A stretch of 64,000 bases of DNA from Lusitaniella coriacea LEGE 07157 (lineage in GTDB: Bacteria; Cyanobacteriota; Cyanobacteriia; Cyanobacteriales; Spirulinaceae), in the NCBI RefSeq assembly GCF_015207425.1, contig NZ_JADEWZ010000004.1:1-64000 (forward strand). The letters run 5' to 3'. The translations under genes were made by a program, and so were the position numbers. This document shows positions 1 to 64,000 of this stretch, in pieces. The notes below the pieces were generated by a model, which was given only the letters and a program-made list of their open reading frames with translations, ran no database searches and was not told the DNA's origin. The first letter of the stretch is position 1. Each line of letters begins with the position of its first letter.

Positions 1-878
1 TCAATCCGTCACCCCGTCCCCCCGTCCCCGTTTCAGAAGAAACGTCATCCCCCGTCACCCAATCTCCTCTCCTCTGCGCGCGTCACCTGCGAGTCGGCTT
101 CCCTATGCGCGGCATTTTTGGACAAACCCAACGGTATTTGATGGCGGTTAATGATGTCTCCTTCGATGTCTATCGCGGGGAAACCTTGGGATTGGTGGGA
201 GAGTCCGGTTGCGGCAAATCCACCCTAGCGCGTACCCTGCTGCGCCTCACTCCGGTGATGGATGGCACAATTGAATTTGAAGGACAAAACATTACGCACC
301 TATCGGGGAAACAGTTGCGCCGTCTGCGTCGAGACATTCAAATCGTCTTCCAAAATCCTTATAATTCCCTCGATCCGCGCATGAGTATCGGGAAAACGGT
401 TATGGAACCGTTAAAGATTCATGGGGTGGGGAAAGGTAGGCGCGATCGCAAGGATCGCGTGGCGTACTTATTAGAACGGGTGGGTTTAAACCCAGATTGG
501 ATGAAACGTTATCCCCACGAATTTTCCGGGGGACAGCGCCAACGGGTGTGTATTGCCAGAGCTTTGGCGCTCAATCCGAAGTTTATTATTTGTGATGAGT
601 CCGTGTCGGCGTTGGATGTTTCCGTTCAGGCGCAAGTCTTAAATTTACTCAAAGAATTGCAAGGAGAGTTTGGCTTAACCTATATTTTTATCTCCCACGA
701 TTTGAGTGTGGTGAAGTTTATGAGCGATCGCGCGATCGTCATGAATAAAGGGAAAATTGAGGAAATGGGTCAAGCGGAACAAATTTATCAAAATCCCCAA
801 GCGGCATATACTCGCCAGTTAATTGCCTCAATTCCGACGGGGGGATTTGTCGAACAAGGCGCAATTACAGGCGATTAG
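1..878 (+). CDS. Oligopeptide-type ABC transporter ATPase, C-terminal half (truncated at window edge)
   Basis: ATP-binding protein of the peptide/nickel (Opp/Dpp) ABC importer class. The visible domain has Walker [10 protein letters not shown], a Q-loop in [11 protein letters not shown], signature FSGGQRQR, Walker [12 protein letters not shown] and the switch His in FISHDLS. It ends with the oligopeptide-type tail around [16 protein letters not shown]. An ATG lies at 105, but the frame is open to base 3, and codons just upstream read as the usual strand before the domain ([10 protein letters not shown]). The start is therefore off the window, and this is probably the second ATPase of a double-ATPase protein. 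The residues encoded at 3-80 are Pro/Ser-rich, from CCCGTC-like low-complexity DNA, and look like an inter-domain linker. The family call is firm; the double architecture is inferred. Confidence 0.85.
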
Positions 879-894
879 ACGACATAGATGCATT

Positions 895-1010
895 CAATTT
901 ACGCCTGATGTGAACACCCTGAAACCCTTGCTAGGACAAGGGAACAGGGAAGAGTGAAAAAAATTACCCCAGAGTAAGGGTTTTAGCTTCTAATACACAT
1001 TAAGCGTCAA
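895..1010. repeat. Dispersed repeat R2, copy 1
   Basis: About 116 bp starting AATTTACGCCTGATGTGAA and containing TAAGGGTTTTAGCTTCTAAT. Related copies lie at 18566-18640 (partial) and 25720-25837. It fills the gap between the ABC ATPase and the convergent DUF72 gene. No coding potential is seen. Confidence 0.7.
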
Positions 1011-1012
1011 TT

Positions 1013-1891
1013 TTAAAACAAACTCAATTGTTGGGAAGGTGGAACGATATTATCCCAAGGAAGCGGGGGAATCGGTACGCCTTTTTGTTCTAAAAGTTTT
1101 TGAAATGTACGCGCAGTGTGAGGCGATCGCGCTTCTTGCGGACAATGGACAAAAAAGTAGAGTTGCACGCCTTCTGCTAACCATTCCCGGACGCGATCGA
1201 CCCATTCGGACAGATACGCCTCATTGTACTGGGATTGCGGATGGCTGATGAAGCGAATCAAACTGCGTTTTCCCGTTACGATGGGTTGCAGGGGAACCTG
1301 GGGTTTGCGTCGTTCGGAATTCAATTGAGGATCGTCGGGACAGTTGTAAATTGGGCGCGTATCCAACAGTACCGTTGCAATCCCCAACTCATCAAGAAGA
1401 TCGCGAAGTTGCTCGCAATAGGGAGATTTGAACCAATCCGGATGCCGCACTTCCAGCGCTAAATCGACTTCTTTCGCGGGTAATGCAGCCAAAAACCCTT
1501 GCAAATCTTTGAGGGATTGAGGGCTATAACTGGGGGGAAGTTGTGCGAAAATGATTCCCGCGCGGTCTTCCAACCCTTGAATGCGTTTGATGAAACTGAG
1601 GGCTTCGGGAATTTTGGGTTCAAGCAAACCGCCGTGAGTAATAGTTTTGGGAAATTTAGGGCAAAATTTAAATCCAGGTGAAGTTTCGGCTGCCCAACGC
1701 GCCACTATCGACTGATTAGGGACTGCATAAAAGGTGGTGTTGCCCTCAACTGCGGTCAATCGCTGGCTGTAAAGCTGCAAAAAGTCTTGGGGGCGACTTT
1801 TCGGGGGATAGAACTCACCCAACCAACCTTTATAAGACCAAACCGCACAACCGAGATAGAAATTCCTGCTGGAAACTGGGACATTGGACAT
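1013..1891 (-). CDS. DUF72 (YecE-like) TIM-barrel protein
   Basis: A 292-residue protein of the DUF72/YecE family, whose molecular function is not settled. Family landmarks include the N-terminal GCAVWSYKGWLGEFYPP, the EGNTTFYAVP segment, FKFCPKFPKTITH, EVRHPDWF and the closing YFFVHCPQEARSPHTA. Length and motif order match intact members. The start ATG (complement of 1889-1891) is immediately preceded by a copy of dispersed repeat R1, so any promoter must lie in or beyond that repeat. The family call is secure; no function is assigned. Confidence 0.9.
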   Translation of the reverse strand: MSNVPVSSRNFYLGCAVWSYKGWLGEFYPPKSRPQDFLQLYSQRLTAVEGNTTFYAVPNQSIVARWAAETSPGFKFCPKFPKTITHGGLLEPKIPEALSFIKRIQGLEDRAGIIFAQLPPSYSPQSLKDLQGFLAALPAKEVDLALEVRHPDWFKSPYCEQLRDLLDELGIATVLLDTRPIYNCPDDPQLNSERRKPQVPLQPIVTGKRSLIRFISHPQSQYNEAYLSEWVDRVREWLAEGVQLYFFVHCPQEARSPHTARTFQKLLEQKGVPIPPLPWDNIVPPSQQLSLF

Positions 1892-1895
1892 TGTG

Positions 1896-1992
1896 GTATA
1901 AAATCCGTTTGAATCGCCTTAGTTAGGGCTGACACGGGGAAGGAGAGACACGGTGAATTTTTATGATGGGCAATTTGAAGGATTTGATATGA
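1896..1992. repeat. Dispersed repeat R1, copy 1 (complete)
   Basis: Begins TATAAAATCCGTTTGAATCG, continues with TTAGTTAGGGCTGACACGGGG and ends CAATTTGAAGGATTTGATAT. The ends are imperfect inverted repeats of each other and the middle is a variable run of GACACGG-like units. This is the best reference copy in the window. Confidence 0.8.
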
Positions 1993-2001
1993 AATCCTGA
2001 T

Positions 2002-2364
2002 TCATTTACGACAATTCCGCCGCAGTACCTCTTTCCCATAACGATAAACCACTAAATTGGCACTTCCCACATCTCCCCCACCGCGTCCCCAAACATCTTC
2101 TAGTTCGTAGACAGTTCTTCCATTGCGAAAAGAGTAAATCCAGGAACGTCCCGTATTGCGATTAAAACCATTATTAATTTGAATCCGCGCGCTATCCGTA
2201 CTTTGGAGGTAGGAAAATTGTCGCGTTGCATATTCGCTCAACGTAATTGTATATTCGCGACAGTGGTAGGTGTACGACCAACCCACACCAGCACGAACAA
2301 TGGGAGAGAACGCGATCGCGCCCAGCGTGGTTGCTCCTGCAATAATAAATGAAAGGGGTTTCAT
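2002..2364 (-). CDS. Small secreted protein, unknown function
   Basis: A 120-residue protein with a clear signal peptide: K at position 3, then the hydrophobic run FIIAGATTLGAIAFSPIV, with likely cleavage after VRA near residue 25. The mature part is about 95 residues, rich in aromatic and basic residues, with two cysteines (in YHCREY and RRNCRK) that could form a disulphide. No domain was recognised. Its stop lies 10 bp past the R1 copy at 1896-1992. An overlapping frame upstream was not called because it lacks a signal and shows no family features. Confidence 0.6.
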   Translation of the reverse strand: MKPLSFIIAGATTLGAIAFSPIVRAGVGWSYTYHCREYTITLSEYATRQFSYLQSTDSARIQINNGFNRNTGRSWIYSFRNGRTVYELEDVWGRGGGDVGSANLVVYRYGKEVLRRNCRK

Positions 2365-2507
2365 AACAACTTTCTCCTAAACCATCTTTAGCATTGGCTT
2401 TAACCTTTGGTGAAAGGATAACCATTTTCAACCCATTGTATAGCTGTAGCCATAATAGTTAGGACAACAGCCAAAGCACCAAACCTTGACCCTTCAAGCC
2501 TTTCCCT

Positions 2508-2540
2508 TCTGCCATCTGCCATCTGCCTCCTGCCTTTTGC
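2508..2540. repeat. Heptameric tandem repeat (TCTGCCA/TCTGCCT)
   Basis: Tandem TCTGCCA, TCTGCCA, TCTGCCT and TCCTGCC units followed by TTTTGCTATA. The same tail and units recur at 52797-52835. This is short-tandem-repeat DNA of the kind scattered through cyanobacterial genomes. It lies just downstream of the glycosyltransferase stop. Confidence 0.7.
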
Positions 2541-2544
2541 TATA

Positions 2545-3729
2545 TTACGCCTCACCGTAGGAACTCCGTGCCAAATCAATCCCCAATTCCTTCTCGAAAA
2601 TCTCGCAATACCTGACCGCCGTTTTATTCCAAGACCAATGTTCTCGCGCAAAATCAGCCACATCCGTTCTCAATTGAGTTTGCGTCGAACCCTTTCCCAA
2701 AAACTGCTGAATTTTTTCCGACCATCGTTCGATGACATCGGTTCCTTCGACCTCGCAGGCTACCATAAGATGTGCAGCGCGACTGTAGGCTTGAGCTGTT
2801 TCCGAACCGACCATCACTGGCGTACCGCAAGCCATTGCTTCTTGAACCACCAAGGGAAATCCCTCGCCGCAGGAGGGCAAAACGAGGAGGTCGGCTATTT
2901 GATAGAGTGGGGTGAGAGTGGACTGGGCGCGATCGCGAAAAACAGAAACATTGGCTAAATTCCAAGACTCTGGTGCAATTGATCCCCATCCCGCAAACAC
3001 CCAATTGATATCAGGAAAACGTTGCACTAACTCTTGTACAATTAACAACCCTTTTTTCTCCACAAAACGACCCACAAAAAGGAATAAAGGTCTTTCCATA
3101 GAAAATCTAGACTCTCGGCGCAAAAGCTGTCGTTTTGATTCATCAACGGAAAAAAAGATTTCTCCATCCAAACCATTTGCAATCATCATAGATGGGTGTT
3201 GAAAACGAACCTGTTTGGCAAAATATTGCTGTACCACTTCGCTAATAAATACGACTCGATTTGCCCGTTGAAGTACGAATTTCCCAAGCGTTCGATTCAA
3301 AAAAGAAAGCAATCCGCGAAACAAAGGATTTTTATAGGGAATAAAACCAATGTGCTGCGTAATCAGAATCGGTTTACGTTGAATTTTCGCCCAAAAAAAA
3401 GCAATCAAATTCCCCATATACAGGTAATCGTGTAAATGAATCATATCCGATCGCGCGATCTCGCCCCAAAGTTCAAATAACGATCGGATTCCCCAAATGG
3501 GATAAGGAATTTGTAGATTTTTCTCAATCCAATTATTTGCAGGAATCGGCAGATAGTCAATTCCCTCCACCCTTTCCGGGAGAGGATCGGTATTGCTAGC
3601 AACCCACTGAATATTTATTTCTCGCTGTTGGCAAAGAGACTGCGCCAACTTTCCCGCAACGATTTCTACGCCACCGCGATGGGTTGAATAGTAGTGAGTC
3701 ACCAGTAAAATCCTGAGTTTTTTCTGCAT
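2545..3729 (-). CDS. Family 4 glycosyltransferase
   Basis: A 394-residue GT-B glycosyltransferase (GT4 type) that would transfer a sugar from a nucleotide donor in polysaccharide or glycolipid assembly. The N-terminal Rossmann start LRILLVTHYYSTHRGGVE has the glycine loop. The C-terminal half has FVGRFVEKKGLLIVQE, FAGWGS and the donor-binding stretch LVLPSCGEGFPLVVQEAMACGTPV with the E-x7-E motif. Length is normal for the family. It stands alone, with no other glycan genes nearby, so its substrate cannot be inferred. Confidence 0.9.
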   Translation of the reverse strand: MQKKLRILLVTHYYSTHRGGVEIVAGKLAQSLCQQREINIQWVASNTDPLPERVEGIDYLPIPANNWIEKNLQIPYPIWGIRSLFELWGEIARSDMIHLHDYLYMGNLIAFFWAKIQRKPILITQHIGFIPYKNPLFRGLLSFLNRTLGKFVLQRANRVVFISEVVQQYFAKQVRFQHPSMMIANGLDGEIFFSVDESKRQLLRRESRFSMERPLFLFVGRFVEKKGLLIVQELVQRFPDINWVFAGWGSIAPESWNLANVSVFRDRAQSTLTPLYQIADLLVLPSCGEGFPLVVQEAMACGTPVMVGSETAQAYSRAAHLMVACEVEGTDVIERWSEKIQQFLGKGSTQTQLRTDVADFAREHWSWNKTAVRYCEIFEKELGIDLARSSYGEA

Positions 3730-4029
3730 TTTTTACTTAATCAATCGAAGCTTTCGATCCCTCAAAACTAAAGCCATTGTAAGCATTCAGCTTTTAAACA
3801 ATCAACAATTTCAAATCGCGCAAAATCTGCCCAACCATCTCTTTTCGCAATTTCCCATAAAATCATAAGCGAGAATTGACACAAAAATCTCCCCAAAATC
3901 AATAAGGGGAGACAAAAAAAATATTGCGCTCTCGACTCACTTAAAGTTGAAGGCAATCGATCCAAAAATCAAACAAATGCTGAATTTTTATAAAAAAGAT
4001 CGTGACTCCAACTATCGAGTTTCTCCGTC
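3730..4029. other. Intergenic, nothing recognised
   Basis: AT-rich gap between the glycosyltransferase start and the lipoprotein gene. One short frame on the minus strand shows no family features or convincing ribosome-binding site and was not called. The glycosyltransferase promoter presumably lies here, but no clear -35/-10 pair was found. Confidence 0.5.
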
Positions 4030-4500
4030 CTAACGAACTGTTGTTTGTGCCGATTGCTTCGCAGAATCAGCCGCCTGTTCCAAATTTTGTCGAAGTTGTT
4101 CTACTTTAGACGATACTTGTTCTGAAGCACCTTCAACTGCATTTTCAGTTTTTTCAGGTAAATTCCGAACGGCTTTTCTTGCATTACGATCGAGTTCTTT
4201 GATATTTTCAGCGCCTTCTTTTGCTGCTCGCTTCGTATTTTTGATTGGGTTCCCACTGCGCTTATTCGTATTGCGCTCGGATTGTTTCATCATCGCTTTT
4301 GTGCGAGCTGAAGTCCCCGCTGTATCCCGTCGGTAATCGACATCGCTTTGCGCGTCTTTAGTATAAGTATTTCCGTTTGGAGATTGGGCTTGAACGTTGT
4401 CCGAGCAAGCCGTACTCAAAAAGAGCAAACAACCTGCCAAAAAAACACCCAAAACTTGGGTGATGCGAATAGATTTTAACCGAGAAATCAAAGATTTCAT
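4030..4500 (-). CDS. Predicted lipoprotein, unknown function
   Basis: A 156-residue protein with a lipoprotein signal: basic start MKSLISRLKS, hydrophobic core and lipobox LSTAC, so the mature N-terminus would be Cys32. The rest is strongly charged and probably helical, with repeated Lys/Glu/Asn/Ala stretches resembling amphipathic-helix (apolipoprotein-like) sequence. It has no catalytic motif. It sits alone between the glycosyltransferase and the divergent amylase gene. Lipidation is predicted with fair confidence; function is unknown. Confidence 0.65.
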   Translation of the reverse strand: MKSLISRLKSIRITQVLGVFLAGCLLFLSTACSDNVQAQSPNGNTYTKDAQSDVDYRRDTAGTSARTKAMMKQSERNTNKRSGNPIKNTKRAAKEGAENIKELDRNARKAVRNLPEKTENAVEGASEQVSSKVEQLRQNLEQAADSAKQSAQTTVR

Positions 4501-4568
4501 TTGTTACTTCCCTCCGTTTTTTAGAGATAAAAAATTAATTTGTTGTCAAAAGAGTTCAATAGTTTCCA

Positions 4569-4608
4569 GCGCGCGTGCCGCGAAGCGGATCCCTAGAGGA
4601 TCGCGCCA
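4569..4608. repeat. GC-rich palindromic repeat in the lipoprotein/amylase gap
   Basis: Contains GCGTGCCGCGAAGCGGATCC followed by CTAGAGGATCGCGCC, able to fold on itself. A second copy is at 31987-32024. It lies in the 4501-4909 gap between divergent genes, where nothing else was recognised beyond a Shine-Dalgarno for the amylase at about 4899-4904. Confidence 0.65.
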
Positions 4609-4909
4609 CTTCATCTATATTCTTCTTAAACAGCATCTGTTCAGCTTACCGATTGGAAAGCGATCCTCACCTCTGTCTCAAGCTTCATTCTTCTCAACTA
4701 AAATCCTTCGACTTTCTCTGACTTTGGAGAGATTACCGATTAACCCACTTGATGAAAAAACGCCCGACAACAGTTAAAAGATTGAAATCTATCTAAAGTG
4801 ACAAAGTACTATCTCTCCTAAGATGGATTTTTTTTCCTATATCTTCGGGAAGATTTTCTTTCTAAACGGACTCCCTATGATACATTCATCAACTCCTCAA
4901 GGGGACGTT

Positions 4910-6562
4910 ATGGCAAACAAAATAGAATTTAGACTGCTTGCGCCTTATAACAAAGAAGCTGCATTGATCGGCTGTTTCTCTGATTGGGAAGATATTCCAA
5001 TGGAGAAAGATAACAAAGGTTATTTTCGCACCCAAGTCGAACTGGAAGATGGAACCTATCAATACAAATTCCGCGTCCGTTCCAAAAGTTGGTTTTTTGA
5101 ACCTGATGAGTGGGTTGATGTGGTCGATCCCTACGCCACAGATATCGATAATCCCACGCAAAATGGAATCATCCGCATTAAAGACGGGATAAAAATCGTC
5201 GATACCTACGTGTGGAAACACGACGATAAGCCGCTTCCCACAGACCGCGAATTAGTCATTTACGAATTGCACGTCGCCGACTTTTCAGGGGGTGAGGACG
5301 ATCCCCATGCAAGAGGTCAATACAAGCACGTTATCGAGAAACTGGACTATTTGTGCGAACTTGGAATTAACGCGATCGAATTGATGCCTGTTAAAGAATA
5401 TCCCGGCGATTACAGTTGGGGATATAACCCTCGCTATTTCTTTGCTACAGAATCGAGTTATGGCACCACAGAAGACCTCAAACATTTTATTGATGAGTGC
5501 CACGCCAGAGGAATCCGCCTCATCATGGACGGGATTTATAATCATTCCGAATCCTCCAGTCCCCTCACCCAAATCGACCACGATTATTGGTATCATCACG
5601 AACCTCGCGACCCTGACAATAATTGGGGTCCAGAATTTAATTACGAATTTTACGACGAAAAGTTTGAGCGCAAACCCGCTTGGGAATTTATTGGCGATGC
5701 GGTGCGCTTTTGGATTGAAGAGTATCACATTGATGGCGTTCGTTACGACGCAGCTCGACAAATTGACAACTACGATTTCATGCACTGGATTGTTGACACA
5801 TCGAAGAAAACTGCCGGAGAAAAACCGTTTTACAATGTCGCCGAACACATTCCCGAAACGCCAACAATCACCAATTTTGAAGGCCCGATGGATGGCTGTT
5901 GGCACTATAGCTTCTACTATACAATTAAGGCTCATATTTGCGGCGATACTTTCGAGATCGAACAACTTAAAGACGTTCTCGATTGCAAGCGGCAAGGATT
6001 TTTGGGAGCGACGAATGTGGTCAATTATCTCACCAACCACGACCACGAACGCATCATGGTGGAGTTGGCGAATCGAGATATTTTTGAGGAGGCGGCGTTT
6101 AAACGCTTTAGGTTAGGCGTTGCTTTGCTGATGACCGCAGTTGGCGTACCGATGATCTGGATGGGTGAAGAGTTTGCCGACTATCACACCCTCGACCCAG
6201 AACCCAGTAAAATCGATTGGGGACTATTGGGAAATGATGCCAATCGCAGTTTATACGATTACTTCAGAGGCTTAATCCATCTGCGGAAAAACAATCACGC
6301 ACTTTATACCGAGCAAATTGACTTCTTCCACGAGAATCCAGAAGCAAAAGTTTTAGCTTATACCCGTTGGAATGATGAAGGTTCCCGCGTGGTGGTGGTT
6401 GCTAACTTCTCTGGGGAATATCTTGCAGGTTATCAAGTTCCCAACTTCCCGGCGAATGGAACGTGGCATGAGTGGACGGGAGATTACGATATTGAATCGG
6501 GGGATGATAACATCCTGATCGATTTGCCGGAATATGAAGCGAAGGTGTTTGTTTGGGGTTAA
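4910..6562 (+). CDS. GH13 alpha-amylase family glycosidase with CBM48-like N-terminus
   Basis: A 550-residue alpha-glucan-active enzyme. An N-terminal glycogen-binding-like domain (FRLLAPYNKEAALIGCFSDW) is followed by a (beta/alpha)8 barrel carrying the GH13 regions: MDGIYNH, the nucleophile in GVRYDAAR (about D280), the acid/base Glu in NVAEHIPE and the third carboxylate in LTNHDHER. A C-terminal beta domain follows. No signal peptide is seen, so it is probably cytoplasmic and involved in glycogen or malto-oligosaccharide turnover. ATG 4910 was chosen because AAGGGG lies 5 nt upstream; upstream in-frame starts lack a ribosome site. The cmr3 remnant begins about 45 bp after its stop. The exact linkage specificity cannot be read. 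Confidence 0.92.
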   Translation: MANKIEFRLLAPYNKEAALIGCFSDWEDIPMEKDNKGYFRTQVELEDGTYQYKFRVRSKSWFFEPDEWVDVVDPYATDIDNPTQNGIIRIKDGIKIVDTYVWKHDDKPLPTDRELVIYELHVADFSGGEDDPHARGQYKHVIEKLDYLCELGINAIELMPVKEYPGDYSWGYNPRYFFATESSYGTTEDLKHFIDECHARGIRLIMDGIYNHSESSSPLTQIDHDYWYHHEPRDPDNNWGPEFNYEFYDEKFERKPAWEFIGDAVRFWIEEYHIDGVRYDAARQIDNYDFMHWIVDTSKKTAGEKPFYNVAEHIPETPTITNFEGPMDGCWHYSFYYTIKAHICGDTFEIEQLKDVLDCKRQGFLGATNVVNYLTNHDHERIMVELANRDIFEEAAFKRFRLGVALLMTAVGVPMIWMGEEFADYHTLDPEPSKIDWGLLGNDANRSLYDYFRGLIHLRKNNHALYTEQIDFFHENPEAKVLAYTRWNDEGSRVVVVANFSGEYLAGYQVPNFPANGTWHEWTGDYDIESGDDNILIDLPEYEAKVFVWG

Positions 6563-6606
6563 CGCACTCAACAGTCGAGCATAACGCAAAAGCCAGCAGT
6601 GCCTGA

Positions 6607-6930
<324 letters not shown>

Positions 6931-7070
6931 TTTTAATTTTTGATTCCAACGATGGAAACCCCCTCTTCTACACCTCAGTTAAATTAGTTAAAACATTCGA
7001 GTTTTTGCGGATTGCTTGCCCAATCTTATGAAGAAATCCCATAGAAGTTTCTGGAAAATCACCCAAAATT

Positions 7071-7099
7071 TTGATTGGCAGGGGCGTATTTTCTATTGA
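7071..7099 (+). promoter_or_regulatory. Possible promoter for cmr4
   Basis: TTGATT (7071-7076), a 17-bp spacer, then TATTGA (7094-7099), about 64 bp before the cmr4 ATG. The match to consensus is moderate. It would let cmr4 and the small subunit be read despite loss of the upstream genes. Confidence 0.3.
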
Positions 7100-7162
7100 A
7101 ATATTAGTAGCTCAGTCTCTTTCTCGTACAAATTTCTAACTGCCCAATAGGAGTTACCGTTA

Positions 7163-7999
7163 ATGTATCAAAAAGCCTACGGAATCATCGAAACCCTTGC
7201 CCCCCTTCATGTGGGAGCCAGTGCGGGGGAGGAGACGGGAAATCTTAACCTAATTTTCCGCGACCAATTTACCCAAACGGGGATTATTCCTGGAAGTTCG
7301 ATTCGCGGTCGATTCCGGGCCGATATGCGTTCTCATGATGCCGACAAAACGAACCATTGGTACGGACACGAAGCCATTGCGGGACAAACAGATGGCGGTA
7401 CGACCGAAGCACTGGTGAAATTTGAGTACGCCTCCCTCGTTTGGCTGCCTGTCTTTTGTCCGGGGCAACCGGTGGTCTGGGTAAGTTGTCCGCGCCTGCT
7501 CAAGCGCTACAAACAAATTTCCGGGATTGATGCAAGTATTCCCAAACCCTACACTGCATCGCCCTCGCTGGTGGGGCGCAATATTGGCAACAACCAAACG
7601 GTTTTGTTCTTCAATCTGGGCTTTCTCGCGATCGAGCATAAGGTAGACCTCTCCCCTTGGATTCCCGCAGGCGCAGATTTATCGGCCGAAAATTTGGTGG
7701 TAGTAGCAGACAACGATATTGCCATGCTGCACGATATGGCACTGTACCGTCAGAGTCGGGTGTCCCTCGAACCTAACCAGAAGAAAGCCAAACAGGGTGC
7801 GTTTTTTGATGTGGAAGCACTGCCGGAAGGAAGCGTTTTGGTGTTTCCTGTCGCTCTCAAAGAGTCAGGATGGCAGCCCTTTGGCGAGATGCTGACAGAA
7901 GACCTGTATTTCGGCGGTTTGGAATCCATCGGCTTCGGTCGCTGCCGCGTCACCTTGGCAGGTCAATATTTTGCAAAAACAGTTGCAGTTAGCGCATAG
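7163..7999 (+). CDS. cmr4: Cmr4-like Cas7 backbone subunit, type III-B
   Basis: A 278-residue RAMP protein. The N-terminal LHVGASAGEETG is followed by the typical glycine loop IIPGSSIRGRFR (about 41-52). Later the Cmr4-type block DIAMLHDMALYRQSRVSLEP and FDVEALPEGSVLVFPV is present. In type III-B complexes Cmr4 forms the crRNA-binding filament and cuts target RNA at 6-nt intervals. The loop that normally carries the cleavage Asp reads GNLNLIFRD, and my alignment places Asn29 at that position. It is followed by the small-subunit gene after 20 bp. The family call is firm; activity is uncertain. Confidence 0.88.
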   Translation: MYQKAYGIIETLAPLHVGASAGEETGNLNLIFRDQFTQTGIIPGSSIRGRFRADMRSHDADKTNHWYGHEAIAGQTDGGTTEALVKFEYASLVWLPVFCPGQPVVWVSCPRLLKRYKQISGIDASIPKPYTASPSLVGRNIGNNQTVLFFNLGFLAIEHKVDLSPWIPAGADLSAENLVVVADNDIAMLHDMALYRQSRVSLEPNQKKAKQGAFFDVEALPEGSVLVFPVALKESGWQPFGEMLTEDLYFGGLESIGFGRCRVTLAGQYFAKTVAVSA

Positions 8000-8019
8000 A
8001 TAAAGGAGATTAACAAATT

Positions 8020-8421
8020 ATGGGATGGCAATATTACGGTTTAGATCGAGCAGCACAGAAATTGGTGCTGGATGCCAAAGCGCGCGATCGCCAATCGCTC
8101 AATCAAGCCTTTAAAATGCGCGAAGCCGTTGCCTACGGACTCGAACGGTTCTGGGGCGAACATTTGCGCTTGCAAGCCAAGGAAGCTGAAAAATCCCAAT
8201 ACTGGAAAGAAACGTGGGACGTGTTAGTACAACTCATGAACAGTGCGGGAGTCAAGATTCCCAACGATCTGGTGAATGCCAACCAAACTCAGCAAGTGAC
8301 CGCAATGGCAGAGAAACTGTGGAAAATGAGTTTAGAAGACCAGCGCGTGGCGATGGCAGTTCTAGCGCAGTTGTGCGATTGTCTTGTTTGGTGGACGCAG
8401 CGGTATAAGGGAGAAAAATAG
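8020..8421 (+). CDS. Small subunit (Cmr5/Cas11-like)
   Basis: A 133-residue, probably all-helical protein with many Gln, Ala and Trp residues, for example QAFKMREAVAYGLERFW and VAMAVLAQLCDCLVWW. Size, predicted helical content and position just after cmr4 fit the Cmr5/Cas11 small subunit, which lines the belly of the complex and contacts target RNA. No strict sequence motif defines the family, so the call rests partly on context. A purine-rich Shine-Dalgarno (AAGGAG) lies about 12 nt before its ATG. It converges on vapC with a 4-bp gap. Confidence 0.65.
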   Translation: MGWQYYGLDRAAQKLVLDAKARDRQSLNQAFKMREAVAYGLERFWGEHLRLQAKEAEKSQYWKETWDVLVQLMNSAGVKIPNDLVNANQTQQVTAMAEKLWKMSLEDQRVAMAVLAQLCDCLVWWTQRYKGEK

Positions 8422-8425
8422 CGAA

Positions 8426-8869
8426 TTATACTGTTGCCGGATCGACTGCGATAATTCCTTCGCTTGCATAACGAGTGAAATCTGTTGTATTGAACGTCAG
8501 AATATGCGTCGTGCTGTTAACTTTCATAGCCGCGATCAAATGAGCATCGTGAACTTGAACGCCCGAAACGCCATAATTTATAACGAGTCTGCGCCACTCG
8601 GTATAGACTGTCGGACTATCTGGCAAAACTGGAAAGAGGCGTTCGAGCAAGCTCAACAATTGCTCCGCGTTAGCAGGAGTCAAACCCAAGCCATTTCGGG
8701 CAATCGGTCGCGTTGCCACATTCCAGAACTCAATACAGTTTTGCGGTGCAATGCGCAGTTGGTGTTTGTCTCGTCTCAGTTGACGCATTGCGTTTCGCAC
8801 GATCGGGTGTTGAGGATCGCTGCGATTGGTCAAGCGAAGTAAAACGTTAGTATCGACAAGATAGAACAC
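8426..8869 (-). CDS. VapC-type PIN-domain toxin
   Basis: A 147-residue PIN-domain ribonuclease. The four acidic positions of the family are visible: D6 (LVDTNVLL), E47 (NCIEFWN), D108 (VHDAHLIA) and D130 (FNTTDF). Such toxins cut tRNA or other RNAs until bound by their antitoxin. It lies 3 bp downstream of its antitoxin gene on the minus strand, inside the plus-strand cmr gene row between the small subunit and the cmr6-like gene. It is intact by length and active-site residues. Confidence 0.87.
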   Translation of the reverse strand: MFYLVDTNVLLRLTNRSDPQHPIVRNAMRQLRRDKHQLRIAPQNCIEFWNVATRPIARNGLGLTPANAEQLLSLLERLFPVLPDSPTVYTEWRRLVINYGVSGVQVHDAHLIAAMKVNSTTHILTFNTTDFTRYASEGIIAVDPATV

Positions 8870-8872
8870 AAC

Positions 8873-9160
8873 TTATAGACGTTCTTCATAAATCCCTGCA
8901 CGGCTGATGCCATAGTCCGATAAGACGGGGGGATGAGATGGAAAGTATGTGGCAAACCGGTCGGCTAATCGATCGGCAAAAGTTTCAAATTGACTCTCAT
9001 TTTCAACGGCGCGATCGCGTTCCCGATCTAATAACACTTCCACCGTCGGCGCGAAAGCTGCAACGAGCAATTGACTGATTCCTTCGCGATCGCGACGAGC
9101 AATGTACGAGCGGAGTTTTACCTCCTGTTCGGGAGACAATTCCAGTGTCACGGTCATCAT
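8873..9160 (-). CDS. VapB-type antitoxin
   Basis: A 95-residue partner for the PIN toxin. The N-terminal MTVTLELSPEQEVKLRSYIARR is a strand followed by a helix, fitting a ribbon-helix-helix-like dimerisation region. The acidic C-terminus (about 55-95) would wrap the toxin. The pair forms a two-gene operon, antitoxin first. Its start is 52 bp from the divergent cmr6-like ATG, so both promoters must share that short gap, and autorepression of the pair could also affect the CRISPR gene. The antitoxin family is not certain from sequence alone. Confidence 0.7.
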   Translation of the reverse strand: MMTVTLELSPEQEVKLRSYIARRDREGISQLLVAAFAPTVEVLLDRERDRAVENESQFETFADRLADRFATYFPSHPPVLSDYGISRAGIYEERL

Positions 9161-9212
9161 CTGATTCCTTCCTATTCCCTTTACCCTGAATGTAGCATTT
9201 CACCCAATTACC

Positions 9213-10889
9213 ATGACTGAAATTCCCAATGCAGCCCAAAAAGTCCCGATGATGTTTCGGGCGCAAACCGCAGGACGCTGCCAGTTACAGCGCATTGCGC
9301 GAGATGCCGAGTCGGATGTGGAACGCTGGACGGACGAATGGACAGATCGCGCTCATCCCGTTCCCTCATCCTCTCCCCAGAATATCCAAACAAAAACCTA
9401 CACCCTAAGCTGGCGCTTTGTCACCAACGGCGGACAGGATGATGGCATCATTCGCCCGGTTATCGGTGCGTTTGGACTCCCTTACTATCCTGGAAGCAGC
9501 ATGAAAGGGGTATTTCGCCGGGTTTGTACGCCCCAACAAGCCGATCGCTATTGCGGCAAGAAATTGACCGGAGGCGACTTTGAACCGGGAATTCTGCGCT
9601 TTCACGGCGGCTATCCCACGGATGATCGCTGGCAAGAGGGGTTGGTGGATATCGTTCACCCCCAGCAAAACTGGCAGGTTAAGAGCGATCGCAAAGATGG
9701 GGGCGCATTTGCCCTGATTTCTCTCTACAAACCCACCCTGCGATTTGGCATTTCCAGCACCAAACCGGAAAAAACGGACTGGGAAGAAGTGTGGGAACTT
9801 TGGGAGCGCGCGATCGCGCAGGGGTTAGGTTGTCGCGTCTGTGCCGGATACGGGCAACCCAGCGAAGTTCAAGGCAAGCGCTTGTATCGCTGTACCCTCA
9901 AAGGACAGGGAGCCGCCCCCAAATTATTGAATGACGAAGGCGAGTTTCGTCCCAACGTCTTTCGCGCCTCGGTACGGGGTCATGCCTTGCGGATTTTTGG
10001 TGGGTTGTGTCAGCCTCGCGACGCAGAGGACTTGGTGCAAACCCTGTTTGGTGGTGTCAAAGGAAACGCCACCGTTGGCTTGCTAGCGATGAACTTTCGT
10101 GATACCCGCTTGAGCGTGCAGGACTACGGAACCGATCCCTACGCCGTTCCCGCCTATCAAGTGGAAGGACAGCTTAACTGGCTGCTGACTCGCGAACTGC
10201 CCTCGGAAGAAAAAGAGGTGCTAATTGCGTTGATGAGAAGCTTAATGCGTTTTTCGATGCTTTTGGGCGGTTTTGGCAAGTCTTGGCGCAGGACAGACCA
10301 CAGACTCTTCTATCCGGAATATTACGAAGGGAGACAATCGAAAGCGCTAATTGGCTGTCACTGGCAGTGGACGGATAGATCTTTAATGTACGACAGTCGG
10401 GTACGCAAATTGGAGCAGGTTGGGCAGTTTATCGACGATGTGCGGAAGGCGGCGAAAACCTGGATGGAAATTCAAGGGGTTGCCGTTCATAATTCCTATG
10501 CAACGGGGTGGCGAGAAGCGTGGCATCCCGACAAGGTGCAGGTTTGGGGTCGCGAAGCGGAAGATGATGAGGACTGCGAAGCCGTGCGCTGGTTCCACGG
10601 TCCCTATCGGCGAGCGATTCGAGAGGCGAGAATTCCTGAAGGATCGATTTATAGAACCTCAGTTGCCGGAAGCATGAATCAAGTGGGTCGCCTGTGGCAT
10701 CGGATGTATCCGGTGGTGCGGTTGGTGAAAGACCCCAAAAATCCGAAAAAGCCGATCGCGAAAAAGACACGACGCTTTTTAGAGTTGCTGACGTTTTTTC
10801 CCAATGGAACGCCAGAATCCGATGCATTTTTAACGTTCTTGGAGTCGGAACAGCAGGAGTTTCAAAAACTTTGGATCGCGGAGGATTAA
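9213..10889 (+). CDS. Double-RAMP protein, Cmr6-like N-half and Cmr1-like C-half
   Basis: A 558-residue CRISPR RAMP protein, about twice the length of a single Cmr6. Residues about 60-225 resemble Cmr6: GLPYYPGSSMKGVFRR (88-103), then LVDIVHPQ and GCRVCAGYG. Residues about 245-370 begin a second RAMP unit, FRASVRGHALRIFGG, LFGGVKGNATVGLL and LLGGFGKSWRR, which resembles Cmr1. If right, one polypeptide supplies both end subunits of the complex. It is preceded by the divergent VapBC pair and followed, after an R1 repeat copy, by the CARF gene. RAMP membership is firm; the Cmr6/Cmr1 split is my inference. Confidence 0.75.
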   Translation: MTEIPNAAQKVPMMFRAQTAGRCQLQRIARDAESDVERWTDEWTDRAHPVPSSSPQNIQTKTYTLSWRFVTNGGQDDGIIRPVIGAFGLPYYPGSSMKGVFRRVCTPQQADRYCGKKLTGGDFEPGILRFHGGYPTDDRWQEGLVDIVHPQQNWQVKSDRKDGGAFALISLYKPTLRFGISSTKPEKTDWEEVWELWERAIAQGLGCRVCAGYGQPSEVQGKRLYRCTLKGQGAAPKLLNDEGEFRPNVFRASVRGHALRIFGGLCQPRDAEDLVQTLFGGVKGNATVGLLAMNFRDTRLSVQDYGTDPYAVPAYQVEGQLNWLLTRELPSEEKEVLIALMRSLMRFSMLLGGFGKSWRRTDHRLFYPEYYEGRQSKALIGCHWQWTDRSLMYDSRVRKLEQVGQFIDDVRKAAKTWMEIQGVAVHNSYATGWREAWHPDKVQVWGREAEDDEDCEAVRWFHGPYRRAIREARIPEGSIYRTSVAGSMNQVGRLWHRMYPVVRLVKDPKNPKKPIAKKTRRFLELLTFFPNGTPESDAFLTFLESEQQEFQKLWIAED

Positions 10890-10903
10890 AGGATGAGTCG
10901 CCA

Positions 10904-10960
10904 TAGTTAAGATTGACACGGAGAAGTTTTGACAATGGGCAATTTGAAGGATTTGATATG
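10904..10960. repeat. Dispersed repeat R1, copy 2 (right half), supplies start of CARF gene
   Basis: Partial copy: GATTGACACGGAG, then CAATGGGCAATTTGAAGGAT and TTGATATG. The terminal ATG is the start codon used for the CARF gene, and GAAGGA 6 nt before it acts as the ribosome-binding site. The same repeat end does the same job at 16875. Confidence 0.75.
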
Positions 10961-12178
10961 AAAAAATGGAATTCTCATCCCAAACACACCTTAATTTGCA
11001 CGGTAGGAACGAGTCTGTTTTATCCCAATCTAATCGGTCTGCCTTCTCCTGAGAATTACGAGCCTTGGTTAAACAAACAACCTTCCCAAGATCGAGCCTA
11101 TTTATCGCCCGAATTTGTTGAAATGCTCAAAACAAATTGGACTGAATTTCAACAACACTCCGCAGAAACTATTGCTTTACAGGAAATCGCGCGATCGCTA
11201 ACGCAATTGCCGGGAACAACGCGGTTGTGCGGTGCAGAAATTAACTCCATTGCCGACCTTATTACGCGAGAATATTGTACGTCAAACTGCAAGCTGTATT
11301 TTTGTCATTCGGCAACCGAATCCGGACGCAACATCGCTAATATTCTCGTGCATTACTATCGCAGGAACGATCGCGCGGTTGTTACTCACGAAATCGAAGA
11401 TTTGCAAGATGACGATCCTAAACGTTTCCGCACCAAAGGATTGCGCAATTTAGCGAAAACAATCGGTCAAATCGTCAGAGAAAGCGGTTCTGAGTTTTGT
11501 GCGATCAATGCCACAGGTGGCTATAAAGCTCAAATCGCGATCGCGGTTTTGATGGGTCAAGCTTTGGGAATCCCCGTCTACTACAAGCACGAACGGTTCA
11601 GCGAAATCGTCGCTTTTCCCCCAATGCCCATTAGTTTGGACTTTGAGTTATGGCAGCACAATAGCGGACTCTTAGAAGCCCTGCAACGCAATGACGTTCT
11701 CAATTGGGATGATTTTGCGGAAGATTGGGATGAAAAAATGGAAGTGATGGTCGAACGAGTTGAGGTTGACGGTCAAATTTATATCGAACTTTCTCCCACC
11801 GGACAAATTTTTCACGACACGTTTAAAAATCGCTTTGATGCCAGTAAAAATGAATATTTACCCCCTCCCATTGACCCACCTCGGAAAATAAAACCGTCCC
11901 TAACAGACCACGGTTGGGGAAATGCTAGAGAACCAATTCTCAACTTTTTACAAACCATTACCGACCAATGTCCTTACGTTCGCCAGTGTAGAACGCACTA
12001 TTGGAATCCTGACTTATCGCAAGCGACCCGTTTTCGATTGCAAAGCGAGCAAATTGAAGGGATTTTTAGCAATGGCAGTTGGACGGTTAAATTCTATGTA
12101 GATACATCGGCAAATACCTCCGGTCAACGTGCTGCTTGTATTGCCGATCTCAACCAACGATTGGCAAACTGGATTTAA
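10958..12178 (+). CDS. CRISPR-associated CARF protein, SSO1393/APE2256-like, with C-terminal effector-like extension
   Basis: A 406-residue protein. Residues 1-235 form a CARF domain of the SSO1393-like type: strand and nucleotide loop TLICTVGTSL (11-20), NATGGYKAQIAIAVLMGQ (184-201), then PVYYKHERFSEIVAFPPMPI (206-225). Relatives bind cyclic oligoadenylate, and some are ring nucleases. Residues about 235-293 look like a winged helix (IELSPTGQIFHDTF). Residues about 315-406 are a further domain that might be RelE-like; an R-x4-H motif (R342-H347) also fits a HEPN nuclease. ATG 10958 was chosen over TTG 10913 because the earlier codons are repeat-derived. A terminator follows. Confidence 0.8.
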   Translation: MKKWNSHPKHTLICTVGTSLFYPNLIGLPSPENYEPWLNKQPSQDRAYLSPEFVEMLKTNWTEFQQHSAETIALQEIARSLTQLPGTTRLCGAEINSIADLITREYCTSNCKLYFCHSATESGRNIANILVHYYRRNDRAVVTHEIEDLQDDDPKRFRTKGLRNLAKTIGQIVRESGSEFCAINATGGYKAQIAIAVLMGQALGIPVYYKHERFSEIVAFPPMPISLDFELWQHNSGLLEALQRNDVLNWDDFAEDWDEKMEVMVERVEVDGQIYIELSPTGQIFHDTFKNRFDASKNEYLPPPIDPPRKIKPSLTDHGWGNAREPILNFLQTITDQCPYVRQCRTHYWNPDLSQATRFRLQSEQIEGIFSNGSWTVKFYVDTSANTSGQRAACIADLNQRLANWI

Positions 12179-12201
12179 GTATTCAGCTTATCGAACCGAT
12201 G

Positions 12202-12244
12202 AAAAAGAGCCAAGTTGTTAGGACTTAGCTCTTTTTTTTTTTTT
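12202..12244. terminator. Bidirectional terminator between CARF gene and CRISPR array
   Basis: Stem AAAAAGAGC (12202-12210) with GCTCTTTTT (12228-12236), plus AAG/CTT inside. A 14-T run follows on the plus strand and five Ts follow on the minus strand. It would stop both the CARF gene and the converging array transcript. Confidence 0.85.
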
Positions 12245-12257
12245 GACATTTTTACAG

Positions 12258-12590
12258 TGAAAAAATTAATCCGATTTAACCCAATCGGTAGGGTAGCCGC
12301 TTACGGAATTGTCGCGTTAAAAGCATTAGTTTCCAACTAATCCGATTTAACCCAATCGGTAGGGGAGGCTGAAAGCTTCAACTGATAGCTACTCTCATCT
12401 CCTCCCCCAGTTTCCAACTAATCCGATTTAACCCAATCGGTAGGGGTTACGGTCGCTTTTGGACCTTACGATTCCTTAGACCGTTTCCAACTAATCCGAT
12501 TTAACCCAATCGGTAGGGGACGCTGTACTCCGATAAGACTGTGGGACCTTACAAGTTTCCAACTAATCCGATTTAACCCAATCGGTAGGG
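12258..12590 (-). CRISPR. CRISPR array, five 36-bp repeats and four spacers
   Basis: Repeats at 12258-12293 (degenerate), 12329-12364, 12410-12445, 12483-12518 and 12555-12590. On the plus strand they begin GTTTCCAACT and end CAATCGGTAGGG; the last four are identical. Spacers are 35, 45, 37 and 36 bp. On the minus strand each repeat ends GTTGGAAAC, like the crRNA 5' tag of many type III repeats, and contains the hairpin CCGATT-GGGTTA-AATCGG. The leftmost repeat has lost its first nine plus-strand bases, which is its 3' end on the minus strand. This marks the trailer end, so the array is read right to left. Confidence 0.95.
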
Positions 12591-13088
12591 TGTTTAGTCT
12601 GGGATACCAGACAGGGCAGGGGTTTTGAGCGCCGATTTCACGCACCCCTGGCGGGTAGTATAGATCGAGCCTGCACAAAGGGCAACCGATCGCCCTCAAA
12701 TCCATGTCCCATATAGAGTACACGCAGGTCAACGAAAGAATGAGGGTTTCGGCGATTGGCTGGGGTGCGCGAACAGAGGCAAAAATTGAGCATTGACTCC
12801 CTAAAACACCTTTCCGATAAGAGATAAAGCGATTTTTAGAATATTTATTTTCAATCAAAAAGCGCTCCGCGCACCTCTGGAGAATAAAAAGCGAAATCCG
12901 AGGGATTTGGGAGCGCCAGGAGAAGAAATCAGTCGAGATCGATCGACCCTGAAGACATTCAAAGTTCGGTAGGATAAGGATTACAAGCATATTAAGCCAA
13001 CTCGATTTGGGGCATCGACACCCGTCTGAGGGGTTAGAAAGGGGGATTTCCATAACCTGATAGCTTGGAGAAAGAACGAAGAAATGTA
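12591..13088. other. CRISPR leader and regulator-upstream region
   Basis: About 500 bp without a gene. The part next to the array holds the array promoter. Further out lies a segment around 12860-12885 with the minus-strand sequence AGAGGTGCGCGGAGCGC. A similar G-G-T-G-C-G-C-G stretch occurs in other cyanobacterial CRISPR leaders as I remember them. Near 13065-13088 GGAGAAAGAACGAAG remains from what I take to be the original upstream region of the WYL regulator gene. A long minus-strand frame crosses this DNA and the array and is not a gene. Confidence 0.6.
12657..12685 (-). promoter_or_regulatory. CRISPR array promoter
   Basis: On the minus strand TTGCCC (12680-12685), a 17-bp spacer and TATACT (12657-12662). 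Transcription would start near 12650, about 60 nt before the first repeat at 12590. Orientation agrees with the repeat polarity and the degenerate distal repeat. Confidence 0.7.
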
Positions 13089-13412
13089 GTGGTCTGTCAA
13101 GGAAGAAATAATGTTGTTGAGCGCCAACGGTTGTCCTTTCCCCCTTCCCCTGTCTTGCCGAGCGTTCCCAAGTCCGCGTCATTTGACGGGGCGTACAGGG
13201 TTTCGAGGAAACACGGTGGTCACAAGCATCTGAGGGAACCTCAGATGTCGCCACCTTCTCGAAACACAGCCCCTCAGTTTTCCTCAAATGCTTGTGCCGG
13301 ACGTTTGCGCCTTGCGGAGGGGCTGTCTTTGGAGGTTTCCTCCAAAGTTTATACGCCCCGTGCGGCGCGGGGTCTCGGCGCTTTACCCGTCAATTGAAAA
13401 TTGACAGACCAG
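13089..13412. mobile_element. 324-bp multi-hairpin element with terminal inverted repeats and TA duplication (MITE-like)
   Basis: Ends are GTGGTCTGTCAA (13089-13100) and TTGACAGACCAG (13401-13412), inverted copies with one mismatch, each bordered by TA (13087-13088 and 13413-13414). Inside are nested perfect pairings: ACGGGGCGTA (13186-13195) with 13352-13361; GTTTCGAG (13200-13207) with 13258-13265, enclosing CATCTGAGG-GAA-CCTCAGATG (13227-13247); ACAGCCCCTC (13266-13275) with 13317-13326; and CTTTGGAGG-TTT-CCTCCAAAG (13327-13347). There is no gene. The TA border fits IS630/Tc1-type insertion. The right TA overlaps the ATG of the WYL gene. Confidence 0.7.
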
Positions 13413-13413
13413 T

Positions 13414-14937
13414 ATGTCCGATTTTGTTTTTGACTATCCCCCCAGCATCGAACTGCTGCAATGGTTGGCGAAACTGTCCTTGCGACAAACCGACGTACTG
13501 CCGATGGCGATTCGCTTGTGGGTTATCTTGCGTTCGCTCTACGGCAACAGCGATGACCCCGTATATCTCGAAGGTTTGAACAATTGCTTTGGCTATTCCG
13601 AGTGGCGCGACCTCTTTTTTCTCGACATCGATTCCCACCATCAGCGCGATCGCGTGGCTCTCCTCCACAACCCCAACTGTCCTTGCAGCAAAACCATTAC
13701 CGATTGGCTCTTCGACCCAGAAACCGGAATCCCGCAACACCAATGGCAAGAAGACTTCACCCAACATTATTCCCCCTCTGCTGCCGAAATGGATCGGGCG
13801 TTGAACCCCACCAATTGGCTCTACGACCCCAATAGAGGATGCACTGAAGCCCAATGGCGACAGGCTTTACAACAGCGCTATCAATTGTCTGAAGGCGAAC
13901 TCAAAACCCTGACGCGCGTCGTTCAGCATCCAGAACGGGAACGCCATAGAAATCGTCCCTTCGCCGTTTCTCGCAAAACCCTCAAAAAAGACCTCAAAAC
14001 CCTCGTTTCCCTGGGATGGTTAAGTGCAGAAGGCTATCGATATCGCAAAGTTGCAGAATTTCCCCCAGTGGCAATTTCCAACCAAACGGTCGTTCTCGCA
14101 CCCTTCGATTTTGGTGTTGCCGGACAATTTATTCAATCTGACTTGGCGGATTTTGTCGATAAATTTGCATCGCCGATTAATGGAGTTCGCCGTTTCTTTC
14201 TCCAGGTTGAATACATTATTCCCGGACAGCTCTACAGTCATATCGAGCAACTGCAAAACCAACTCAAACGCCTTTGGAGTCAAACCCCCGTTCCTCCCGT
14301 TCGCCTTGTCTATCGCAGCGCGAAATTGTACCAAGACGAGGTGGAGCGCGTGGTGTATCCCGTTTGTATTTGCTACTTTCAACGCGCGCCTTACCTTTTT
14401 GCTTACGGTCAAACTCCCAGCGACGAATCGCAGTTGAACTGGTACGATTATCGCCTCGACCGCATTCAAGGTTTGCAGCTATTGTCTTGGGACGCTCCCG
14501 ATATTCCCCCACCGTTGCGCTCTTGGGAAAAAAAGCCAATTCCCCCGGAAAAAATCTCGGAATGGATGAGCGAAGCGTTGGGGTTTGAGTTTTACAAGCC
14601 GAAAGAGTCGATGCTGTTGCGTTTCGACCGTTATTTTTACGCCAACTATATTGCGGGAACCGAACGGGATACTTTGTTTGAAAAATTGTCCCACCGACAG
14701 GCACTCAGCACGGCGAGAACTGCGGCTCTCTCATCGGGGAATCGACGAATGCTTGAGGCAATTTTGCAATCTCGCTCTCCCCAGGATATTTACTGTCGCG
14801 TCCATTATCGCGCGGGAGACAATAACGCGATTATGCGCTTGCGCGCCTGGGGTCAAAATGTGGAGGTTTTATTGCCGTGGGATTTACGCCAACGGATGCG
14901 TTCGGATTTAGTGGAAAGCAGTCGATGGTATCAATGA
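13414..14937 (+). CDS. WYL-type regulator of CRISPR loci (TIGR03985-like)
   Basis: A 507-residue protein resembling the cyanobacterial TIGR03985 family found beside CRISPR loci. An N-terminal region (about 1-165) contains two similar units, TITDWLFDPETGIPQHQW and NPTNWLYDPNRGCTEAQW. A helix-turn-helix-like part follows (RPFAVSRKTLKKDLKTLVSLGWL, about 174-200). The C-terminal half is WYL-like, with FDFGVAGQFIQSDLADF, YRLDRIQGLQLL and a final basic WYL-extension. Such proteins repress CRISPR transcription in Synechocystis. The start ATG abuts the MITE-like element, so the original upstream region is displaced. It overlaps the HD gene by ATGA. Confidence 0.75.
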   Translation: MSDFVFDYPPSIELLQWLAKLSLRQTDVLPMAIRLWVILRSLYGNSDDPVYLEGLNNCFGYSEWRDLFFLDIDSHHQRDRVALLHNPNCPCSKTITDWLFDPETGIPQHQWQEDFTQHYSPSAAEMDRALNPTNWLYDPNRGCTEAQWRQALQQRYQLSEGELKTLTRVVQHPERERHRNRPFAVSRKTLKKDLKTLVSLGWLSAEGYRYRKVAEFPPVAISNQTVVLAPFDFGVAGQFIQSDLADFVDKFASPINGVRRFFLQVEYIIPGQLYSHIEQLQNQLKRLWSQTPVPPVRLVYRSAKLYQDEVERVVYPVCICYFQRAPYLFAYGQTPSDESQLNWYDYRLDRIQGLQLLSWDAPDIPPPLRSWEKKPIPPEKISEWMSEALGFEFYKPKESMLLRFDRYFYANYIAGTERDTLFEKLSHRQALSTARTAALSSGNRRMLEAILQSRSPQDIYCRVHYRAGDNNAIMRLRAWGQNVEVLLPWDLRQRMRSDLVESSRWYQ

Positions 14938-15521
14938 ATGCGAAACCGTTTAAATTGACCCGGCGCTTTGAGACAGCTTTAACCTATACCCATCAACTGC
15001 ACGCCGGACAGGTACGAAAAGGTAGTGACGTTCCCTATATTGCTCACTTGTTGAGCGTTGCGGCGCTGGTTCTTGAAGATGGCGGCAATGAGGATGAGGC
15101 GATCGCGGCATTGCTTCACGATGCAGTCGAAGATTGCGGGGGAATGGAGATATTGCAGGAAATTCGTCGGCGATTTGGCGATCGCGTGGCGCAAATTGTT
15201 GAAGGGTGTACCGAATCGGAAATTATTCCCAAACCCCCTTGGCGAGAGCGTAAGGAGCGCTATCTCCAACAGTTGCGTTGCGGTTCTCCTTCGGTTTATC
15301 GCGTCGCGATCGCGGATAAACTCCATAACGCGCGATCGACCCTCATGGACTATCGCCGCCAGGGAGATGCGGTTTGGCAGAAGTTCAAAGGGGGGAAAGA
15401 AGGAACCCTCTGGTTTTATCGCGCGGTTCTCGCCATCCCACCCCCAAGCGCCCATGTGCTTGCAGAGGAACTGGCGCGGGTTGTTGGGGAATTGAGCGAA
15501 AATTATATGAAATCCGGTTGA
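14934..15521 (+). CDS. HD-domain hydrolase of RelA/SpoT (MESH1-like) type
   Basis: A 195-residue protein. HD-fold landmarks are THQLHAGQVRKGSDVPYIAH (19-38), LLHDAVEDCGG (60-70, with H62-D63 and E66-D67) and VAIADKLHNARST, supplying the metal ligands H38, H62, D63 and the distal Asp. The layout matches stand-alone (p)ppGpp hydrolases, but the typical G-V-T-D loop reads GCTESE, so the substrate may differ. It has no synthetase domain. The start at 14934 makes an ATGA overlap with the WYL stop, implying translational coupling. The last codons (NYMKSG) lie in an R1 repeat copy. Alarmone or another CRISPR-related nucleotide are both possible substrates. Confidence 0.75.
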   Translation: MNAKPFKLTRRFETALTYTHQLHAGQVRKGSDVPYIAHLLSVAALVLEDGGNEDEAIAALLHDAVEDCGGMEILQEIRRRFGDRVAQIVEGCTESEIIPKPPWRERKERYLQQLRCGSPSVYRVAIADKLHNARSTLMDYRRQGDAVWQKFKGGKEGTLWFYRAVLAIPPPSAHVLAEELARVVGELSENYMKSG

Positions 15522-15550
15522 ACGTCCTCAGCAAGGGCTGACACGGGGTG
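15504..15550. repeat. Dispersed repeat R1, copy 3 (left part)
   Basis: ATATGAAATCCGGTTGAACG followed by GGGCTGACACGGGG. The HD gene ends inside it, so its last six codons and stop derive from repeat sequence. Confidence 0.65.
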
Positions 15551-15570
15551 ACTGGGAGAGGGGAAACAGC

Positions 15571-16875
15571 TTAAGGGGATTCTTCCGATCGCGATCGAGC
15601 TAATTTTTGCGCTATCAAATCGACTAAAATTCGAGCGAGGGCTTGGATTGTGGGACGAGAAGAGGTTTCTTGAGAGCGATCTAAGTGGTGAACGCTGCCG
15701 ATGAGGAGGGGAGATTCCCGTTCGATAGAATCGCGCGTCCCGTGATAATCGCTGTAGAGAATGGCGATGACCCGAAGGTGGAGTTCGTCGCAAAAGGCCT
15801 GCCACTCTTTGACTTCGGCTTCCGTGTTCGCTAAAATCACCGCTTGGGTTGCCCGATCCATAATGATGCGATTTTCCGGGGAAGTTTTGCCCCCCACATC
15901 AAACACCAAAATTGAATTTTTAATGACTTCGACCTCTTTTGCTTTTTTGTCGGCAAACTCCGGGGTGAAGTTGGCTTTGTATTCGTCCTTTAATTGGCGG
16001 GCAAATTCAGGATTTCTTCGAGCGGTTTCTGAAAACCAAGACCCGTCGCCGTCGGGACAGCCGGAAATGACATAGGAATCGGGGGCATTGGGGGTTTTGA
16101 GGAGCGCTTGCTTGAGTCCTTCGCGCAGGCAGGTTTTTCCGGTGTTGGGGGGACCGCAAAGGACGACTTTGATATTTTGGAGGGGTGAGCATGGCACGTC
16201 GATGGTGTCTCCGACGCGATAGGTGCTGTGGGAGATGACGACGACATATTTATCGAGTCCCGATTCGCCGAGTTTGGGGTCGTAAACCGCGATCGCGCCG
16301 TACAAATGAGCGACCTGTTGGGCAATGACAAAACTCCCCAGGACGGAAAAGCGTCCGTTAATCAGCAGGGGTTTTCTGCCGCCTTTCAATTGCCCTCTGG
16401 CAATGAGCGTCTGTAATTGCGCCTTTGTTTCCACCACAACGCGATCTCCCGGCACGGAAACGTCGCCGTTGAATTGGGGTTGGAGAATGTCTCCGTCCCA
16501 GTCTAAGCGCACCGCAGGCGTGTCCTCTAAGGAGGGGGAGTAGGGGATAACCCGACCCGTTTCCCGCTCGATTCGACTGCCGAAGGGGTAATTGGGGGTA
16601 TTGCTGGTAACGACGACGTAGGCATTTAAGCGGGGTTCGGAAACCGCGATCGCGCTGTATAAATGCCCCAGTTCGTGAGCCATAACATAGCTGACCAACA
16701 GCGATTGACGACCGTCAATTTTCAGCAGTTTCCCGCCGGGAAGTTGCCCTGATTCAATTGATGCCTGCAATTGCTCCATTGCATCGCAGACGACGCGATC
16801 GCCCTCAGCAGGAACTTCTGGATTAAAGCAAACGTTCAGGGTGTCTCCGTTCGGGGTGATGATGTAACTGGTCAT
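15571..16875 (-). CDS. csx3: Tandem Csx3 (ring-nuclease type) domains fused to a P-loop ATPase
   Basis: A 434-residue protein. Two Csx3-like units occupy about 10-100 and 125-225, each with a linker ending GGKLLKIDGR or GGRKPLLINGR, a helix, then HLYSAIAVSEPRL (71-83) or HLYGAIAVYDPKL (190-202), a YVVV strand and a VG-containing end. Csx3 (Crn3) degrades cyclic tetra-adenylate. H190 and D199 keep the nine-residue spacing I recall for its catalytic pair, while the first unit has H71 but E80. Residues 241-248 are Walker A (GPPNTGKT) and ILVFDVGG (322-329) resembles Walker B. ATG 16875 was chosen because it follows an R1-derived ribosome site; upstream codons are repeat. Confidence 0.82.
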   Translation of the reverse strand: MTSYIITPNGDTLNVCFNPEVPAEGDRVVCDAMEQLQASIESGQLPGGKLLKIDGRQSLLVSYVMAHELGHLYSAIAVSEPRLNAYVVVTSNTPNYPFGSRIERETGRVIPYSPSLEDTPAVRLDWDGDILQPQFNGDVSVPGDRVVVETKAQLQTLIARGQLKGGRKPLLINGRFSVLGSFVIAQQVAHLYGAIAVYDPKLGESGLDKYVVVISHSTYRVGDTIDVPCSPLQNIKVVLCGPPNTGKTCLREGLKQALLKTPNAPDSYVISGCPDGDGSWFSETARRNPEFARQLKDEYKANFTPEFADKKAKEVEVIKNSILVFDVGGKTSPENRIIMDRATQAVILANTEAEVKEWQAFCDELHLRVIAILYSDYHGTRDSIERESPLLIGSVHHLDRSQETSSRPTIQALARILVDLIAQKLARSRSEESP

Positions 16876-16983
16876 ATCAAATCTTTCCAATTGCCCATTA
16901 TAAAAATTCTGTCTCCCCTTCTCTGAGTCCCCGCATCTCCGAGTCTCCCCTAGCTCAGGCGATTCAAACGGATTTATATCATA
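16872..16983. repeat. Dispersed repeat R1, copy 4, supplies start of the csx3 gene
   Basis: Inverted copy: starts CATATCAAATCTTTCCAATT and ends GGCGATTCAAACGGATTTAT. Read on the minus strand it gives GGAAAGATTTGATATG, the ribosome site and start codon of the Csx3 gene. It occupies most of the gap before the radical-SAM gene at 17218. Confidence 0.75.
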
Positions 16984-17217
16984 GCGGTAGAAAGGGAGAT
17001 TTCCATTCCAGCTACTATCCCGCAAACTGGTGGTTCTCTCAGCCTGCCAGACGGGGAGATAGATACAGTAAAATGTGGGTTCGGTGACTCTAACGCTATT
17101 CCGTCAGACTGGGGTCAAATAACGTTTTCTCGTTTGCTGTATCAATGCAAATTCGTCAAATTTTCCGAAAGTGATGAAAGAGCGCTAATCCATATCAGGC
17201 ATAGTTCACAAAATTCA

Positions 17218-18543
17218 ATGAGTATTCAACCCGCACGCATCACTAAAGTTTTACCAGATTCAATCGGCGTTGAAATTGGGTTTGAACCGGGCGATGCAAT
17301 TGTTTCGATTAACGGTCAGAAACCTCGCGATTTAATTGACTATCAATTTCTCTGTTCCGATGAAATTTTGGAATTGGAAGTTTTGGATGTTGCCGGGGAA
17401 ACTCACAATATTGAAATTGAAAAAGAGTTCGATGATGATTTGGGTTTGGAGTTTGAAACTGCGCTATTTGATGGGTTAATTCAATGTAATAATAAATGTC
17501 CTTTTTGTTTCATTGACCAACAGCCTCCCGGAAAGCGAGAAACTCTTTACCTAAAAGATGATGACTATCGTTTGAGTTTTCTTTATGGGAGTTATTTAAC
17601 CCTCACTAATCTCTCACAACGAGAATGGGATCGAATCGAAAAGTTACGCCTTTCTCCTCTTTACGTTTCCGTTCATGCCACCGAACCAGAAGTGCGAACT
17701 CGCTTGCTGAAAAATTCTCGTGCGGGACAAATTCTCAACCAGTTTAAATGGTTCCAAGAACGACGCTTGCAAGTTCACGCACAAGTGGTTGTTTGTCCGG
17801 GGATTAATGATGGCATTCATCTAGAAAAAACACTTCTCGATTTGGCTGCTTTTCATGCTGGAGAGGTTCCCGCCATTGCTTCTGTCGCAGTGGTTCCCGT
17901 CGGTTTGACGCGCTTTCGCCCCAACCTAGAAGAGTTAATGCCAGTGAGTCGAGAAAAAGCGAGAGAAGTGATTGCGCAAGTTCAAGAATTACAGGAAAAA
18001 TTTTATCAGGAATGGGGCAGTCATTTTGCTTGGCTTGCGGATGAATGGTTTTTAATCGCTCAACAAGATTTACCCCCAGAATCTCATTATGAAGATTACC
18101 CTCAAATTGGCAATGGCGTGGGTTCAATTCGCCAATTCATCAAGCAGTTTGAAGAAAAGGCAAATCAGCGATTGCCTAAAAAGATTGAAATTCATCGAAA
18201 CTTAACTTGGGTGGTGGGAAATGCAGTCGAACAGGCTTTTAAACCCCTGGTACAACAGTTAAATGAAGTAGAAGGGTTAGAGGTTAATTTAATTGCACTT
18301 AATAGCAATTATTGGGGACAGGAGATAACGGTAACGGGATTACTGACGGGTCAAGATTTATTGGAAGGTTTACAAGGAAAAGTGTTGGGCGATGCAATTA
18401 TTTTGCCGTCTTTGATGCTCAAAGCAAATGATACTCGCTTTCTTGATGATATGACGCTTAAATCCCTAGCAAAACAGTTAGAAATTAAGATTATTCCCGT
18501 GTCAGGAATCGAGGCATTTCTTGATGCTTGTATTGAAGAATAG
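17218..18543 (+). CDS. TIGR03279-type radical SAM protein (PDZ-like plus DUF512)
   Basis: A 441-residue protein conserved in cyanobacteria. The N-terminal PDZ-like segment ARITKVLPDSIGVEIGFEPG is followed by a radical-SAM-like cysteine cluster CNNKCPFCFID (C-x3-C-x2-C). The DUF512-type C-terminal half contains HAQVVVCPGINDG and VPVGLTRFRP. It probably binds a 4Fe-4S cluster, but the reaction is unknown. ATG 17218 starts MSIQPARITKV; an in-frame ATG 84 bp upstream adds residues unlike the family. It is monocistronic by spacing. Confidence 0.88.
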   Translation: MSIQPARITKVLPDSIGVEIGFEPGDAIVSINGQKPRDLIDYQFLCSDEILELEVLDVAGETHNIEIEKEFDDDLGLEFETALFDGLIQCNNKCPFCFIDQQPPGKRETLYLKDDDYRLSFLYGSYLTLTNLSQREWDRIEKLRLSPLYVSVHATEPEVRTRLLKNSRAGQILNQFKWFQERRLQVHAQVVVCPGINDGIHLEKTLLDLAAFHAGEVPAIASVAVVPVGLTRFRPNLEELMPVSREKAREVIAQVQELQEKFYQEWGSHFAWLADEWFLIAQQDLPPESHYEDYPQIGNGVGSIRQFIKQFEEKANQRLPKKIEIHRNLTWVVGNAVEQAFKPLVQQLNEVEGLEVNLIALNSNYWGQEITVTGLLTGQDLLEGLQGKVLGDAIILPSLMLKANDTRFLDDMTLKSLAKQLEIKIIPVSGIEAFLDACIEE

Positions 18544-18565
18544 AATAATAAGCTAAAACGCATCT

Positions 18566-18640
18566 AAATTACGCCTGATGTGAACACTCTGAAACCTTTG
18601 CTAGGACAAGAGAACAGGGAACAGGGAATAGGGAACAGTC
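18566..18640. repeat. Dispersed repeat R2, copy 2 (partial)
   Basis: AAATTACGCCTGATGTGAAC through CTAGGACAAGAGAACAGGGA. It lies in the 18544-18841 gap, which also holds low-complexity CCCCGTGTC-like DNA (about 18645-18745) and otherwise shows nothing recognised. Confidence 0.65.
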
Positions 18641-18841
18641 ATTAGCCGTTTCCGTGTCATCCAAAAACTCCCCCAGCTTCCTCTGCTCCCCACTCACCGC
18701 GTCACCGTTTCTCCGTGTCAATCTCCCCGCGTCAGCCTCAGTCACAATTTAAATGCGTAGCAGCTTACTCAACGAACGGATGACTGTTGCCTAACCGCTT
18801 ATAATAATTTAACAGTCCCCAAATATAATCCGCGATCGCTC

Positions 18842-20197
18842 ATGCTTTCAGGCTCAATTCTTCAACAACTTGTCGCAGCCCATCAAGATCACAAACGACA
18901 AATTAATCTAGGAGTCTATTACAAAAATACGCTCGTGGCGCTGTGCCACGCCCTAGAGGATTTTATCTTGGAGTCGGAAAGCGCGCCGATCGCGATCGCG
19001 GCATTTCAACAAGGAAAATGGTATCTCCAAGAAGCCGAACGCTACGGTGAAATCGCAGAAAAAGCCCAACAAATCGCGATTTTAGCAACATCAGGGGCGG
19101 GGTTCACCGAACATTCCACCAGCCAAAATGCCAATGTTGCCCTTGTTAGTTTAGACTCGGACGATCCTGTTGCTCAAGAGTGGCACTTGATTATCCTTTC
19201 GCCCAAATACACGGCGATGGTTTTATGTCAAGAGCTTTCCGATGCAGATTACGGTTCTCAAGGTCAACCCGAAGAGGATTTAGAGCGGAAATTTTATGGA
19301 TTTTGGACGTTTGAGCCGGATTTAGTCCGAGAGGTTACAGAGATCGCGATCGCGCACATTGGCAAGTATGATCCCCAATTGCAACAGCGCCTTGCCTCCC
19401 AAGTGGAAGCGATGACTGCAAAATTCGGCAACTGTCAGCGCGATGACTTAGGAGCGGTCGTGTCAAAAGTCGTTGGCTACCTCCAAAACACTCAGGAAAG
19501 CGCCCAGTATGCCTCTGGCGCAGATTTGGATGACAACCTCATCTCCAACGAAATGCAAGCTTTCCTGCGCATGGCACAACTCATCGACCAAGCGGATGTT
19601 AACAACCCCAATGGTGCCGCAGAAGTTGCCGCCCTCGCAGAAGCAATGGGACAATTGCTCGATTTACCCGCATGGCAAATTAAGCGCTTGCGCCTAGCAG
19701 GACTCCTCCACCGCCTCGCCCCCCTACAGGAGGTTGCCCAAGTCAGTCCTACCCAATCCCCAGTCCAGCAAGAAGCCCTCAAAAAACAAGGGCTTCTCCC
19801 CAAAGCATCCGTTCTGCGAATTATGCCGCAACTTCAGGCGATCGCGCGGATTGTAACTCACCAAACCGAATATTGGGACGGTTCGGGACAACCAGAAGGG
19901 TTAGCCTACGATGCCATTCCCCTCGAATCGAGAATCATTGGTTTAATCGCTGACTTCCAACAGCACTGCATCCACTACCAACGCGAATCTGTCGAAAATC
20001 CCCTCGCCCAAGCCCTAGAAAACTGCCAAAACGCTGCGGGGAAAGCCTACGATCCTAAATTGGTGGAAGCCTTAGCCCTTCTGGTGATGGGACTCCAGCA
20101 AGGAATGAGCTTATCCGCCTATCAACCCAAAATCGCGGCGGGAATTTGGTTGCTCGAAGAAGAACCCAACCCAAAGCCGAAAGTAGCAGAGTCTTAA
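18842..20197 (+). CDS. DICT-type sensory protein with C-terminal HD-GYP-like domain
   Basis: A 451-residue cytoplasmic sensor. The N-terminal 180 residues (LGVYYKNTLVALCHALEDFIL, LATSGAGFTEH, WHLIILSPKYTAMVLCQEL, FYGFWTFEPDLV) resemble the DICT domain often linked to cyclic-di-GMP proteins in cyanobacteria. The C-terminal part (about 250-430) is HD-GYP-like: LRLAGLLHRLAP in place of a clear HD, then THQTEYWDGSGQPEGL and IPLESRIIGLIADF. The HD dyad appears replaced by HR, so phosphodiesterase activity is doubtful and it may be a degenerate binding domain. There is no transmembrane segment. Confidence 0.78.
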   Translation: MLSGSILQQLVAAHQDHKRQINLGVYYKNTLVALCHALEDFILESESAPIAIAAFQQGKWYLQEAERYGEIAEKAQQIAILATSGAGFTEHSTSQNANVALVSLDSDDPVAQEWHLIILSPKYTAMVLCQELSDADYGSQGQPEEDLERKFYGFWTFEPDLVREVTEIAIAHIGKYDPQLQQRLASQVEAMTAKFGNCQRDDLGAVVSKVVGYLQNTQESAQYASGADLDDNLISNEMQAFLRMAQLIDQADVNNPNGAAEVAALAEAMGQLLDLPAWQIKRLRLAGLLHRLAPLQEVAQVSPTQSPVQQEALKKQGLLPKASVLRIMPQLQAIARIVTHQTEYWDGSGQPEGLAYDAIPLESRIIGLIADFQQHCIHYQRESVENPLAQALENCQNAAGKAYDPKLVEALALLVMGLQQGMSLSAYQPKIAAGIWLLEEEPNPKPKVAES

Positions 20198-20559
20198 CTC
20201 CCGCGCTCTAGGTTAAATTGTTCTCAATAAGACCCACTTATATTTATAATGATTTAACGATCTCAATTTTCCTTGATTTTCTAGGTGAAAACCATTTAAT
20301 CTTTAGACTAATACATTAATTTAGAGATCGAGATGTTCTTGGGGCAACTCCCGATAGGTTGAAGTCTATTCTTACCCGTAGATAAAAATCTATCCATAGC
20401 ATCGATCGTTAGCCAATAAAGTATCAAACACTACGCGATCGCGCCAAGGTTCTGTCTCTGTTTTTGAAGCCAAATTCGGGATAGTTTTGCCATTCCGATA
20501 TAAGAGCTAGAACAAAATTCTAGCTTGGCTTGTGCATTGCTTATTTTTGAGGGAAATAG
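20198..20559. promoter_or_regulatory. Upstream region of the CO2-uptake operon
   Basis: A 362-bp AT-rich gap. The inverted repeat AGCTAGAA (20505-20512)/TTCTAGCT (20518-20525) with a CAAAA loop lies 35 bp before the ndhF3 ATG and may be an operator or leader hairpin. In other cyanobacteria this operon is controlled by the LysR-type NdhR/CcmR. No NdhR site could be assigned with confidence, and no gene is seen. Confidence 0.5.
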
Positions 20560-22407
20560 ATGACTCATTTATTCAGTCAGACTGTCTGGCTAGTACCTTG
20601 TTATGCCTTGATTGGTGCAATACTCGCCATCCCCTGGTCGCCGGGATTCATTCGACGCACGGGACCGCGACCGGCGGGATACGTCAGCATTTTCATGACC
20701 CTTTTAGCCTTCCTTCACAGCTTGCTCGCTCTCAAAGAAGTGTGGCATCAAGCCCCGGAATACTTATCCTTTAGTTGGCTTCATGCTGCCGGATTAAATA
20801 TTACTTTAGACCTAGAAGTTTCTGCTGTGACAGTAGGAGCCGCCGCCCTAATTACCGGATTAAACCTACTCACACAAATTTACGCGATCGCGTACCTTGA
20901 AATGGATTGGGGATGGGCAAGATTTTACTCCCTCGTTGCCCTCTTTGAAGCGGGAATGTGCTTGCTTGTCCTCTGTAACTCCCTCTTTTTCAGTTACGTG
21001 GTTCTCGAAATTCTCACCCTCGGAACCTATCTCATTGTCGGGATGTGGTACAACCAACCCCTTGTCGTCACCGGGGCGCGAGATGCCTTCCTCACCAAGC
21101 GGGTGGGAGATTTAGTCCTGTTGATGGCAGTGGTTGCCCTGTTGCCCATCGCCGGAACCTGGAACTATACCGAACTCGCACAGTGGGCGCAAACCGCAAA
21201 CCTAGACCCCAAAGTTGCCACCTTCCTCACCCTAGCCCTGATTGCCGGCCCTATCGCCAAATGCGCGCAATTTCCATTGCACCTATGGTTAGACGAAGCA
21301 ATGGAAGGACCCTACCCCGCAACGATTCTCCGGAATACCGTCATCGTGGAAACAGGGGCGTGGGTCTTAATTAAACTGCAACCCGTCCTTCAACTCTCCC
21401 CCGTTGCCTCCCAAGTAATCATTTGGGTTGGGGCAGTGACGGCAATTGGCGCATCGCTCATTTCCATCGCTCAAATCGATATCAAGCGAGTGCTATCCTA
21501 TCTCGTCAGCGCCTACATGGGTTTAGTGTTTATCGCCGTCGGAACCGGGCAAACCCAAACCGCCCTGATTCTCATCTTCACCTACACCATTGCCATGTCA
21601 CTGCTGGTTATGAGTACAGGCGGCATCGTTCTCAACAATATTTCCCAAAATTTAACCCAATACGGCGGATTGTGGTCGCGCCGTCCCATCTCCGGCATTT
21701 GTTTGCTGGTGGGTGCGGGGTCTTTGGTCGCGCTTCCTCCCCTTGGCAATTTTTGGGCATTGGTAGAAATGGGAGACTTCCTCTGGAAAACCCAACCCGT
21801 GCTATTTGGAGTCTTGTTAGCGGTCAACGGATTGTGTGCGTTCAGTTTAGCTCGCCTCTTCGGTTTGATGTTTGGCGGCAAACCCACAGATATCACCCTA
21901 CGTTCTCCAGAAGGATTGTGGTTGCTTGTATTGCCAATGGTGGGCGTGATGGGCTTTACACTGCACGTTCCGCTATTACTGCTTCAGTGGCAGCTTTTAC
22001 CGGATTTATCAACTCTCAATCCCAGTGTCATATTCCTCTTGGTCTTCTTAACCCTTGATGGATTTGCCCTCGGTTCGATCGTTTACCTCAATGAAAATTG
22101 GCAAAAACCCGTGCGTTTTGGACCCCAGTTTCTCCAAGACTTTTTCGCCTACGATTTATACACAGAAAAACTGTATAAAGTCACAATCGTTCTATTGGTT
22201 GGAATTGTGTCTAAAGCCGTGTACTGGTTCGATCGATTTATCGTCGATGGTTTTGTCAATCTCGTGGGTTTAGCAACGGTTCTTGGCGGACAAAGTTTGC
22301 GCTATAACATTTCCGGTCAAACCCAGTTCTACGTCCTGTCCATTTTACTGGGAGTTAGTTTGTTGCTGTTCGCGATCGCGGTTCCATTGCTCAATCTTTC
22401 GTTTTAG
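20560..22407 (+). CDS. ndhF3: NDH-1MS subunit NdhF3 (inducible CO2 uptake)
   Basis: A 615-residue polytopic membrane protein, homologous to complex I NuoL but shorter, as expected for the NdhF3 type. Many hydrophobic segments are visible. Conserved antiporter-like parts are QFPLHLWLDEAMEGPYPATILRNTVIVETG and DIKRVLSYLVSAYMG. It functions in the thylakoid NDH-1MS complex, which couples proton or electron flow to CO2 hydration by CupA at low CO2. It is first of four genes read together: a 56-bp gap to ndhD3, then 15 and 2 bp. The order ndhF3-ndhD3-cupA-cupS is the classical one, making the call secure. Confidence 0.96.
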   Translation: MTHLFSQTVWLVPCYALIGAILAIPWSPGFIRRTGPRPAGYVSIFMTLLAFLHSLLALKEVWHQAPEYLSFSWLHAAGLNITLDLEVSAVTVGAAALITGLNLLTQIYAIAYLEMDWGWARFYSLVALFEAGMCLLVLCNSLFFSYVVLEILTLGTYLIVGMWYNQPLVVTGARDAFLTKRVGDLVLLMAVVALLPIAGTWNYTELAQWAQTANLDPKVATFLTLALIAGPIAKCAQFPLHLWLDEAMEGPYPATILRNTVIVETGAWVLIKLQPVLQLSPVASQVIIWVGAVTAIGASLISIAQIDIKRVLSYLVSAYMGLVFIAVGTGQTQTALILIFTYTIAMSLLVMSTGGIVLNNISQNLTQYGGLWSRRPISGICLLVGAGSLVALPPLGNFWALVEMGDFLWKTQPVLFGVLLAVNGLCAFSLARLFGLMFGGKPTDITLRSPEGLWLLVLPMVGVMGFTLHVPLLLLQWQLLPDLSTLNPSVIFLLVFLTLDGFALGSIVYLNENWQKPVRFGPQFLQDFFAYDLYTEKLYKVTIVLLVGIVSKAVYWFDRFIVDGFVNLVGLATVLGGQSLRYNISGQTQFYVLSILLGVSLLLFAIAVPLLNLSF

Positions 22408-22463
22408 TTCTCGATTTTTTTTTGAAACGCGCTATTGCAATCTGACTTTGTGAATTTTTTAGT

Positions 22464-23990
22464 ATGCTCACTGCTTTACTCTTAGTACCGTTTATCGGTG
22501 CCGTTCTGATCGGGTTTTTGCCCATCCCAGAAGGCTCCAATCTTCCGCGAAAATTAGCTTTCGCGATCGCGGCGGGTCTTTTCGCCTACAGCTTTTGGCT
22601 CTTAACCCAACTCGATTTATCGAGTGCGAGTCTTCAATTTGTGGAATACTTGCCCTGGGCAAAGGCCATCGGCTTAAACTACAACTTAGGTACTGACGGT
22701 CTTTCTTTACCCTTTGTGGCATTGAACGGTTTGCTGACCTGGATTGCCATCTACAGCACCAAGGAAAATGTCCAACGCCCTCGCTTGTACTACGCCTTAA
22801 TTTTGTTCGTCAATGCTGGCGTAACCGGAGCATTCATCGCGCAAAATTTATTGCTGTTCCTCCTTTTTTACGAAATCGAACTGATTCCCGTTTACTTCCT
22901 CATTGCCATTTGGGGCGGCTCAAAATCCCAATATGCGGCGACAAAATTTCTCCTTTACACGGCTGTTTCGGGAATTTTGATTCTTGCCGCCTTTTTAGGG
23001 ATGGCGTGGCTGGGTGGCTCGTCTAGCTTTGATGTCGCTTCTATTTCAACAGAAGGACTCTCGCAAAGAACTCAACTGATTTTATTAACCCTTCTTTTAG
23101 TTGGGTTTGGCATTAAAATTCCCCTGGTTCCATTACACACTTGGCAACCGGATTCCTATGTGGAATCGGCTCCTCCCGTTGCTATTTTATTGGGGGGGAT
23201 TCTCGCAAAAATGGGCGTTTATGGCTTACTGCGATTTGGCTTGGGATTGTTCCCCCAAACCTGGCATTTAGTCGCACCGGGATTGGCAATTATCGGCTCG
23301 ATTACCGTGATTTATGGGGCGTTGAGCGCGATCGCGCAAAAAGATATCAAACGAATGGTTGCTTACAGTTCCATCGGTCACATGGGCTATATTTTAGTCG
23401 CCGCCGCAGCGAGTACTGAACTGAGCGTTTTGGGAGCGGTTGCTCAAGCGATTAGTCACGGTTTAATTTTGGCATTACTGTTTGAACTGGTGGGAATTGT
23501 TGAGGAGAAAGTTGGCACCAGAGAGCTAGATGTTTTAAACGGATTGATGAATCCCATTCGGGGATTGCCTCTCGTCAGCGCATTGCTGATCGCCGCAGGA
23601 ATGGCGAGTGCGGGAATTCCCGGTTTGGTGGGATTTGCGGCTGAATTCATCGTCTTTCAAGGCAGTTTTTCCGTCTTCCCCATCTGTACCCTGCTGTGCA
23701 TTCTGGCTTCCGGTTTAACGGCGGTGTACTTCGCGATTTTGCTCAATCGCACCTGTTTCGGCAAATTGGATAACAAACTCGCCTATTATCCCCTCGTCGC
23801 GCGATCGCAGCAAATTCCGGCATTAGTTTTAACCGCAATCATCCTAGTGTTGGGAATTCAACCCAACTGGTTGCTGCGCTGGATAGAACCCACCACGAAC
23901 GCGATCTCGCAAACTTTTTCCCAACCCGAAATCATCGCCACCTCTCAACCGCACTCCCCCACCATCAAAGCACCGACACTTACTCGCTAA
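22464..23990 (+). CDS. ndhD3: NDH-1MS subunit NdhD3
   Basis: A 508-residue NuoM-type proton channel subunit. Typical blocks are LNYNLGTDGLSLPFVALNGLL, FYEIELIPVYFLIAIWGG with the membrane Glu, PLVPLHTWQPDSYVESAPPVAILLGGILAKMG and DIKRMVAYSSIGHMGYI. It lies in the middle of the low-CO2-inducible CO2-uptake operon, between ndhF3 and cupA. The D3 rather than D1/D2 assignment rests on its neighbours. The C-terminal tail after the last membrane segment is Pro/Ser/Thr-rich. Confidence 0.95.
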   Translation: MLTALLLVPFIGAVLIGFLPIPEGSNLPRKLAFAIAAGLFAYSFWLLTQLDLSSASLQFVEYLPWAKAIGLNYNLGTDGLSLPFVALNGLLTWIAIYSTKENVQRPRLYYALILFVNAGVTGAFIAQNLLLFLLFYEIELIPVYFLIAIWGGSKSQYAATKFLLYTAVSGILILAAFLGMAWLGGSSSFDVASISTEGLSQRTQLILLTLLLVGFGIKIPLVPLHTWQPDSYVESAPPVAILLGGILAKMGVYGLLRFGLGLFPQTWHLVAPGLAIIGSITVIYGALSAIAQKDIKRMVAYSSIGHMGYILVAAAASTELSVLGAVAQAISHGLILALLFELVGIVEEKVGTRELDVLNGLMNPIRGLPLVSALLIAAGMASAGIPGLVGFAAEFIVFQGSFSVFPICTLLCILASGLTAVYFAILLNRTCFGKLDNKLAYYPLVARSQQIPALVLTAIILVLGIQPNWLLRWIEPTTNAISQTFSQPEIIATSQPHSPTIKAPTLTR

Positions 23991-24005
23991 ACCCCGAAAA
24001 TTGCC

Positions 24006-25295
24006 ATGTCAACAACCCTAACCCAAGCTAAAATCCCCCCCTCCAAACACGAATTTTCTGAGATCGTTCATCGCCTCGAAGCGGGTGGTTCGATGCTCCC
24101 CGATACCCCCGAAAACTTGATGCAAATTATCGGCATTTATAAAGCCTATGCCGTACCGATGGACTTCTATTGGCGCGACTTACTTTATATCGCCGAGCGC
24201 GTTTTTCTAAACCCCTTACCGGCATTCAAATACTTCTTACCCCAAGAGTATTTGGATCTGCACAATCACTATGCCGGAGACGATGCAGACTTGCGAATTT
24301 GGCGCGGAGAAGCAACCGCACATCCGGAACTTTTAGAGTTTATGGAAAAAGGAGAAACCTTCAAAGGATCGAAACTTTTCCATCATCTTTGGCACGATCG
24401 CATTAACATGGAATTTGCTGAAGCCTGTATGCGAGCAATGCTTTGGCACCAGGGAATGGGAGGGCGCTTTTACGATTATTTAGAAGACCCCGAATATATT
24501 GCCAACGCAGATCGTGCAATTAAAGCCTACTTTAAAGGTAATCCCTTAATGTTGGGATTGCACAAACTCTTCCCCAATATGTTCTACGAAAAAGTTCGCG
24601 AACTCTCCTACTACTCGAACCTGGGTTTATTTTGGGAGGTAATGGCTCCTGTCTTTTTTGAAATGTCGGATATTTACGATGAAGGCGGATTTAAAGGCGT
24701 TCCTGATGCCATGCAATTCTTAGTCAATGGAATTTTTGCCGTTGCAGGTCGTCCCATCTATCATCACGTTTACATTCGAGGGGAATGCTACGAAATCATT
24801 CCTAAATCAAAAGGATTTACTTGGTTGTATGAAGCAGCACTTCCTTATGTCGAAGCCGTGTTTTATCGAACCGCACCTTTTCGAGGAACAAAATCCTACA
24901 ACGCACAAGCACAACAGGTTCCCGACGAACAAAAAGACTTCCATTACGGCATTTTATATGCCGATGTATTTCCAGTCGGCAGTGCGGGAATTCCACCAAC
25001 ATTGCTGATGCAAGATATGTTCCATTTTCTACCCCAATATTTATTAGATTACTACCAAGAATATTGTCGCGGTGAAGATGATATCTTAATCCAATTGGGG
25101 ATTACTTTTCAGCGCTCGATGTACAACGTCACTTCGGCAGTGATTCAAGCCTTGCGGACGGCTTTGTTATACCCTTTAGACGACCCCAATCCCAAACACT
25201 TATTAAAAAATCGTCAGTTTTTTGAAATGCAAATGGATCGCTTCAAACGTCCGGAAGCGAGGTTACATGATATCCAAAATCAGGAGTATCGATAA
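24006..25295 (+). CDS. cupA: CO2 hydration protein CupA (ChpY)
   Basis: A 429-residue soluble protein of the Cup family, unique to cyanobacterial NDH-1 CO2-uptake complexes. It has no membrane segment. Recognisable blocks include [55 protein letters not shown] and [20 protein letters not shown]. It sits on the NDH-1 membrane arm and is thought to hydrate CO2 to bicarbonate, probably with zinc bound through conserved His/Arg/Cys positions. Its position after ndhD3 and before cupS marks it as the inducible CupA, not constitutive CupB. Confidence 0.95.
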
Positions 25296-25297
25296 TC

Positions 25298-25699
25298 GTG
25301 GCAAATATTGTTGAAATTGCAGTCAATACTGAAGGATTTTCAACCCTTGTTGCTGCCGTGCAAGCGGCGGGTTTAGTTGAAGCGTTACAATCTCCGGGAC
25401 CTTTTACGGTTTTTGCACCGAACGATGCAGCATTTGAAAAGTTGCCGCCGGGAACCGTTCAAACTTTGGTACAAAATCCACCGCAACTGGCTCGAATCCT
25501 CAAATATCATGTAGTTTCTGGAAAGTTAGAACAATCAGATTTAGCTCGATTGGGGACGGTGACTTCTCTCGAAGGCGCACCCATTCCTATTGACTGTTCG
25601 GATGCCTTTGAAGTTAAAAATGCGACGGTTCTTGCTGCAAATATTGAAGCGGATAATGGCATTATTCACGTTCTCGATAATGTCATTCTGATGGGTTAA
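25298..25699 (+). CDS. cupS: CupS, fasciclin-domain subunit of the CO2-uptake complex
   Basis: A 133-residue single fasciclin (FAS1) domain without signal peptide. The two FAS1 boxes are visible: [20 protein letters not shown] and [13 protein letters not shown], with YHVV in between. It starts with GTG only 2 bp after the cupA stop, so it is translationally linked. In Synechocystis CupS is a small subunit of the NDH-1MS complex with CupA. Secreted fasciclin proteins are the alternative, excluded here by the lack of a signal and by context. Confidence 0.93.
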
Positions 25700-25719
25700 T
25701 TCGAGCTATTTTTGAATCC

Positions 25720-25837
25720 AATTTACGCCTGATGTGAATTATCTAAAATCCTCGCTGGGACGAGGGAACAGCGCCGAGTAAGAAGAAATTACCGCAGAGT
25801 AAGGGCTTTAGCTTCTGGTACACCTTAAACGTAATTT
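25720..25837. repeat. Dispersed repeat R2, copy 3
   Basis: Begins AATTTACGCCTGATGTGAAT, contains CGCAGAGTAAGGGCTTTAGC and ends with CACCTTAAACGTAATTT. The outer AATTTACG/CGTAATTT form a short inverted pair. It lies between the convergent cupS and phytochelatin-synthase-like genes and reaches the stop of the latter. Confidence 0.7.
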
Positions 25838-26618
25838 AGTCCTGCGTGCGACTGACTAAGACAAAACCGCGCGTCTTCCCAGAAACAGAATCGGTTGTAT
25901 TCATTGCCTTCCATAAATCTTCTGCTTTAACCCAAACGGGGGGATATTTATAACGGGAAACATCGAGGATCAAAAAGCGATCGCGCTCTTGATTGTAAGC
26001 GGCTAAAGGCGAGATATGTCCGCCCCGTTCTTGCCCGATGGTTCGGCGCAAATAGTTAACCAACACAAAATTATCTGTTTCTTGTAAATTCCGAACGGCG
26101 AGTTTGCGGAACTCTTCTAAGGTGACATCGCTACCGTGGTAGACTTCTACGGTGACGGGATGCGTAGCTAAAAGCTGTCCGAGTTGTGCCAGAGTCATTC
26201 CTTGACGTGCGATCTCTTCCGCAGTCAGCACCCGTGCGGTGTCTTCGTTCAAAACATTTTTTTGAGTAAAGCGATTCGTTCCAAATTCCGGCGCAAGTGG
26301 GGCGGGAATTGCAAGGGCATTCAGTGCCATAACGATACTCGCAACGCCACAGTAAGCTCGATTTTCTTGGGTTTCAAACTGAATGCTCAGAGGTAAATAA
26401 TCGCGTCGTGCTTGACTGGCAATAAGAAGTTCTTCCCCTGCGATTGAGTTGAAATCAATCAGATTTTCTGTGAGGGGGAGAGTTTGAGAAATTGTACTGT
26501 TTGCAGTTAGACAAAGACCCAGCGCACTTGCAGCAAAAAGAAGAGAACGGCACATTTTTGACTGGGGTTTCAACTGGAGAAAATAAGTCATAGTGGTTAA
26601 CCTCGCAATTTTTGACAT
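25836..26618 (-). CDS. Phytochelatin-synthase-like cysteine peptidase, exported
   Basis: A 260-residue protein of the bacterial half-length phytochelatin synthase family (papain-like fold). The catalytic triad reads C90 (NRAYCGVAS), H201 (ERGGHISPLAAYN) and D219 (FLILDVSRYKYPPVWV). A hydrophobic stretch at about 23-45 suggests export to the periplasm. Prokaryotic members mainly remove the glycine from glutathione and make little phytochelatin. The plant-type C-terminal metal-sensing domain is absent, as is usual in bacteria. Its stop lies in an R2 repeat. ATG 26618 is used, but in-frame ATGs at residues 10 and 22 are also possible. Confidence 0.9.
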   Translation of the reverse strand: MSKIARLTTMTYFLQLKPQSKMCRSLLFAASALGLCLTANSTISQTLPLTENLIDFNSIAGEELLIASQARRDYLPLSIQFETQENRAYCGVASIVMALNALAIPAPLAPEFGTNRFTQKNVLNEDTARVLTAEEIARQGMTLAQLGQLLATHPVTVEVYHGSDVTLEEFRKLAVRNLQETDNFVLVNYLRRTIGQERGGHISPLAAYNQERDRFLILDVSRYKYPPVWVKAEDLWKAMNTTDSVSGKTRGFVLVSRTQD

Positions 26619-26662
26619 CTTATATATCTCCTGTCAACTTATAGAGGAGGATGCGAAAATCA

Positions 26663-29600
26663 TCAAGGGTGGTGAATAGGAATTTCAATGATAAACTCCG
26701 TTCCCTTCCCGGAAGATGAGATACATTTGAGGGAACCGTTGTGTTTGTCTGTCACGATCTGATAGCTAATAGACATTCCCAAACCCGTTCCTTTTCCGAC
26801 TGCTTTTGTGGTGAAGAAAGGATCGAAAATGCTGGATTGAATATGCTCTGGAATGCCCATCCCATTGTCGCGAATAGAGACTCTCACTGTTTTTTTTGAT
26901 TCAATTATTTGGGTGGCAATCCATATACGACTTGGGTTTTGTCCGGTTTCCAAATTGGTTCCGCGATCGCGCTCTTCCAAAGCATCCAGAGCATTAACTA
27001 AAATGTTCATGAAAACTTGATTCAACTGTCCGGGATAACACTCTACCAGGGGGAGAGTGCCATAGTTTTTAAGCACTTCAATTCTCGCGCGATCGGGTTT
27101 ATCCTTGAGGCGATTTTGCAGAATCATCAGCGTACTATCAATTCCTTGATGGATATCCACCTCTTTGAACTCTGCTTCATCGAGACGAGAAAAGGTTCGC
27201 AATCCGAGAACGATTTTGCGAATTCGGTCGGTTCCCGTCCTCATGGAATAGAGTAGTTTTTTGATATCTTCTTTTAAAAAATCTAGATCGATCGCGTCAA
27301 TTTCTTCTTGAATCTCTTCTGGGGGATTGGGATAATGCTGCTCGTAGAGTTCGATTAACTGCACGAGGTCTTCTGCGTAGTCACTTGCCGGGTTGAGATT
27401 GCCGTGAATAAAGTTCACGGGATTGTTGATTTCGTGAGCGATTCCTGCAACCATTTGCCCCAAGCTGGACATTTTTTCGCTTTGAATCATGTGTGCTTGA
27501 GTGCGTCGCAGTTTGTTCAGGGTTTTTTCTAATTCCCTGGCTTGTTGTTGCAATTGGGCTTCAACCGCTTTTCGCTCTCGGATATCGCGACAAACCGTTC
27601 CCAAACATAGCAATTCCCCAGTTTCGGGATCTTCGATTTTGAAGGTGTTGGAATCGACGGGAATCGCCTCGCCAGAGGGAAAATCGTGTAAAGGGATTTC
27701 GCCATTATTCGACCCCTGCTGGAGAATTTGCGGTATTACTTGTCGCCTCCATTGGTTGCGTCCGGTGGGGTGCAGGAAGTCTAAGATAGTTTTCGAGCGA
27801 ACGTCTTCTCCTTCTGTCAAGCCCACTAATTTTCTCCCGGCTGGATTGATGTAGAGGGCTTTTCCCTCTAGCGAACCCAAAGCAATAAAATCGCGGCTAT
27901 TTTCAATCAAAGCGGCGAGTTTTTGATTCTCTTGTTCTGCCTGCTTGCGTTCGGTAATATTGAGAGTTGTTCCGACGAGTCGATAAACGCGATCGCGCAA
28001 GTTTTTCAGGGGATTGAGCGTCGTCAGCCACCAAGTTTCTTGACCGTTGAAGCTCAGACATTCTTCGTAGGAGATCGCCGTACCAGCTTCTACGCATCGC
28101 CTATAATTTTGGCGAACTCGCACGCCATCTTCACCATGAACAAACTCTGGAGTTTGACCGACAACCTGTTCTTCACTCAACTCGGTAAAGCTTTCTGTCG
28201 CTGGGTTCCATCCGGTATAGCGAAAGTCTTCATTTTCTAGAACATCAACAACAAAAATAGGGAGTTCCGACCCTTCATAAATCGTTCGCAAAAATTGCTC
28301 TTGCTCTTGTAACTTATCTTCAGCCGTTTTGCGATCGCGGATATCCTGAATCACTTTTACGAAATAGAGAGGTTCCCCAACGTCATTGCGCGCCAATTTT
28401 GTCGTGGTGTTCATCCAAATCGTTGTGCCATCGCGGTGCAGGTAACGCTTTTCCTGGGTATAGGAAGAAACCTCTCCCGACAGCAGTTGTTCCAGGTGCG
28501 CTCGCGTTTCAGAACGGTACTCCGGCGCGATCGTTGCCATATAGTTCATCGTAGAAGCCTGTAACTCCTGGTAGGAATAGCCCAATGTATTGCAGAGTTT
28601 TTGGTTGACCGTTAACCATTGACCGTCCAATCCCACCCGCGCGACCCCCACAGCCGCTTGCTCGAACAAGGATCGGAATTGAGCCTCGCTTTCCTTCAAT
28701 CGGGTTTCCGCTACCTTGCGCTCCGTAATATCGATAATGCAGCCGTGCCAAAGAATATCTCCTCCAGGCTGGCGTTGAGGTCGAGACATTCCTTTCAAAC
28801 ACTTCTGTTTGCCGGAGGGTGTCGCAATGCGCCATTGATGTTCCCAAGTATCTAAAGTTTCCGCAGAAGCAGCAATACTGCCTTGTAGCGCCGCACTATC
28901 TTCTGGGTGAACTTGGTCAAACATTAATTCGGCCTTCTCCATCCCCTCCTCCGGCTCAATTTCGTACAGTTCGCGACATCCCGACGAAAGATAAGAGAAC
29001 GCAGTCGCACCATCCGCACTGAGACGAAATTCATAAAGCACGCCGGGAATATTATCTGCGAGTCGCTGCAATCGTTCCTCGCTCTGACGCAATTCTTCCT
29101 CAATTGCCTTGCGTTCGGTAATATCCATCAGCAATCCATCCCAAACAATCGAGCCATCCTCATGAAAAGCGGGTCTGGCAACCCCGTGAACCCATTTCAT
29201 CTTTCCCGATGTGGTGAAGGTTCGCCATTGATGGGAAAACGGCTCTCCCGTGCGCGCCGATTCTTCCGTCACTTCCTCCAACCGTTGACCGTCTTCTGGA
29301 TGAGCTAGTGTTAAAGATTGCTCGATTTGGTCGGGTTCGAGTCCGTAGATGTCGCGACATCCTTCTGAAGCAAAGGGGAAAGAAGTCGTACCATCAGAAT
29401 CGAGGCGAAACTGGTAAATCATTCCCGGCAGATTTGCCGCTAAACGCTGAAAGCGCGCTTCGCTGGTGCGGAGTTCTGCGGTGCGCTCCTCCACCCTGTT
29501 CTCCAGTTCTTCATTGAGCTGGCGTAACGCTTCTTCCGCTTGCTTGCGCTGGGTGATACTCAACCCCGCGCCGCGAAAACCTACAATTTCACCCTTCTCA

Positions 29601-31084
29601 TCAAAAATTGGCAATCCGTTAACCCGTTCCCACACAACCTCCCCTGTCGGCGTAATGTTCCGATGCTCTAAAGTAAAGCTGCTACGCTTTTCTGAAGCAT
29701 TTTGCAAAATAGTTTGAATGGGTTCGATATCCTCTTCCGGTATGACCTTAAAGGGAGAATGATCGAGTAATTCTTCTGGCTTGTATCCCTTAACCTGCTT
29801 GACTTTTTCCGTAACAAAGGTGTAAATACCGTCGAGATCGACTTCCCACAAATATTCTCCGGCTGCTTCTGCCACATCCCGAAATCGTTGTTCGCTTTGG
29901 CGCAAGGCTTCTTCTGCTTGTTTGCGATCGCTGATATCCCGGAAATACCAAACTCTCCCATAGTTTTGACCGTCTGCGGATTGAATGGGTGCGGAGTAGC
30001 GCTCTACAACTCGTCCGTCCCGCAGGAAAATCTCATCTTGACTAATTTCGTCGGGATGCGCGTAAAGATATTCCACTTTAGCGAGAAATTCTTCTGGCTC
30101 GACGAGACAATCGAGGATGTACCCCAGCAGTTGCTTATCTTCTCCCGTTGCCAAGATTTCGGGGGGAATTTGCCAAATGTCTTGAAAGCGTTGGTTGTAG
30201 GAGGACACCCGTTGATGTTCGTCAATAACTAAAATGCCGTCCGGTGCGGCATCTTGTTGTGCGAGGAGGACGCTGTTCGTGCGATGCAGTGCATCTTCGG
30301 CTACTTTACGATCGGTAATATCGATACGAATGGCAATGTATTGGTAGGGTTTGCCTGCGTTATCCAAGCAAGGTGCAATGATCGTATCGACCCAATAGAA
30401 TGTGCCATCTTTGGCGCGATTTTTGATTTCTCCTTTCCAGATGCGTCCTTGGGAGATGGTTTGCCACATCTGTCGGAAAAATTCGGGGGGATGGTTTCCG
30501 GAGTTGAGGATGCGGTGATTTTGTCCGAGAAGTTCTTCTTGCGAGTACTTGGAGAGTTCGCAGAATTTGTTGTTGGCGTAGGTAATGGTTCCTTTAAGAT
30601 CGGTGATAGCAGTAATCGAGGCGCGATCGAAGATGGATTTGATGTCGGCGAGTTCTTTGAGGGATTGGTGTTCGAGGGTAAGGGGTTCTGCAACAATGAC
30701 GGTTTCCTGGGTTTTTCCCAATTCATCGAGGCGAGGATGTGCTTTCCAGCGATACTGATGTTTTATTCCCTTGGTGTTGATGAAGGTTGCCTCTCCGCTT
30801 CCTTCTACTCCGTTTTTGATGCAACGCCGACAGGCTTTGGGAAGAAAGTCACAAGCCGCTTTCTCGCACTCCGCCAGCTCGAACATCGCTCGCCAATCCT
30901 GACTGATAACGCGATCGCGCAAATTGCGATCGAATACCGCGATCGCGCACGGTATCAATTCGAGCAGTCCATCGCCTAAAATTCCGCTAGTAGAGCGATA
31001 AAGAGCTTGTTGTCGCAGTGTTGCGAGTTCTTTTTGGAGAGACTCGTAAGCTTCTCGCTCGATGATGACGCAATTCTCTCGCAT
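26663..31084 (-). CDS. Multi-PAS sensor histidine kinase
   Basis: A 1473-residue cytoplasmic kinase. After about 140 residues come roughly eight PAS/PAC units, beginning near 146, 270, 398, 535, 660, 790, 920 and 1045, many ending in the D-I-T-E/D-R-K linker. A coiled coil leads to the phosphoacceptor region [20 protein letters not shown], then an HATPase_c domain with [31 protein letters not shown] and a final G-rich box. No receiver domain and no transmembrane segment are seen. No response regulator gene lies nearby, so it is an orphan. The kinase core closely resembles that of the gene at 38711. Input signals are unknown. Confidence 0.9.
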
Positions 31085-31192
31085 GGGACTAGAGCTTGTG
31101 AGTTGGGTGAAATTCGGATTTTTCCTTCTGAATCTATTTTGCCCAAATTTCCCGCTCTACGAACTATATATTCCCTCAAAATGCGTTTTGAG

Positions 31193-31474
31193 CTACATCA
31201 TTTTTAAAATTCCCTGCTGTCCGACCAAAATTTCTCGCAGCAGAGAAAATATTCCCACCCAAATAATCGGGGTAATGTCTACACCTCCCAATGGGGGTAC
31301 GATTTTACGCAGGGGGATGAGAAAGGGTTCTGTGGGAAGAACTACGAGGCTGAAAGGAAAGCGGTTGGGTTCTGCTTGGGGATACCACGTCAAGACGATG
31401 CGGACGATAAAAAGAAAGATCCCCAGCCCTAAAAATAAACTTAAGCTCAAAATTCCCCAATCGGAAGTATTCAT
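31193..31474 (-). CDS. YggT family membrane protein
   Basis: A 93-residue protein with two hydrophobic helices (about 8-28 and 65-88) flanking the conserved LTWYPQAEPNRFPFSLVVLPTEPFL. YggT-family proteins in cyanobacteria and plastids (CCB3/YCF19-like) are linked to thylakoid complex assembly or nucleoid arrangement. The specific role here is not known. It is divergent from psbX, with about 215 bp between the starts. Confidence 0.88.
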   Translation of the reverse strand: MNTSDWGILSLSLFLGLGIFLFIVRIVLTWYPQAEPNRFPFSLVVLPTEPFLIPLRKIVPPLGGVDITPIIWVGIFSLLREILVGQQGILKMM

Positions 31475-31617
31475 AAGTTCGGACTCTAGTTTTTAAATTA
31501 TTGTCGTTAAAAATATTAATTTTTGCAAATAAATCTTGCTCTATTATGAATTTCCTGAATGAGAAAGCCCCGTATCGCTGCGAAAAAAACCAGAAACTTT
31601 CAGAATTGTCTCGCAAA

Positions 31618-31646
31618 TTGCCTTTTTCATGACAAACTTTTACAAT
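31618..31646 (+). promoter_or_regulatory. psbX promoter
   Basis: TTGCCT (31618-31623), a 17-bp spacer and TACAAT (31641-31646). Transcription would start near 31653, giving a leader of about 37 nt with an AAAGG ribosome site before the psbX ATG. Confidence 0.6.
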
Positions 31647-31689
31647 TAGTGATACAAATTTTTAAATACGCAGAAAGGTTGAGAAAAAT

Positions 31690-31806
31690 ATGACACCATC
31701 ATTGACTAACTTTTTTTGGAGTTTGGGTTGGGGAGGTCTCGTCGTCGGGATTATAGTCGCGGGTCTTCTCTTTGTCAGTCAAGCAGATAAAATCAAGCGC
31801 AGTTAA
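31690..31806 (+). CDS. psbX: Photosystem II protein PsbX
   Basis: A 38-residue single-helix protein beginning MTPSLTNFFWSLGWGG, with a hydrophobic core VVGIIVAGLLFVSQ and the closing QADKIKRS. Length, N-terminus and basic C-terminus match cyanobacterial PsbX, a small intrinsic subunit near cytochrome b559 that influences QB-site turnover. AAAGG lies 13-17 nt before the ATG. ycf66 follows 286 bp downstream, an arrangement I know from other cyanobacteria. Confidence 0.92.
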   Translation: MTPSLTNFFWSLGWGGLVVGIIVAGLLFVSQADKIKRS

Positions 31807-31986
31807 GCGATTCCCCATTGATTTAAGATACTCAACCTCAGCTTTCCCAACACCAGAAGCGAGTCTAGCTGCTGTATTCCGTGGGGATGTTGAGGTTTTT
31901 GTTCAATGGATTAAATTGAAAGAAGGGCTGCTAAAGTAGAAATTTGCGATCGAAAATCGCTAGGATAAGACTGGCTTTAGGATCGT

Positions 31987-32024
31987 TCCGCGTGCCGCGA
32001 AGCGAATCCCTGCGGGATCGCGCC
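31987..32024. repeat. GC-rich palindromic repeat, second copy
   Basis: CCGCGTGCCGCGAAGCGAAT followed by CCCTGCGGGATCGCGC, nearly the same as 4569-4608. It lies in the psbX-ycf66 gap (31807-32092), where AACCTCA (about 31830) and TGAGGTT (about 31891) might pair as a loose terminator. Confidence 0.65.
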
Positions 32025-32092
32025 CACTAAAATTAAAGGGCAACGCAAACAACTTCCCCTCTAATGTGACTCGTTTTTGAAAGAGAGCAACT

Positions 32093-33124
32093 ATGGTAAA
32101 TTTTGGGCTGAACTCAGCCAGTATTTTAGGCATCTTTTTGGCCGTTGCTGGAGCATCCTTGTATTTTATGCGCTCCATTCGCCCAGAACTGTCTAGAGAT
32201 CACGACATCTTCTTTGCCGCAGTCGGGTTAGTGTGCGGTTGTATTTTGCTCTGGAGTGGATGGCGACTCGATCCCATTTTGCAATTGAGTCAGTTTCTCT
32301 TGACCGGTTCGGCAATCTTTTTTGCTTTTGAAGCGATTCGCTTGCGGGGAATTGCCACGGAACAAGCAAGGCGCAATACTCCCATTGTCGATGACGATCG
32401 TCCGGTGAGTACGGTTTATCGCAACGCAGAATTGGACGATCGCGGCGATCTGTCCGGGGAAGCGCGTTACGATCCCCGTCGCTTGGAAGGCGCAAGAGAT
32501 CCGCGCGATCGCCGCAAACCGGAATATGAAGCAGAAGCACGGCGTTCCCCCAAAACTCGCACTCGTCCCGAACGGTCTGGAAGTACAGAACCCCCGCGCA
32601 CTCGCCGTTCTCGACCCGCCACACCCTCACCGGAGCGGTATTCCGAACGCTATTCCAGCAGCTACGACGATTATTCTGAACCGACAGAATCCCCAGAAAG
32701 CTACGAAGATCCCTCCTATCCCTCCACCTCCAGTCGTTCCCGCCGTCCGCGTCCCGACGACAGCGCAGCAGAAACGCCTTCTCGACCCCGGAGACGGCGT
32801 GCCAGTTCGCCTTCTTCAACTCGCAGTGCAATGCCGAGGGAAGAAATAGAAGCGACTCCGGTGGATTATGTGGATTATCAACCGAGTGATGATTCCGATG
32901 AGGGAAGTAATTTTGACGAACCCAGTCTGTCCGATACCCGCTATGGCGATCGCGAGTTGGATCGGTATGGTAGCAGTTATGAGGACGATGATGAGTATCC
33001 CTACGAAGAGCCAGAAACGGATACTTACAGCAGCAGTTACGGGAGTTCGGATGAGGATCGTTACGATGATCGTTATGACGATCGCGACGAGACTCGCAGA
33101 ACTCAAGGAAATTTCGATTACTGA
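32093..33124 (+). CDS. ycf66: Ycf66 family protein
   Basis: A 343-residue protein. The first 90 residues match Ycf66, with three hydrophobic segments beginning MVNFGLNSASILGIFLAVAG and the GWRLDPILQLSQFLLTGSAI block. The remaining 250 residues are disordered, dominated by Arg, Ser, Pro, Asp, Glu and Tyr, with dense acidic and basic tracts such as DDRYDDRDETRR. Ycf66 is conserved in cyanobacteria and some plastids; its function is not established. The long tail looks lineage-variable. The next gene starts 17 bp after its stop. Confidence 0.9.
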   Translation: MVNFGLNSASILGIFLAVAGASLYFMRSIRPELSRDHDIFFAAVGLVCGCILLWSGWRLDPILQLSQFLLTGSAIFFAFEAIRLRGIATEQARRNTPIVDDDRPVSTVYRNAELDDRGDLSGEARYDPRRLEGARDPRDRRKPEYEAEARRSPKTRTRPERSGSTEPPRTRRSRPATPSPERYSERYSSSYDDYSEPTESPESYEDPSYPSTSSRSRRPRPDDSAAETPSRPRRRRASSPSSTRSAMPREEIEATPVDYVDYQPSDDSDEGSNFDEPSLSDTRYGDRELDRYGSSYEDDDEYPYEEPETDTYSSSYGSSDEDRYDDRYDDRDETRRTQGNFDY

Positions 33125-33141
33125 GCGTCGGTATAGGGGTA

Positions 33142-33681
33142 ATGGCTAATGGGACGGTTCGTCGCGTAAGGTTTTGGGGAATGGCGTTAAGCGCAATGGT
33201 TGCGCTGGCAGGTTGCGATTCCTCTCCCACTCCAACCAATTCTTTGGGTCTAAACAGTCGCTACAACGACGAGCAACCGGCTTTAAGTGGCGATGGTCGC
33301 TGGTTGGCGTTTGTCTCTAATCGGAATGGCAGCAATCAAATTGCAGTTTACGATTTGCGACAGCGGCGCTTTGTGGATTTGCCGGGATTGAATCAAAGTA
33401 GCGCGATCGCGCAGAATCCGAGTTTGAGCCTCACCGGACGCTACATTACCTACATCATCAACGATCGCGGTCGTCCAGAAATCTCCCTTTACGACAGAGA
33501 AACCCAACAGTCGGAAATTTTGTCTCAGCGCTATAGTAGTTGGGTGAGGAATCCTAAAATTAGTCCCGACGGGCGTTACGTTGTCTTTGAAACGGCACGT
33601 CGCGGTCAGTGGGATGTGGAAGTTCTCGATCGCGGGCCGAATATTGAATTGGATGTTCCTGATGGGAGTCCGGTTCAGTAA
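33142..33681 (+). CDS. TolB-like beta-propeller lipoprotein (copy 1)
   Basis: A 179-residue protein with lipobox LAGC (Cys about 29) after a short hydrophobic signal. It then has about three WD40-like PD40 repeats: PALSGDGRWLAFVSNRNGSNQIAVYD, PSLSLTGRYITYIIND and PKISPDGRYVVFETARRGQWDVEVLD. This is half of a normal six-blade TolB propeller, so it may pair with its neighbour or dimerise. The start is 17 bp after ycf66. It is a paralogue of the gene at 33828, with an R1 repeat copy between them. Confidence 0.8.
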   Translation: MANGTVRRVRFWGMALSAMVALAGCDSSPTPTNSLGLNSRYNDEQPALSGDGRWLAFVSNRNGSNQIAVYDLRQRRFVDLPGLNQSSAIAQNPSLSLTGRYITYIINDRGRPEISLYDRETQQSEILSQRYSSWVRNPKISPDGRYVVFETARRGQWDVEVLDRGPNIELDVPDGSPVQ

Positions 33682-33721
33682 GAGAGGGTCTGATGACACG
33701 GCACTTCGACACGCTCAGTGA

Positions 33722-33797
33722 CCGGGAGATACGGTGACGCGGGGACGCGGGGACACGGTGAATTTTTATGATGGGCAATTTGAAGGATTTTATGTGA
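33722..33797. repeat. Dispersed repeat R1, copy 5 (right part)
   Basis: CGCGGGGACGCGGGGACACG, then ATGATGGGCAATTTGAAGGA and TTTTATGTGA. It separates the two paralogous lipoprotein genes. Here the terminal ATG has become ATGTGA, a dead frame. Confidence 0.7.
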
Positions 33798-33827
33798 GAA
33801 ATTAACCGTTTAATTCTGAACTCAAAA

Positions 33828-34355
33828 ATGATCGGTTCTAAACACTGGGTATTATTGTTACTCACTGCCGTTTTAAGCGGTTGTGGGGGATATCCGCGCC
33901 TGCTCAATTTTTCCTTCGATGCAGGGGGACGGGGTTTGAATAGTCCGGCATCGGAGTTGTCGCCACAGATTGCCTCTCGTTACATCGCGTTTGTTTCTGA
34001 CCGCAATGGTTCTCAGGACGTGTATCTTTTTGATGCGGAGAATCGAAAATTAATCGATGTGCCGGGGTTGAATTCCCTCGACGCGATCGCGTCCAACCCG
34101 GCAATTTCTCAAGATGGTCGCTACATTGTCTATTCCAACAGTCGCCAAGGTAATTCTGAGATCGAACTTTACGACAGAGAAACCCAAATTGCGCGAACTC
34201 TGACCGGACGGATTCAAGCGGAGGTGCGACATCCCACCATTAGTGCAGAGGGGTCCGCGATCGCGTTTGAAGTGGCAACAGACGGACAGTGGGATATTAT
34301 GGTCGTCGATCGGTCTGGCAACGCGCTGGATATCCCCGGAATGCCAAAAGAGTAG
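33828..34355 (+). CDS. TolB-like beta-propeller lipoprotein (copy 2)
   Basis: A 175-residue paralogue of the gene at 33142. Its signal ends in the lipobox LSGC (Cys about 19). Three PD40 repeats follow: SRYIAFVSDRNGSQDVYLFD, PAISQDGRYIVYSNSRQGNSEIELYD and PTISAEGSAIAFEVATDGQWDIMVVD. Shared signatures with copy 1 (blade spacing, YDRETQ, the WD-I/V-V-V-D ending) indicate a local duplication. It is predicted to sit at the periplasmic face of a membrane; its binding partner is unknown. Confidence 0.8.
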   Translation: MIGSKHWVLLLLTAVLSGCGGYPRLLNFSFDAGGRGLNSPASELSPQIASRYIAFVSDRNGSQDVYLFDAENRKLIDVPGLNSLDAIASNPAISQDGRYIVYSNSRQGNSEIELYDRETQIARTLTGRIQAEVRHPTISAEGSAIAFEVATDGQWDIMVVDRSGNALDIPGMPKE

Positions 34356-34398
34356 CCCATGCTTAGTAGTCTGCCAAGCTGAAATTGAGGTCGGAATC

Positions 34399-35745
34399 TC
34401 ACTTCATCATGTGCTTCTCAATAAAGTTTGTATAAACCTCTCCCTTTAAAAAAGCAGAAGTTTCCAAAATTCTTTGATGGAAATTGATTGTCGTGGGAAC
34501 CCCCGTCACCGCACATTCTCGCAATGCTCGTTTCATCCGCTTAATCGCCGTCTCTCGGTCAGCTCCCCAAACAATTAACTTACCAATTAACGAATCGTAG
34601 TAGGGAGGGATTTCATAATCCGTGTACACGTGGGAATCCATGCGCACCCCAGGTCCCCCAGGAGGCAAATAGCCATTGATGCGACCGGGATGGGGACGAA
34701 AATTTCGATCCGGATCTTCTGCATTAATCCGACATTCAATGGCGTGACCGCGAAGGCATACATCTTTTTGGGAGAGTTGCAAGTGTTCCCCCTGAGCAAC
34801 GCGAATTTGCTCGGCAATCAAATCGAGTCCCGTAACCATCTCCGTAACTGGATGTTCCACCTGAATGCGGGTATTCATTTCCATAAAATAAAACTCCCCC
34901 GACTCATCCAGAAGAAATTCTATTGTTCCCGCACCCACATAATTAATCGATTTCGCGGCTCGAACCGCAGCGTCGCCCATTTTCTTGCGCAATTTTGGGT
35001 TAAGAACCGCACTAGGCGCTTCTTCTAGCAGTTTTTGGTGACGGCGTTGAATCGAACAATCTCGCTCGCCAAGGTGGATGACATTGCCGTAGCTATCAGC
35101 AAGGATTTGGAACTCAATATGGCGAGGACATTCGATGAATTTCTCAAGATACACGCCCGCATTACCAAATGCCGCTTCTGCTTCTCCCTGAGCGGCTTGG
35201 AACATCCGAACCAACTGGCTGGGTTCGCGAACGAGGCGCATTCCCCGACCGCCTCCCCCTGCTGTTGCTTTGAGAATGACGGGATAGCCAATTTTACTGG
35301 CGATTTCTAAGGCTTCTCGTTCGTTGGCGAGGAGTCCTTCGCTCCCTGGAAGCGTCGGAACTCCTGCCTTTTGCATATTTTTCTTTGCCGTGGATTTGTC
35401 GCCCATTGCCAGCATTGCTTCGGGGGTAGGGCCGATAAAGGCGATTTGATGGTCGGCACAAATTTCAGCGAAGCGAGAATTTTCCGCAAGAAACCCGTAG
35501 CCGGGGTGAATGGCTGTGGCATTAGTAGTGAGCGCCGCAGCGATAATATTGGGAATATTCAAATAGCTTTTGCTACTGGGGGGTTGTCCGATACAAATGG
35601 TTTCATCGGCAAGTTGGACGTGGAGTGTGTGGCGGTCGATGGTGGAGTGAACGGCAACGGTCGCGATACCCATTTCTTCACAGGTACGCAGGATACGTAG
35701 AGCGATTTCTCCTCGGTTAGCGATTAAAATTTTGGAAAACTGCAT
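34399..35745 (-). CDS. accC: Biotin carboxylase subunit of acetyl-CoA carboxylase
   Basis: A 448-residue ATP-grasp enzyme that carboxylates the biotin of AccB, the first step of fatty acid synthesis. Key parts: the N-terminal [15 protein letters not shown], the ATP-binding loop [39 protein letters not shown], and the [14 protein letters not shown] block with metal and catalytic residues. Length is standard. ATG 35745 (MQFSKIL) was chosen because AccC proteins begin there; an ATG four codons earlier is possible. accB is not in the window, so the gene stands apart from its partner. Confidence 0.96.
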
Positions 35746-35813
35746 CTTAGCGTGCATTCTGATGTGAATACCCCATAGAATAAATTTTTCCCATAGCCCT
35801 TGGGAATAGACTT

Positions 35814-36071
35814 CTAGAATTCTTCGTTGTCTCTGCGCTTAAAAGCTGAGGGCGGGCGGTCGCTACTCCAAGCCCACCAAACCGTATTGCATTCGCACTG
35901 ATAAAATTCTTGCCATTTTTGTTGATAGTCTTCGCTCATAACGGGCGCACGGCGGTTAATCCAAACGCGCTGGGCTTTATAAGCAGAAGCGCCGCAAGTC
36001 GGACAGCAAAATTGCAGTGCGTGAACGGCTTGCTCTGTCCATTTAGGGGGATTGGGGTTGAAAGCGTCCAT
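35814..36071 (-). CDS. Small cysteine-motif protein, unknown
   Basis: An 85-residue protein containing [22 protein letters not shown] and, later, [18 protein letters not shown]. The two C-x2-C or C-x-C pairs could bind zinc as a small ribbon, similar to phage late-regulator and other treble-clef proteins. The family looks cyanobacterial, but I cannot name it. It sits alone between accC and the divergent nucleoside transporter. The start is the first ATG and fits the Pro-rich N-terminus. Confidence 0.6.
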
Positions 36072-36260
36072 TGCTCAAAATTCAGGATGTAATCTAGCTT
36101 ATCAAGGATTGTTATCTGTGAGTGAAGGTAGGGCGCGGGACTTCTGAGGAAAAAAGCTCAACCTTTCCATCAAGACACGGGCAACAAAGGTATTCAATTG
36201 CTCCTTTTTCCGGTATGGTCTTGGATAAGTCAAATCTCTACCTTGAGGGAGAGAAGATTC

Positions 36261-37688
36261 GTGGATCTAAGACTCAATTTTATTTCTTTTGTCGGTATTT
36301 TCGGTCTGTGCGCGATCGCGTGGCTGGGTTCTGAAGATCGGCGGGTCATTCCCTGGAAAACGATCGCGTGGGGAATTGCCATTCAATTCGTTATCGGCGC
36401 GATTGTATTCGTTGTGGGAAGTCAGGTGGTAGAGGGACTCAATAATATTCTCAATGCCGTCCTCGATGCCTCAGAAGCGGGTTCTCGCTTCCTTTTCGGC
36501 AATATTATCGTTCCCGACCCCAAACAAGTAGTAGGGCCAGGGCCGGCGGCACGGTGGATTGCGCGAACTTTGGGCGATGCCTATGTTGCGGTTCCGGGCG
36601 ATCGCGTGAGCGGGAATAATCTAAATTTAGGCTATGTGCTGGCGTTTCGCGCCCTGCCCCAGGTTATCTTTTTCTCCGCTTTGGTCGCGCTGCTCTATCG
36701 CCTCAATATCATTCAACCGATTGTTCGGGTTTTTGCCTGGATTTTCCAGCGCACGATGAATATTAGCGGTGCGGAATCTCTTTCGGGGGCTGCTAATATT
36801 TTTGTGGGCATTGAATCCGCGATCGCGGTTAAGCCCTTTTTGGAAAATATGACCCGCAGCGAAATCTGCGCCATTCTGACCAGTTGCTTCGGTTCGATTG
36901 CCTCTTCGGTTCTGGGGTTGTACGCAGGCATCTTGAAACCCACTTTCCCCTCCATTACCGGGCATTTGGTTTCCGCCTCAATCATGACCATTCCCGCCTG
37001 TTTTGTCATCGCCAAACTCCTCGTTCCCGAAACAGACGAACCCGAAACAATGGGACACGTTCCCGAAGAAATCGAGGATGAAGCAGCAGAGCGTCCCAAT
37101 CCAGTGGATAGCTTGATTCTCGGCGCGCTGGACGGCGTTAAAATGGCTGTAGGGATTGCTGCGGTTTTGATTGCAATTCTGGGATTGGTTGCCCTCTTTA
37201 ACACCGTTTTCACCAATCTTTCATCGGGGATTTTGGCGCTTTTGGGGGGTGAAGCTCAAGGAGATTCGCTCATCGTCGAATTTTTCAGCAATGCCCTGAA
37301 TAATATTATGGGAATGCTGTTCTTGCCTCTGACCTTCCTAACGGGCGTATCCCTCGATTGGAACGAACTGTGGCAAGCCTCTGTTCTGATTGGCAGCAGG
37401 CTTTTTGAAACCAGCATTCCCCCCTATCAAGCCTTGGCACAATTAAATGCAGCCGGGGAAATTAGCACTCGCGCGATGCTGATTGTGAGTTATGCGCTGT
37501 GTGGCTTTGCACATTTGGCATCCTACGGGATTTTTGTGGGTGGTGTATCCTCGCTAATTCCCGACAGGCGGGGAGAAGTTGCTTCTTTGGGTTTCAAAGC
37601 CCTTTGGGGTGCAACCTTGGCAACTTTAATGACGGGTTGTATTGCCGGACTCTTTGATTTCGGTCAAACCGCCATTTTAGGGCAATAA
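36261..37688 (+). CDS. Concentrative nucleoside transporter (NupC/CNT family)
   Basis: A 475-residue inner-membrane protein with about ten hydrophobic segments. CNT signatures: VLAFRALPQVIFFSALVALLY, the scaffold GAESLSGAANIFVGIESAIAVKPFL, and ALCGFAHLASYGIFVGG near the C-terminus. It would import nucleosides with Na+ or H+. A roughly 40-residue hydrophilic loop rich in Glu and Pro (about 260-300) is within the family range. GTG 36261 was chosen because GAGGGAG precedes it by about 9 nt; an upstream in-frame ATG at 36198 gives an extra N-terminus unlike the family. Confidence 0.9.
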   Translation: MDLRLNFISFVGIFGLCAIAWLGSEDRRVIPWKTIAWGIAIQFVIGAIVFVVGSQVVEGLNNILNAVLDASEAGSRFLFGNIIVPDPKQVVGPGPAARWIARTLGDAYVAVPGDRVSGNNLNLGYVLAFRALPQVIFFSALVALLYRLNIIQPIVRVFAWIFQRTMNISGAESLSGAANIFVGIESAIAVKPFLENMTRSEICAILTSCFGSIASSVLGLYAGILKPTFPSITGHLVSASIMTIPACFVIAKLLVPETDEPETMGHVPEEIEDEAAERPNPVDSLILGALDGVKMAVGIAAVLIAILGLVALFNTVFTNLSSGILALLGGEAQGDSLIVEFFSNALNNIMGMLFLPLTFLTGVSLDWNELWQASVLIGSRLFETSIPPYQALAQLNAAGEISTRAMLIVSYALCGFAHLASYGIFVGGVSSLIPDRRGEVASLGFKALWGATLATLMTGCIAGLFDFGQTAILGQ

Positions 37689-37811
37689 ATATAGCAATTC
37701 TCACCTCAAGTGAGGAAAAACTGCTCGTTAGTCGGGGAAGGGTTATCAGGGGAAAATTTGTAGTTTGCGAGCGAGAGAAACGCGATTGTAATTTGGTTGA
37801 GGAAGAGTTGT

Positions 37812-38684
37812 ATGAAACGGAAAAATCGCATTGGGTTGATTGGAATTAGCTTGGTCACTGCATTTTTGCTAATTGCAGTCAGTGCGCCTTGGGAAAGGCT
37901 ACCTCATGCCACTCTAGCTTCACCCGCTCGCGCCCAGGAAGCATCTCCTTCACCCGCAGCCCTGCCAACCGCACCCACAGCAAGTCCGGAAACTTCTCCT
38001 ACACCAGAAGTATCTCCTTCCCCTACTCCAACGCCGACACCAGAAGTATCTCCAACTCCAACTCCCGAACCCTCTCCAACGCCAGAGGTATCTCCTTCCC
38101 CAACGCCGTCACCTTCCCCTACACCAGAAATATCTCCTTCTCCAGAAGAAACCCCCACACTAGAAGCGAGTCCTTCCCCAACTCCAACGCCAGAAGAAAT
38201 CCCCACACCAGAAACATCGGATGCTCCCCTCGCACCCCTTCTTCCATTAGCAGAGCAATCTTACACGGATACGGCAATGGGATATCAGTTAGGCATTATC
38301 AAAGACTACAAACAGGTGCGCGTTGCTGGAGTAACTTTATTTGAATCGCCGGATGGAAATTTAGCTTATACCGTTACAGCTCGTCCGAGGGCAACGGATA
38401 ATGAGTTGCAAGACGCTGCTCTTACTCAAGTGGCGATTGAAGCCTTCGCGCGAGGAGAAGGGTTTGTTGCGGGACAATTTGAATCTGCGTTTGGCGGGGT
38501 AAAAATCCCTTGGACAGCCAGTGTAACTCAAGGACAAAATTCACAACCTTTGAGCGGTTTAATTCTATCTCGTCAATTTACAGGTAAAGTTCTCGTTCTC
38601 CTCGTTTCAGCTACCGAAGTGAAAATGGGTGAGTTAGAATCGATTTTTGAAACACTTGCGGAAACGCTACAACCGATCGATTAG
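37812..38684 (+). CDS. Exported protein with Pro/Thr/Ser-rich spacer, unknown function
   Basis: A 290-residue protein. The signal peptide spans residues 1 to about 42, with a likely cut after ARA in PARAQE. Residues about 43-145 form a low-complexity spacer of imperfect PSPTPEVSP and PTPTPE units. A compact C-terminal domain (about 150-290) follows: YTDTAMGYQLGIIKDY, LAYTVTARPRATDNELQ and GLILSRQFTGKVLVLLVSA. It resembles no family I can name. The repeat spacer is prone to length change and may span or bind cell-wall material. ATG 37812 follows GAGGAAGAG. Confidence 0.7.
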   Translation: MKRKNRIGLIGISLVTAFLLIAVSAPWERLPHATLASPARAQEASPSPAALPTAPTASPETSPTPEVSPSPTPTPTPEVSPTPTPEPSPTPEVSPSPTPSPSPTPEISPSPEETPTLEASPSPTPTPEEIPTPETSDAPLAPLLPLAEQSYTDTAMGYQLGIIKDYKQVRVAGVTLFESPDGNLAYTVTARPRATDNELQDAALTQVAIEAFARGEGFVAGQFESAFGGVKIPWTASVTQGQNSQPLSGLILSRQFTGKVLVLLVSATEVKMGELESIFETLAETLQPID

Positions 38685-38710
38685 CGATCGCGAAAATCCT
38701 CTTTCTAGAT

Positions 38711-40120
38711 ATGGAAATTTTGGCAATGGAGAACCTAGCACAATTCTTTAACAGTCCGTTTATTCCTCACGGTCATTGCTATCTTTGGAAACCTAGTTTG
38801 GTTTGGCTGCACGTCGGCTCAGACGCTTTAATTGCAATAACTTACTACTCAATTCCACTCCTTCTGATTTACTTAATGCTTAAGCGAGAAGATCTGCCCT
38901 TCAATTGGATTTTCTTTCTCTTCGGTTCTTTTATCCTGTTTTGCGGTACGGGACATTTGCTGGAAATTTGGACGCTCTGGCATCCTGATTATTGGCTCTC
39001 TGGCTTTGTTAAAGCCTTAACTGCCGCTGTTTCGGTCTTAACGGCTATAGAACTCTCCATTCTTATTCCCAAAATTTTGGCAATACCCAGTTCCGCTCAA
39101 CTCGAAACAGCGAACAATTCCCTAACCGCAGAAATTAAAGAGCGTAAGGAAACGGAACAATCATTAGAACGCAGCCAATCGCAGTTAATTGCCAAAAATC
39201 AAGAGCTTAAAAAGATACTCCACGAACTACAACGTGCGAAAAGTCATTTGCTTCAAAGCGAAAAAATGTCTTCTTTAGGGCAAATGGTTGCGGGAATCGC
39301 CCACGAAATTAACAATCCAGTCAACTTCATTTTCGGCAATCTCATCCATGCAAAGATCTATACCCAAGATACTCTGGAATTGATTGGACTTTACCAAGAA
39401 CACTACTCTTCACCGCCACCGGAGATTTCAGAGCGCACTGAAGATATCGAGCTTAATTTTTTGCAAACAGACTTACCCAAGCTTCTCGGCTCTATGACAG
39501 TAGGAGCGGAACGCATTCGCAATATTGTTCTAGCACTACGCAACTTTTCGCGGGTGGATAAAGCTCAGATGGAAGTTTGCGATATACACAGAGGACTTGA
39601 CGATACCCTGGTCATTTTAGGCAATCGATTGAAAGCCAAACCGGATCGCCCTGAGATTAAAACGATCAAAGAATACAGTCAAATTCCCCCTATCGAATGC
39701 TACCCCGGTCAGCTCAATCAAGTATTTACAAACCTATTAAGTAATGCGATTGACGCAATTGAGGGAAACTTCACCCCAAAAAACTCATATACCCTAAGAA
39801 TCTGCTCTAAGGTTGTTGATAAAGATTGGGTCGAGATTCAGATTACAGATAGCGGTTCTGGCATTCCCAAACAGACTCAATCGCGGCTTTTCGAGGCTTT
39901 CTTTACGACTAAACCGATTGGTAAGGGAACGGGATTGGGTTTATCCATTAGCTATCAAATTATTGCCGAACAACATAATGGGATAATTTGGTGTCAAGAT
40001 GCAGAGGATGGGGGAACTCAATTCACGATCAAGATCCCCCAAAAGCAACCCCAAGAAAAATTGAAAAAAATCTTGGCAAAAAGCGCGATCGCACTAGAGC
40101 TAGCAGAAAGCGCAGTTTAA
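38711..40120 (+). CDS. Histidine kinase with ethylene-receptor-type membrane domain
   Basis: A 469-residue kinase. The first about 125 residues have three transmembrane helices with the ethylene-binding pattern: D38 and Y45 (SDALIAITYYSIP) in helix 1 and C78/H82 (ILFCGTGHLLEIW) in helix 2. These match D25, Y32, C65 and H69 of plant ETR1, where Cys and His hold Cu(I). A coiled coil (about 130-185), HisKA with H198 (GIAHEINNP) and an HATPase domain (GKGTGLGLSISYQ) follow. The usual GAF and phytochrome domains of Synechocystis Etr1 are missing. No response regulator lies nearby. A start at 38726 is equally plausible. Confidence 0.9.
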   Translation: MEILAMENLAQFFNSPFIPHGHCYLWKPSLVWLHVGSDALIAITYYSIPLLLIYLMLKREDLPFNWIFFLFGSFILFCGTGHLLEIWTLWHPDYWLSGFVKALTAAVSVLTAIELSILIPKILAIPSSAQLETANNSLTAEIKERKETEQSLERSQSQLIAKNQELKKILHELQRAKSHLLQSEKMSSLGQMVAGIAHEINNPVNFIFGNLIHAKIYTQDTLELIGLYQEHYSSPPPEISERTEDIELNFLQTDLPKLLGSMTVGAERIRNIVLALRNFSRVDKAQMEVCDIHRGLDDTLVILGNRLKAKPDRPEIKTIKEYSQIPPIECYPGQLNQVFTNLLSNAIDAIEGNFTPKNSYTLRICSKVVDKDWVEIQITDSGSGIPKQTQSRLFEAFFTTKPIGKGTGLGLSISYQIIAEQHNGIIWCQDAEDGGTQFTIKIPQKQPQEKLKKILAKSAIALELAESAV

Positions 40121-40788
40121 GTTTGTTGAGGGACAAAAAGCTTCTCCTTTGGGGAGTATTTCCAAGAAATACCTTCAGGGTCTAGCTTTTTCGTCCATGC
40201 TGAAAAACTGGCGTCGGATTTGCGCCGACTGATTTTGTAATCCTTGACGTTCAATCGCTTCGCCAATTCCGATTGAATTAATGAAGAAAGACTGCCGCTT
40301 TCGGATGGGGCGTTCTCGACGGGTGGGGTTGGCTCGACTTTGGGGGCTTCCTCGCGTTCGATAACTTCTTCTTCCTCTTCGAGTTCCACTGCGGGTTCGC
40401 TCGAATCAAAAATGCTGCCCAAGGCACTCGCTGTGAGGAAATAATAGACTGTTCCTTTGTCGTCGAATTCTTTGCGCTGCGCGCCGTATTCCTCTGCTTT
40501 TTTATCGAGGAAGTATTTTGCCGCCTCTCCGGTTAAGTTAGCTTTTGCAGACAAATCCAGGGGGGTTATACAGCCTTGATTTTCTTTAATCAGTTCGTTA
40601 AACAAGGGGTTAATCTGTTTGCTCCACTGCTTCCATTGGTATTGTTGCCAGGTTTTGAGGGCAATCCCAAAAATAATGAGGGCGAGAAGTAAGGGCCAAG
40701 CAGTGAACAATACAACAATCGCGACGGCGACGGGCAAGATAAGAATAAGAATATTACTTGCACTGCGCTCTAATACGTTTCCAGACAT
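40117..40788 (-). CDS. Membrane-anchored protein, unknown
   Basis: A 223-residue protein with one long or two short hydrophobic segments at about 12-45 (ILILILPVAVAIVVLFTAWPLLLALIIFG). A helical middle part follows (about 50-130, with a possible winged-helix feel in ITPLDLSAKANLTGEAAKYFLDKKAEEYG). Then comes an acidic Glu/Pro linker and a basic C-terminus. The YFLDKKAEEYGA part suggests it might bind nucleic acid or a partner, but this is only an impression. It ends 4 bp inside the convergent histidine kinase gene. Confidence 0.6.
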   Translation of the reverse strand: MSGNVLERSASNILILILPVAVAIVVLFTAWPLLLALIIFGIALKTWQQYQWKQWSKQINPLFNELIKENQGCITPLDLSAKANLTGEAAKYFLDKKAEEYGAQRKEFDDKGTVYYFLTASALGSIFDSSEPAVELEEEEEVIEREEAPKVEPTPPVENAPSESGSLSSLIQSELAKRLNVKDYKISRRKSDASFSAWTKKLDPEGISWKYSPKEKLFVPQQT

Positions 40789-40917
40789 AGCTTTTATTTG
40801 ACTTTGACGCTCTAGAGGGGAATTGCAATAGAGGAATTTTAGAGTTCAAATGAACTATGCAAAAAGCCTGCTGTATTTAACTTTTGCAGTTTTTGCACTC
40901 CTCCTTATTTCACCAGT

Positions 40918-41712
40918 TTAAGGGGTCTTGAGCAGATTGAGTAAATTGAGTCGCTTAAACATTGCAAAACGGGCTTGCATTGCAAGAGAGTTGTCAAGAG
41001 GTTGCAGCGCGATCGCGCGATTGTATTTGCGTTTGAGGGCAGTTTGCAAAAGCCAGTCTGCAAGGAAGGGATTTTTGGGCAACAGGGGACCGTGGGAGTA
41101 AGTCGCGATCGCGTTCCGATGAAATGCACCTTCTGTTCCGTCTTCTCCGTTGTTGCCATACCCTTGAATAACTTTCCCCAAGGGACTGACATTACCCAAA
41201 TAAGTTCGTCCCCCATGATTCTCGAAACCCACGATGGTTGCTGGGGTTTGCAGCATTTCTTGCAATTCTTCTGCTAAGGGAGAAGCAGCGATTTCAAAGA
41301 CGACGTTGCCAATGCAGCGCTTTGCTTCGAGTCCCGGATGCTTGCTGACTAAATCCAAAATGCCCAATCCTTCGATGCGCTGTCCTAGTGCCGGTTCGTA
41401 GTAGTGTCCCAAGAGTTGGGGCGAACCGCAGGTAAAAACTCCCGGCGTTCCCCCATCGATGGCTTCTCGCATTGCTTGGGCTTTTGCACCTTGCAAATCC
41501 CGCATGACAATTTCTTGCTGGCGATCTTGCGCGCCGCCACCGACGATAATATCAACGGTTTGGAAGGCATTTGCATTACTTTCGCGATCGAGTTCGACAA
41601 TTGAGGCTTCGATTCCGCGCCACTGGCAGCGTTGTTGCAAGCAGATGACGTTACCTCTGTCGCCGTAGGTACTCATGAGTTTGGGGTAAAGCCAGCCTAG
41701 TTTTAGTTCCAT
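40918..41712 (-). CDS. GatD-like (CobB/CobQ-type) glutamine amidotransferase
   Basis: A 264-residue class I glutamine amidotransferase. The N-terminal LKLGWLYPKLMSTYGDRGNV is characteristic of GatD. The nucleophile Cys is in GVFTCGSPQLLGHYY, and the partner His in NAIATYSHGPLLPKNPFLADWLL. GatD releases ammonia for MurT, which amidates the D-Glu of peptidoglycan precursors. The murT gene is not adjacent here, so the partner must be elsewhere. Length and motifs are complete. It ends about 80 bp upstream of mutS, which is on the same strand. Confidence 0.88.
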   Translation of the reverse strand: MELKLGWLYPKLMSTYGDRGNVICLQQRCQWRGIEASIVELDRESNANAFQTVDIIVGGGAQDRQQEIVMRDLQGAKAQAMREAIDGGTPGVFTCGSPQLLGHYYEPALGQRIEGLGILDLVSKHPGLEAKRCIGNVVFEIAASPLAEELQEMLQTPATIVGFENHGGRTYLGNVSPLGKVIQGYGNNGEDGTEGAFHRNAIATYSHGPLLPKNPFLADWLLQTALKRKYNRAIALQPLDNSLAMQARFAMFKRLNLLNLLKTP

Positions 41713-41789
41713 TTATTGAATTCTTTGCAAAGGATAAATCAGTCAATTTGTGAGGGATCCCCCTTAATAAAGAGGGAGGATCATTGCGC

Positions 41790-44438
41790 CTATTCAAAAA
41801 TATCCAACTGTTCGACGCGATTGCCATTGGCTTGTTTGGGATTGAGGGGAGTTCGTTCTTTGATGCCTTTGCGCAAACCGAGGGCAATTTTACTGTGTTT
41901 TTCAATTTGTCCCATGACTTGTTTGGCGCGATCGATCACTGAGGCGGGCAAACCCGCCAAGCGTCCGGCTTCTATCCCGTAGGAACGATCTGCGCCGCCG
42001 GGACGAACCTGATGGAGAAAGACTATTTTATCCGCAAGTTCTTTGACGGTAACTTGGTAGTTGGCGACGTTGGTGAGGATTGATGCCAGTTCGTTGAGTT
42101 CGTGGTAGTGGGTAGCGAAAATCGTTCTCGCTTGCACATCTGTGGCAAGGTATTCTGCAACTGCCCAGGCGATGGAGAGTCCGTCAAAAGTTGCCGTTCC
42201 GCGACCAATTTCGTCCAATAAAATCAGTGATTTTGGGGTGGCGTGGTTGAGGATATTGGCGGTTTCGTTCATTTCCACCATAAACGTCGATTGACCCGTT
42301 GCTAGGTCGTCCACTGCACCGACACGGGTAAACACGCGATCGCAAATTCCCAAGGTGGCTTGGTCGGCGGGAACAAAACTGCCCGTTTGCGCCATGAGTT
42401 GAATCAATCCTACTTGCCGCAGGTAGCAGCTTTTTCCACTTGCGTTGGGCCCCGTGAGGATAATTAAATCCGGAGACTCGCTTGTTTGGGGTGGCGGTTC
42501 ATAGCCCATTTGGGTGGAATTGGGAACGAAAAATCCCGCACCCAACATTTGTGCGACGACGGGATGGCAACCGTTGATAATTTTTATTTCCCGTCCTTCC
42601 GTCATTTGAGGGCGACAGTAACCCTGAACCACTGCCACTTCTGCCAATCCTGCCAGCACGTCGATTGCGGCAACGGCTTTGGCAATTTGGCGGATTTCCT
42701 GCGCTTTTTCCCCCACCGTGTCACGCAATTCCCCAAACAGTTCGTATTCGAGGTTATTCAACTCGTCCCGCGCGGTCAAAATGCGCGTTTCCCGTTCTTT
42801 GAGTTCGGAGGTAATGTAGCGTTCTTCGTTGGTTAGGGTTTGCTTGCGCGTGTAGTTCGAGGGGGCTTGCTCTGCTTTGCTGCGGGGCATACTGATGTAG
42901 TAGCCGAAAGTTTTGTTATACCCGACTCTCAGGTTAGAAATGCCCGTGCGTTCTCGTTCGGAAATTTCCAAGTTGGCAACCCACTGGCGATCTTGTTCGA
43001 GGAGGTTGCGCCGTTCGTCGAGGGTGGGGTTAATGCCGGGACGAATCAAACCCCCTTCTTTGAGGTGTTGCGGCGGCGATTCCACTAAATGAGAGAGAAC
43101 CATTTGACCGAGTTGTTCGAGTTCTGGGGGGACTTTGTGTAGGGCTTTGAGGTAGGGTGAAGAGCCTTGGATTGCTAATTCTGATACTTCGGTTAATTTG
43201 ACTAAAGATTCCGCTAAACTGGCTAAATCTCGCGCGTTTGCCCTTCCCGAACCGACTCGTCCGCTCAAGCGCTCTAAATCGTAGACTTGGCGCAAAAGCT
43301 GCCGTAGATTCGTGCGAAGTTCGGTGTTTTTTAATAGCTCGTGAATCGTGTCTTGACGGGCTTGGATGCCTTTAATATCGAGGAGGGGTTGGAGCAACCA
43401 ACGGCGCAATGCTCTCCCCCCCATTGCGGTTTGGGTGCGGTCGAGGGCCCAAAGGAGGGAACCGTTGAAGGTTCCGTCGCGAACAGTTTGAGTAATTTCG
43501 AGGTTGCGGCGGGTTTGGGGGTCTAAAAGAAGGTAGTCCGCGATCGCGTAAGTTTTTAAAGGTTCGAGGGGAACGGGATTCTTTTTTTGAGTTTCTTCGA
43601 GGTATTCGAGCAATCCTCCCGCCGCGCGAATGCAGAGAGGAAGATGGTCGCAGCCCATCCCTTCCAAGGATCTCACGCCGAATTTTGCCTGTAAGCGTTC
43701 CTTGGAAAGACCGAGATGAAAATGTTTTTGGGGACGCAAGGAATAACAAAAATTATCGGGCAGTTCTTCCGGCAATTCCTGGGATTTTTCTCCCGGTCGC
43801 AGTAATGTACCAATATCCGGCGCATTGGTGGGAATCAGTACTTCTGAAGGTTGCAAGCGCAGGAGTTCGAGGGTGAGGGATTCAATATCGCTGCCGTGGG
43901 TGGTATAAAATTCCCCCGTTGAAATATCGGCATAAGCTAAACCCCAATGATTTCTGGCAATTACGACTGAAGCGAGAAAATTATTGCGCCGTGCGGCGAG
44001 CATCCCATCATCAACCAATGTTCCGGGGGTTAAGAGGCGCGTCACTTGACGCTCCACAATGCGCCCTTCTGCCCTTGCTTGGGCGGCATCTTCGACTTGA
44101 TCGCAAATTACAACGGCATAGCCTTTCTCCACGAGTAAGGCGCTGTAGCGCTCGATCGCGTGATGGGGAACCCCAGTCATTGCCACTCGCCCGATTCCCT
44201 TCCCTCCCTCCTTGCTAGTTTGCACCAATTCGAGTTCCTGGGAAATCGTCACCGCATCCTGGAAAAAGCACTCAAAAAAGTCTCCCACCCGATAGAGCAA
44301 GAGCGCTTTAGGATACTGCTCCTTCACCTCCACATACTTCTGCATCATGGGCGAGAGTTGACCGAACTCTAAGGGGCGATAGTCTTCGTGGGGTGCGGTT
44401 TTGGCAGAAGCGTGGGTGCGCCGAGATGCTTCAGTCAT
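41790..44438 (-). CDS. mutS: DNA mismatch repair protein MutS
   Basis: An 882-residue MutS1. The mismatch-binding N-terminal domain includes [12 protein letters not shown], with the Phe-x-Glu wedge motif. The connector and lever follow ([18 protein letters not shown]). The ATPase carries Walker [52 protein letters not shown] and FATHYHEL. It recognises mispairs and small loops as a dimer and activates MutL. The first in-frame ATG gives an N-terminus ([13 protein letters not shown]) somewhat longer than in E. coli. No mutL lies nearby. Confidence 0.97.
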
Positions 44439-44630
44439 GGACGATTGCGATTTTAGGGAATTGGAACACTATTGACTTTATCGCAATTTGTTGGGGGAAT
44501 CACTTTGTGCGAATTAAATACGAACAAAGATATTCTCTACTCTGGGATTCCGGGCGCAAGCATTACGCCCCTACAGACTAAAAAATTGTGAATTTGAAAT
44601 TGGTACGCGATTGGGAATGCAAAGAGTTCT

Positions 44631-45299
44631 TCAATTTCCACCCGTAACAATATAAGAGACGCGCTGACCGATGTTTGTGGCATGATCTGCCATGCGTTCC
44701 AAATGGCGAATGATCAGTGCCAGCAAGAGGATCGGTTCGACAACGCCTTGAATGTCCCGCGTCACCGCTAGGGTTTGGTACACGGTTTCGTAAGCATCAT
44801 CCACGCGATCGTCCATTTGCTTCACGGTTTGTCCCGCAGTCGGGTTTAAATCCGCCAATGCTTCCAAGCTAGAGGCGAGCATGACTTGAGCATTTTGGGA
44901 CATCTCTCTCACTTCGCCAATACAGGAGTGAGGCGGGTAGGGAAACAGTTTAACGGCTAATTCCGCCAAATCCTCTGCATAATCTCCAATTCGCTCTAAA
45001 TCTCGAATTAAGTGCATAAATGCGTTGAGCAGTCGCAAATCCTGAGCTACGGGTCGTTGCAGCGTCATTAGGGTTGCACAATCCCGCTCGATTCGTTGGT
45101 GATAGCGATCGATTTGTTTATCGAGACGCTTGATTTGCTGTGCTGCGTCCAAATCTTTTTCAAAAAGTGCGAGATGGCTGAGGCGGCAGGATTGCTCTAC
45201 TAATGCGCCCATGCGCAAAACTTGTTGTCCTAAACGTTTGAGCGCGCGCTCGAAGTGGGTTGGGGCATTGTAGTGGGTGATTTGTGAAGAGAGAGTCAT
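44631..45299 (-). CDS. phoU: Phosphate signalling protein PhoU (SphU)
   Basis: A 222-residue all-helical protein with two PhoU repeats, each with an acidic metal-binding E/D-x3-D pattern: HLIRDLERIGDYAEDLAELA in the first and LIIRHLERMADHATNIGQRV in the second. PhoU dampens the phosphate-sensing histidine kinase when phosphate is plentiful. The kinase gene sphS lies directly upstream on the same strand (197-bp gap), supporting the name SphU. No Pst transporter genes are in the window. Confidence 0.95.
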   Translation of the reverse strand: MTLSSQITHYNAPTHFERALKRLGQQVLRMGALVEQSCRLSHLALFEKDLDAAQQIKRLDKQIDRYHQRIERDCATLMTLQRPVAQDLRLLNAFMHLIRDLERIGDYAEDLAELAVKLFPYPPHSCIGEVREMSQNAQVMLASSLEALADLNPTAGQTVKQMDDRVDDAYETVYQTLAVTRDIQGVVEPILLLALIIRHLERMADHATNIGQRVSYIVTGGN

Positions 45300-45495
45300 T
45301 TGAATTTAAAGTTTTTATCAAAAAGAAATTAGTTAAAGTGAAGTTATCTCGTTGCTCCATCGAGGGATTGAAATCAACATTTTTTTTAAAACCGTTAGTA
45401 CTTTATTTTGGCGCAAAGTTTAAAAGGATAAAGATAAATCAATTACACAATGGAAAATTGAGGGATTCTATTGTGATAACAAACAAAAGTTAAGA

Positions 45496-46839
45496 TTAAA
45501 TGATTGCAGGTAATTTTATTTTCAACCAAGCTCCTCCGGTATCAGGATGATTTTGAGCCGCGATCGCGCCACCATGAGATTGAACGATCTGGCGAACAAT
45601 AGCAAGTCCTAAACCACTTCCTCCTTTATTCGGTAAAGTCCTTGACTGCTGAGGGTTTGAGGGTTGTCTTGCCCTTGAAGGATCGCCCCGGTAGAGTCGA
45701 TCGAAAACATAAGGAAGGTCGGATTCCTGAAAGCCACAGCCAGAATCAATAACGTTTATTATAATCCAAGAATTTGGATCGACAAATGTCGTTTGGGTTA
45801 CAGTCTCTCCCTGTTTTACCTTAACTTCAACGCGAATTGTTCCTTGAGGGGGACTGTAGCGAATGCTGTTTTCAAAGAGGTTGCGAAAAACCCGTCTCAA
45901 CTGAGAGCGATCGCCAGAAAGAGAGAGGGAATCGGGTTCTGAATAATCGAGGGCGATTGATTTAGCTTGAACGAGTGGTTCGAGGGCTTGCCAAAGTTCA
46001 AAAACCAAGTTTTTTAATTCAATGGGTTGATAGTTCAAATTCCCATTGCGCTGCTTTTCTAGCTGATTTAATTCCAAGCAGTCTCGGACAAAATCGATCA
46101 GGCGATTAATTTCTTGTAACATTTTGTCAACCCACGTCCGCTCTGTTCCTTCAAGGCGGTTTTGTAGCGCTTCTGCCACTAGGCGAATGGAGGTGAGGGG
46201 GGTTTTAAGCTCGTGAGCGAGATCGGAGAACGCGCGATCGCGCGATAAACTCAACTCCAGTAATGGTTGTTGGTTCTCCAGCAAAACCCCCACTTGACCC
46301 CCAGCTAAGGGAAGGCTCACCGCACGCAACGCCAGAGAATAGCCCAAACTATTGCGAGCATCGCGACTCTCCGGAACCACATCGGGAGGGAGATCGGTCA
46401 TTTGGAAAATCCATTCTTGAACTTGAGATTTTTGTTCGCGACGGGTTTGTTCGATCGCGCGATCCAGCTCGTAGGAACGCACCCATTCTAATAAAAGGCG
46501 CAGTTCGTCTGGATTCCAGCGATTGAGTTTTAACAATTGCCGCGCGTAGGAGTTGCACCACAGGAGTTGGTTATCCTCATCCACTTGTAAATAGCCAATT
46601 GGTGCGGCTTCCATCACCTGCTGCCAGTTTTGCAATTCTGTTTCTAAGTGCCGTCGAATGATACCTCCACGACTGATTTCGCTGCGCAGGCGAGACATCA
46701 GCGACAAGTCCGATTTCTCAAGCATTCCCTCGGAGGAGAGTTGCAACATTTTCCGAACCATACGGTTGAATTGGTACCGTTTTAGGGCGTAGAACCCCAA
46801 TCCCACGCTCAATCCTAGAACAAAAGTAAAAAAAAGCAT
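45496..46839 (-). CDS. sphS: Phosphate-sensing histidine kinase SphS
   Basis: A 447-residue kinase. An N-terminal hydrophobic segment (MLFFTFVLGLSVGLGFYAL) anchors it to the membrane, as in cyanobacterial SphS. A PAS domain follows (APIGYLQVDEDNQLLWCNSYARQLL), then HisKA with SDLAHELKTPLTSIRLVAEA and an HATPase (FENSIRYSPPQG, DSGCGFQESDLPYVFDRLYRGD, GGSGLGLAIVRQIVQSHGG). It would phosphorylate SphR, whose gene is not in the window. Placement just upstream of phoU is the main reason for choosing SphS among similar kinases. Confidence 0.9.
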   Translation of the reverse strand: MLFFTFVLGLSVGLGFYALKRYQFNRMVRKMLQLSSEGMLEKSDLSLMSRLRSEISRGGIIRRHLETELQNWQQVMEAAPIGYLQVDEDNQLLWCNSYARQLLKLNRWNPDELRLLLEWVRSYELDRAIEQTRREQKSQVQEWIFQMTDLPPDVVPESRDARNSLGYSLALRAVSLPLAGGQVGVLLENQQPLLELSLSRDRAFSDLAHELKTPLTSIRLVAEALQNRLEGTERTWVDKMLQEINRLIDFVRDCLELNQLEKQRNGNLNYQPIELKNLVFELWQALEPLVQAKSIALDYSEPDSLSLSGDRSQLRRVFRNLFENSIRYSPPQGTIRVEVKVKQGETVTQTTFVDPNSWIIINVIDSGCGFQESDLPYVFDRLYRGDPSRARQPSNPQQSRTLPNKGGSGLGLAIVRQIVQSHGGAIAAQNHPDTGGAWLKIKLPAII

Positions 46840-46955
46840 CTTCGATCTGTCTTCTGCTATCTAGCTAGTATTGTGCAATATCTCCAAGATTTCGCGCGTC
46901 TTAATTCAATCGTTCAAGGTTGCATAAAAATGCGCGATCGACTCCAATCATGAGT

Positions 46956-47006
46956 TAGATGTGGTATGAAATCTGGTTGAATGCCTTTAGTGAGGAACGA
47001 CACGGA
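46956..47006. repeat. Dispersed repeat R1, copy 6 (diverged left part)
   Basis: GGTATGAAATCTGGTTGAAT then GAACGACACGGAGATGGGG. Recognisable but diverged. It lies between mgtE (its 3' end) and sphS (its 5' end). Confidence 0.5.
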
Positions 47007-47043
47007 GATGGGGAGATTCAGATCGGTTTCATTAACCAAACTG

Positions 47044-48435
47044 TTATAAACCCAACATTAACCGCGCGATTTTAAAGTAAATCAGAACGCCAGCCACATC
47101 CACTGCTGTAGTAATGAAAGGTGCAGACATCAACGCCGGATCGAGTCCAAAAGAACGGAAGAGAAAAGGCAGCGACGAGCCTGCAACAGAGGCAAGGGTT
47201 GAGATTGCCACGAGACTAATTCCCACAGAGAATGCGACGGCGAAGGCATTTTGTAAGGATAAATAAAAATAAACCGTCGCGATCGCGCCCAGAAAGGTTC
47301 CTAACAATAATCCCGCCAAACCTTCGCGCCAAATCACCTGCAAAGGGCCCAAATCGCGAATTTCATCGGTATTTAATCCGCGAATCACCACCGTTGAAGA
47401 TTGAGCGCCCACATTCCCCCCGGTTCCCGTCAGCAAGGGAATAAACGCCGCCAATGCCACGACTTTGGTTAATAATTCCGACTGAGAGCGAATAATTTCG
47501 CTGGTGATTGTATTCGTCCCCAACAAAATCAATAGCCAAACCACCCGCTTGCGCGCCACCGTCAGCAAATTCGTTTGGAAATAGTTATCGCCATCGGACT
47601 GCACCCCACCCAACGCATAGATATCTTCTGTGGCTTCTTGCTCCAAAATATCCAACACGTCATCAACGGTGACAACGCCCACCAACCGTTGTTCCAAATC
47701 CACCACTGGGAGCGCCAAAAGATCGTAACGTTGAATCAATCGCGCTACTTCCTCTTGATCTGTATTCGTATGGACGCACACCACATCCCGCGTCATAATT
47801 TCCCCTAGGGTTTTATCTGGCGCAGAAACCACTAAATCCCGTAAAGAGACAATCCCCATCAATTGTCGCGACGCATTGGTGACATAGAGGTAATAGATCA
47901 ACTCCGAAGCGTTGGCGAGACTGCGAATGCGATCGAGGGTTTGCGTAACCGTTAAATAGTCTTTGAGGGAGATATACTCCGGGGTCATAATGCGTCCCGC
48001 AGTATCTTCCTCATATCCCAAAAGCAGTGCTGTGGCTTGGCGTTCTTTGGGACTCAATTGCGAGAGCAACCGCCGCACGACTTTCGCCGGGAGTTCGTCG
48101 AGTAACTTCGCGCGATCGTCCGGGGACATTTGATCCACGATATCGAGAACTTCTTGATGCTTGAATTTTTGAATTAATGCTTGCTGGATTGCCGAATCGA
48201 GATGTTCGTAAACTTCAATCGCTTCTGCTTTCGATAACAAGCGGAACGCAATTACCTGTTGGGATTCTTCGAGTCCTTCAATGGCTTCGGCAATATCAAC
48301 AGGCTGAACGGGAACGAGGAGAGCTTTTGCGCCTTGGAGATTGCCCTGAGTTAACAGCATCTGCAACTGGCTGCGCACCAGTTGGCGCAGTTCGCTTCGC
48401 GACATATTGGGAATAGAAGCAGAATTCTCAGTCAA
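47044..48435 (-). CDS. mgtE: Magnesium transporter MgtE
   Basis: A 463-residue protein in standard MgtE order. The helical N domain (about 10-135) includes DELPAKVVRRLLSQLSPKERQ. Two CBS domains (about 140-265) include ITRDVVCVHTNTDQEEVARLI-type segments and VVTVDDVLDILEQEATEDIY. Five membrane helices include the conserved FIPLLTGTGGNVGAQSSTVVIRGL pore region and the late SSLPFLFRSFGLDPALMSAPF. It conducts Mg2+ when the cytosolic level is low. An R1 copy and ATCAGTTATCAGCTATCAGC repeats lie in front of it, so its promoter is not clear. Confidence 0.95.
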   Translation of the reverse strand: MTENSASIPNMSRSELRQLVRSQLQMLLTQGNLQGAKALLVPVQPVDIAEAIEGLEESQQVIAFRLLSKAEAIEVYEHLDSAIQQALIQKFKHQEVLDIVDQMSPDDRAKLLDELPAKVVRRLLSQLSPKERQATALLLGYEEDTAGRIMTPEYISLKDYLTVTQTLDRIRSLANASELIYYLYVTNASRQLMGIVSLRDLVVSAPDKTLGEIMTRDVVCVHTNTDQEEVARLIQRYDLLALPVVDLEQRLVGVVTVDDVLDILEQEATEDIYALGGVQSDGDNYFQTNLLTVARKRVVWLLILLGTNTITSEIIRSQSELLTKVVALAAFIPLLTGTGGNVGAQSSTVVIRGLNTDEIRDLGPLQVIWREGLAGLLLGTFLGAIATVYFYLSLQNAFAVAFSVGISLVAISTLASVAGSSLPFLFRSFGLDPALMSAPFITTAVDVAGVLIYFKIARLMLGL

Positions 48436-48512
48436 GATCGACCCTCTTTTATTCAGTCATTAGTCATCAGTTATCAGCTATCAGCCAGTCTCCTTTACTC
48501 AAATTGGTAATT

Positions 48513-48620
48513 GTCATATCAAATCCTTCAAATTGCCCATCATAAAAATTCCCCGTGTCTCCCCTTCCCCGTGTCTCCGTGTCAGCCCTAACTAAGGCAA
48601 TTCAAACGGATTTTATATCA
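48513..48620. repeat. Dispersed repeat R1, copy 7 (complete, inverted)
   Basis: Starts CATATCAAATCCTTCAAATT and ends GGCAATTCAAACGGATTTTA with TATCA. The centre is CCCCGTGTCTCC units. It is one of the two most intact inverted copies and lies between mgtE and the membrane protein gene at 48632. Confidence 0.8.
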
Positions 48621-48631
48621 CTGGGGTACTC

Positions 48632-49636
48632 TTAGCTGCTACGCCTGCGTCGGCTTCGCGCGTGGCGGCTGGTGGATACGTCATACTCCAGGGAAGCCCC
48701 AATCCCAAAAAGAATGCCGCTAAAGACAAAGAATACTTCAAGTAAGTCTCCGCTTTCATAGTTGGGGTTAAATGCATAGGCATATTTCGACCACATATCG
48801 GCGATGTACAGACAAAAGGTTGCGGCTGCAATCATGCGCCAAGATTGCGAAAAACGTCCTCCCCAGAATGCGAGTAAGAGTGCTGTGGCGATAATCAAGA
48901 GTCCGACATCTGCAATGACGTAGAACAGATTAACGGGAACGGAGAATTGATTGAGAAATTCATCGGTGGCGACAACCCAGCGTGGGTTTTGGGGGTTTCC
49001 GTCTTCTTCTGCTACTTCGGGTGCGATCGCGGCTTCGGGGGATTCGCTTGCAGCCTCGTCTGTTGCTGGGGCGATTTGTTCGATGGGTTCGGGCGCAACA
49101 ACCTCTTCTTCTTCCACCTCTGAAGCGCCAAAGGTTACCCAGAAAGCAAGGGCAATGGCAACAACCGCGATCGCGAGAATGGCTCCCCACTGTTTCAATT
49201 CTAGATGTAATCGCCTCGGCAGGACAGCTAAGATCATTCCCCAACCCAGAAAAACATAAAATGCAATGTAGAACAAGTCGGCGGGGGATACGTCGGGATC
49301 GAGATTAAAATACAACTCCCAAACGCCAAAGACCAAACCGCCAACCAAAAAACAAAACATTCCTAAACCAATGCCCAACCAAACGCTCCGTCCGCTCGCA
49401 ATTTGAGGACTGAGCCAATTACGGTAACACAACAGCGTTGCTGACAGGAATGCCCCCAATTCCAAGATGTAGGTTCCAATGGAGTACCACCAGGGACTTT
49501 CTTCTCCCGGAGCATTAACACTGTAGAGCAGGAAAAATAAGAGAGCGACCACAGACCAAATTACGCCTGCATAGAAAATATTTTGACCCTTTAACAAACT
49601 TTTGGACTTGGACAATTGTTCTGCCGCTTTACTCAT
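48632..49636 (-). CDS. Polytopic membrane protein, unknown function
   Basis: A 334-residue protein with about seven hydrophobic segments: FYAGVIWSVVALLFFLLYSV, LELGAFLSATLLCY, an IGLGMFCFLVGGLVFGVWE region and others. The hydrophilic loop (about 175-230) is rich in Glu, Ala and Pro. Motifs such as SPADLFYIAFYVFLGWGMIL and the C-terminal DLLEVFFVFSGILFGIGASLEYDVS resemble the seven-helix input domains of some sensor proteins, but no output domain is attached. The C-terminus is strongly basic (RHARSRRRRSS). The function is not recognised. Confidence 0.7.
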   Translation of the reverse strand: MSKAAEQLSKSKSLLKGQNIFYAGVIWSVVALLFFLLYSVNAPGEESPWWYSIGTYILELGAFLSATLLCYRNWLSPQIASGRSVWLGIGLGMFCFLVGGLVFGVWELYFNLDPDVSPADLFYIAFYVFLGWGMILAVLPRRLHLELKQWGAILAIAVVAIALAFWVTFGASEVEEEEVVAPEPIEQIAPATDEAASESPEAAIAPEVAEEDGNPQNPRWVVATDEFLNQFSVPVNLFYVIADVGLLIIATALLLAFWGGRFSQSWRMIAAATFCLYIADMWSKYAYAFNPNYESGDLLEVFFVFSGILFGIGASLEYDVSTSRHARSRRRRSS

Positions 49637-49914
49637 ATAAAGTTTCTCCTTGCTTGCAATAACAGATTGGCAGGAGCGATCGCGATGGCTAAAGCTTGGC
49701 TGCTTGCCCCAAGTTACCTCGTATTGGCAATGGGAGGTAGATTCAACCTGTTCTCTTTGATAAGTCTATCGTCTTAGGAGTTCACCAGTTCAGAGTTATG
49801 AGTTATGAATATCCCCGCGTCACCATTGCGTCAAACTCCCCCAGCTTCCCCAGCTTCCCACTTTTCCCCAAGAGGGTGGGCAAAACCGTACCTGGGACTT
49901 CGCGTTCTCCCTCC

Positions 49915-49942
49915 TTGTCGGAGTCGAGCAAATTGATACAAT
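49915..49942 (+). promoter_or_regulatory. Possible promoter for the gene at 50062
   Basis: TTGTCG (49915-49920), a 16-bp spacer and TACAAT (49937-49942). The rest of the 49637-50061 gap holds low-complexity CCCCAGCTTCC DNA (about 49830-49865) and no gene. A frame open from 49798 lacks a ribosome site and is repeat-like at its start. Confidence 0.4.
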
Positions 49943-50061
49943 CTCAATTGAAAAGATTGGCGCGATCGTTAAATAGCAGTTCGTTAATGCAGGTAAGTTC
50001 AAACCCCCTGCTTTCAGATACAAAGCCACACCGTCACTCTCACCGTAGCGGAGGAAAAAAA

Positions 50062-50466
50062 ATGACCGCAGATCCACAAGTTCCCAAGGAACGCGCGATC
50101 GTTGAAGTTAGTCCCGAAACCAAAGCCTTAGTCGAAACAAATATGACAGAGGAATCGGATGACGTGCAACAGCAAACAATGGAATTAATTGAAACCATTA
50201 AGCGCAAAGCACAGTCCGAAGCGCAAAAAGCAGGGGAATTGACTCGCGATACCTATCTTGAGGCAGTGCGCCAGGTTCAAAAAGAGGTAGAAAATACCAA
50301 TATGTTTGACCCGGAGCGAATTACCGAGTCGATTCAACTCATGCAACAAGATGCTGAGAGAAATTGGGACTCTATGGTTAAGGAAGTGACTGATTTTGGG
50401 GATCGTCTCTCAGAAGCAGCGAGAGTTGCTTGGGAAACGCTCACAGAACCGCGTCCTAAAAGTTAA
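50062..50466 (+). CDS. Small helical acidic protein, unknown
   Basis: A 134-residue, mostly helical, charged protein: QQTMELIETIKRKAQSEAQKAGE, TYLEAVRQVQKEVE and IQLMQQDAERNWDSMVKEV. No signal peptide or membrane segment is seen. The pattern suggests a coiled coil or phasin-like helix bundle. ATG 50062 was chosen because GGAGG lies about 7 nt upstream; the frame continues upstream into low-complexity DNA. It precedes hemE by about 180 bp on the same strand. Function unknown. Confidence 0.65.
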   Translation: MTADPQVPKERAIVEVSPETKALVETNMTEESDDVQQQTMELIETIKRKAQSEAQKAGELTRDTYLEAVRQVQKEVENTNMFDPERITESIQLMQQDAERNWDSMVKEVTDFGDRLSEAARVAWETLTEPRPKS

Positions 50467-50648
50467 TCAGAAGCGTATTTTGATTGAGTGGGAGGGGGAT
50501 TGCAGTGCAATCCTCTTCTTTTTGTTTTTAAATTGTAAAGAAAGTTTAACGCCCTCTGGCTCTAACTCCCGTAAACTCTGACTCGCGACCAACCAATGAT
50601 AAGCTAGCAGATGCACAAAAAATCTTATTGGTTAAAGGTGGAGTTAGT

Positions 50649-51710
50649 ATGACTGGGTTGACCCAGGAGCCTCTTTTATTACGGGTTGCGCGGGGCGGAA
50701 TTGCCGAGCGTCCTCCAGTTTGGATGATGCGGCAAGCAGGGCGCTATATGAAAGTTTATCGGGATCTGCGCGAGAAGTATCCGAGTTTTCGGGAACGTTC
50801 GGAAAATGCCGATATTGCCATTGAAATTTCCCTACAACCGTGGCGAGCATTTGAACCCGATGGGGTGATTATGTTTTCTGATATTTTGACCCCTTTGCCG
50901 GGAATTGGCATTCCCTTCGAGATTGTGGAAAGCAAGGGACCGATGATCGATTCGCCGATTCGTTCTGCCGAACAGATCGATCGATTGAATTCTCTCGATC
51001 CTGAAACGTCTCTTCCTTTTATTAAGACGATTCTTCAAAGTTTGCGCTCGGAAGTGGGAGGACGCGCGACGGTTTTAGGTTTTGTGGGCGCGCCTTGGAC
51101 TCTTGCTGCTTATGCGGTTGAGGGAAAAAGCTCGAAGAATTATTCAGTGATTAAAGGGATGGCATTTTCCCAGCCGGAAATGCTCCATCGATTATTGAGC
51201 AAATTGGCGGACGCGATCGCGGTTTACGTGCGCTACCAAATCGATTGCGGCGCGCAGATCGTGCAACTCTTTGATTCCTGGGCGGGTCAACTGTGTCCCC
51301 AAGACTTTGAAACCTTTGCACTGCCCTATCAACAACAAATCGTGCGACAGGTCAAACAAACCCATCCAGACACCCCTCTAATCCTCCTAGCAAGCGGCAG
51401 CGCGGGCATTTTGGAGCGAATGAAAAAATCTGGGGTGGATATCATCAGCGTGGATTGGACGGTGGATATGGCGGACGCGAGAGCGCGTTTGGGTCGAGAT
51501 ATGATGGTGCAAGGAAATTTAGATCCCGGCGTTCTGTTCGGTTCCCAACCGTTTATCCGCGATCGCATCCTTGAAACCGTTCGCAAAGCAGGGAAAGAGG
51601 GTCACATCCTCAATCTCGGTCACGGCGTGCTTCCTGGAACCCCAGAAGAAAATGTAGGATTCTTCTTTGAAACGGCGAAGCAACTCGACCAACTCGCAAC
51701 AGCTTTGTAA
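50649..51710 (+). CDS. hemE: Uroporphyrinogen decarboxylase
   Basis: A 353-residue enzyme converting uroporphyrinogen III to coproporphyrinogen III in the tetrapyrrole pathway for heme and chlorophyll. The signature [13 protein letters not shown] with its catalytic Arg, and the conserved [13 protein letters not shown] with the catalytic Asp, are both present. So are [16 protein letters not shown] and the late [18 protein letters not shown] 50649 was chosen because it follows GGTGGAG. The stop is 5 bp before the next gene, with which it is probably cotranscribed. Confidence 0.97.
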
Positions 51711-51715
51711 TTCCT

Positions 51716-52681
51716 ATGACTTCCAAGCGAATTTTTATGACGGGGGCAAGTGGCTGTATCGGTCACTACCTCGCTGAAACGCTGATTCAAGACACCGATT
51801 GCGAGCTGTTTTTATTGGTTCGCAACCCCAGCAAGTTGCAGTTTGACACCAACGCCCGTCCTGGAATTCACATCCTGCAAGCGGACTTGCGGGAAATCGA
51901 ACAATTCCGGGATTTGCTGCAAACAATCGACGTGGCAATCCTCGCTGCAACCGCTTGGGGGGGAACGGGAGAAGTCTTTGATGTAAATACCGTCAAAACA
52001 ATTCGCTTGATGAATTTGCTCGATCTCAACCAATGCGAGCAAGTGATTTATTTTTCCACCGCTAGCATTCTCAATCGCAATAACGAATTATTACCCGAAG
52101 CGGGTCAATTGGGAACCGATTATATTCGCTCGAAATACGATTGTTTTTTGCAATTGCCCCGTCTCGCGATCGCGCCCAAAATTACCGCTCTCTTTCCCAC
52201 CCTAGTCTTTGGCGGCGACAAAAACCACCCCACCTCCCATCTCTCCTCCGGTATCGCCGAGGTGGTTAAATGGATGGGCTTGATTCGTTTCTTCAAAGCC
52301 GATGCTAGTTTCCACTTTCTCCACGCTCGCGATATCGCCCAGGTAGCGCGCTACTTCGTCGAACATCCCCCCGAAAAAAAGCGAGATGGTACGGTGAGAA
52401 AAGTCGTCCTTGGCAATCCGCGCATCACCGTTAACCAAGCGGTTGAAGAAATTTGCGCCTATCTTGGTAAGAAGATTTATTTCCGCGTTCCCCTCACTCT
52501 TTGGCTTGCCAACTTCTTTATCGCCCTATTCCGCGTGCAAATGGCACCCTGGGATCGCTTCGCCCTCAACTACCGCCATTTCACCCACCAAAACCCTGTT
52601 AGTCCGGCAACCTTCGAGCTAACCCCCTACTGTCCCACCTTAACGGATGTTCTGAAAACCCACGGCATTTCTCAAAAATAA
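51716..52681 (+). CDS. NAD-dependent epimerase/dehydratase (extended SDR)
   Basis: A 321-residue Rossmann-fold protein. The dinucleotide loop is FMTGASGCIGHYLAETL (T-G-x-x-G-x-x-G type), with the acidic LQADLRE and the catalytic Tyr in the YIRSKYDC region (YxxxK reads Y-I-R-S-K). The C-terminal half includes FLHARDIAQVARYFVEHP and VVLGNPRITVNQAVEEI. Substrate not predictable. It starts 5 bp after hemE. Pairing with hemE suggests shared expression but not a shared pathway. Confidence 0.85.
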   Translation: MTSKRIFMTGASGCIGHYLAETLIQDTDCELFLLVRNPSKLQFDTNARPGIHILQADLREIEQFRDLLQTIDVAILAATAWGGTGEVFDVNTVKTIRLMNLLDLNQCEQVIYFSTASILNRNNELLPEAGQLGTDYIRSKYDCFLQLPRLAIAPKITALFPTLVFGGDKNHPTSHLSSGIAEVVKWMGLIRFFKADASFHFLHARDIAQVARYFVEHPPEKKRDGTVRKVVLGNPRITVNQAVEEICAYLGKKIYFRVPLTLWLANFFIALFRVQMAPWDRFALNYRHFTHQNPVSPATFELTPYCPTLTDVLKTHGISQK

Positions 52682-52796
52682 AGGTACTTTTTCGATGGGT
52701 TCTGTGCGTTAGTGCAACCTAAGAGTATCCCAAAGAAAAAGTTGTGCAATCGTGTCAGACAGACGAGGTGACAATTCAACTCGCGATTACCAATCC

Positions 52797-52835
52797 CTTC
52801 TGCCCTCTGCCATCTGCCTCCTGCCTTTTGCTATA
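52797..52835. repeat. Heptameric tandem repeat, second copy
   Basis: CTTCTGCCCTCTGCCATCTG followed by CCTCCTGCCTTTTGCTATA, matching 2508-2540. It lies in the 52682-52915 gap. Confidence 0.65.
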
Positions 52836-52915
52836 CCTTTGACGGCGTGTCTTTTGACAGAAGCGAAAGATGCAATCAACAATACCTTCTGAACTATGGG
52901 TGAGGAAAATCGAGC

Positions 52916-54124
52916 GTGAAAATTAATTCTGGGTTGAGTTTGGGCGCGATCGCGGTAATCTTAGGAACGATCGAACCAGTTGGTGCAATCGAGGGTTTCG
53001 ATGGGATGACAACAGAAGTTCGCGATTCCTTGTCTGGTGCCAATGGAAGCACCCCAGAGGAATTTACGAAAACGCCATCTCAAACTTTAGAGAAATCCGA
53101 AGAAGAGATTTTTGTATCGCCTTCTAACCCATCTCAAAGTACGCTCTTCTCAGATCGTAACGACGGAAACGATTCAGCCGCCTCATTATTATGGACTTCC
53201 GGTCGTCCAGACGGACACGCACCTATCGGCGTAATGGGAGATCACACCCACAGCGCGGGGGAATTTATGTTTTCCTACCGTTTTATGTACATGAATATGG
53301 ACGGCAATCGTAGCGGCACAGACAGTCTCAGCGAGGCAGAAGTTTTGCAGCAATTCCCCGTCACTCCCGTGGATATGACAATGAAAATGCATATGTTCGG
53401 GGCAATGTATGCGCCAACGAATGACCTGACCCTGATGGCGATGACTTCCTACATCTTCAAAGAAATGGATCATCTGACTCGCAGAGGCGTTCGCTTTACC
53501 ACAAACACCCAAGGGTTTGGGGATTCTAAATTAGTTGCACTGTATCGAATCCTTAACCGCGATCGCCAGCGCCTGCATTTAAATTTGGGATTGGGTTTGC
53601 CGACAGGTTCAATTGGCGAGAGAGACGATACCCCTGCGGGTCAAGATGTTATCCTCCCTTACCCCATGCAAATCGGTTCTGGGACGTTTGATATTCTTGC
53701 GGGTGCAACCTACCTTGGACAACAAGATCGGTGGTCTTGGGGCGCGCAAGTCCTGACGACGCTACCTCTCGGAGAGAATAGCAATGGCTACCGCTTGGGC
53801 AACCAGTTTAATGCAACGGGGTGGGGTGCCTACAAATGGACGGATTGGTTGAGTGCTTCCGTTCGACTCAATGGAAAAACCTGGGGAGATATTGACGGCG
53901 CAGATTCTCGATTAAATCCCATGATGATTCCCACTGCTGACCCCAATCGACGCGGCGGAACTCGCCTGGATTTAGGATTGGGATTGAATCTTTATGCGCC
54001 ACAGGGAAGTTTGGCAGGAACACGTTTGGGAATTGAATTTTCCTTACCGATTTATCAATCTCTTACCGGGCCCCAGTTAGAGACAGACTGGAAGTTAACG
54101 GTAGGGGTACAAGCTGCTTTTTAG
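52916..54124 (+). CDS. Predicted outer-membrane beta-barrel protein (metal-resistance type)
   Basis: A 402-residue exported protein beginning at GTG. It has a signal-like start (LSLGAIAVILGTIEPVGA), then a Ser/Thr-rich linker. From about 100 on come alternating strands typical of a barrel, ending in VGVQAAF with the terminal Phe. The stretch APIGVMGDHTHSAGEFMFSYRFMYMNMDG and the Met-rich DMTMKMHMFGAMY are features of proteins I know from copper or other metal-resistance neighbourhoods. No metal pump lies beside it, so this role is tentative. Confidence 0.65.
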   Translation: MKINSGLSLGAIAVILGTIEPVGAIEGFDGMTTEVRDSLSGANGSTPEEFTKTPSQTLEKSEEEIFVSPSNPSQSTLFSDRNDGNDSAASLLWTSGRPDGHAPIGVMGDHTHSAGEFMFSYRFMYMNMDGNRSGTDSLSEAEVLQQFPVTPVDMTMKMHMFGAMYAPTNDLTLMAMTSYIFKEMDHLTRRGVRFTTNTQGFGDSKLVALYRILNRDRQRLHLNLGLGLPTGSIGERDDTPAGQDVILPYPMQIGSGTFDILAGATYLGQQDRWSWGAQVLTTLPLGENSNGYRLGNQFNATGWGAYKWTDWLSASVRLNGKTWGDIDGADSRLNPMMIPTADPNRRGGTRLDLGLGLNLYAPQGSLAGTRLGIEFSLPIYQSLTGPQLETDWKLTVGVQAAF

Positions 54125-54243
54125 ATTATCCCTCTGCACGCGGGTCTAGTGGTTTGTCAACCTCGATCTTGTGCGTTTAGAGCGATGCGGACTTGGGAAC
54201 GCGCGAGTAGTAAGGGAATGCTGACCGTTCCCCGTATCTCCGT

Positions 54244-54351
54244 GTCATATCAAATCCTTCAAATTGCACATCATGAAAATTCACCGTGTCACCGTGTCAC
54301 CGCGTCCCCGTGTCAGCCCTAACTAAGGCGATTCAAACGGATTTTATATCA
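54244..54351. repeat. Dispersed repeat R1, copy 8 (complete, inverted)
   Basis: GTCATATCAAATCCTTCAAA to AAACGGATTTTATATC, with an ACCGTGTCACCG core. A further half-copy, ATTCAACCGAATTTTATATC, follows at 54367-54386 and runs up to the stop of the symporter gene. Confidence 0.8.
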
Positions 54352-54384
54352 GTCCTTTCTGAAAGCATTCAACCGAATTTTATA

Positions 54385-55920
54385 TCATTCATTGCTTCCT
54401 CTCGTGAATAATCTAGGTCGCCCAATTTCTTGCGGTTGGCGTTCTTCAAAGTGCGATTCATTTCTTAAAGCTTCCGCACCTCCTGTCAGCTTCGAGAAGC
54501 CAATAAAAGCCACTAAACCCACAAGGGGACTAATCAGCGTGGGAAACCCATCAAAAGCTGCGGTAAAGATGCCATTAGGAATATAAAGAAGTGTATTATC
54601 AATGCCGTAAGCGGTTGGCATCAGCGCGAAAAAAAACAATCGCGTCAGCGTCCCCAACAAGATACAGCTTAACGCTCCCTGCCAACTGGCTTCCCTCCAA
54701 TACAACCCTCCCGCAAGAGGAACGAGTAACCCGGCAAATCCTAAATCGAAGGCAAGCAGGAGTAAAATACCCGTTTGTGGGACGCGCACTGCGAAGAAGA
54801 CTCCCAAGGCGGTGATGACAAACGCCATGATGCGGGTGATTAATAATAAGCGGTCTTCTCCGGTACTGTGTTCGTTGTGGCGAATGCCCAAAATATTATG
54901 CGCCATCACAGAAGACGTGCCTAAAATCGCGCCATCGGCAGTGGAGAGGGACGCGGACAAAATTGCTGCAATGACAATCAGTCCCAGGACAGGGGGAACA
55001 ACGTCTTTAAGAATGGCGAAGAGAAGGGGACCCTCACCCGCCGTTACGCCTGCTTGTTCGAGAATACTGGTAGAAGAGAGGGCGATGATGGAGAAGGGAA
55101 CGCCGATTAAAACCGTCCCCGCAGAACCGATGAAGCAAGCTCTCTGGGCAGTTTCCGGGCTTTCTGCGGCAAAAACCCGCGCCATGAAGTCAATAGCGAC
55201 GATATCCCCCAATCCCAAGGCGAGAAGGGTTGCCCAGTTGACGGCTGCGCCCATTTCGGGGCTGGTGAGTTGAGCGAGGTCAAAGGGTCCCGTTCCGGCG
55301 GGAATTTCCATCCCGAAGTTGAAACCAAGAAAACCAACGAGTAAAATGGTTCCAATGAGCGCGATCGCGACTTGAATGGCATCGGTGTACGCAACTGCAA
55401 ACAATCCGCCACTGGCAGTATAAATAAAAACTACGATCGCGATTAACATTACCCCAGCCAAATAGCTCGTTCCCAAAAAGGTTTGGAACAAATAGCCTCC
55501 TGCAACGAGATTTCCCGCCAACAGAAAGGCAAAGCTCAACACCATAATGATGGAGGCGACGAATTCTGTTATGCGGTTATATTTCACTCGGTAGAAGTCG
55601 GGAAGTGTAATCAAACCCATCCGGTTCATGGGTTTGGCAAAAAAGAGGGCAGTTAAAAACAAGCACAGCGCCAAACCAATCGGTAAAGACGCACCCGCCC
55701 AAAAGCCAAATTCCGCAGCTAAATCGGTATTGCCCAACGTTGCATTGGAATCGACGGATTGCGCCATCAGCGTGGCGGCGGCGAGGGGAAGTGCCAATCC
55801 GCGTCCGGCGACAAGATAATTAACGCTATCTCCTTTAATCTGTTTGGAAGCCCAAACGCCAATACCCAGCGTTCCAAAGAGGAATACAATAATTCCCCAG
55901 AAAAAAATTCGATCTGTCAT
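54385..55920 (-). CDS. Sodium/solute symporter (SSS family)
   Basis: A 511-residue membrane transporter with 12-13 hydrophobic segments. SSS marks: VAGRGLALPLAAATLMAQSVDSNATLGN near the N-terminus, GGLFAVAYTDAIQVAIALIG, and ILSASLSTADGAILGTSSVMAHNI with the sodium-site Ser/Thr. ATG 55920 (MTDRIFFWG) was chosen over one five codons earlier. It is last in the minus-strand guanidine cluster, about 105 bp after ghaB. Guanidine or a related N-compound is therefore a reasonable substrate, but this is inferred from position only. Confidence 0.88.
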   Translation of the reverse strand: MTDRIFFWGIIVFLFGTLGIGVWASKQIKGDSVNYLVAGRGLALPLAAATLMAQSVDSNATLGNTDLAAEFGFWAGASLPIGLALCLFLTALFFAKPMNRMGLITLPDFYRVKYNRITEFVASIIMVLSFAFLLAGNLVAGGYLFQTFLGTSYLAGVMLIAIVVFIYTASGGLFAVAYTDAIQVAIALIGTILLVGFLGFNFGMEIPAGTGPFDLAQLTSPEMGAAVNWATLLALGLGDIVAIDFMARVFAAESPETAQRACFIGSAGTVLIGVPFSIIALSSTSILEQAGVTAGEGPLLFAILKDVVPPVLGLIVIAAILSASLSTADGAILGTSSVMAHNILGIRHNEHSTGEDRLLLITRIMAFVITALGVFFAVRVPQTGILLLLAFDLGFAGLLVPLAGGLYWREASWQGALSCILLGTLTRLFFFALMPTAYGIDNTLLYIPNGIFTAAFDGFPTLISPLVGLVAFIGFSKLTGGAEALRNESHFEERQPQEIGRPRLFTRGSNE

Positions 55921-56024
55921 AATAATGATTCCCAATCAGTTCTGTATGGAATTTGATTTGGGGTTAGACGAAGGCGCGATTCCGAATCTCTGGCAGGATA
56001 TACGAATCGCCCTTCGTTTCCCAT

Positions 56025-56726
56025 TTATGCAGTCATTGTTAAAGGTTTGATTCGGAGTTTTTGAACTTGAGTTCTCACCCATTCAAACCAAGCCTCTAAA
56101 CCCTCTCCCATTTTGGCGGAGAGAGGAATCAAAGTGACGTGTGGATTCATTTGTCGCACATTCGCTTCAAGCTTCTGTAAATCGATCTCAAGATAGGGTG
56201 CTAAGTCCATTTTTGTAATCAATAAACAGTCAGCTTCTTGAAACATAATTGGATATTTCAAGGGTTTATCTTCTCCTTCTGTGATGCTTAAAAGGGCAAC
56301 TTTTGCGTGTTCGCCCACTTCAAATTCTGCCGGACAAACGAGGTTTCCCACATTCTCCACAAACACGAGATCGAACTCGGCAGGATTGTATTGATGCGCT
56401 AGCATATGAATTCCGCCGGATACCATTTTGGAATCCAGGTGACAGGAACGCCCGGTATTAATGGCAATTACGGGAACGTCGTACTGTCGCAATCGTTCCG
56501 CATCCAATTCTGTGGTCATGTCCCCTTCGATGACTGCCATTTTTAAGTCTTGGTTTAAGGCAGCAAGGGTTTTTTCCAAAAGCACGGTTTTACCCGCACC
56601 GGGACTGCTCATTAAGTTGAGGCAGGTAATCCCCCATTCATCAAAATGGGAACGGTTACTATCTGCTCCTGCTTGATTGGCATGGAGTAAATTGATTTCG
56701 AGTGCGGCATCAAAAGTTTGGTGCAT
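56025..56726 (-). CDS. ghaB: HypB-type nickel GTPase, guanidine hydrolase accessory protein
   Basis: A 233-residue SIMIBI-class GTPase. Walker A is [17 protein letters not shown], with [30 protein letters not shown] and the base-recognition LITKMDL. The His-rich N-terminus of some HypB proteins is absent. In cyanobacteria a second HypA/HypB pair encoded beside guanidine hydrolase delivers nickel to it (GhaA/GhaB). No hydrogenase gene is in the window, while the gdmH homologue lies two genes upstream. The GhaB name therefore fits better than HypB. Confidence 0.88.
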
Positions 56727-56780
56727 TTTCTTTATCTGTTAAGGAACAAAATTCTAGCTTTCGGAAATAGAAAATAGATT

Positions 56781-57086
56781 ATGTAGAGTAGGTTAGGTGA
56801 CAATTCAATACATATCGACTTATTTATTTTTCTATTCGCCATAACCCACCACAACTCTTTTTAAGCTTTTAAGTAGATCGCATCAGTTCAATTGAGTTGA
56901 ATGACACTGATTTGATGCTGGTGGGCATTGCCCACCCTACGTTTTAATGGGATTTGGTTCAACTAATTCTGATATGTAGGGTGGGTTAGGCAACAACTTA
57001 ATAGATATCGACTTATTGATTTTTTTACTCGCCGTAACCCACCAAAACTCCTTTTAAGTAGATTGCGTTAATTCAATTGAGTTGAG
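56781..57086. repeat. Duplicated segment with palindromic GGTGGGC repeat, between ghaB and ghaA
   Basis: Two similar units about 193 bp apart: 56781-56902 and 56974-57086. Each starts near GTAGGGTGGGTTAGG, passes CATATCGACTTATT/GATATCGACTTATT and the inverted CGTAACCCACC, and ends TTCAATTGAGTTGA. The second unit ends inside the ghaA 3' end, so the first carries a copy of the last ghaA codons. The palindrome GGTGGGCATTGCCCACC (56920-56936) lies between. A related palindrome sits at 57451-57473 in front of ghaA. Confidence 0.75.
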
Positions 57087-57431
57087 TGAATACTCAAGTC
57101 GCTCAATTTTAAGTTCTCGTCCGGAACGAATATCTTCCATTGGAGAATGGCAAGTTGGACAAGCATAATATAATCCAATTGTTGGTTTGTATTCCTGTTG
57201 GCATGGATGACAAAAGGCGATTAAAGGCGTTTCTTTGATTTCGAGAGTTGCGCCTTCTAAAAAGGTGTTTCGCATTTGTACTTCAAAGGCAAATTGCAAA
57301 CTCATTGGTTCAACACAGGTGAATTGTCCGACGATGAGATGGACTTTTTTGATTTTGGGTTTTTCGGGTTGCTCTTCCCACCACTCTTTGATGGTGAGAA
57401 AGAGAGATTTTGTCATGTCGGTTTCGTGCAT
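57054..57431 (-). CDS. ghaA: HypA-type nickel chaperone, guanidine hydrolase accessory protein
   Basis: A 125-residue HypA/HybF-family protein. MHETDMTKS gives the nickel-binding N-terminus (His2, Glu3). The zinc site is the two C-x2-C pairs in AFCHPCQQEY and YYACPTCHSP. ATG 57431 was chosen so that the protein begins MHE, as the nickel site requires; an upstream in-frame start would bury it. It works with the HypB-type GTPase downstream. The C-terminus lies in duplicated repeat DNA. Neighbours point to guanidine hydrolase, not hydrogenase, as the client. Confidence 0.88.
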   Translation of the reverse strand: MHETDMTKSLFLTIKEWWEEQPEKPKIKKVHLIVGQFTCVEPMSLQFAFEVQMRNTFLEGATLEIKETPLIAFCHPCQQEYKPTIGLYYACPTCHSPMEDIRSGRELKIERLEYSLNSIELTQST

Positions 57432-57476
57432 GGTTTTTAATCTCGTATTTTGTAGAGTGGGCAATACCCACCATTT

Positions 57477-58235
57477 TTAAGTTAGGAAAACAGTCGTTTT
57501 ATAGTATAAATAAACCAATTCTTTTCGATCGCTATAACGATCGTGCAGTTCTGTGAGATTAGCAACAAGTTTTTGATGCTCCACTCCTTCTTTGGGTAAA
57601 TAGGATGTACTCATTGCCAAACCGACTAAGCTTTCTTTATTTAAGGCTTTTTGATGGGTGAAAGTCTGTTGAGTTAGGTTAGGAATGAGCAATTTCAAGG
57701 GTCTAAAATCTCCTTCTTTTAAACGAGAGTGAGCGGGATGCCGATTGGCGAAATTAGCGACGATCTTTCCGTGTTCTCGTGTAAATTCATCTTTTCCATT
57801 CACATCGCGATCGTTCCAAACCAGTGCGAGTTTTCCGGTTAGTTTCAGAATGCGATCAAACTCTTCTAAAGTGGGTTCGGGATCGAACCAGTGGAAAGAT
57901 TGAAAACAAGCAATTAAATCGATAGAATGCTTGGGAAGGTCGGTTTTTTCTGCACTGCTGTTGCGAAATTCAATAAGGGGATGTGGAACCGCACATTCTT
58001 GCATTGCTAGATTGGGTTCGATGGCAAACACTTTTATTCCCCTTTCTGCCAATAAACGAGAGGAAATCCCCGTTCCCGCACCAACATCAGCCGCGATTGG
58101 TTGGGCTATATCTTGAAGACTATTTAAGATACAATCGATCGCGTTTGGTGGATAGGTTGGGCGGTAGTTGGCATAATCCTGTGCGCGATCGCGAAATCGC
58201 TCTTTAGGATTCATTTGAGAGAGGAGTTTTGCCAT
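57477..58235 (-). CDS. Class I SAM-dependent methyltransferase
   Basis: A 252-residue methyltransferase. Motif I is IAADVGAGTGISSRLLAERG, followed by VFAIEPNLAMQE and the motif IV-like IDLIACFQSFHWFDPE. The N-terminal FRDRAQDYANYRPTYPP is typical of the YcgJ/Methyltransf_11 type. Substrate unknown. It starts 2 bp after the gdmH stop and precedes ghaA by 45 bp, so it is inside the guanidine operon. Methylation or sensing of a guanidine compound is possible, but this is speculation. Confidence 0.85.
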   Translation of the reverse strand: MAKLLSQMNPKERFRDRAQDYANYRPTYPPNAIDCILNSLQDIAQPIAADVGAGTGISSRLLAERGIKVFAIEPNLAMQECAVPHPLIEFRNSSAEKTDLPKHSIDLIACFQSFHWFDPEPTLEEFDRILKLTGKLALVWNDRDVNGKDEFTREHGKIVANFANRHPAHSRLKEGDFRPLKLLIPNLTQQTFTHQKALNKESLVGLAMSTSYLPKEGVEHQKLVANLTELHDRYSDRKELVYLYYKTTVFLT

Positions 58236-58237
58236 AT

Positions 58238-59422
58238 TTAAGACCAATTATCGGGAGGATCGGGTTTCGCTTCGGGATGAATATAAGCGGGGGTTTCTTG
58301 CCTTGGTAATTGTCCGGAAATAACAAGATGTGCCATCGTGTCGCAAATTACGCGAGTTGCCATTAATGAAGTCATATCGCTGACATCATAAGGAGGTGAA
58401 ACTTCAACCACTTCCAAACCACAAATCGGTGCATTTTGTACGATTTTTTTGAGTAAATAAAGGGCTTCTCTCGGCATCAAACCACCCGGTTCGGGCCATC
58501 CGGTTCCAGGGACAAATCCCGCATCAATACAATCAATATCAAAACTAATCCACACGCAATCTGTCCCATCCATTGCCCGTTCTAAGGCAAAGTCTGCGGC
58601 AGCATCCAAACCCATTTCTGTAATGTCAGTTACCGTTAGAATATTTGTTGCCCGTTCTCGACAAATCTTGACTCCTTGACGGGGAACTTGCCAGCCACCA
58701 ATTCCCAATTGAACGAGGTTTTTTGCAGGGGCGTTTTGAATGTTTGTTGCATGAAACCAAGGGCAAGTGTGCATTCTTTCGTCGAGGTCGGTTTCTTGAG
58801 TATCGACATGGCGATCGAAGTGAATAATCCCGACTTTTTTATCGCCTAAATGACGACAAATTCCCCTCACTGTTGGAAAACCAATCGAATGATCTCCCCC
58901 TAAAAGAATGGGAAATGCGCCAGAACTAAAAACGTGAGCAACTCCTTTTGAAATTTGGTCGAAAGACTTTTCATTATTTGCCGGAATGGTGAAAATATCG
59001 CCTACATCGCAGAGGGTTATTTGTTCGCGCAAATCGACACCCAATTCAAAATTATAGGGGGTATAAAGAGCCGAAATGCGACGAATTCCTTGGGGTCCAA
59101 AACGGGTTCCAGGACGATAGGTGGTTCCGGAGTCGTGGGGAACGCCAACAATCGCCACGTCGTATTTCCCAACTTTCCGCACATCTTCGAGATAAGGTGC
59201 TTTGAGAAAGGTGTTAATTCCCGCGTAGTGGGGGAGTTCGCCGCGAGAAAAGGTGGGGATCGCGCGATCGCGGATACTCTCTGCTGCTTCTAAACCCAAT
59301 TCTAAGCCGCGATCCACTTCTTGCTGCCATCCCGTCATGGGTAGGTGCGTTTCGCGTTCTAAGGCGCGTTGAGCTTCGGTGGAATCTCCGTTGGGCGGTT
59401 GAAAGGGCGGACGATCGGTCAT
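58238..59422 (-). CDS. gdmH: Ni-dependent guanidine hydrolase (ureohydrolase family)
   Basis: A 394-residue member of the arginase/agmatinase family. Metal ligands are in LLGGDHSIGF, IIHFDRHVDT and SFDIDCIDAGF. At about 390 residues, with a long N-terminal extension (about 1-80), it matches the guanidine hydrolase of Synechocystis (Sll1077) rather than agmatinases of about 310. It hydrolyses guanidine to urea and ammonia and needs nickel from GhaA/GhaB. A guanidine-I riboswitch lies 77 bp before the start and both chaperones follow. Automatic pipelines often name such proteins agmatinase; the context argues against that. Confidence 0.92.
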   Translation of the reverse strand: MTDRPPFQPPNGDSTEAQRALERETHLPMTGWQQEVDRGLELGLEAAESIRDRAIPTFSRGELPHYAGINTFLKAPYLEDVRKVGKYDVAIVGVPHDSGTTYRPGTRFGPQGIRRISALYTPYNFELGVDLREQITLCDVGDIFTIPANNEKSFDQISKGVAHVFSSGAFPILLGGDHSIGFPTVRGICRHLGDKKVGIIHFDRHVDTQETDLDERMHTCPWFHATNIQNAPAKNLVQLGIGGWQVPRQGVKICRERATNILTVTDITEMGLDAAADFALERAMDGTDCVWISFDIDCIDAGFVPGTGWPEPGGLMPREALYLLKKIVQNAPICGLEVVEVSPPYDVSDMTSLMATRVICDTMAHLVISGQLPRQETPAYIHPEAKPDPPDNWS

Positions 59423-59498
59423 AATGCTTTTTTGTGTTAATTTGGAAAAACTGAAAAAACCCAGAAGAGTTTCAATAACGCGATCGCGCTATTAAAAA

Positions 59499-59612
59499 CA
59501 CCTCCCGGGCTTTTTTCCCGCCGTGTAGTTGCCTAGAAAACTAGGTCAACTTGTTTCTCTCGGACCAGACATTTAAAGGTTAATCCTTTAAATCGGAACC
59601 CTAGAAACCACT
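59499..59612 (-). promoter_or_regulatory. Guanidine-I (ykkC) riboswitch
   Basis: On the minus strand, in order: TTTCTAGGGTTCCG, a variable hairpin (TTTAAAGG/CCTTTAAA), CTGGTCCGAGAGAAAC, a hairpin (CCTAG-TTTT-CTAGG), ACACGGCGGGAAAAAAGCCC and GGGAGGT. These are the conserved aptamer parts of the guanidine-I class, in the right order and spacing. It sits in the leader of gdmH and should raise expression when guanidine is present. An HIP1-centred hairpin and a T run (about 59455-59492) follow and may be the expression platform. Confidence 0.95.
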
Positions 59613-59642
59613 ATTTTTTGAGACATCGAAAACAAGATTAAA

Positions 59643-59795
59643 GCAATTCGCGATCGCGCGAGATTGAAAGCCTAACTCTATTTAGCTCAAGAGAAGAATC
59701 AACCTCTCGCCAATCAAGAAATTGCCATTGACGAATTTACCCGAAGACAACAATTCGTGAAAAATCAAACAGATCGTTTTGTTACTGAATGTTGA
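59643..59795 (+). pseudogene. Possible small decayed coding fragment
   Basis: In one frame the DNA reads AIRDRARLKA, a TAA, then LYLAQEKNQPLANQEIAIDE followed by FTRRQQFVKNQTDRF and a TGA. It has no start codon and one internal stop. Composition and amphipathic pattern look coding, unlike the surroundings. It lies in the 59613-59966 gap between the riboswitch and the divergent tocopherol cyclase gene, where nothing else was recognised. It could be chance. Confidence 0.3.
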
Positions 59796-59921
59796 CTTTA
59801 TAGTTGTTGTTATTTTTATCAAAAAGGGAAGAGAAGAACAGTATTTAATGTTACAAAATTAGCGGGCAGTTCGCTCAAAACTGGTATTTGTGCTTAATGT
59901 GTATTGGCTTTAAGTTCCTAA

Positions 59922-61031
<1,110 letters not shown>

Positions 61032-61099
61032 GCGGTTAGCATCGAGTAGTGTTTTTTTCCGCGCGATCTATACTTGCAGATACAATTTCTTGTAGCCTA

Positions 61100-61792
61100 A
61101 TGAATGACAAAATTATCGTTCCTTTAGACGTACCCACTCTTGACGGCGCGATCGCGCTACTCGATCGATTGCCCCAAGTGAGCTTCTGGAAAGTGGGGTT
61201 AGAGCTATTTATCAGTACGGGAACCGATATTCTCAAAATCCTTAAGGAACGAGACAAACGCATTTTCCTCGACCTCAAACTTCACGATATCCCCAACACC
61301 GTTGCAGGAGCTTGTCGCGCCGCAGCAAAGCACGATGTTGATTTTCTCACAATCCACGCTACAGCCGGACGCGCTGCCCTGCAAGCGGCATTAGATGGCG
61401 TTCGGGGGAGCAAAACCCAACTCCTCGCCGTTACCCTTCTCACCAGTCTCGATGCTCGCGAACTCGCCTTCGATCTCAAAGTTCCCCTTGAATTGCCGGA
61501 ATACGCCCTACACATGGCTTTGCTCGCTGAGGAAACCGGAATTCACGGTGCGGTTTGTTCTCCTAGGGAAGTTTCCCAATTACAACGAGTGTGCGGCGAC
61601 GATTTTACTTTTGTTTGTCCCGGCGTGCGTCCCACGGGTTCGGCAATTGGCGACCAGCGACGAGTGATGACCCCCTCCCAGGCGCTCAAAGCAGGGGCAA
61701 CCTATTTGGTGATCGGACGACCGATTACCGCCGCTAGCGATCCCATCGCCGCTTGGGAGCAAATTTGTCAGGAGATGGAGAGTGTTTCTTAG
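61100..61792 (+). CDS. pyrF: Orotidine 5'-phosphate decarboxylase
   Basis: A 230-residue TIM-barrel enzyme for the last step of UMP synthesis. The catalytic Asp/Lys array is [13 protein letters not shown]. Further blocks are [20 protein letters not shown] at the N-terminus, [22 protein letters not shown] and [14 protein letters not shown], which bind phosphate. ATG 61100 ([10 protein letters not shown]) was chosen; the frame extends 51 bp upstream, but those residues do not resemble the family. Confidence 0.96.
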
Positions 61793-61858
61793 GGTTCAAG
61801 ATTTAGATTACATCTGATATGGATGAAGACGACTCGTGAGGATATCCGACCCGCCTCA

Positions 61859-61886
61859 TAATTGCGAATTGCGAATTGCGAATTGG
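61859..61886. repeat. Tandem heptamer AATTGCG (about four units)
   Basis: Four near-perfect AATTGCG units just before the exported-protein gene at 61902. This is a short tandem repeat of the kind common in filamentous cyanobacteria. It may affect the spacing of the downstream promoter. Confidence 0.7.
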
Positions 61887-61901
61887 TAATTGTTCTACCC
61901 T

Positions 61902-62453
61902 ATGGTGTTTAAGCACAATATTTTAATTGGATTAACGATCGCGTGCTGGAATATTCCTGGCGCGATCGCGCAAACTCATATAACCTGTCCGACAGATGTG
62001 GAAACCCTGACCCAATTCATGTTGCGAGACTTACCGGGTTATGCCAATCGCGTGAGTCAGCGATCGCGCATTCTCAATGTTCCCGGCGATCGTTACTCCA
62101 ACTCCATCATCCTCGCCGGACGCGCCGAATTTGAACCCCTCCCCCTCAATCCCCTGCAAACCGCTCAAATTGAAGAAGCCAGCGAACTCGAACCGCCCCA
62201 ACAAATCTTTTTTACCACCCTCGAACGGCATTTCACCGATAAAAAAATCTACAACACCCAAAACTATCACTGGCTCTTCCTCACGTCCACAGAAAGCGGT
62301 TGGCGATTGGCACTCATTTTCACTCAATTCGGCTCCTCCGATCCCGAAAGACCGCCCCTCCCGCCCAGGGAAACCCGTAATGGCATTGTGGGTCAAGGAG
62401 TACAAATTTGGTTGAGGGACTGTCGCGCGGGAGCAATTCGCGCCTCTGATTAA
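61902..62453 (+). CDS. Exported protein of unknown function
   Basis: A 183-residue protein with a signal peptide (KHNILIGLTIACWNIPGAIAQ, cut near residue 22). The mature part begins with a Cys-containing segment, ITCPTDVETLTQFMLRDLPGY. It continues with NSIILAGRAEFEPLPL, YHWLFLTSTESGWRLALIFTQFG and a final QIWLRDCRAGAIRA. Two cysteines (about 28 and 174) could pair. The pattern recalls small cyanobacterial periplasmic proteins, but I cannot name the family. ATG 61902 was chosen over one four codons earlier. Confidence 0.65.
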   Translation: MVFKHNILIGLTIACWNIPGAIAQTHITCPTDVETLTQFMLRDLPGYANRVSQRSRILNVPGDRYSNSIILAGRAEFEPLPLNPLQTAQIEEASELEPPQQIFFTTLERHFTDKKIYNTQNYHWLFLTSTESGWRLALIFTQFGSSDPERPPLPPRETRNGIVGQGVQIWLRDCRAGAIRASD

Positions 62454-62617
62454 GTTCAACCGACCGTTTGCCCTGTCTACCGGACAGATCGAGCAACTTT
62501 TTCCTTGGAACCCTCTTGGCTGACTGCTGAAAGCTGCCCCATTAACGAACCCACACCTGCCAAAAACCGTCGCAGTTCTTATCATAAAAGTAGAACTGTT
62601 TTCTCTCAACGCGCCCC

Positions 62618-63094
62618 ATGAATAACAATCGTCTTGTTGTCTCCTACATTCTCTGGTTAGCTTGCTTTATGGGTTTTGGCGGTTTGCATCGCCTCTACAA
62701 CGGCAAAATTGGAACGGGGTTATTATGGTTCTTTACCTGGGGATTGTGTGGCATCGGACAGTTCATCGATCTCTTTTTAATCCCAAGTGTTGTCGAAGAA
62801 CACGATCTCAGGCTGCAAGCGCGATCGGGACGCTTGCCTCAACCCCTTCCCATTCCGCGTGCCACGCCGACTCCTCGCGCCGTTCCCCCCACCAAAGACC
62901 AATTGACCCTCAATCTTTTAAAAGCCGCCCAAAAGCGCGGGGGCAAAATTTCTGTCACTCAAGCCGTTTTGGACACGGGAGCGAGTTTTCCCGAAGTGGA
63001 GAAAATTTTGCAAGAAATGGTCAAAGGCGGTTATGCCGACCCGGAAAACGATCCCAGTAGCGGGATTGTGATTTACAATTTTTTGGAACTTTAG
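62618..63094 (+). CDS. TM2-domain protein
   Basis: A 158-residue protein. The TM2 domain (about 5-55) has two helices around the conserved FGGLHRLYNGKIGTGLLWFFTWG, with the D-x-F-type signature after GIGQFIDLFLIP. A Pro/Arg linker follows. A C-terminal part (about 95-158, LTLNLLKAAQKRGGKISVTQAVLDTGASFPEVEKILQEMVKGGYA) resembles a small winged helix. The combination is seen in cyanobacteria; its function is unknown. ATG 62618 begins MNNNRLVV. Confidence 0.83.
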   Translation: MNNNRLVVSYILWLACFMGFGGLHRLYNGKIGTGLLWFFTWGLCGIGQFIDLFLIPSVVEEHDLRLQARSGRLPQPLPIPRATPTPRAVPPTKDQLTLNLLKAAQKRGGKISVTQAVLDTGASFPEVEKILQEMVKGGYADPENDPSSGIVIYNFLEL

Positions 63095-63169
63095 GCATTC
63101 TGAAGCGAAGAAACGCGATCGCCCTACAATAGTTTCATTCTTCCTCAAGCATTCATTTCTTCTGAGATT

Positions 63170-64000
63170 GTGGCGAAAGTTGTTCTAGAAAAGGTGTACA
63201 AAAGCTTTCCGAGTCGGACGGGTCAACCGGACGACAGCACCGAAGTGGGTGTGGCAAAAACTGGGGGTGCCAGTGTTTTGCGCTGTATCGACCTTACGGT
63301 TAAAGAAAGCGAGTTTCTGGTGTTGGTGGGCCCGTCGGGATGCGGTAAAAGTACGCTCCTGCGAACGATCGCGGGATTAGAAGAAGTGACGGCGGGAAAT
63401 ATTTGGGTGGGCGATCGCGTGGTGAACGATCTGCCTCCCAAAGAGCGAGATATTGCAATGGTGTTTCAAAGTTACGCGCTGTATCCCCATCTCAGCGTTT
63501 ATGACAATATTGCTTTTGGGTTGCGGCGCAGGAATTGGGATGCCAGGAGAACACCCGAAAGATTTTCCCTCAAACAGCGATTGCGTCAATGGGGAGAGCC
63601 AGTATTAGAAGAAGTGACGCGATCGTTTCCCAAGGGTTTGAACTACCATCCAGAACGAGAAGCCGCGATCGCGCGACAAGTCCGCGAGGTTGCCCGATTG
63701 CTGCAAATCGAACCCCTTTTGCAACGGCGACCCAAACAACTCTCCGGGGGACAAAAACAACGGGTTGCCCTGGGGCGCGCGATCGCGCGCAATCCCCAAG
63801 TCTTTTTGATGGACGAACCCCTCTCCAACCTGGATGCGGCACTGCGCGCCCAAACCCGCACGCAAATCGTACAGTTGCAAAAGCGTTTGGGAATCACCAC
63901 CCTGTATGTCACCCACGATCAAACCGAAGCCATGACAATGGGCGATCGCATTGCGGTGATGAATCGCGGCGAAATTCAACAGGTGGCAAAACCCCTCGAA
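63170..64000 (+). CDS. Sugar-type ABC transporter ATPase (MalK/UgpC class), truncated by window end
   Basis: 277 codons of a carbohydrate-importer ATPase, open to the right edge. Beginning at GTG ([13 protein letters not shown]), it has Walker [13 protein letters not shown]-loop [21 protein letters not shown], signature [16 protein letters not shown], Walker [14 protein letters not shown] and switch [11 protein letters not shown] roughly 60-residue insertion lies between Q-loop and signature, rich in Arg and Glu ([14 protein letters not shown] onward). It enlarges the helical domain and may be a cyanobacterial feature. A further insertion of about 20 residues precedes Walker A. The regulatory C-terminal domain is beyond the window. 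Confidence 0.9.

Follow-up and report, generated by a model that had tools for sequence, protein, structure and literature searches.

The window, as we call the whole 64,000-nucleotide stretch analyzed here, encodes a protein in which two Csx3 domains stand in tandem ahead of a P-loop NTPase domain. The two Csx3 domains, their paired arrangement in the structural model, the pattern of active site residues, and a type III CRISPR context were all computed in this work. The preferred reading, to which we give about an even chance of being right, is a single-chain asymmetric Csx3 pseudo-dimer that would act as a composite ring nuclease of cyclic tetra-adenylate (cA4) under NTP control. Fusions of Csx3 with an "AAA" domain are already known, and the tandem Csx3 version is a new variant of them. 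PMC7371418, PMC9676260, and PMC12409355 mention the fusion and name its partner AAA or kinase/transferase. A search of the open-licence PMC literature, as far as its text was accessible, found no earlier description of a tandem Csx3, and an earlier account may exist elsewhere.

Table 1. Positions within the window of the tandem Csx3 gene, its domains, and neighboring features
Feature	Position	Strand	Remarks
Csx3-Csx3-NTPase gene	15571..16875	minus	434 aa; ATG at 16875, stop at 15571
Csx3 half 1, residues 1-104	16564..16875	minus	Pfam 27.4 bits; model
Csx3 half 2, residues 121-229	16189..16515	minus	Pfam 21.3 bits; aligns with AfCsx3 structures
SIMIBI-like P-loop NTPase domain, residues 232-425	15601..16182	minus	structure alignment, A1 conservation
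Walker A GPPNTGKT, residues 241-248	16132..16155	minus	read from sequence
cmr4	7163..7999	plus	PADLOC Cmr4 83.4 bits
cmr5	8020..8421	plus	PADLOC 211.3 bits
VapC-like PIN gene and small partner	8426-9160	minus	inside cmr operon, between cmr5 and cmr6
cmr6	9213..10889	plus	PADLOC 732.2 bits
CARF7-DUF2103 protein (Cas_APE2256)	10913..12178	plus	in-frame ATG at 10958 is a possible true start
Short CRISPR array	12258..12597	none	5 repeats, spacing 71-81
WYL regulator, TIGR03985 family	13414..14937	plus	
SpoT/RelA-like HD hydrolase (HD_4)	14877..15521	plus	convergent with the Csx3 gene

An initial annotation made from the nucleotide sequence had placed the gene at 15571-16875; these coordinates are correct, and the gene lies on the minus strand. 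It had also proposed two tandem Csx3 domains, and both were recovered: against Pfam Cas_csx3 (PF09620, cut-off 21 bits), residues 1-107 alone score 27.4 bits and residues 109-228 alone score 21.3 bits, barely above the cut-off. The residues that it singled out (H71, E80, H190, D199, and GPPNTGKT at 241-248) are all found as given. The two halves are 46.5% identical to each other across about 100 aa (E 4e-19). NCBIfam TIGR02579 matches both halves, yet below its equivalog cut-off (36.6 versus 55.4 bits for the whole protein), and the protein is therefore filed as a divergent member of the Csx3 superfamily and not as a Crn3 equivalog. The PADLOC Csx3-AAA profile PDLC01045 matches at 374.6 bits, with its best stretch over half 2 and the NTPase domain (residues 121-418). 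Resemblance to the Csx3-AAA or Csx3-prime proteins typified by PDLC01045 and Slr7080 extends from the half 2 and NTPase match to the type III context and a TIGR03985 WYL gene; the difference is that they have one Csx3 domain and the window protein has two.

AlphaFold models of the protein are confident, both for the whole chain (pLDDT 93.9, pTM 0.87) and for residues 1-232 (pLDDT 95.5, pTM 0.92). Together the two halves align with SAVED domains at Z 7.9-9.9, the best alignment being with Cap5 (Z 9.9, 177 of 232 residues, rmsd 3.9), followed by a viral SAVED ring nuclease (Z 9.6) and CalpL (Z 8.1-8.2); these matches are modest, a best Z of 7-8 being typical for models that have no clear Foldseek match. 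In the Foldseek search with residues 1-232, SAVED chains rank first with a best E of 1.1e-3, and nothing appears at E 0.001 or lower. No SAVED profile was listed for either the full-length protein or its pieces in a Pfam scan run to E 1, in which HMMER's filters discard many matches above about 0.1. Half 2 alone aligns with five AfCsx3 entries (Z 7.1-7.6, rmsd 2.2-2.5, 26-27% identity). For half 1, the matches listed include cA4-bound Cat1 (Z 7.2) and no Csx3 itself; helices and strands follow a similar order in its model. The pseudo-dimer proposed in the initial annotation agrees with the model, where the halves form an intramolecular pair. Because the models are confident and both halves together align with SAVED domains, the modeled pseudo-dimer is a supported interpretation.

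Two known systems help to place this arrangement. The window protein shares with Crn3/Csx3 of Archaeoglobus fulgidus (AfCsx3; 6yud, 3wzi) the fold of half 2 and the GR, D, and H80 motifs, but AfCsx3 is a homodimer built from two copies of one subunit, each of roughly 110 aa, whereas the window protein consists of two unequal halves in one chain, with Lys for R71 in half 2 and HxxxH in place of HxxH. With the SAVED proteins (Cap4, Cap5, CalpL, TIR-SAVED, viral SAVED) it shares the alignment of both halves along one SAVED chain; the likeness is structural, however, the halves matching Csx3 by sequence. CalpL's SAVED domain and a viral SAVED are described as ring nucleases in PMC11417357 and PMC12751052.

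According to PMC7371418, AfCsx3 requires H60 and D69, which lie on separate faces and come from different dimers; R71, H80, and H57 also contribute, and on the dimer axis H57 and H60 from the two subunits come together, possibly bridged by one metal. The full set of H57, H60, D69, R71, and H80 is absent from each half of the window protein and present across both halves together, with E replacing D in half 1 and K replacing R in half 2. Half 1 has H67, H71, E80, and R82 (in the R71 column) and carries N92 in the H80 column, and half 2 has H190, D199, K201, and H216 and carries Q186 in the H57 column. The second histidine lies four residues after the H57 site here (HxxxH), versus three in AfCsx3 (H60) and classical Csx3, and its counterpart is uncertain by one residue, HMMER pairing it with H61 of AfCsx3 and MAFFT with H60. 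An HExxH metalloprotease was considered and rejected, as HELGH in half 1 (residues 67-71) occupies the Csx3 H57 site and HExxH occurs in only 3/11 tandem half-1 domains (those of the window, L099, and L142); the sole metalloprotease hint was a weak fragilysin match (10.8 versus 190.7 bits).

Loss of the histidines is reciprocal in the eight close tandem proteins. Their first halves keep the H57 equivalent in 8/8 and the H80 equivalent in 0/8, their second halves keep H57 in 0/8 and H80 in 8/8, and the H60 equivalent is kept in both halves of all eight. Across 11 tandem proteins, half 1 has H57 in 9, H60 in 10, and H80 in 1, and half 2 has H57 in 2, H60 in 10, H80 in 10, and D69 in all 11. The exceptions are varied: L129 and the Pseudanabaena galeata protein have instead lost H57 from half 1 and retain the other five histidines, L142 has a complete histidine set in half 2, and L006 has lost all three histidine sites in both halves. 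The R71 site is Arg in 8/11 half-1 domains and Lys in half-2, solo, NTPase-fused, and single domains. The E80 site is Asp in 8/11 of the half-1 domains tallied and Glu in the window protein alone, so E80 is not the defining change.

The tandem form is a minority among relatives. Matches were found in 50/386 genomes sampled across the phylum, some of them confined to the NTPase part, and a scan of named genomes gave 129 relatives, of which the best 80 were kept for architecture counts. Nine of these 80 are tandem Csx3-Csx3-NTPase proteins, so the architecture is neither an assembly artefact nor chance; in 42 loci a solo Csx3 gene precedes one for a Csx3-NTPase, 20 have a single Csx3-NTPase (including L137, which ends at a contig edge), seven have a solo Csx3 and a separate NTPase gene without any Csx3 (L165, L167-L172), and two fall outside the main classes. 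The 42 two-gene loci hold one duplicate, because L136 and L138 are contigs from the same organism and encode identical proteins. Beyond the nine, the tandem architecture is also seen in the window's own protein, in L006, and in a protein encoded by a plasmid of Pseudanabaena galeata; L003, L014, and L016 are identical to three of the nine. In the Argonema antarcticum genome, the solo Csx3 plus NTPase form (L165) coexists with the tandem form (L099). At L159 (9998-11771), an odd array of Csx3 and NTPase fragments, perhaps a decaying duplicate, lies beside an intact Csx3-NTPase gene. No phage homologue was found in 50,697 phage records, and nothing in a viral fold library matched at E 0.001 or lower.

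Histidine loss accompanies a second Csx3 in 45/53 cases, versus 1/19 without one (Fisher 6e-10). This count leaves out L137 at its contig edge, the seven solo-plus-NTPase loci, and L148 and L159, which have no class; adding L021, L023, and Slr7080, Synechocystis-type singles outside the 80, turns 1/19 into 4/22. The NTPase tree requires four changes for the second Csx3 and seven for histidine loss; owing to kinship, no more than 3-4 contrasts are independent, with which a sign test cannot reach significance. L129 stands apart from the main tandem group on this tree, on a long branch of unsure placement; Pseudanabaena galeata is outside the tree. A simple fusion of a solo Csx3 gene with a Csx3-NTPase gene is a candidate origin of the tandem protein; against it, 10/11 half-1 domains form their own set (SH-aLRT 100) separate from solo domains, on a Csx3 domain tree that is poorly resolved (128 columns, 52/140 inner branches open).

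The third domain, called "AAA" in the known fusions, aligns best in its model with SIMIBI-type NTPases rather than AAA+. Residues 233-429 align with 1ion and 1g3q (Z 14.6, 170-171 residues, rmsd 3.6, 14% identity), and the best 50 matches listed comprise MinD, ParA, ApbC, BioD, and similar proteins of the SIMIBI type at Z 14.6-11.8. No AAA+ protein is among the best 50 structure matches listed, an absence compatible with an AAA+ fold, and the Foldseek list also contains a few P-loop kinases. The likeness to SIMIBI NTPases is one of fold; sequence identity is 14%, and GPPNTGKT is missing the early Lys that is characteristic of MinD/ParA. Among Pfam AAA models searched with the whole protein, AAA_18 stayed below its cut-off (13.4 versus 29.4 bits), and for 10 related P-loop domains every Pfam family listed was below cut-off, the nearest being MMR_HSR1 (20.2 versus 21.9). 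K247, D275, and D326 are invariant in 20/20 proteins of alignment A1.

The surroundings carry type III-B genes. The Cmr2 model finds cas10 in this genome only on contig C58 (L054 7476-10996), where cas10 with GGDD adjoins cmr3, and relative L071 has cas10, cmr3, cmr4, cmr5, and cmr6 in a single run that matches both the C58 and the window sets. It is therefore probable that the C58 locus and cmr4-6 of the window form one split III-B system. No Csx1 HEPN effector with PF09455 was found in this genome. The WYL regulator is the sole PF13280 match in the genome at E 0.001. Relatives have a WYL gene in 63/80 loci, divergently upstream in 58 (several contigs being too short to reveal one); the window order differs, with the WYL and HD genes pointing toward the Csx3 gene. 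The SpoT/RelA-like HD_4 gene is a recurrent companion of WYL and Csx3 genes: an HD match is present in 25/42 two-gene loci, and pSYSA of Synechocystis also carries an HD gene. Of three two-gene loci viewed closely, two (L127 and L130) stand at the front of type III-D operons, and that of Nostoc UHCC 0302 stands at the front of a III-A operon.

We infer cA4 as the substrate, together with catalysis, stacking, and NTP control, as follows. Side by side, the two Csx3 domains would correspond, within one chain, to the Csx3 homodimer and to the two-lobed SAVED domain, and two such pseudo-dimer units may stack head to tail around cA4. Each unit would offer a composite histidine face made of H67 and H71 from half 1 and H190 and H216 from half 2, which would meet the Asp/Arg face (E80/R82, D199/K201) of the neighboring unit and cut the cA4 ring, switching off the type III-B alarm. 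Since the halves are unequal, one cut per interface, giving linear A4 first, would be expected rather than two symmetric cuts. The fused SIMIBI-like NTPase probably controls the timing of unit pairing. The reciprocal losses in the close tandem proteins and a genomic Cas10 with GGDD support the composite nuclease; L006 without all sites, Slr7080 without a histidine face, and the shifted histidine spacing speak against it.

The main rival is that the protein is a cA4 sensor or sink and not an enzyme, its Asp/Arg face binding cA4 and the ligand switching an NTPase effector or regulator, with cA4 degradation, where present, done by solo Csx3. We regard this as possible at clearly less than even probability. 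It accords with the way the Asp face outlasts the histidine face: where an NTPase-fused Csx3 has a solo neighbor, it retains D69 and K71 in 42/42 loci and all three histidines in only 6/42 (L136 and L138 both being among the six), the solo Csx3 of the same loci keeps H57, H60, H80, and D69 in 42/42, and single Csx3-NTPases have all three histidines in 18/20. The invariant NTPase residues and the histidine-free L006 and Slr7080 also fit a sensor. A pure binder, however, has no obvious need for the four histidines, two per half, that the eight close relatives all keep. For Slr7080 we took SGL_RS01000 (L174 9001-9933, on pSYSA of Synechocystis PCC 6803), because of its position beside III-B genes; PMC9676260 calls Slr7080 a putative ring-nuclease domain. 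In this protein the three Csx3 histidine sites are occupied by Q, P, and R, and no second matching place is listed on pSYSA, so a Csx3-NTPase can persist lacking the histidine face. As Q, P, and R replace the histidines, the sequence makes it unlikely that Slr7080 cuts cA4 by itself, and the prediction is that it does not cut alone.

The initial annotation had made half 2 catalytic and half 1 mainly a binding scaffold, with E80 marking lost activity. Retention of H190, D199, and H216 in half 2 favors that model, which we nonetheless judge improbable: half 1 keeps H67, H71, and R82, the H57 equivalent is missing from half 2 in 9/11 proteins and kept by half 1 in 9/11, the E80 site is usually Asp, and one half on its own does not make up a catalytic unit given the active site split between dimers in AfCsx3 (PMC7371418). 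Neutral decay following a duplication, with chance deciding which half persisted, would suit the few independent contrasts, but it is unlikely, the losses being reciprocal instead of gathering in a single half and the pattern identical in eight proteins, seven of them 53-59% identical to the window's.

Tentatively, the type III systems of cyanobacteria can be read as holding Csx3 machines in a graded series: one domain, a solo Csx3 with an NTPase, a solo Csx3 with a Csx3-NTPase, and the tandem Csx3-NTPase. Along this series, unequal partners would have come to share out the histidine face and the Asp/cA4-binding face on more than one occasion. The tandem form would be a SAVED-like, single-chain cA4 unit rebuilt out of Csx3 parts, whose sandwich assembly a SIMIBI NTPase switch would gate, making it an NTP-licensed off-switch of CRISPR signalling. 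AfCsx3 activity requires an encounter between two dimers, which makes its rate steeply concentration-dependent (PMC7371418); if the preferred reading is true, a single-chain pair with an NTP switch ties the off-switch of the immune alarm to a second input. It would also provide a model for a two-lobed SAVED-like sensor arising out of a dimer-forming domain, and the natural intact, split, and half-dead Csx3 domains are ready-made variants with which to probe the role of each face.

Two repeated elements were observed in passing. A 25-nt dispersed element has 86 copies in the genome at ≤2 mismatches (0 for a reversed-pattern control), of which those in the window are at 1965, 10934, 16872, 33770, 48514, and 54245; one of these overlaps the Csx3 start codon, and a second terminates at a likely start codon for the CARF gene. 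A 69-nt repeat has three copies, at 890, 18560, and 25714, the second 88% and the third 77% like the first.
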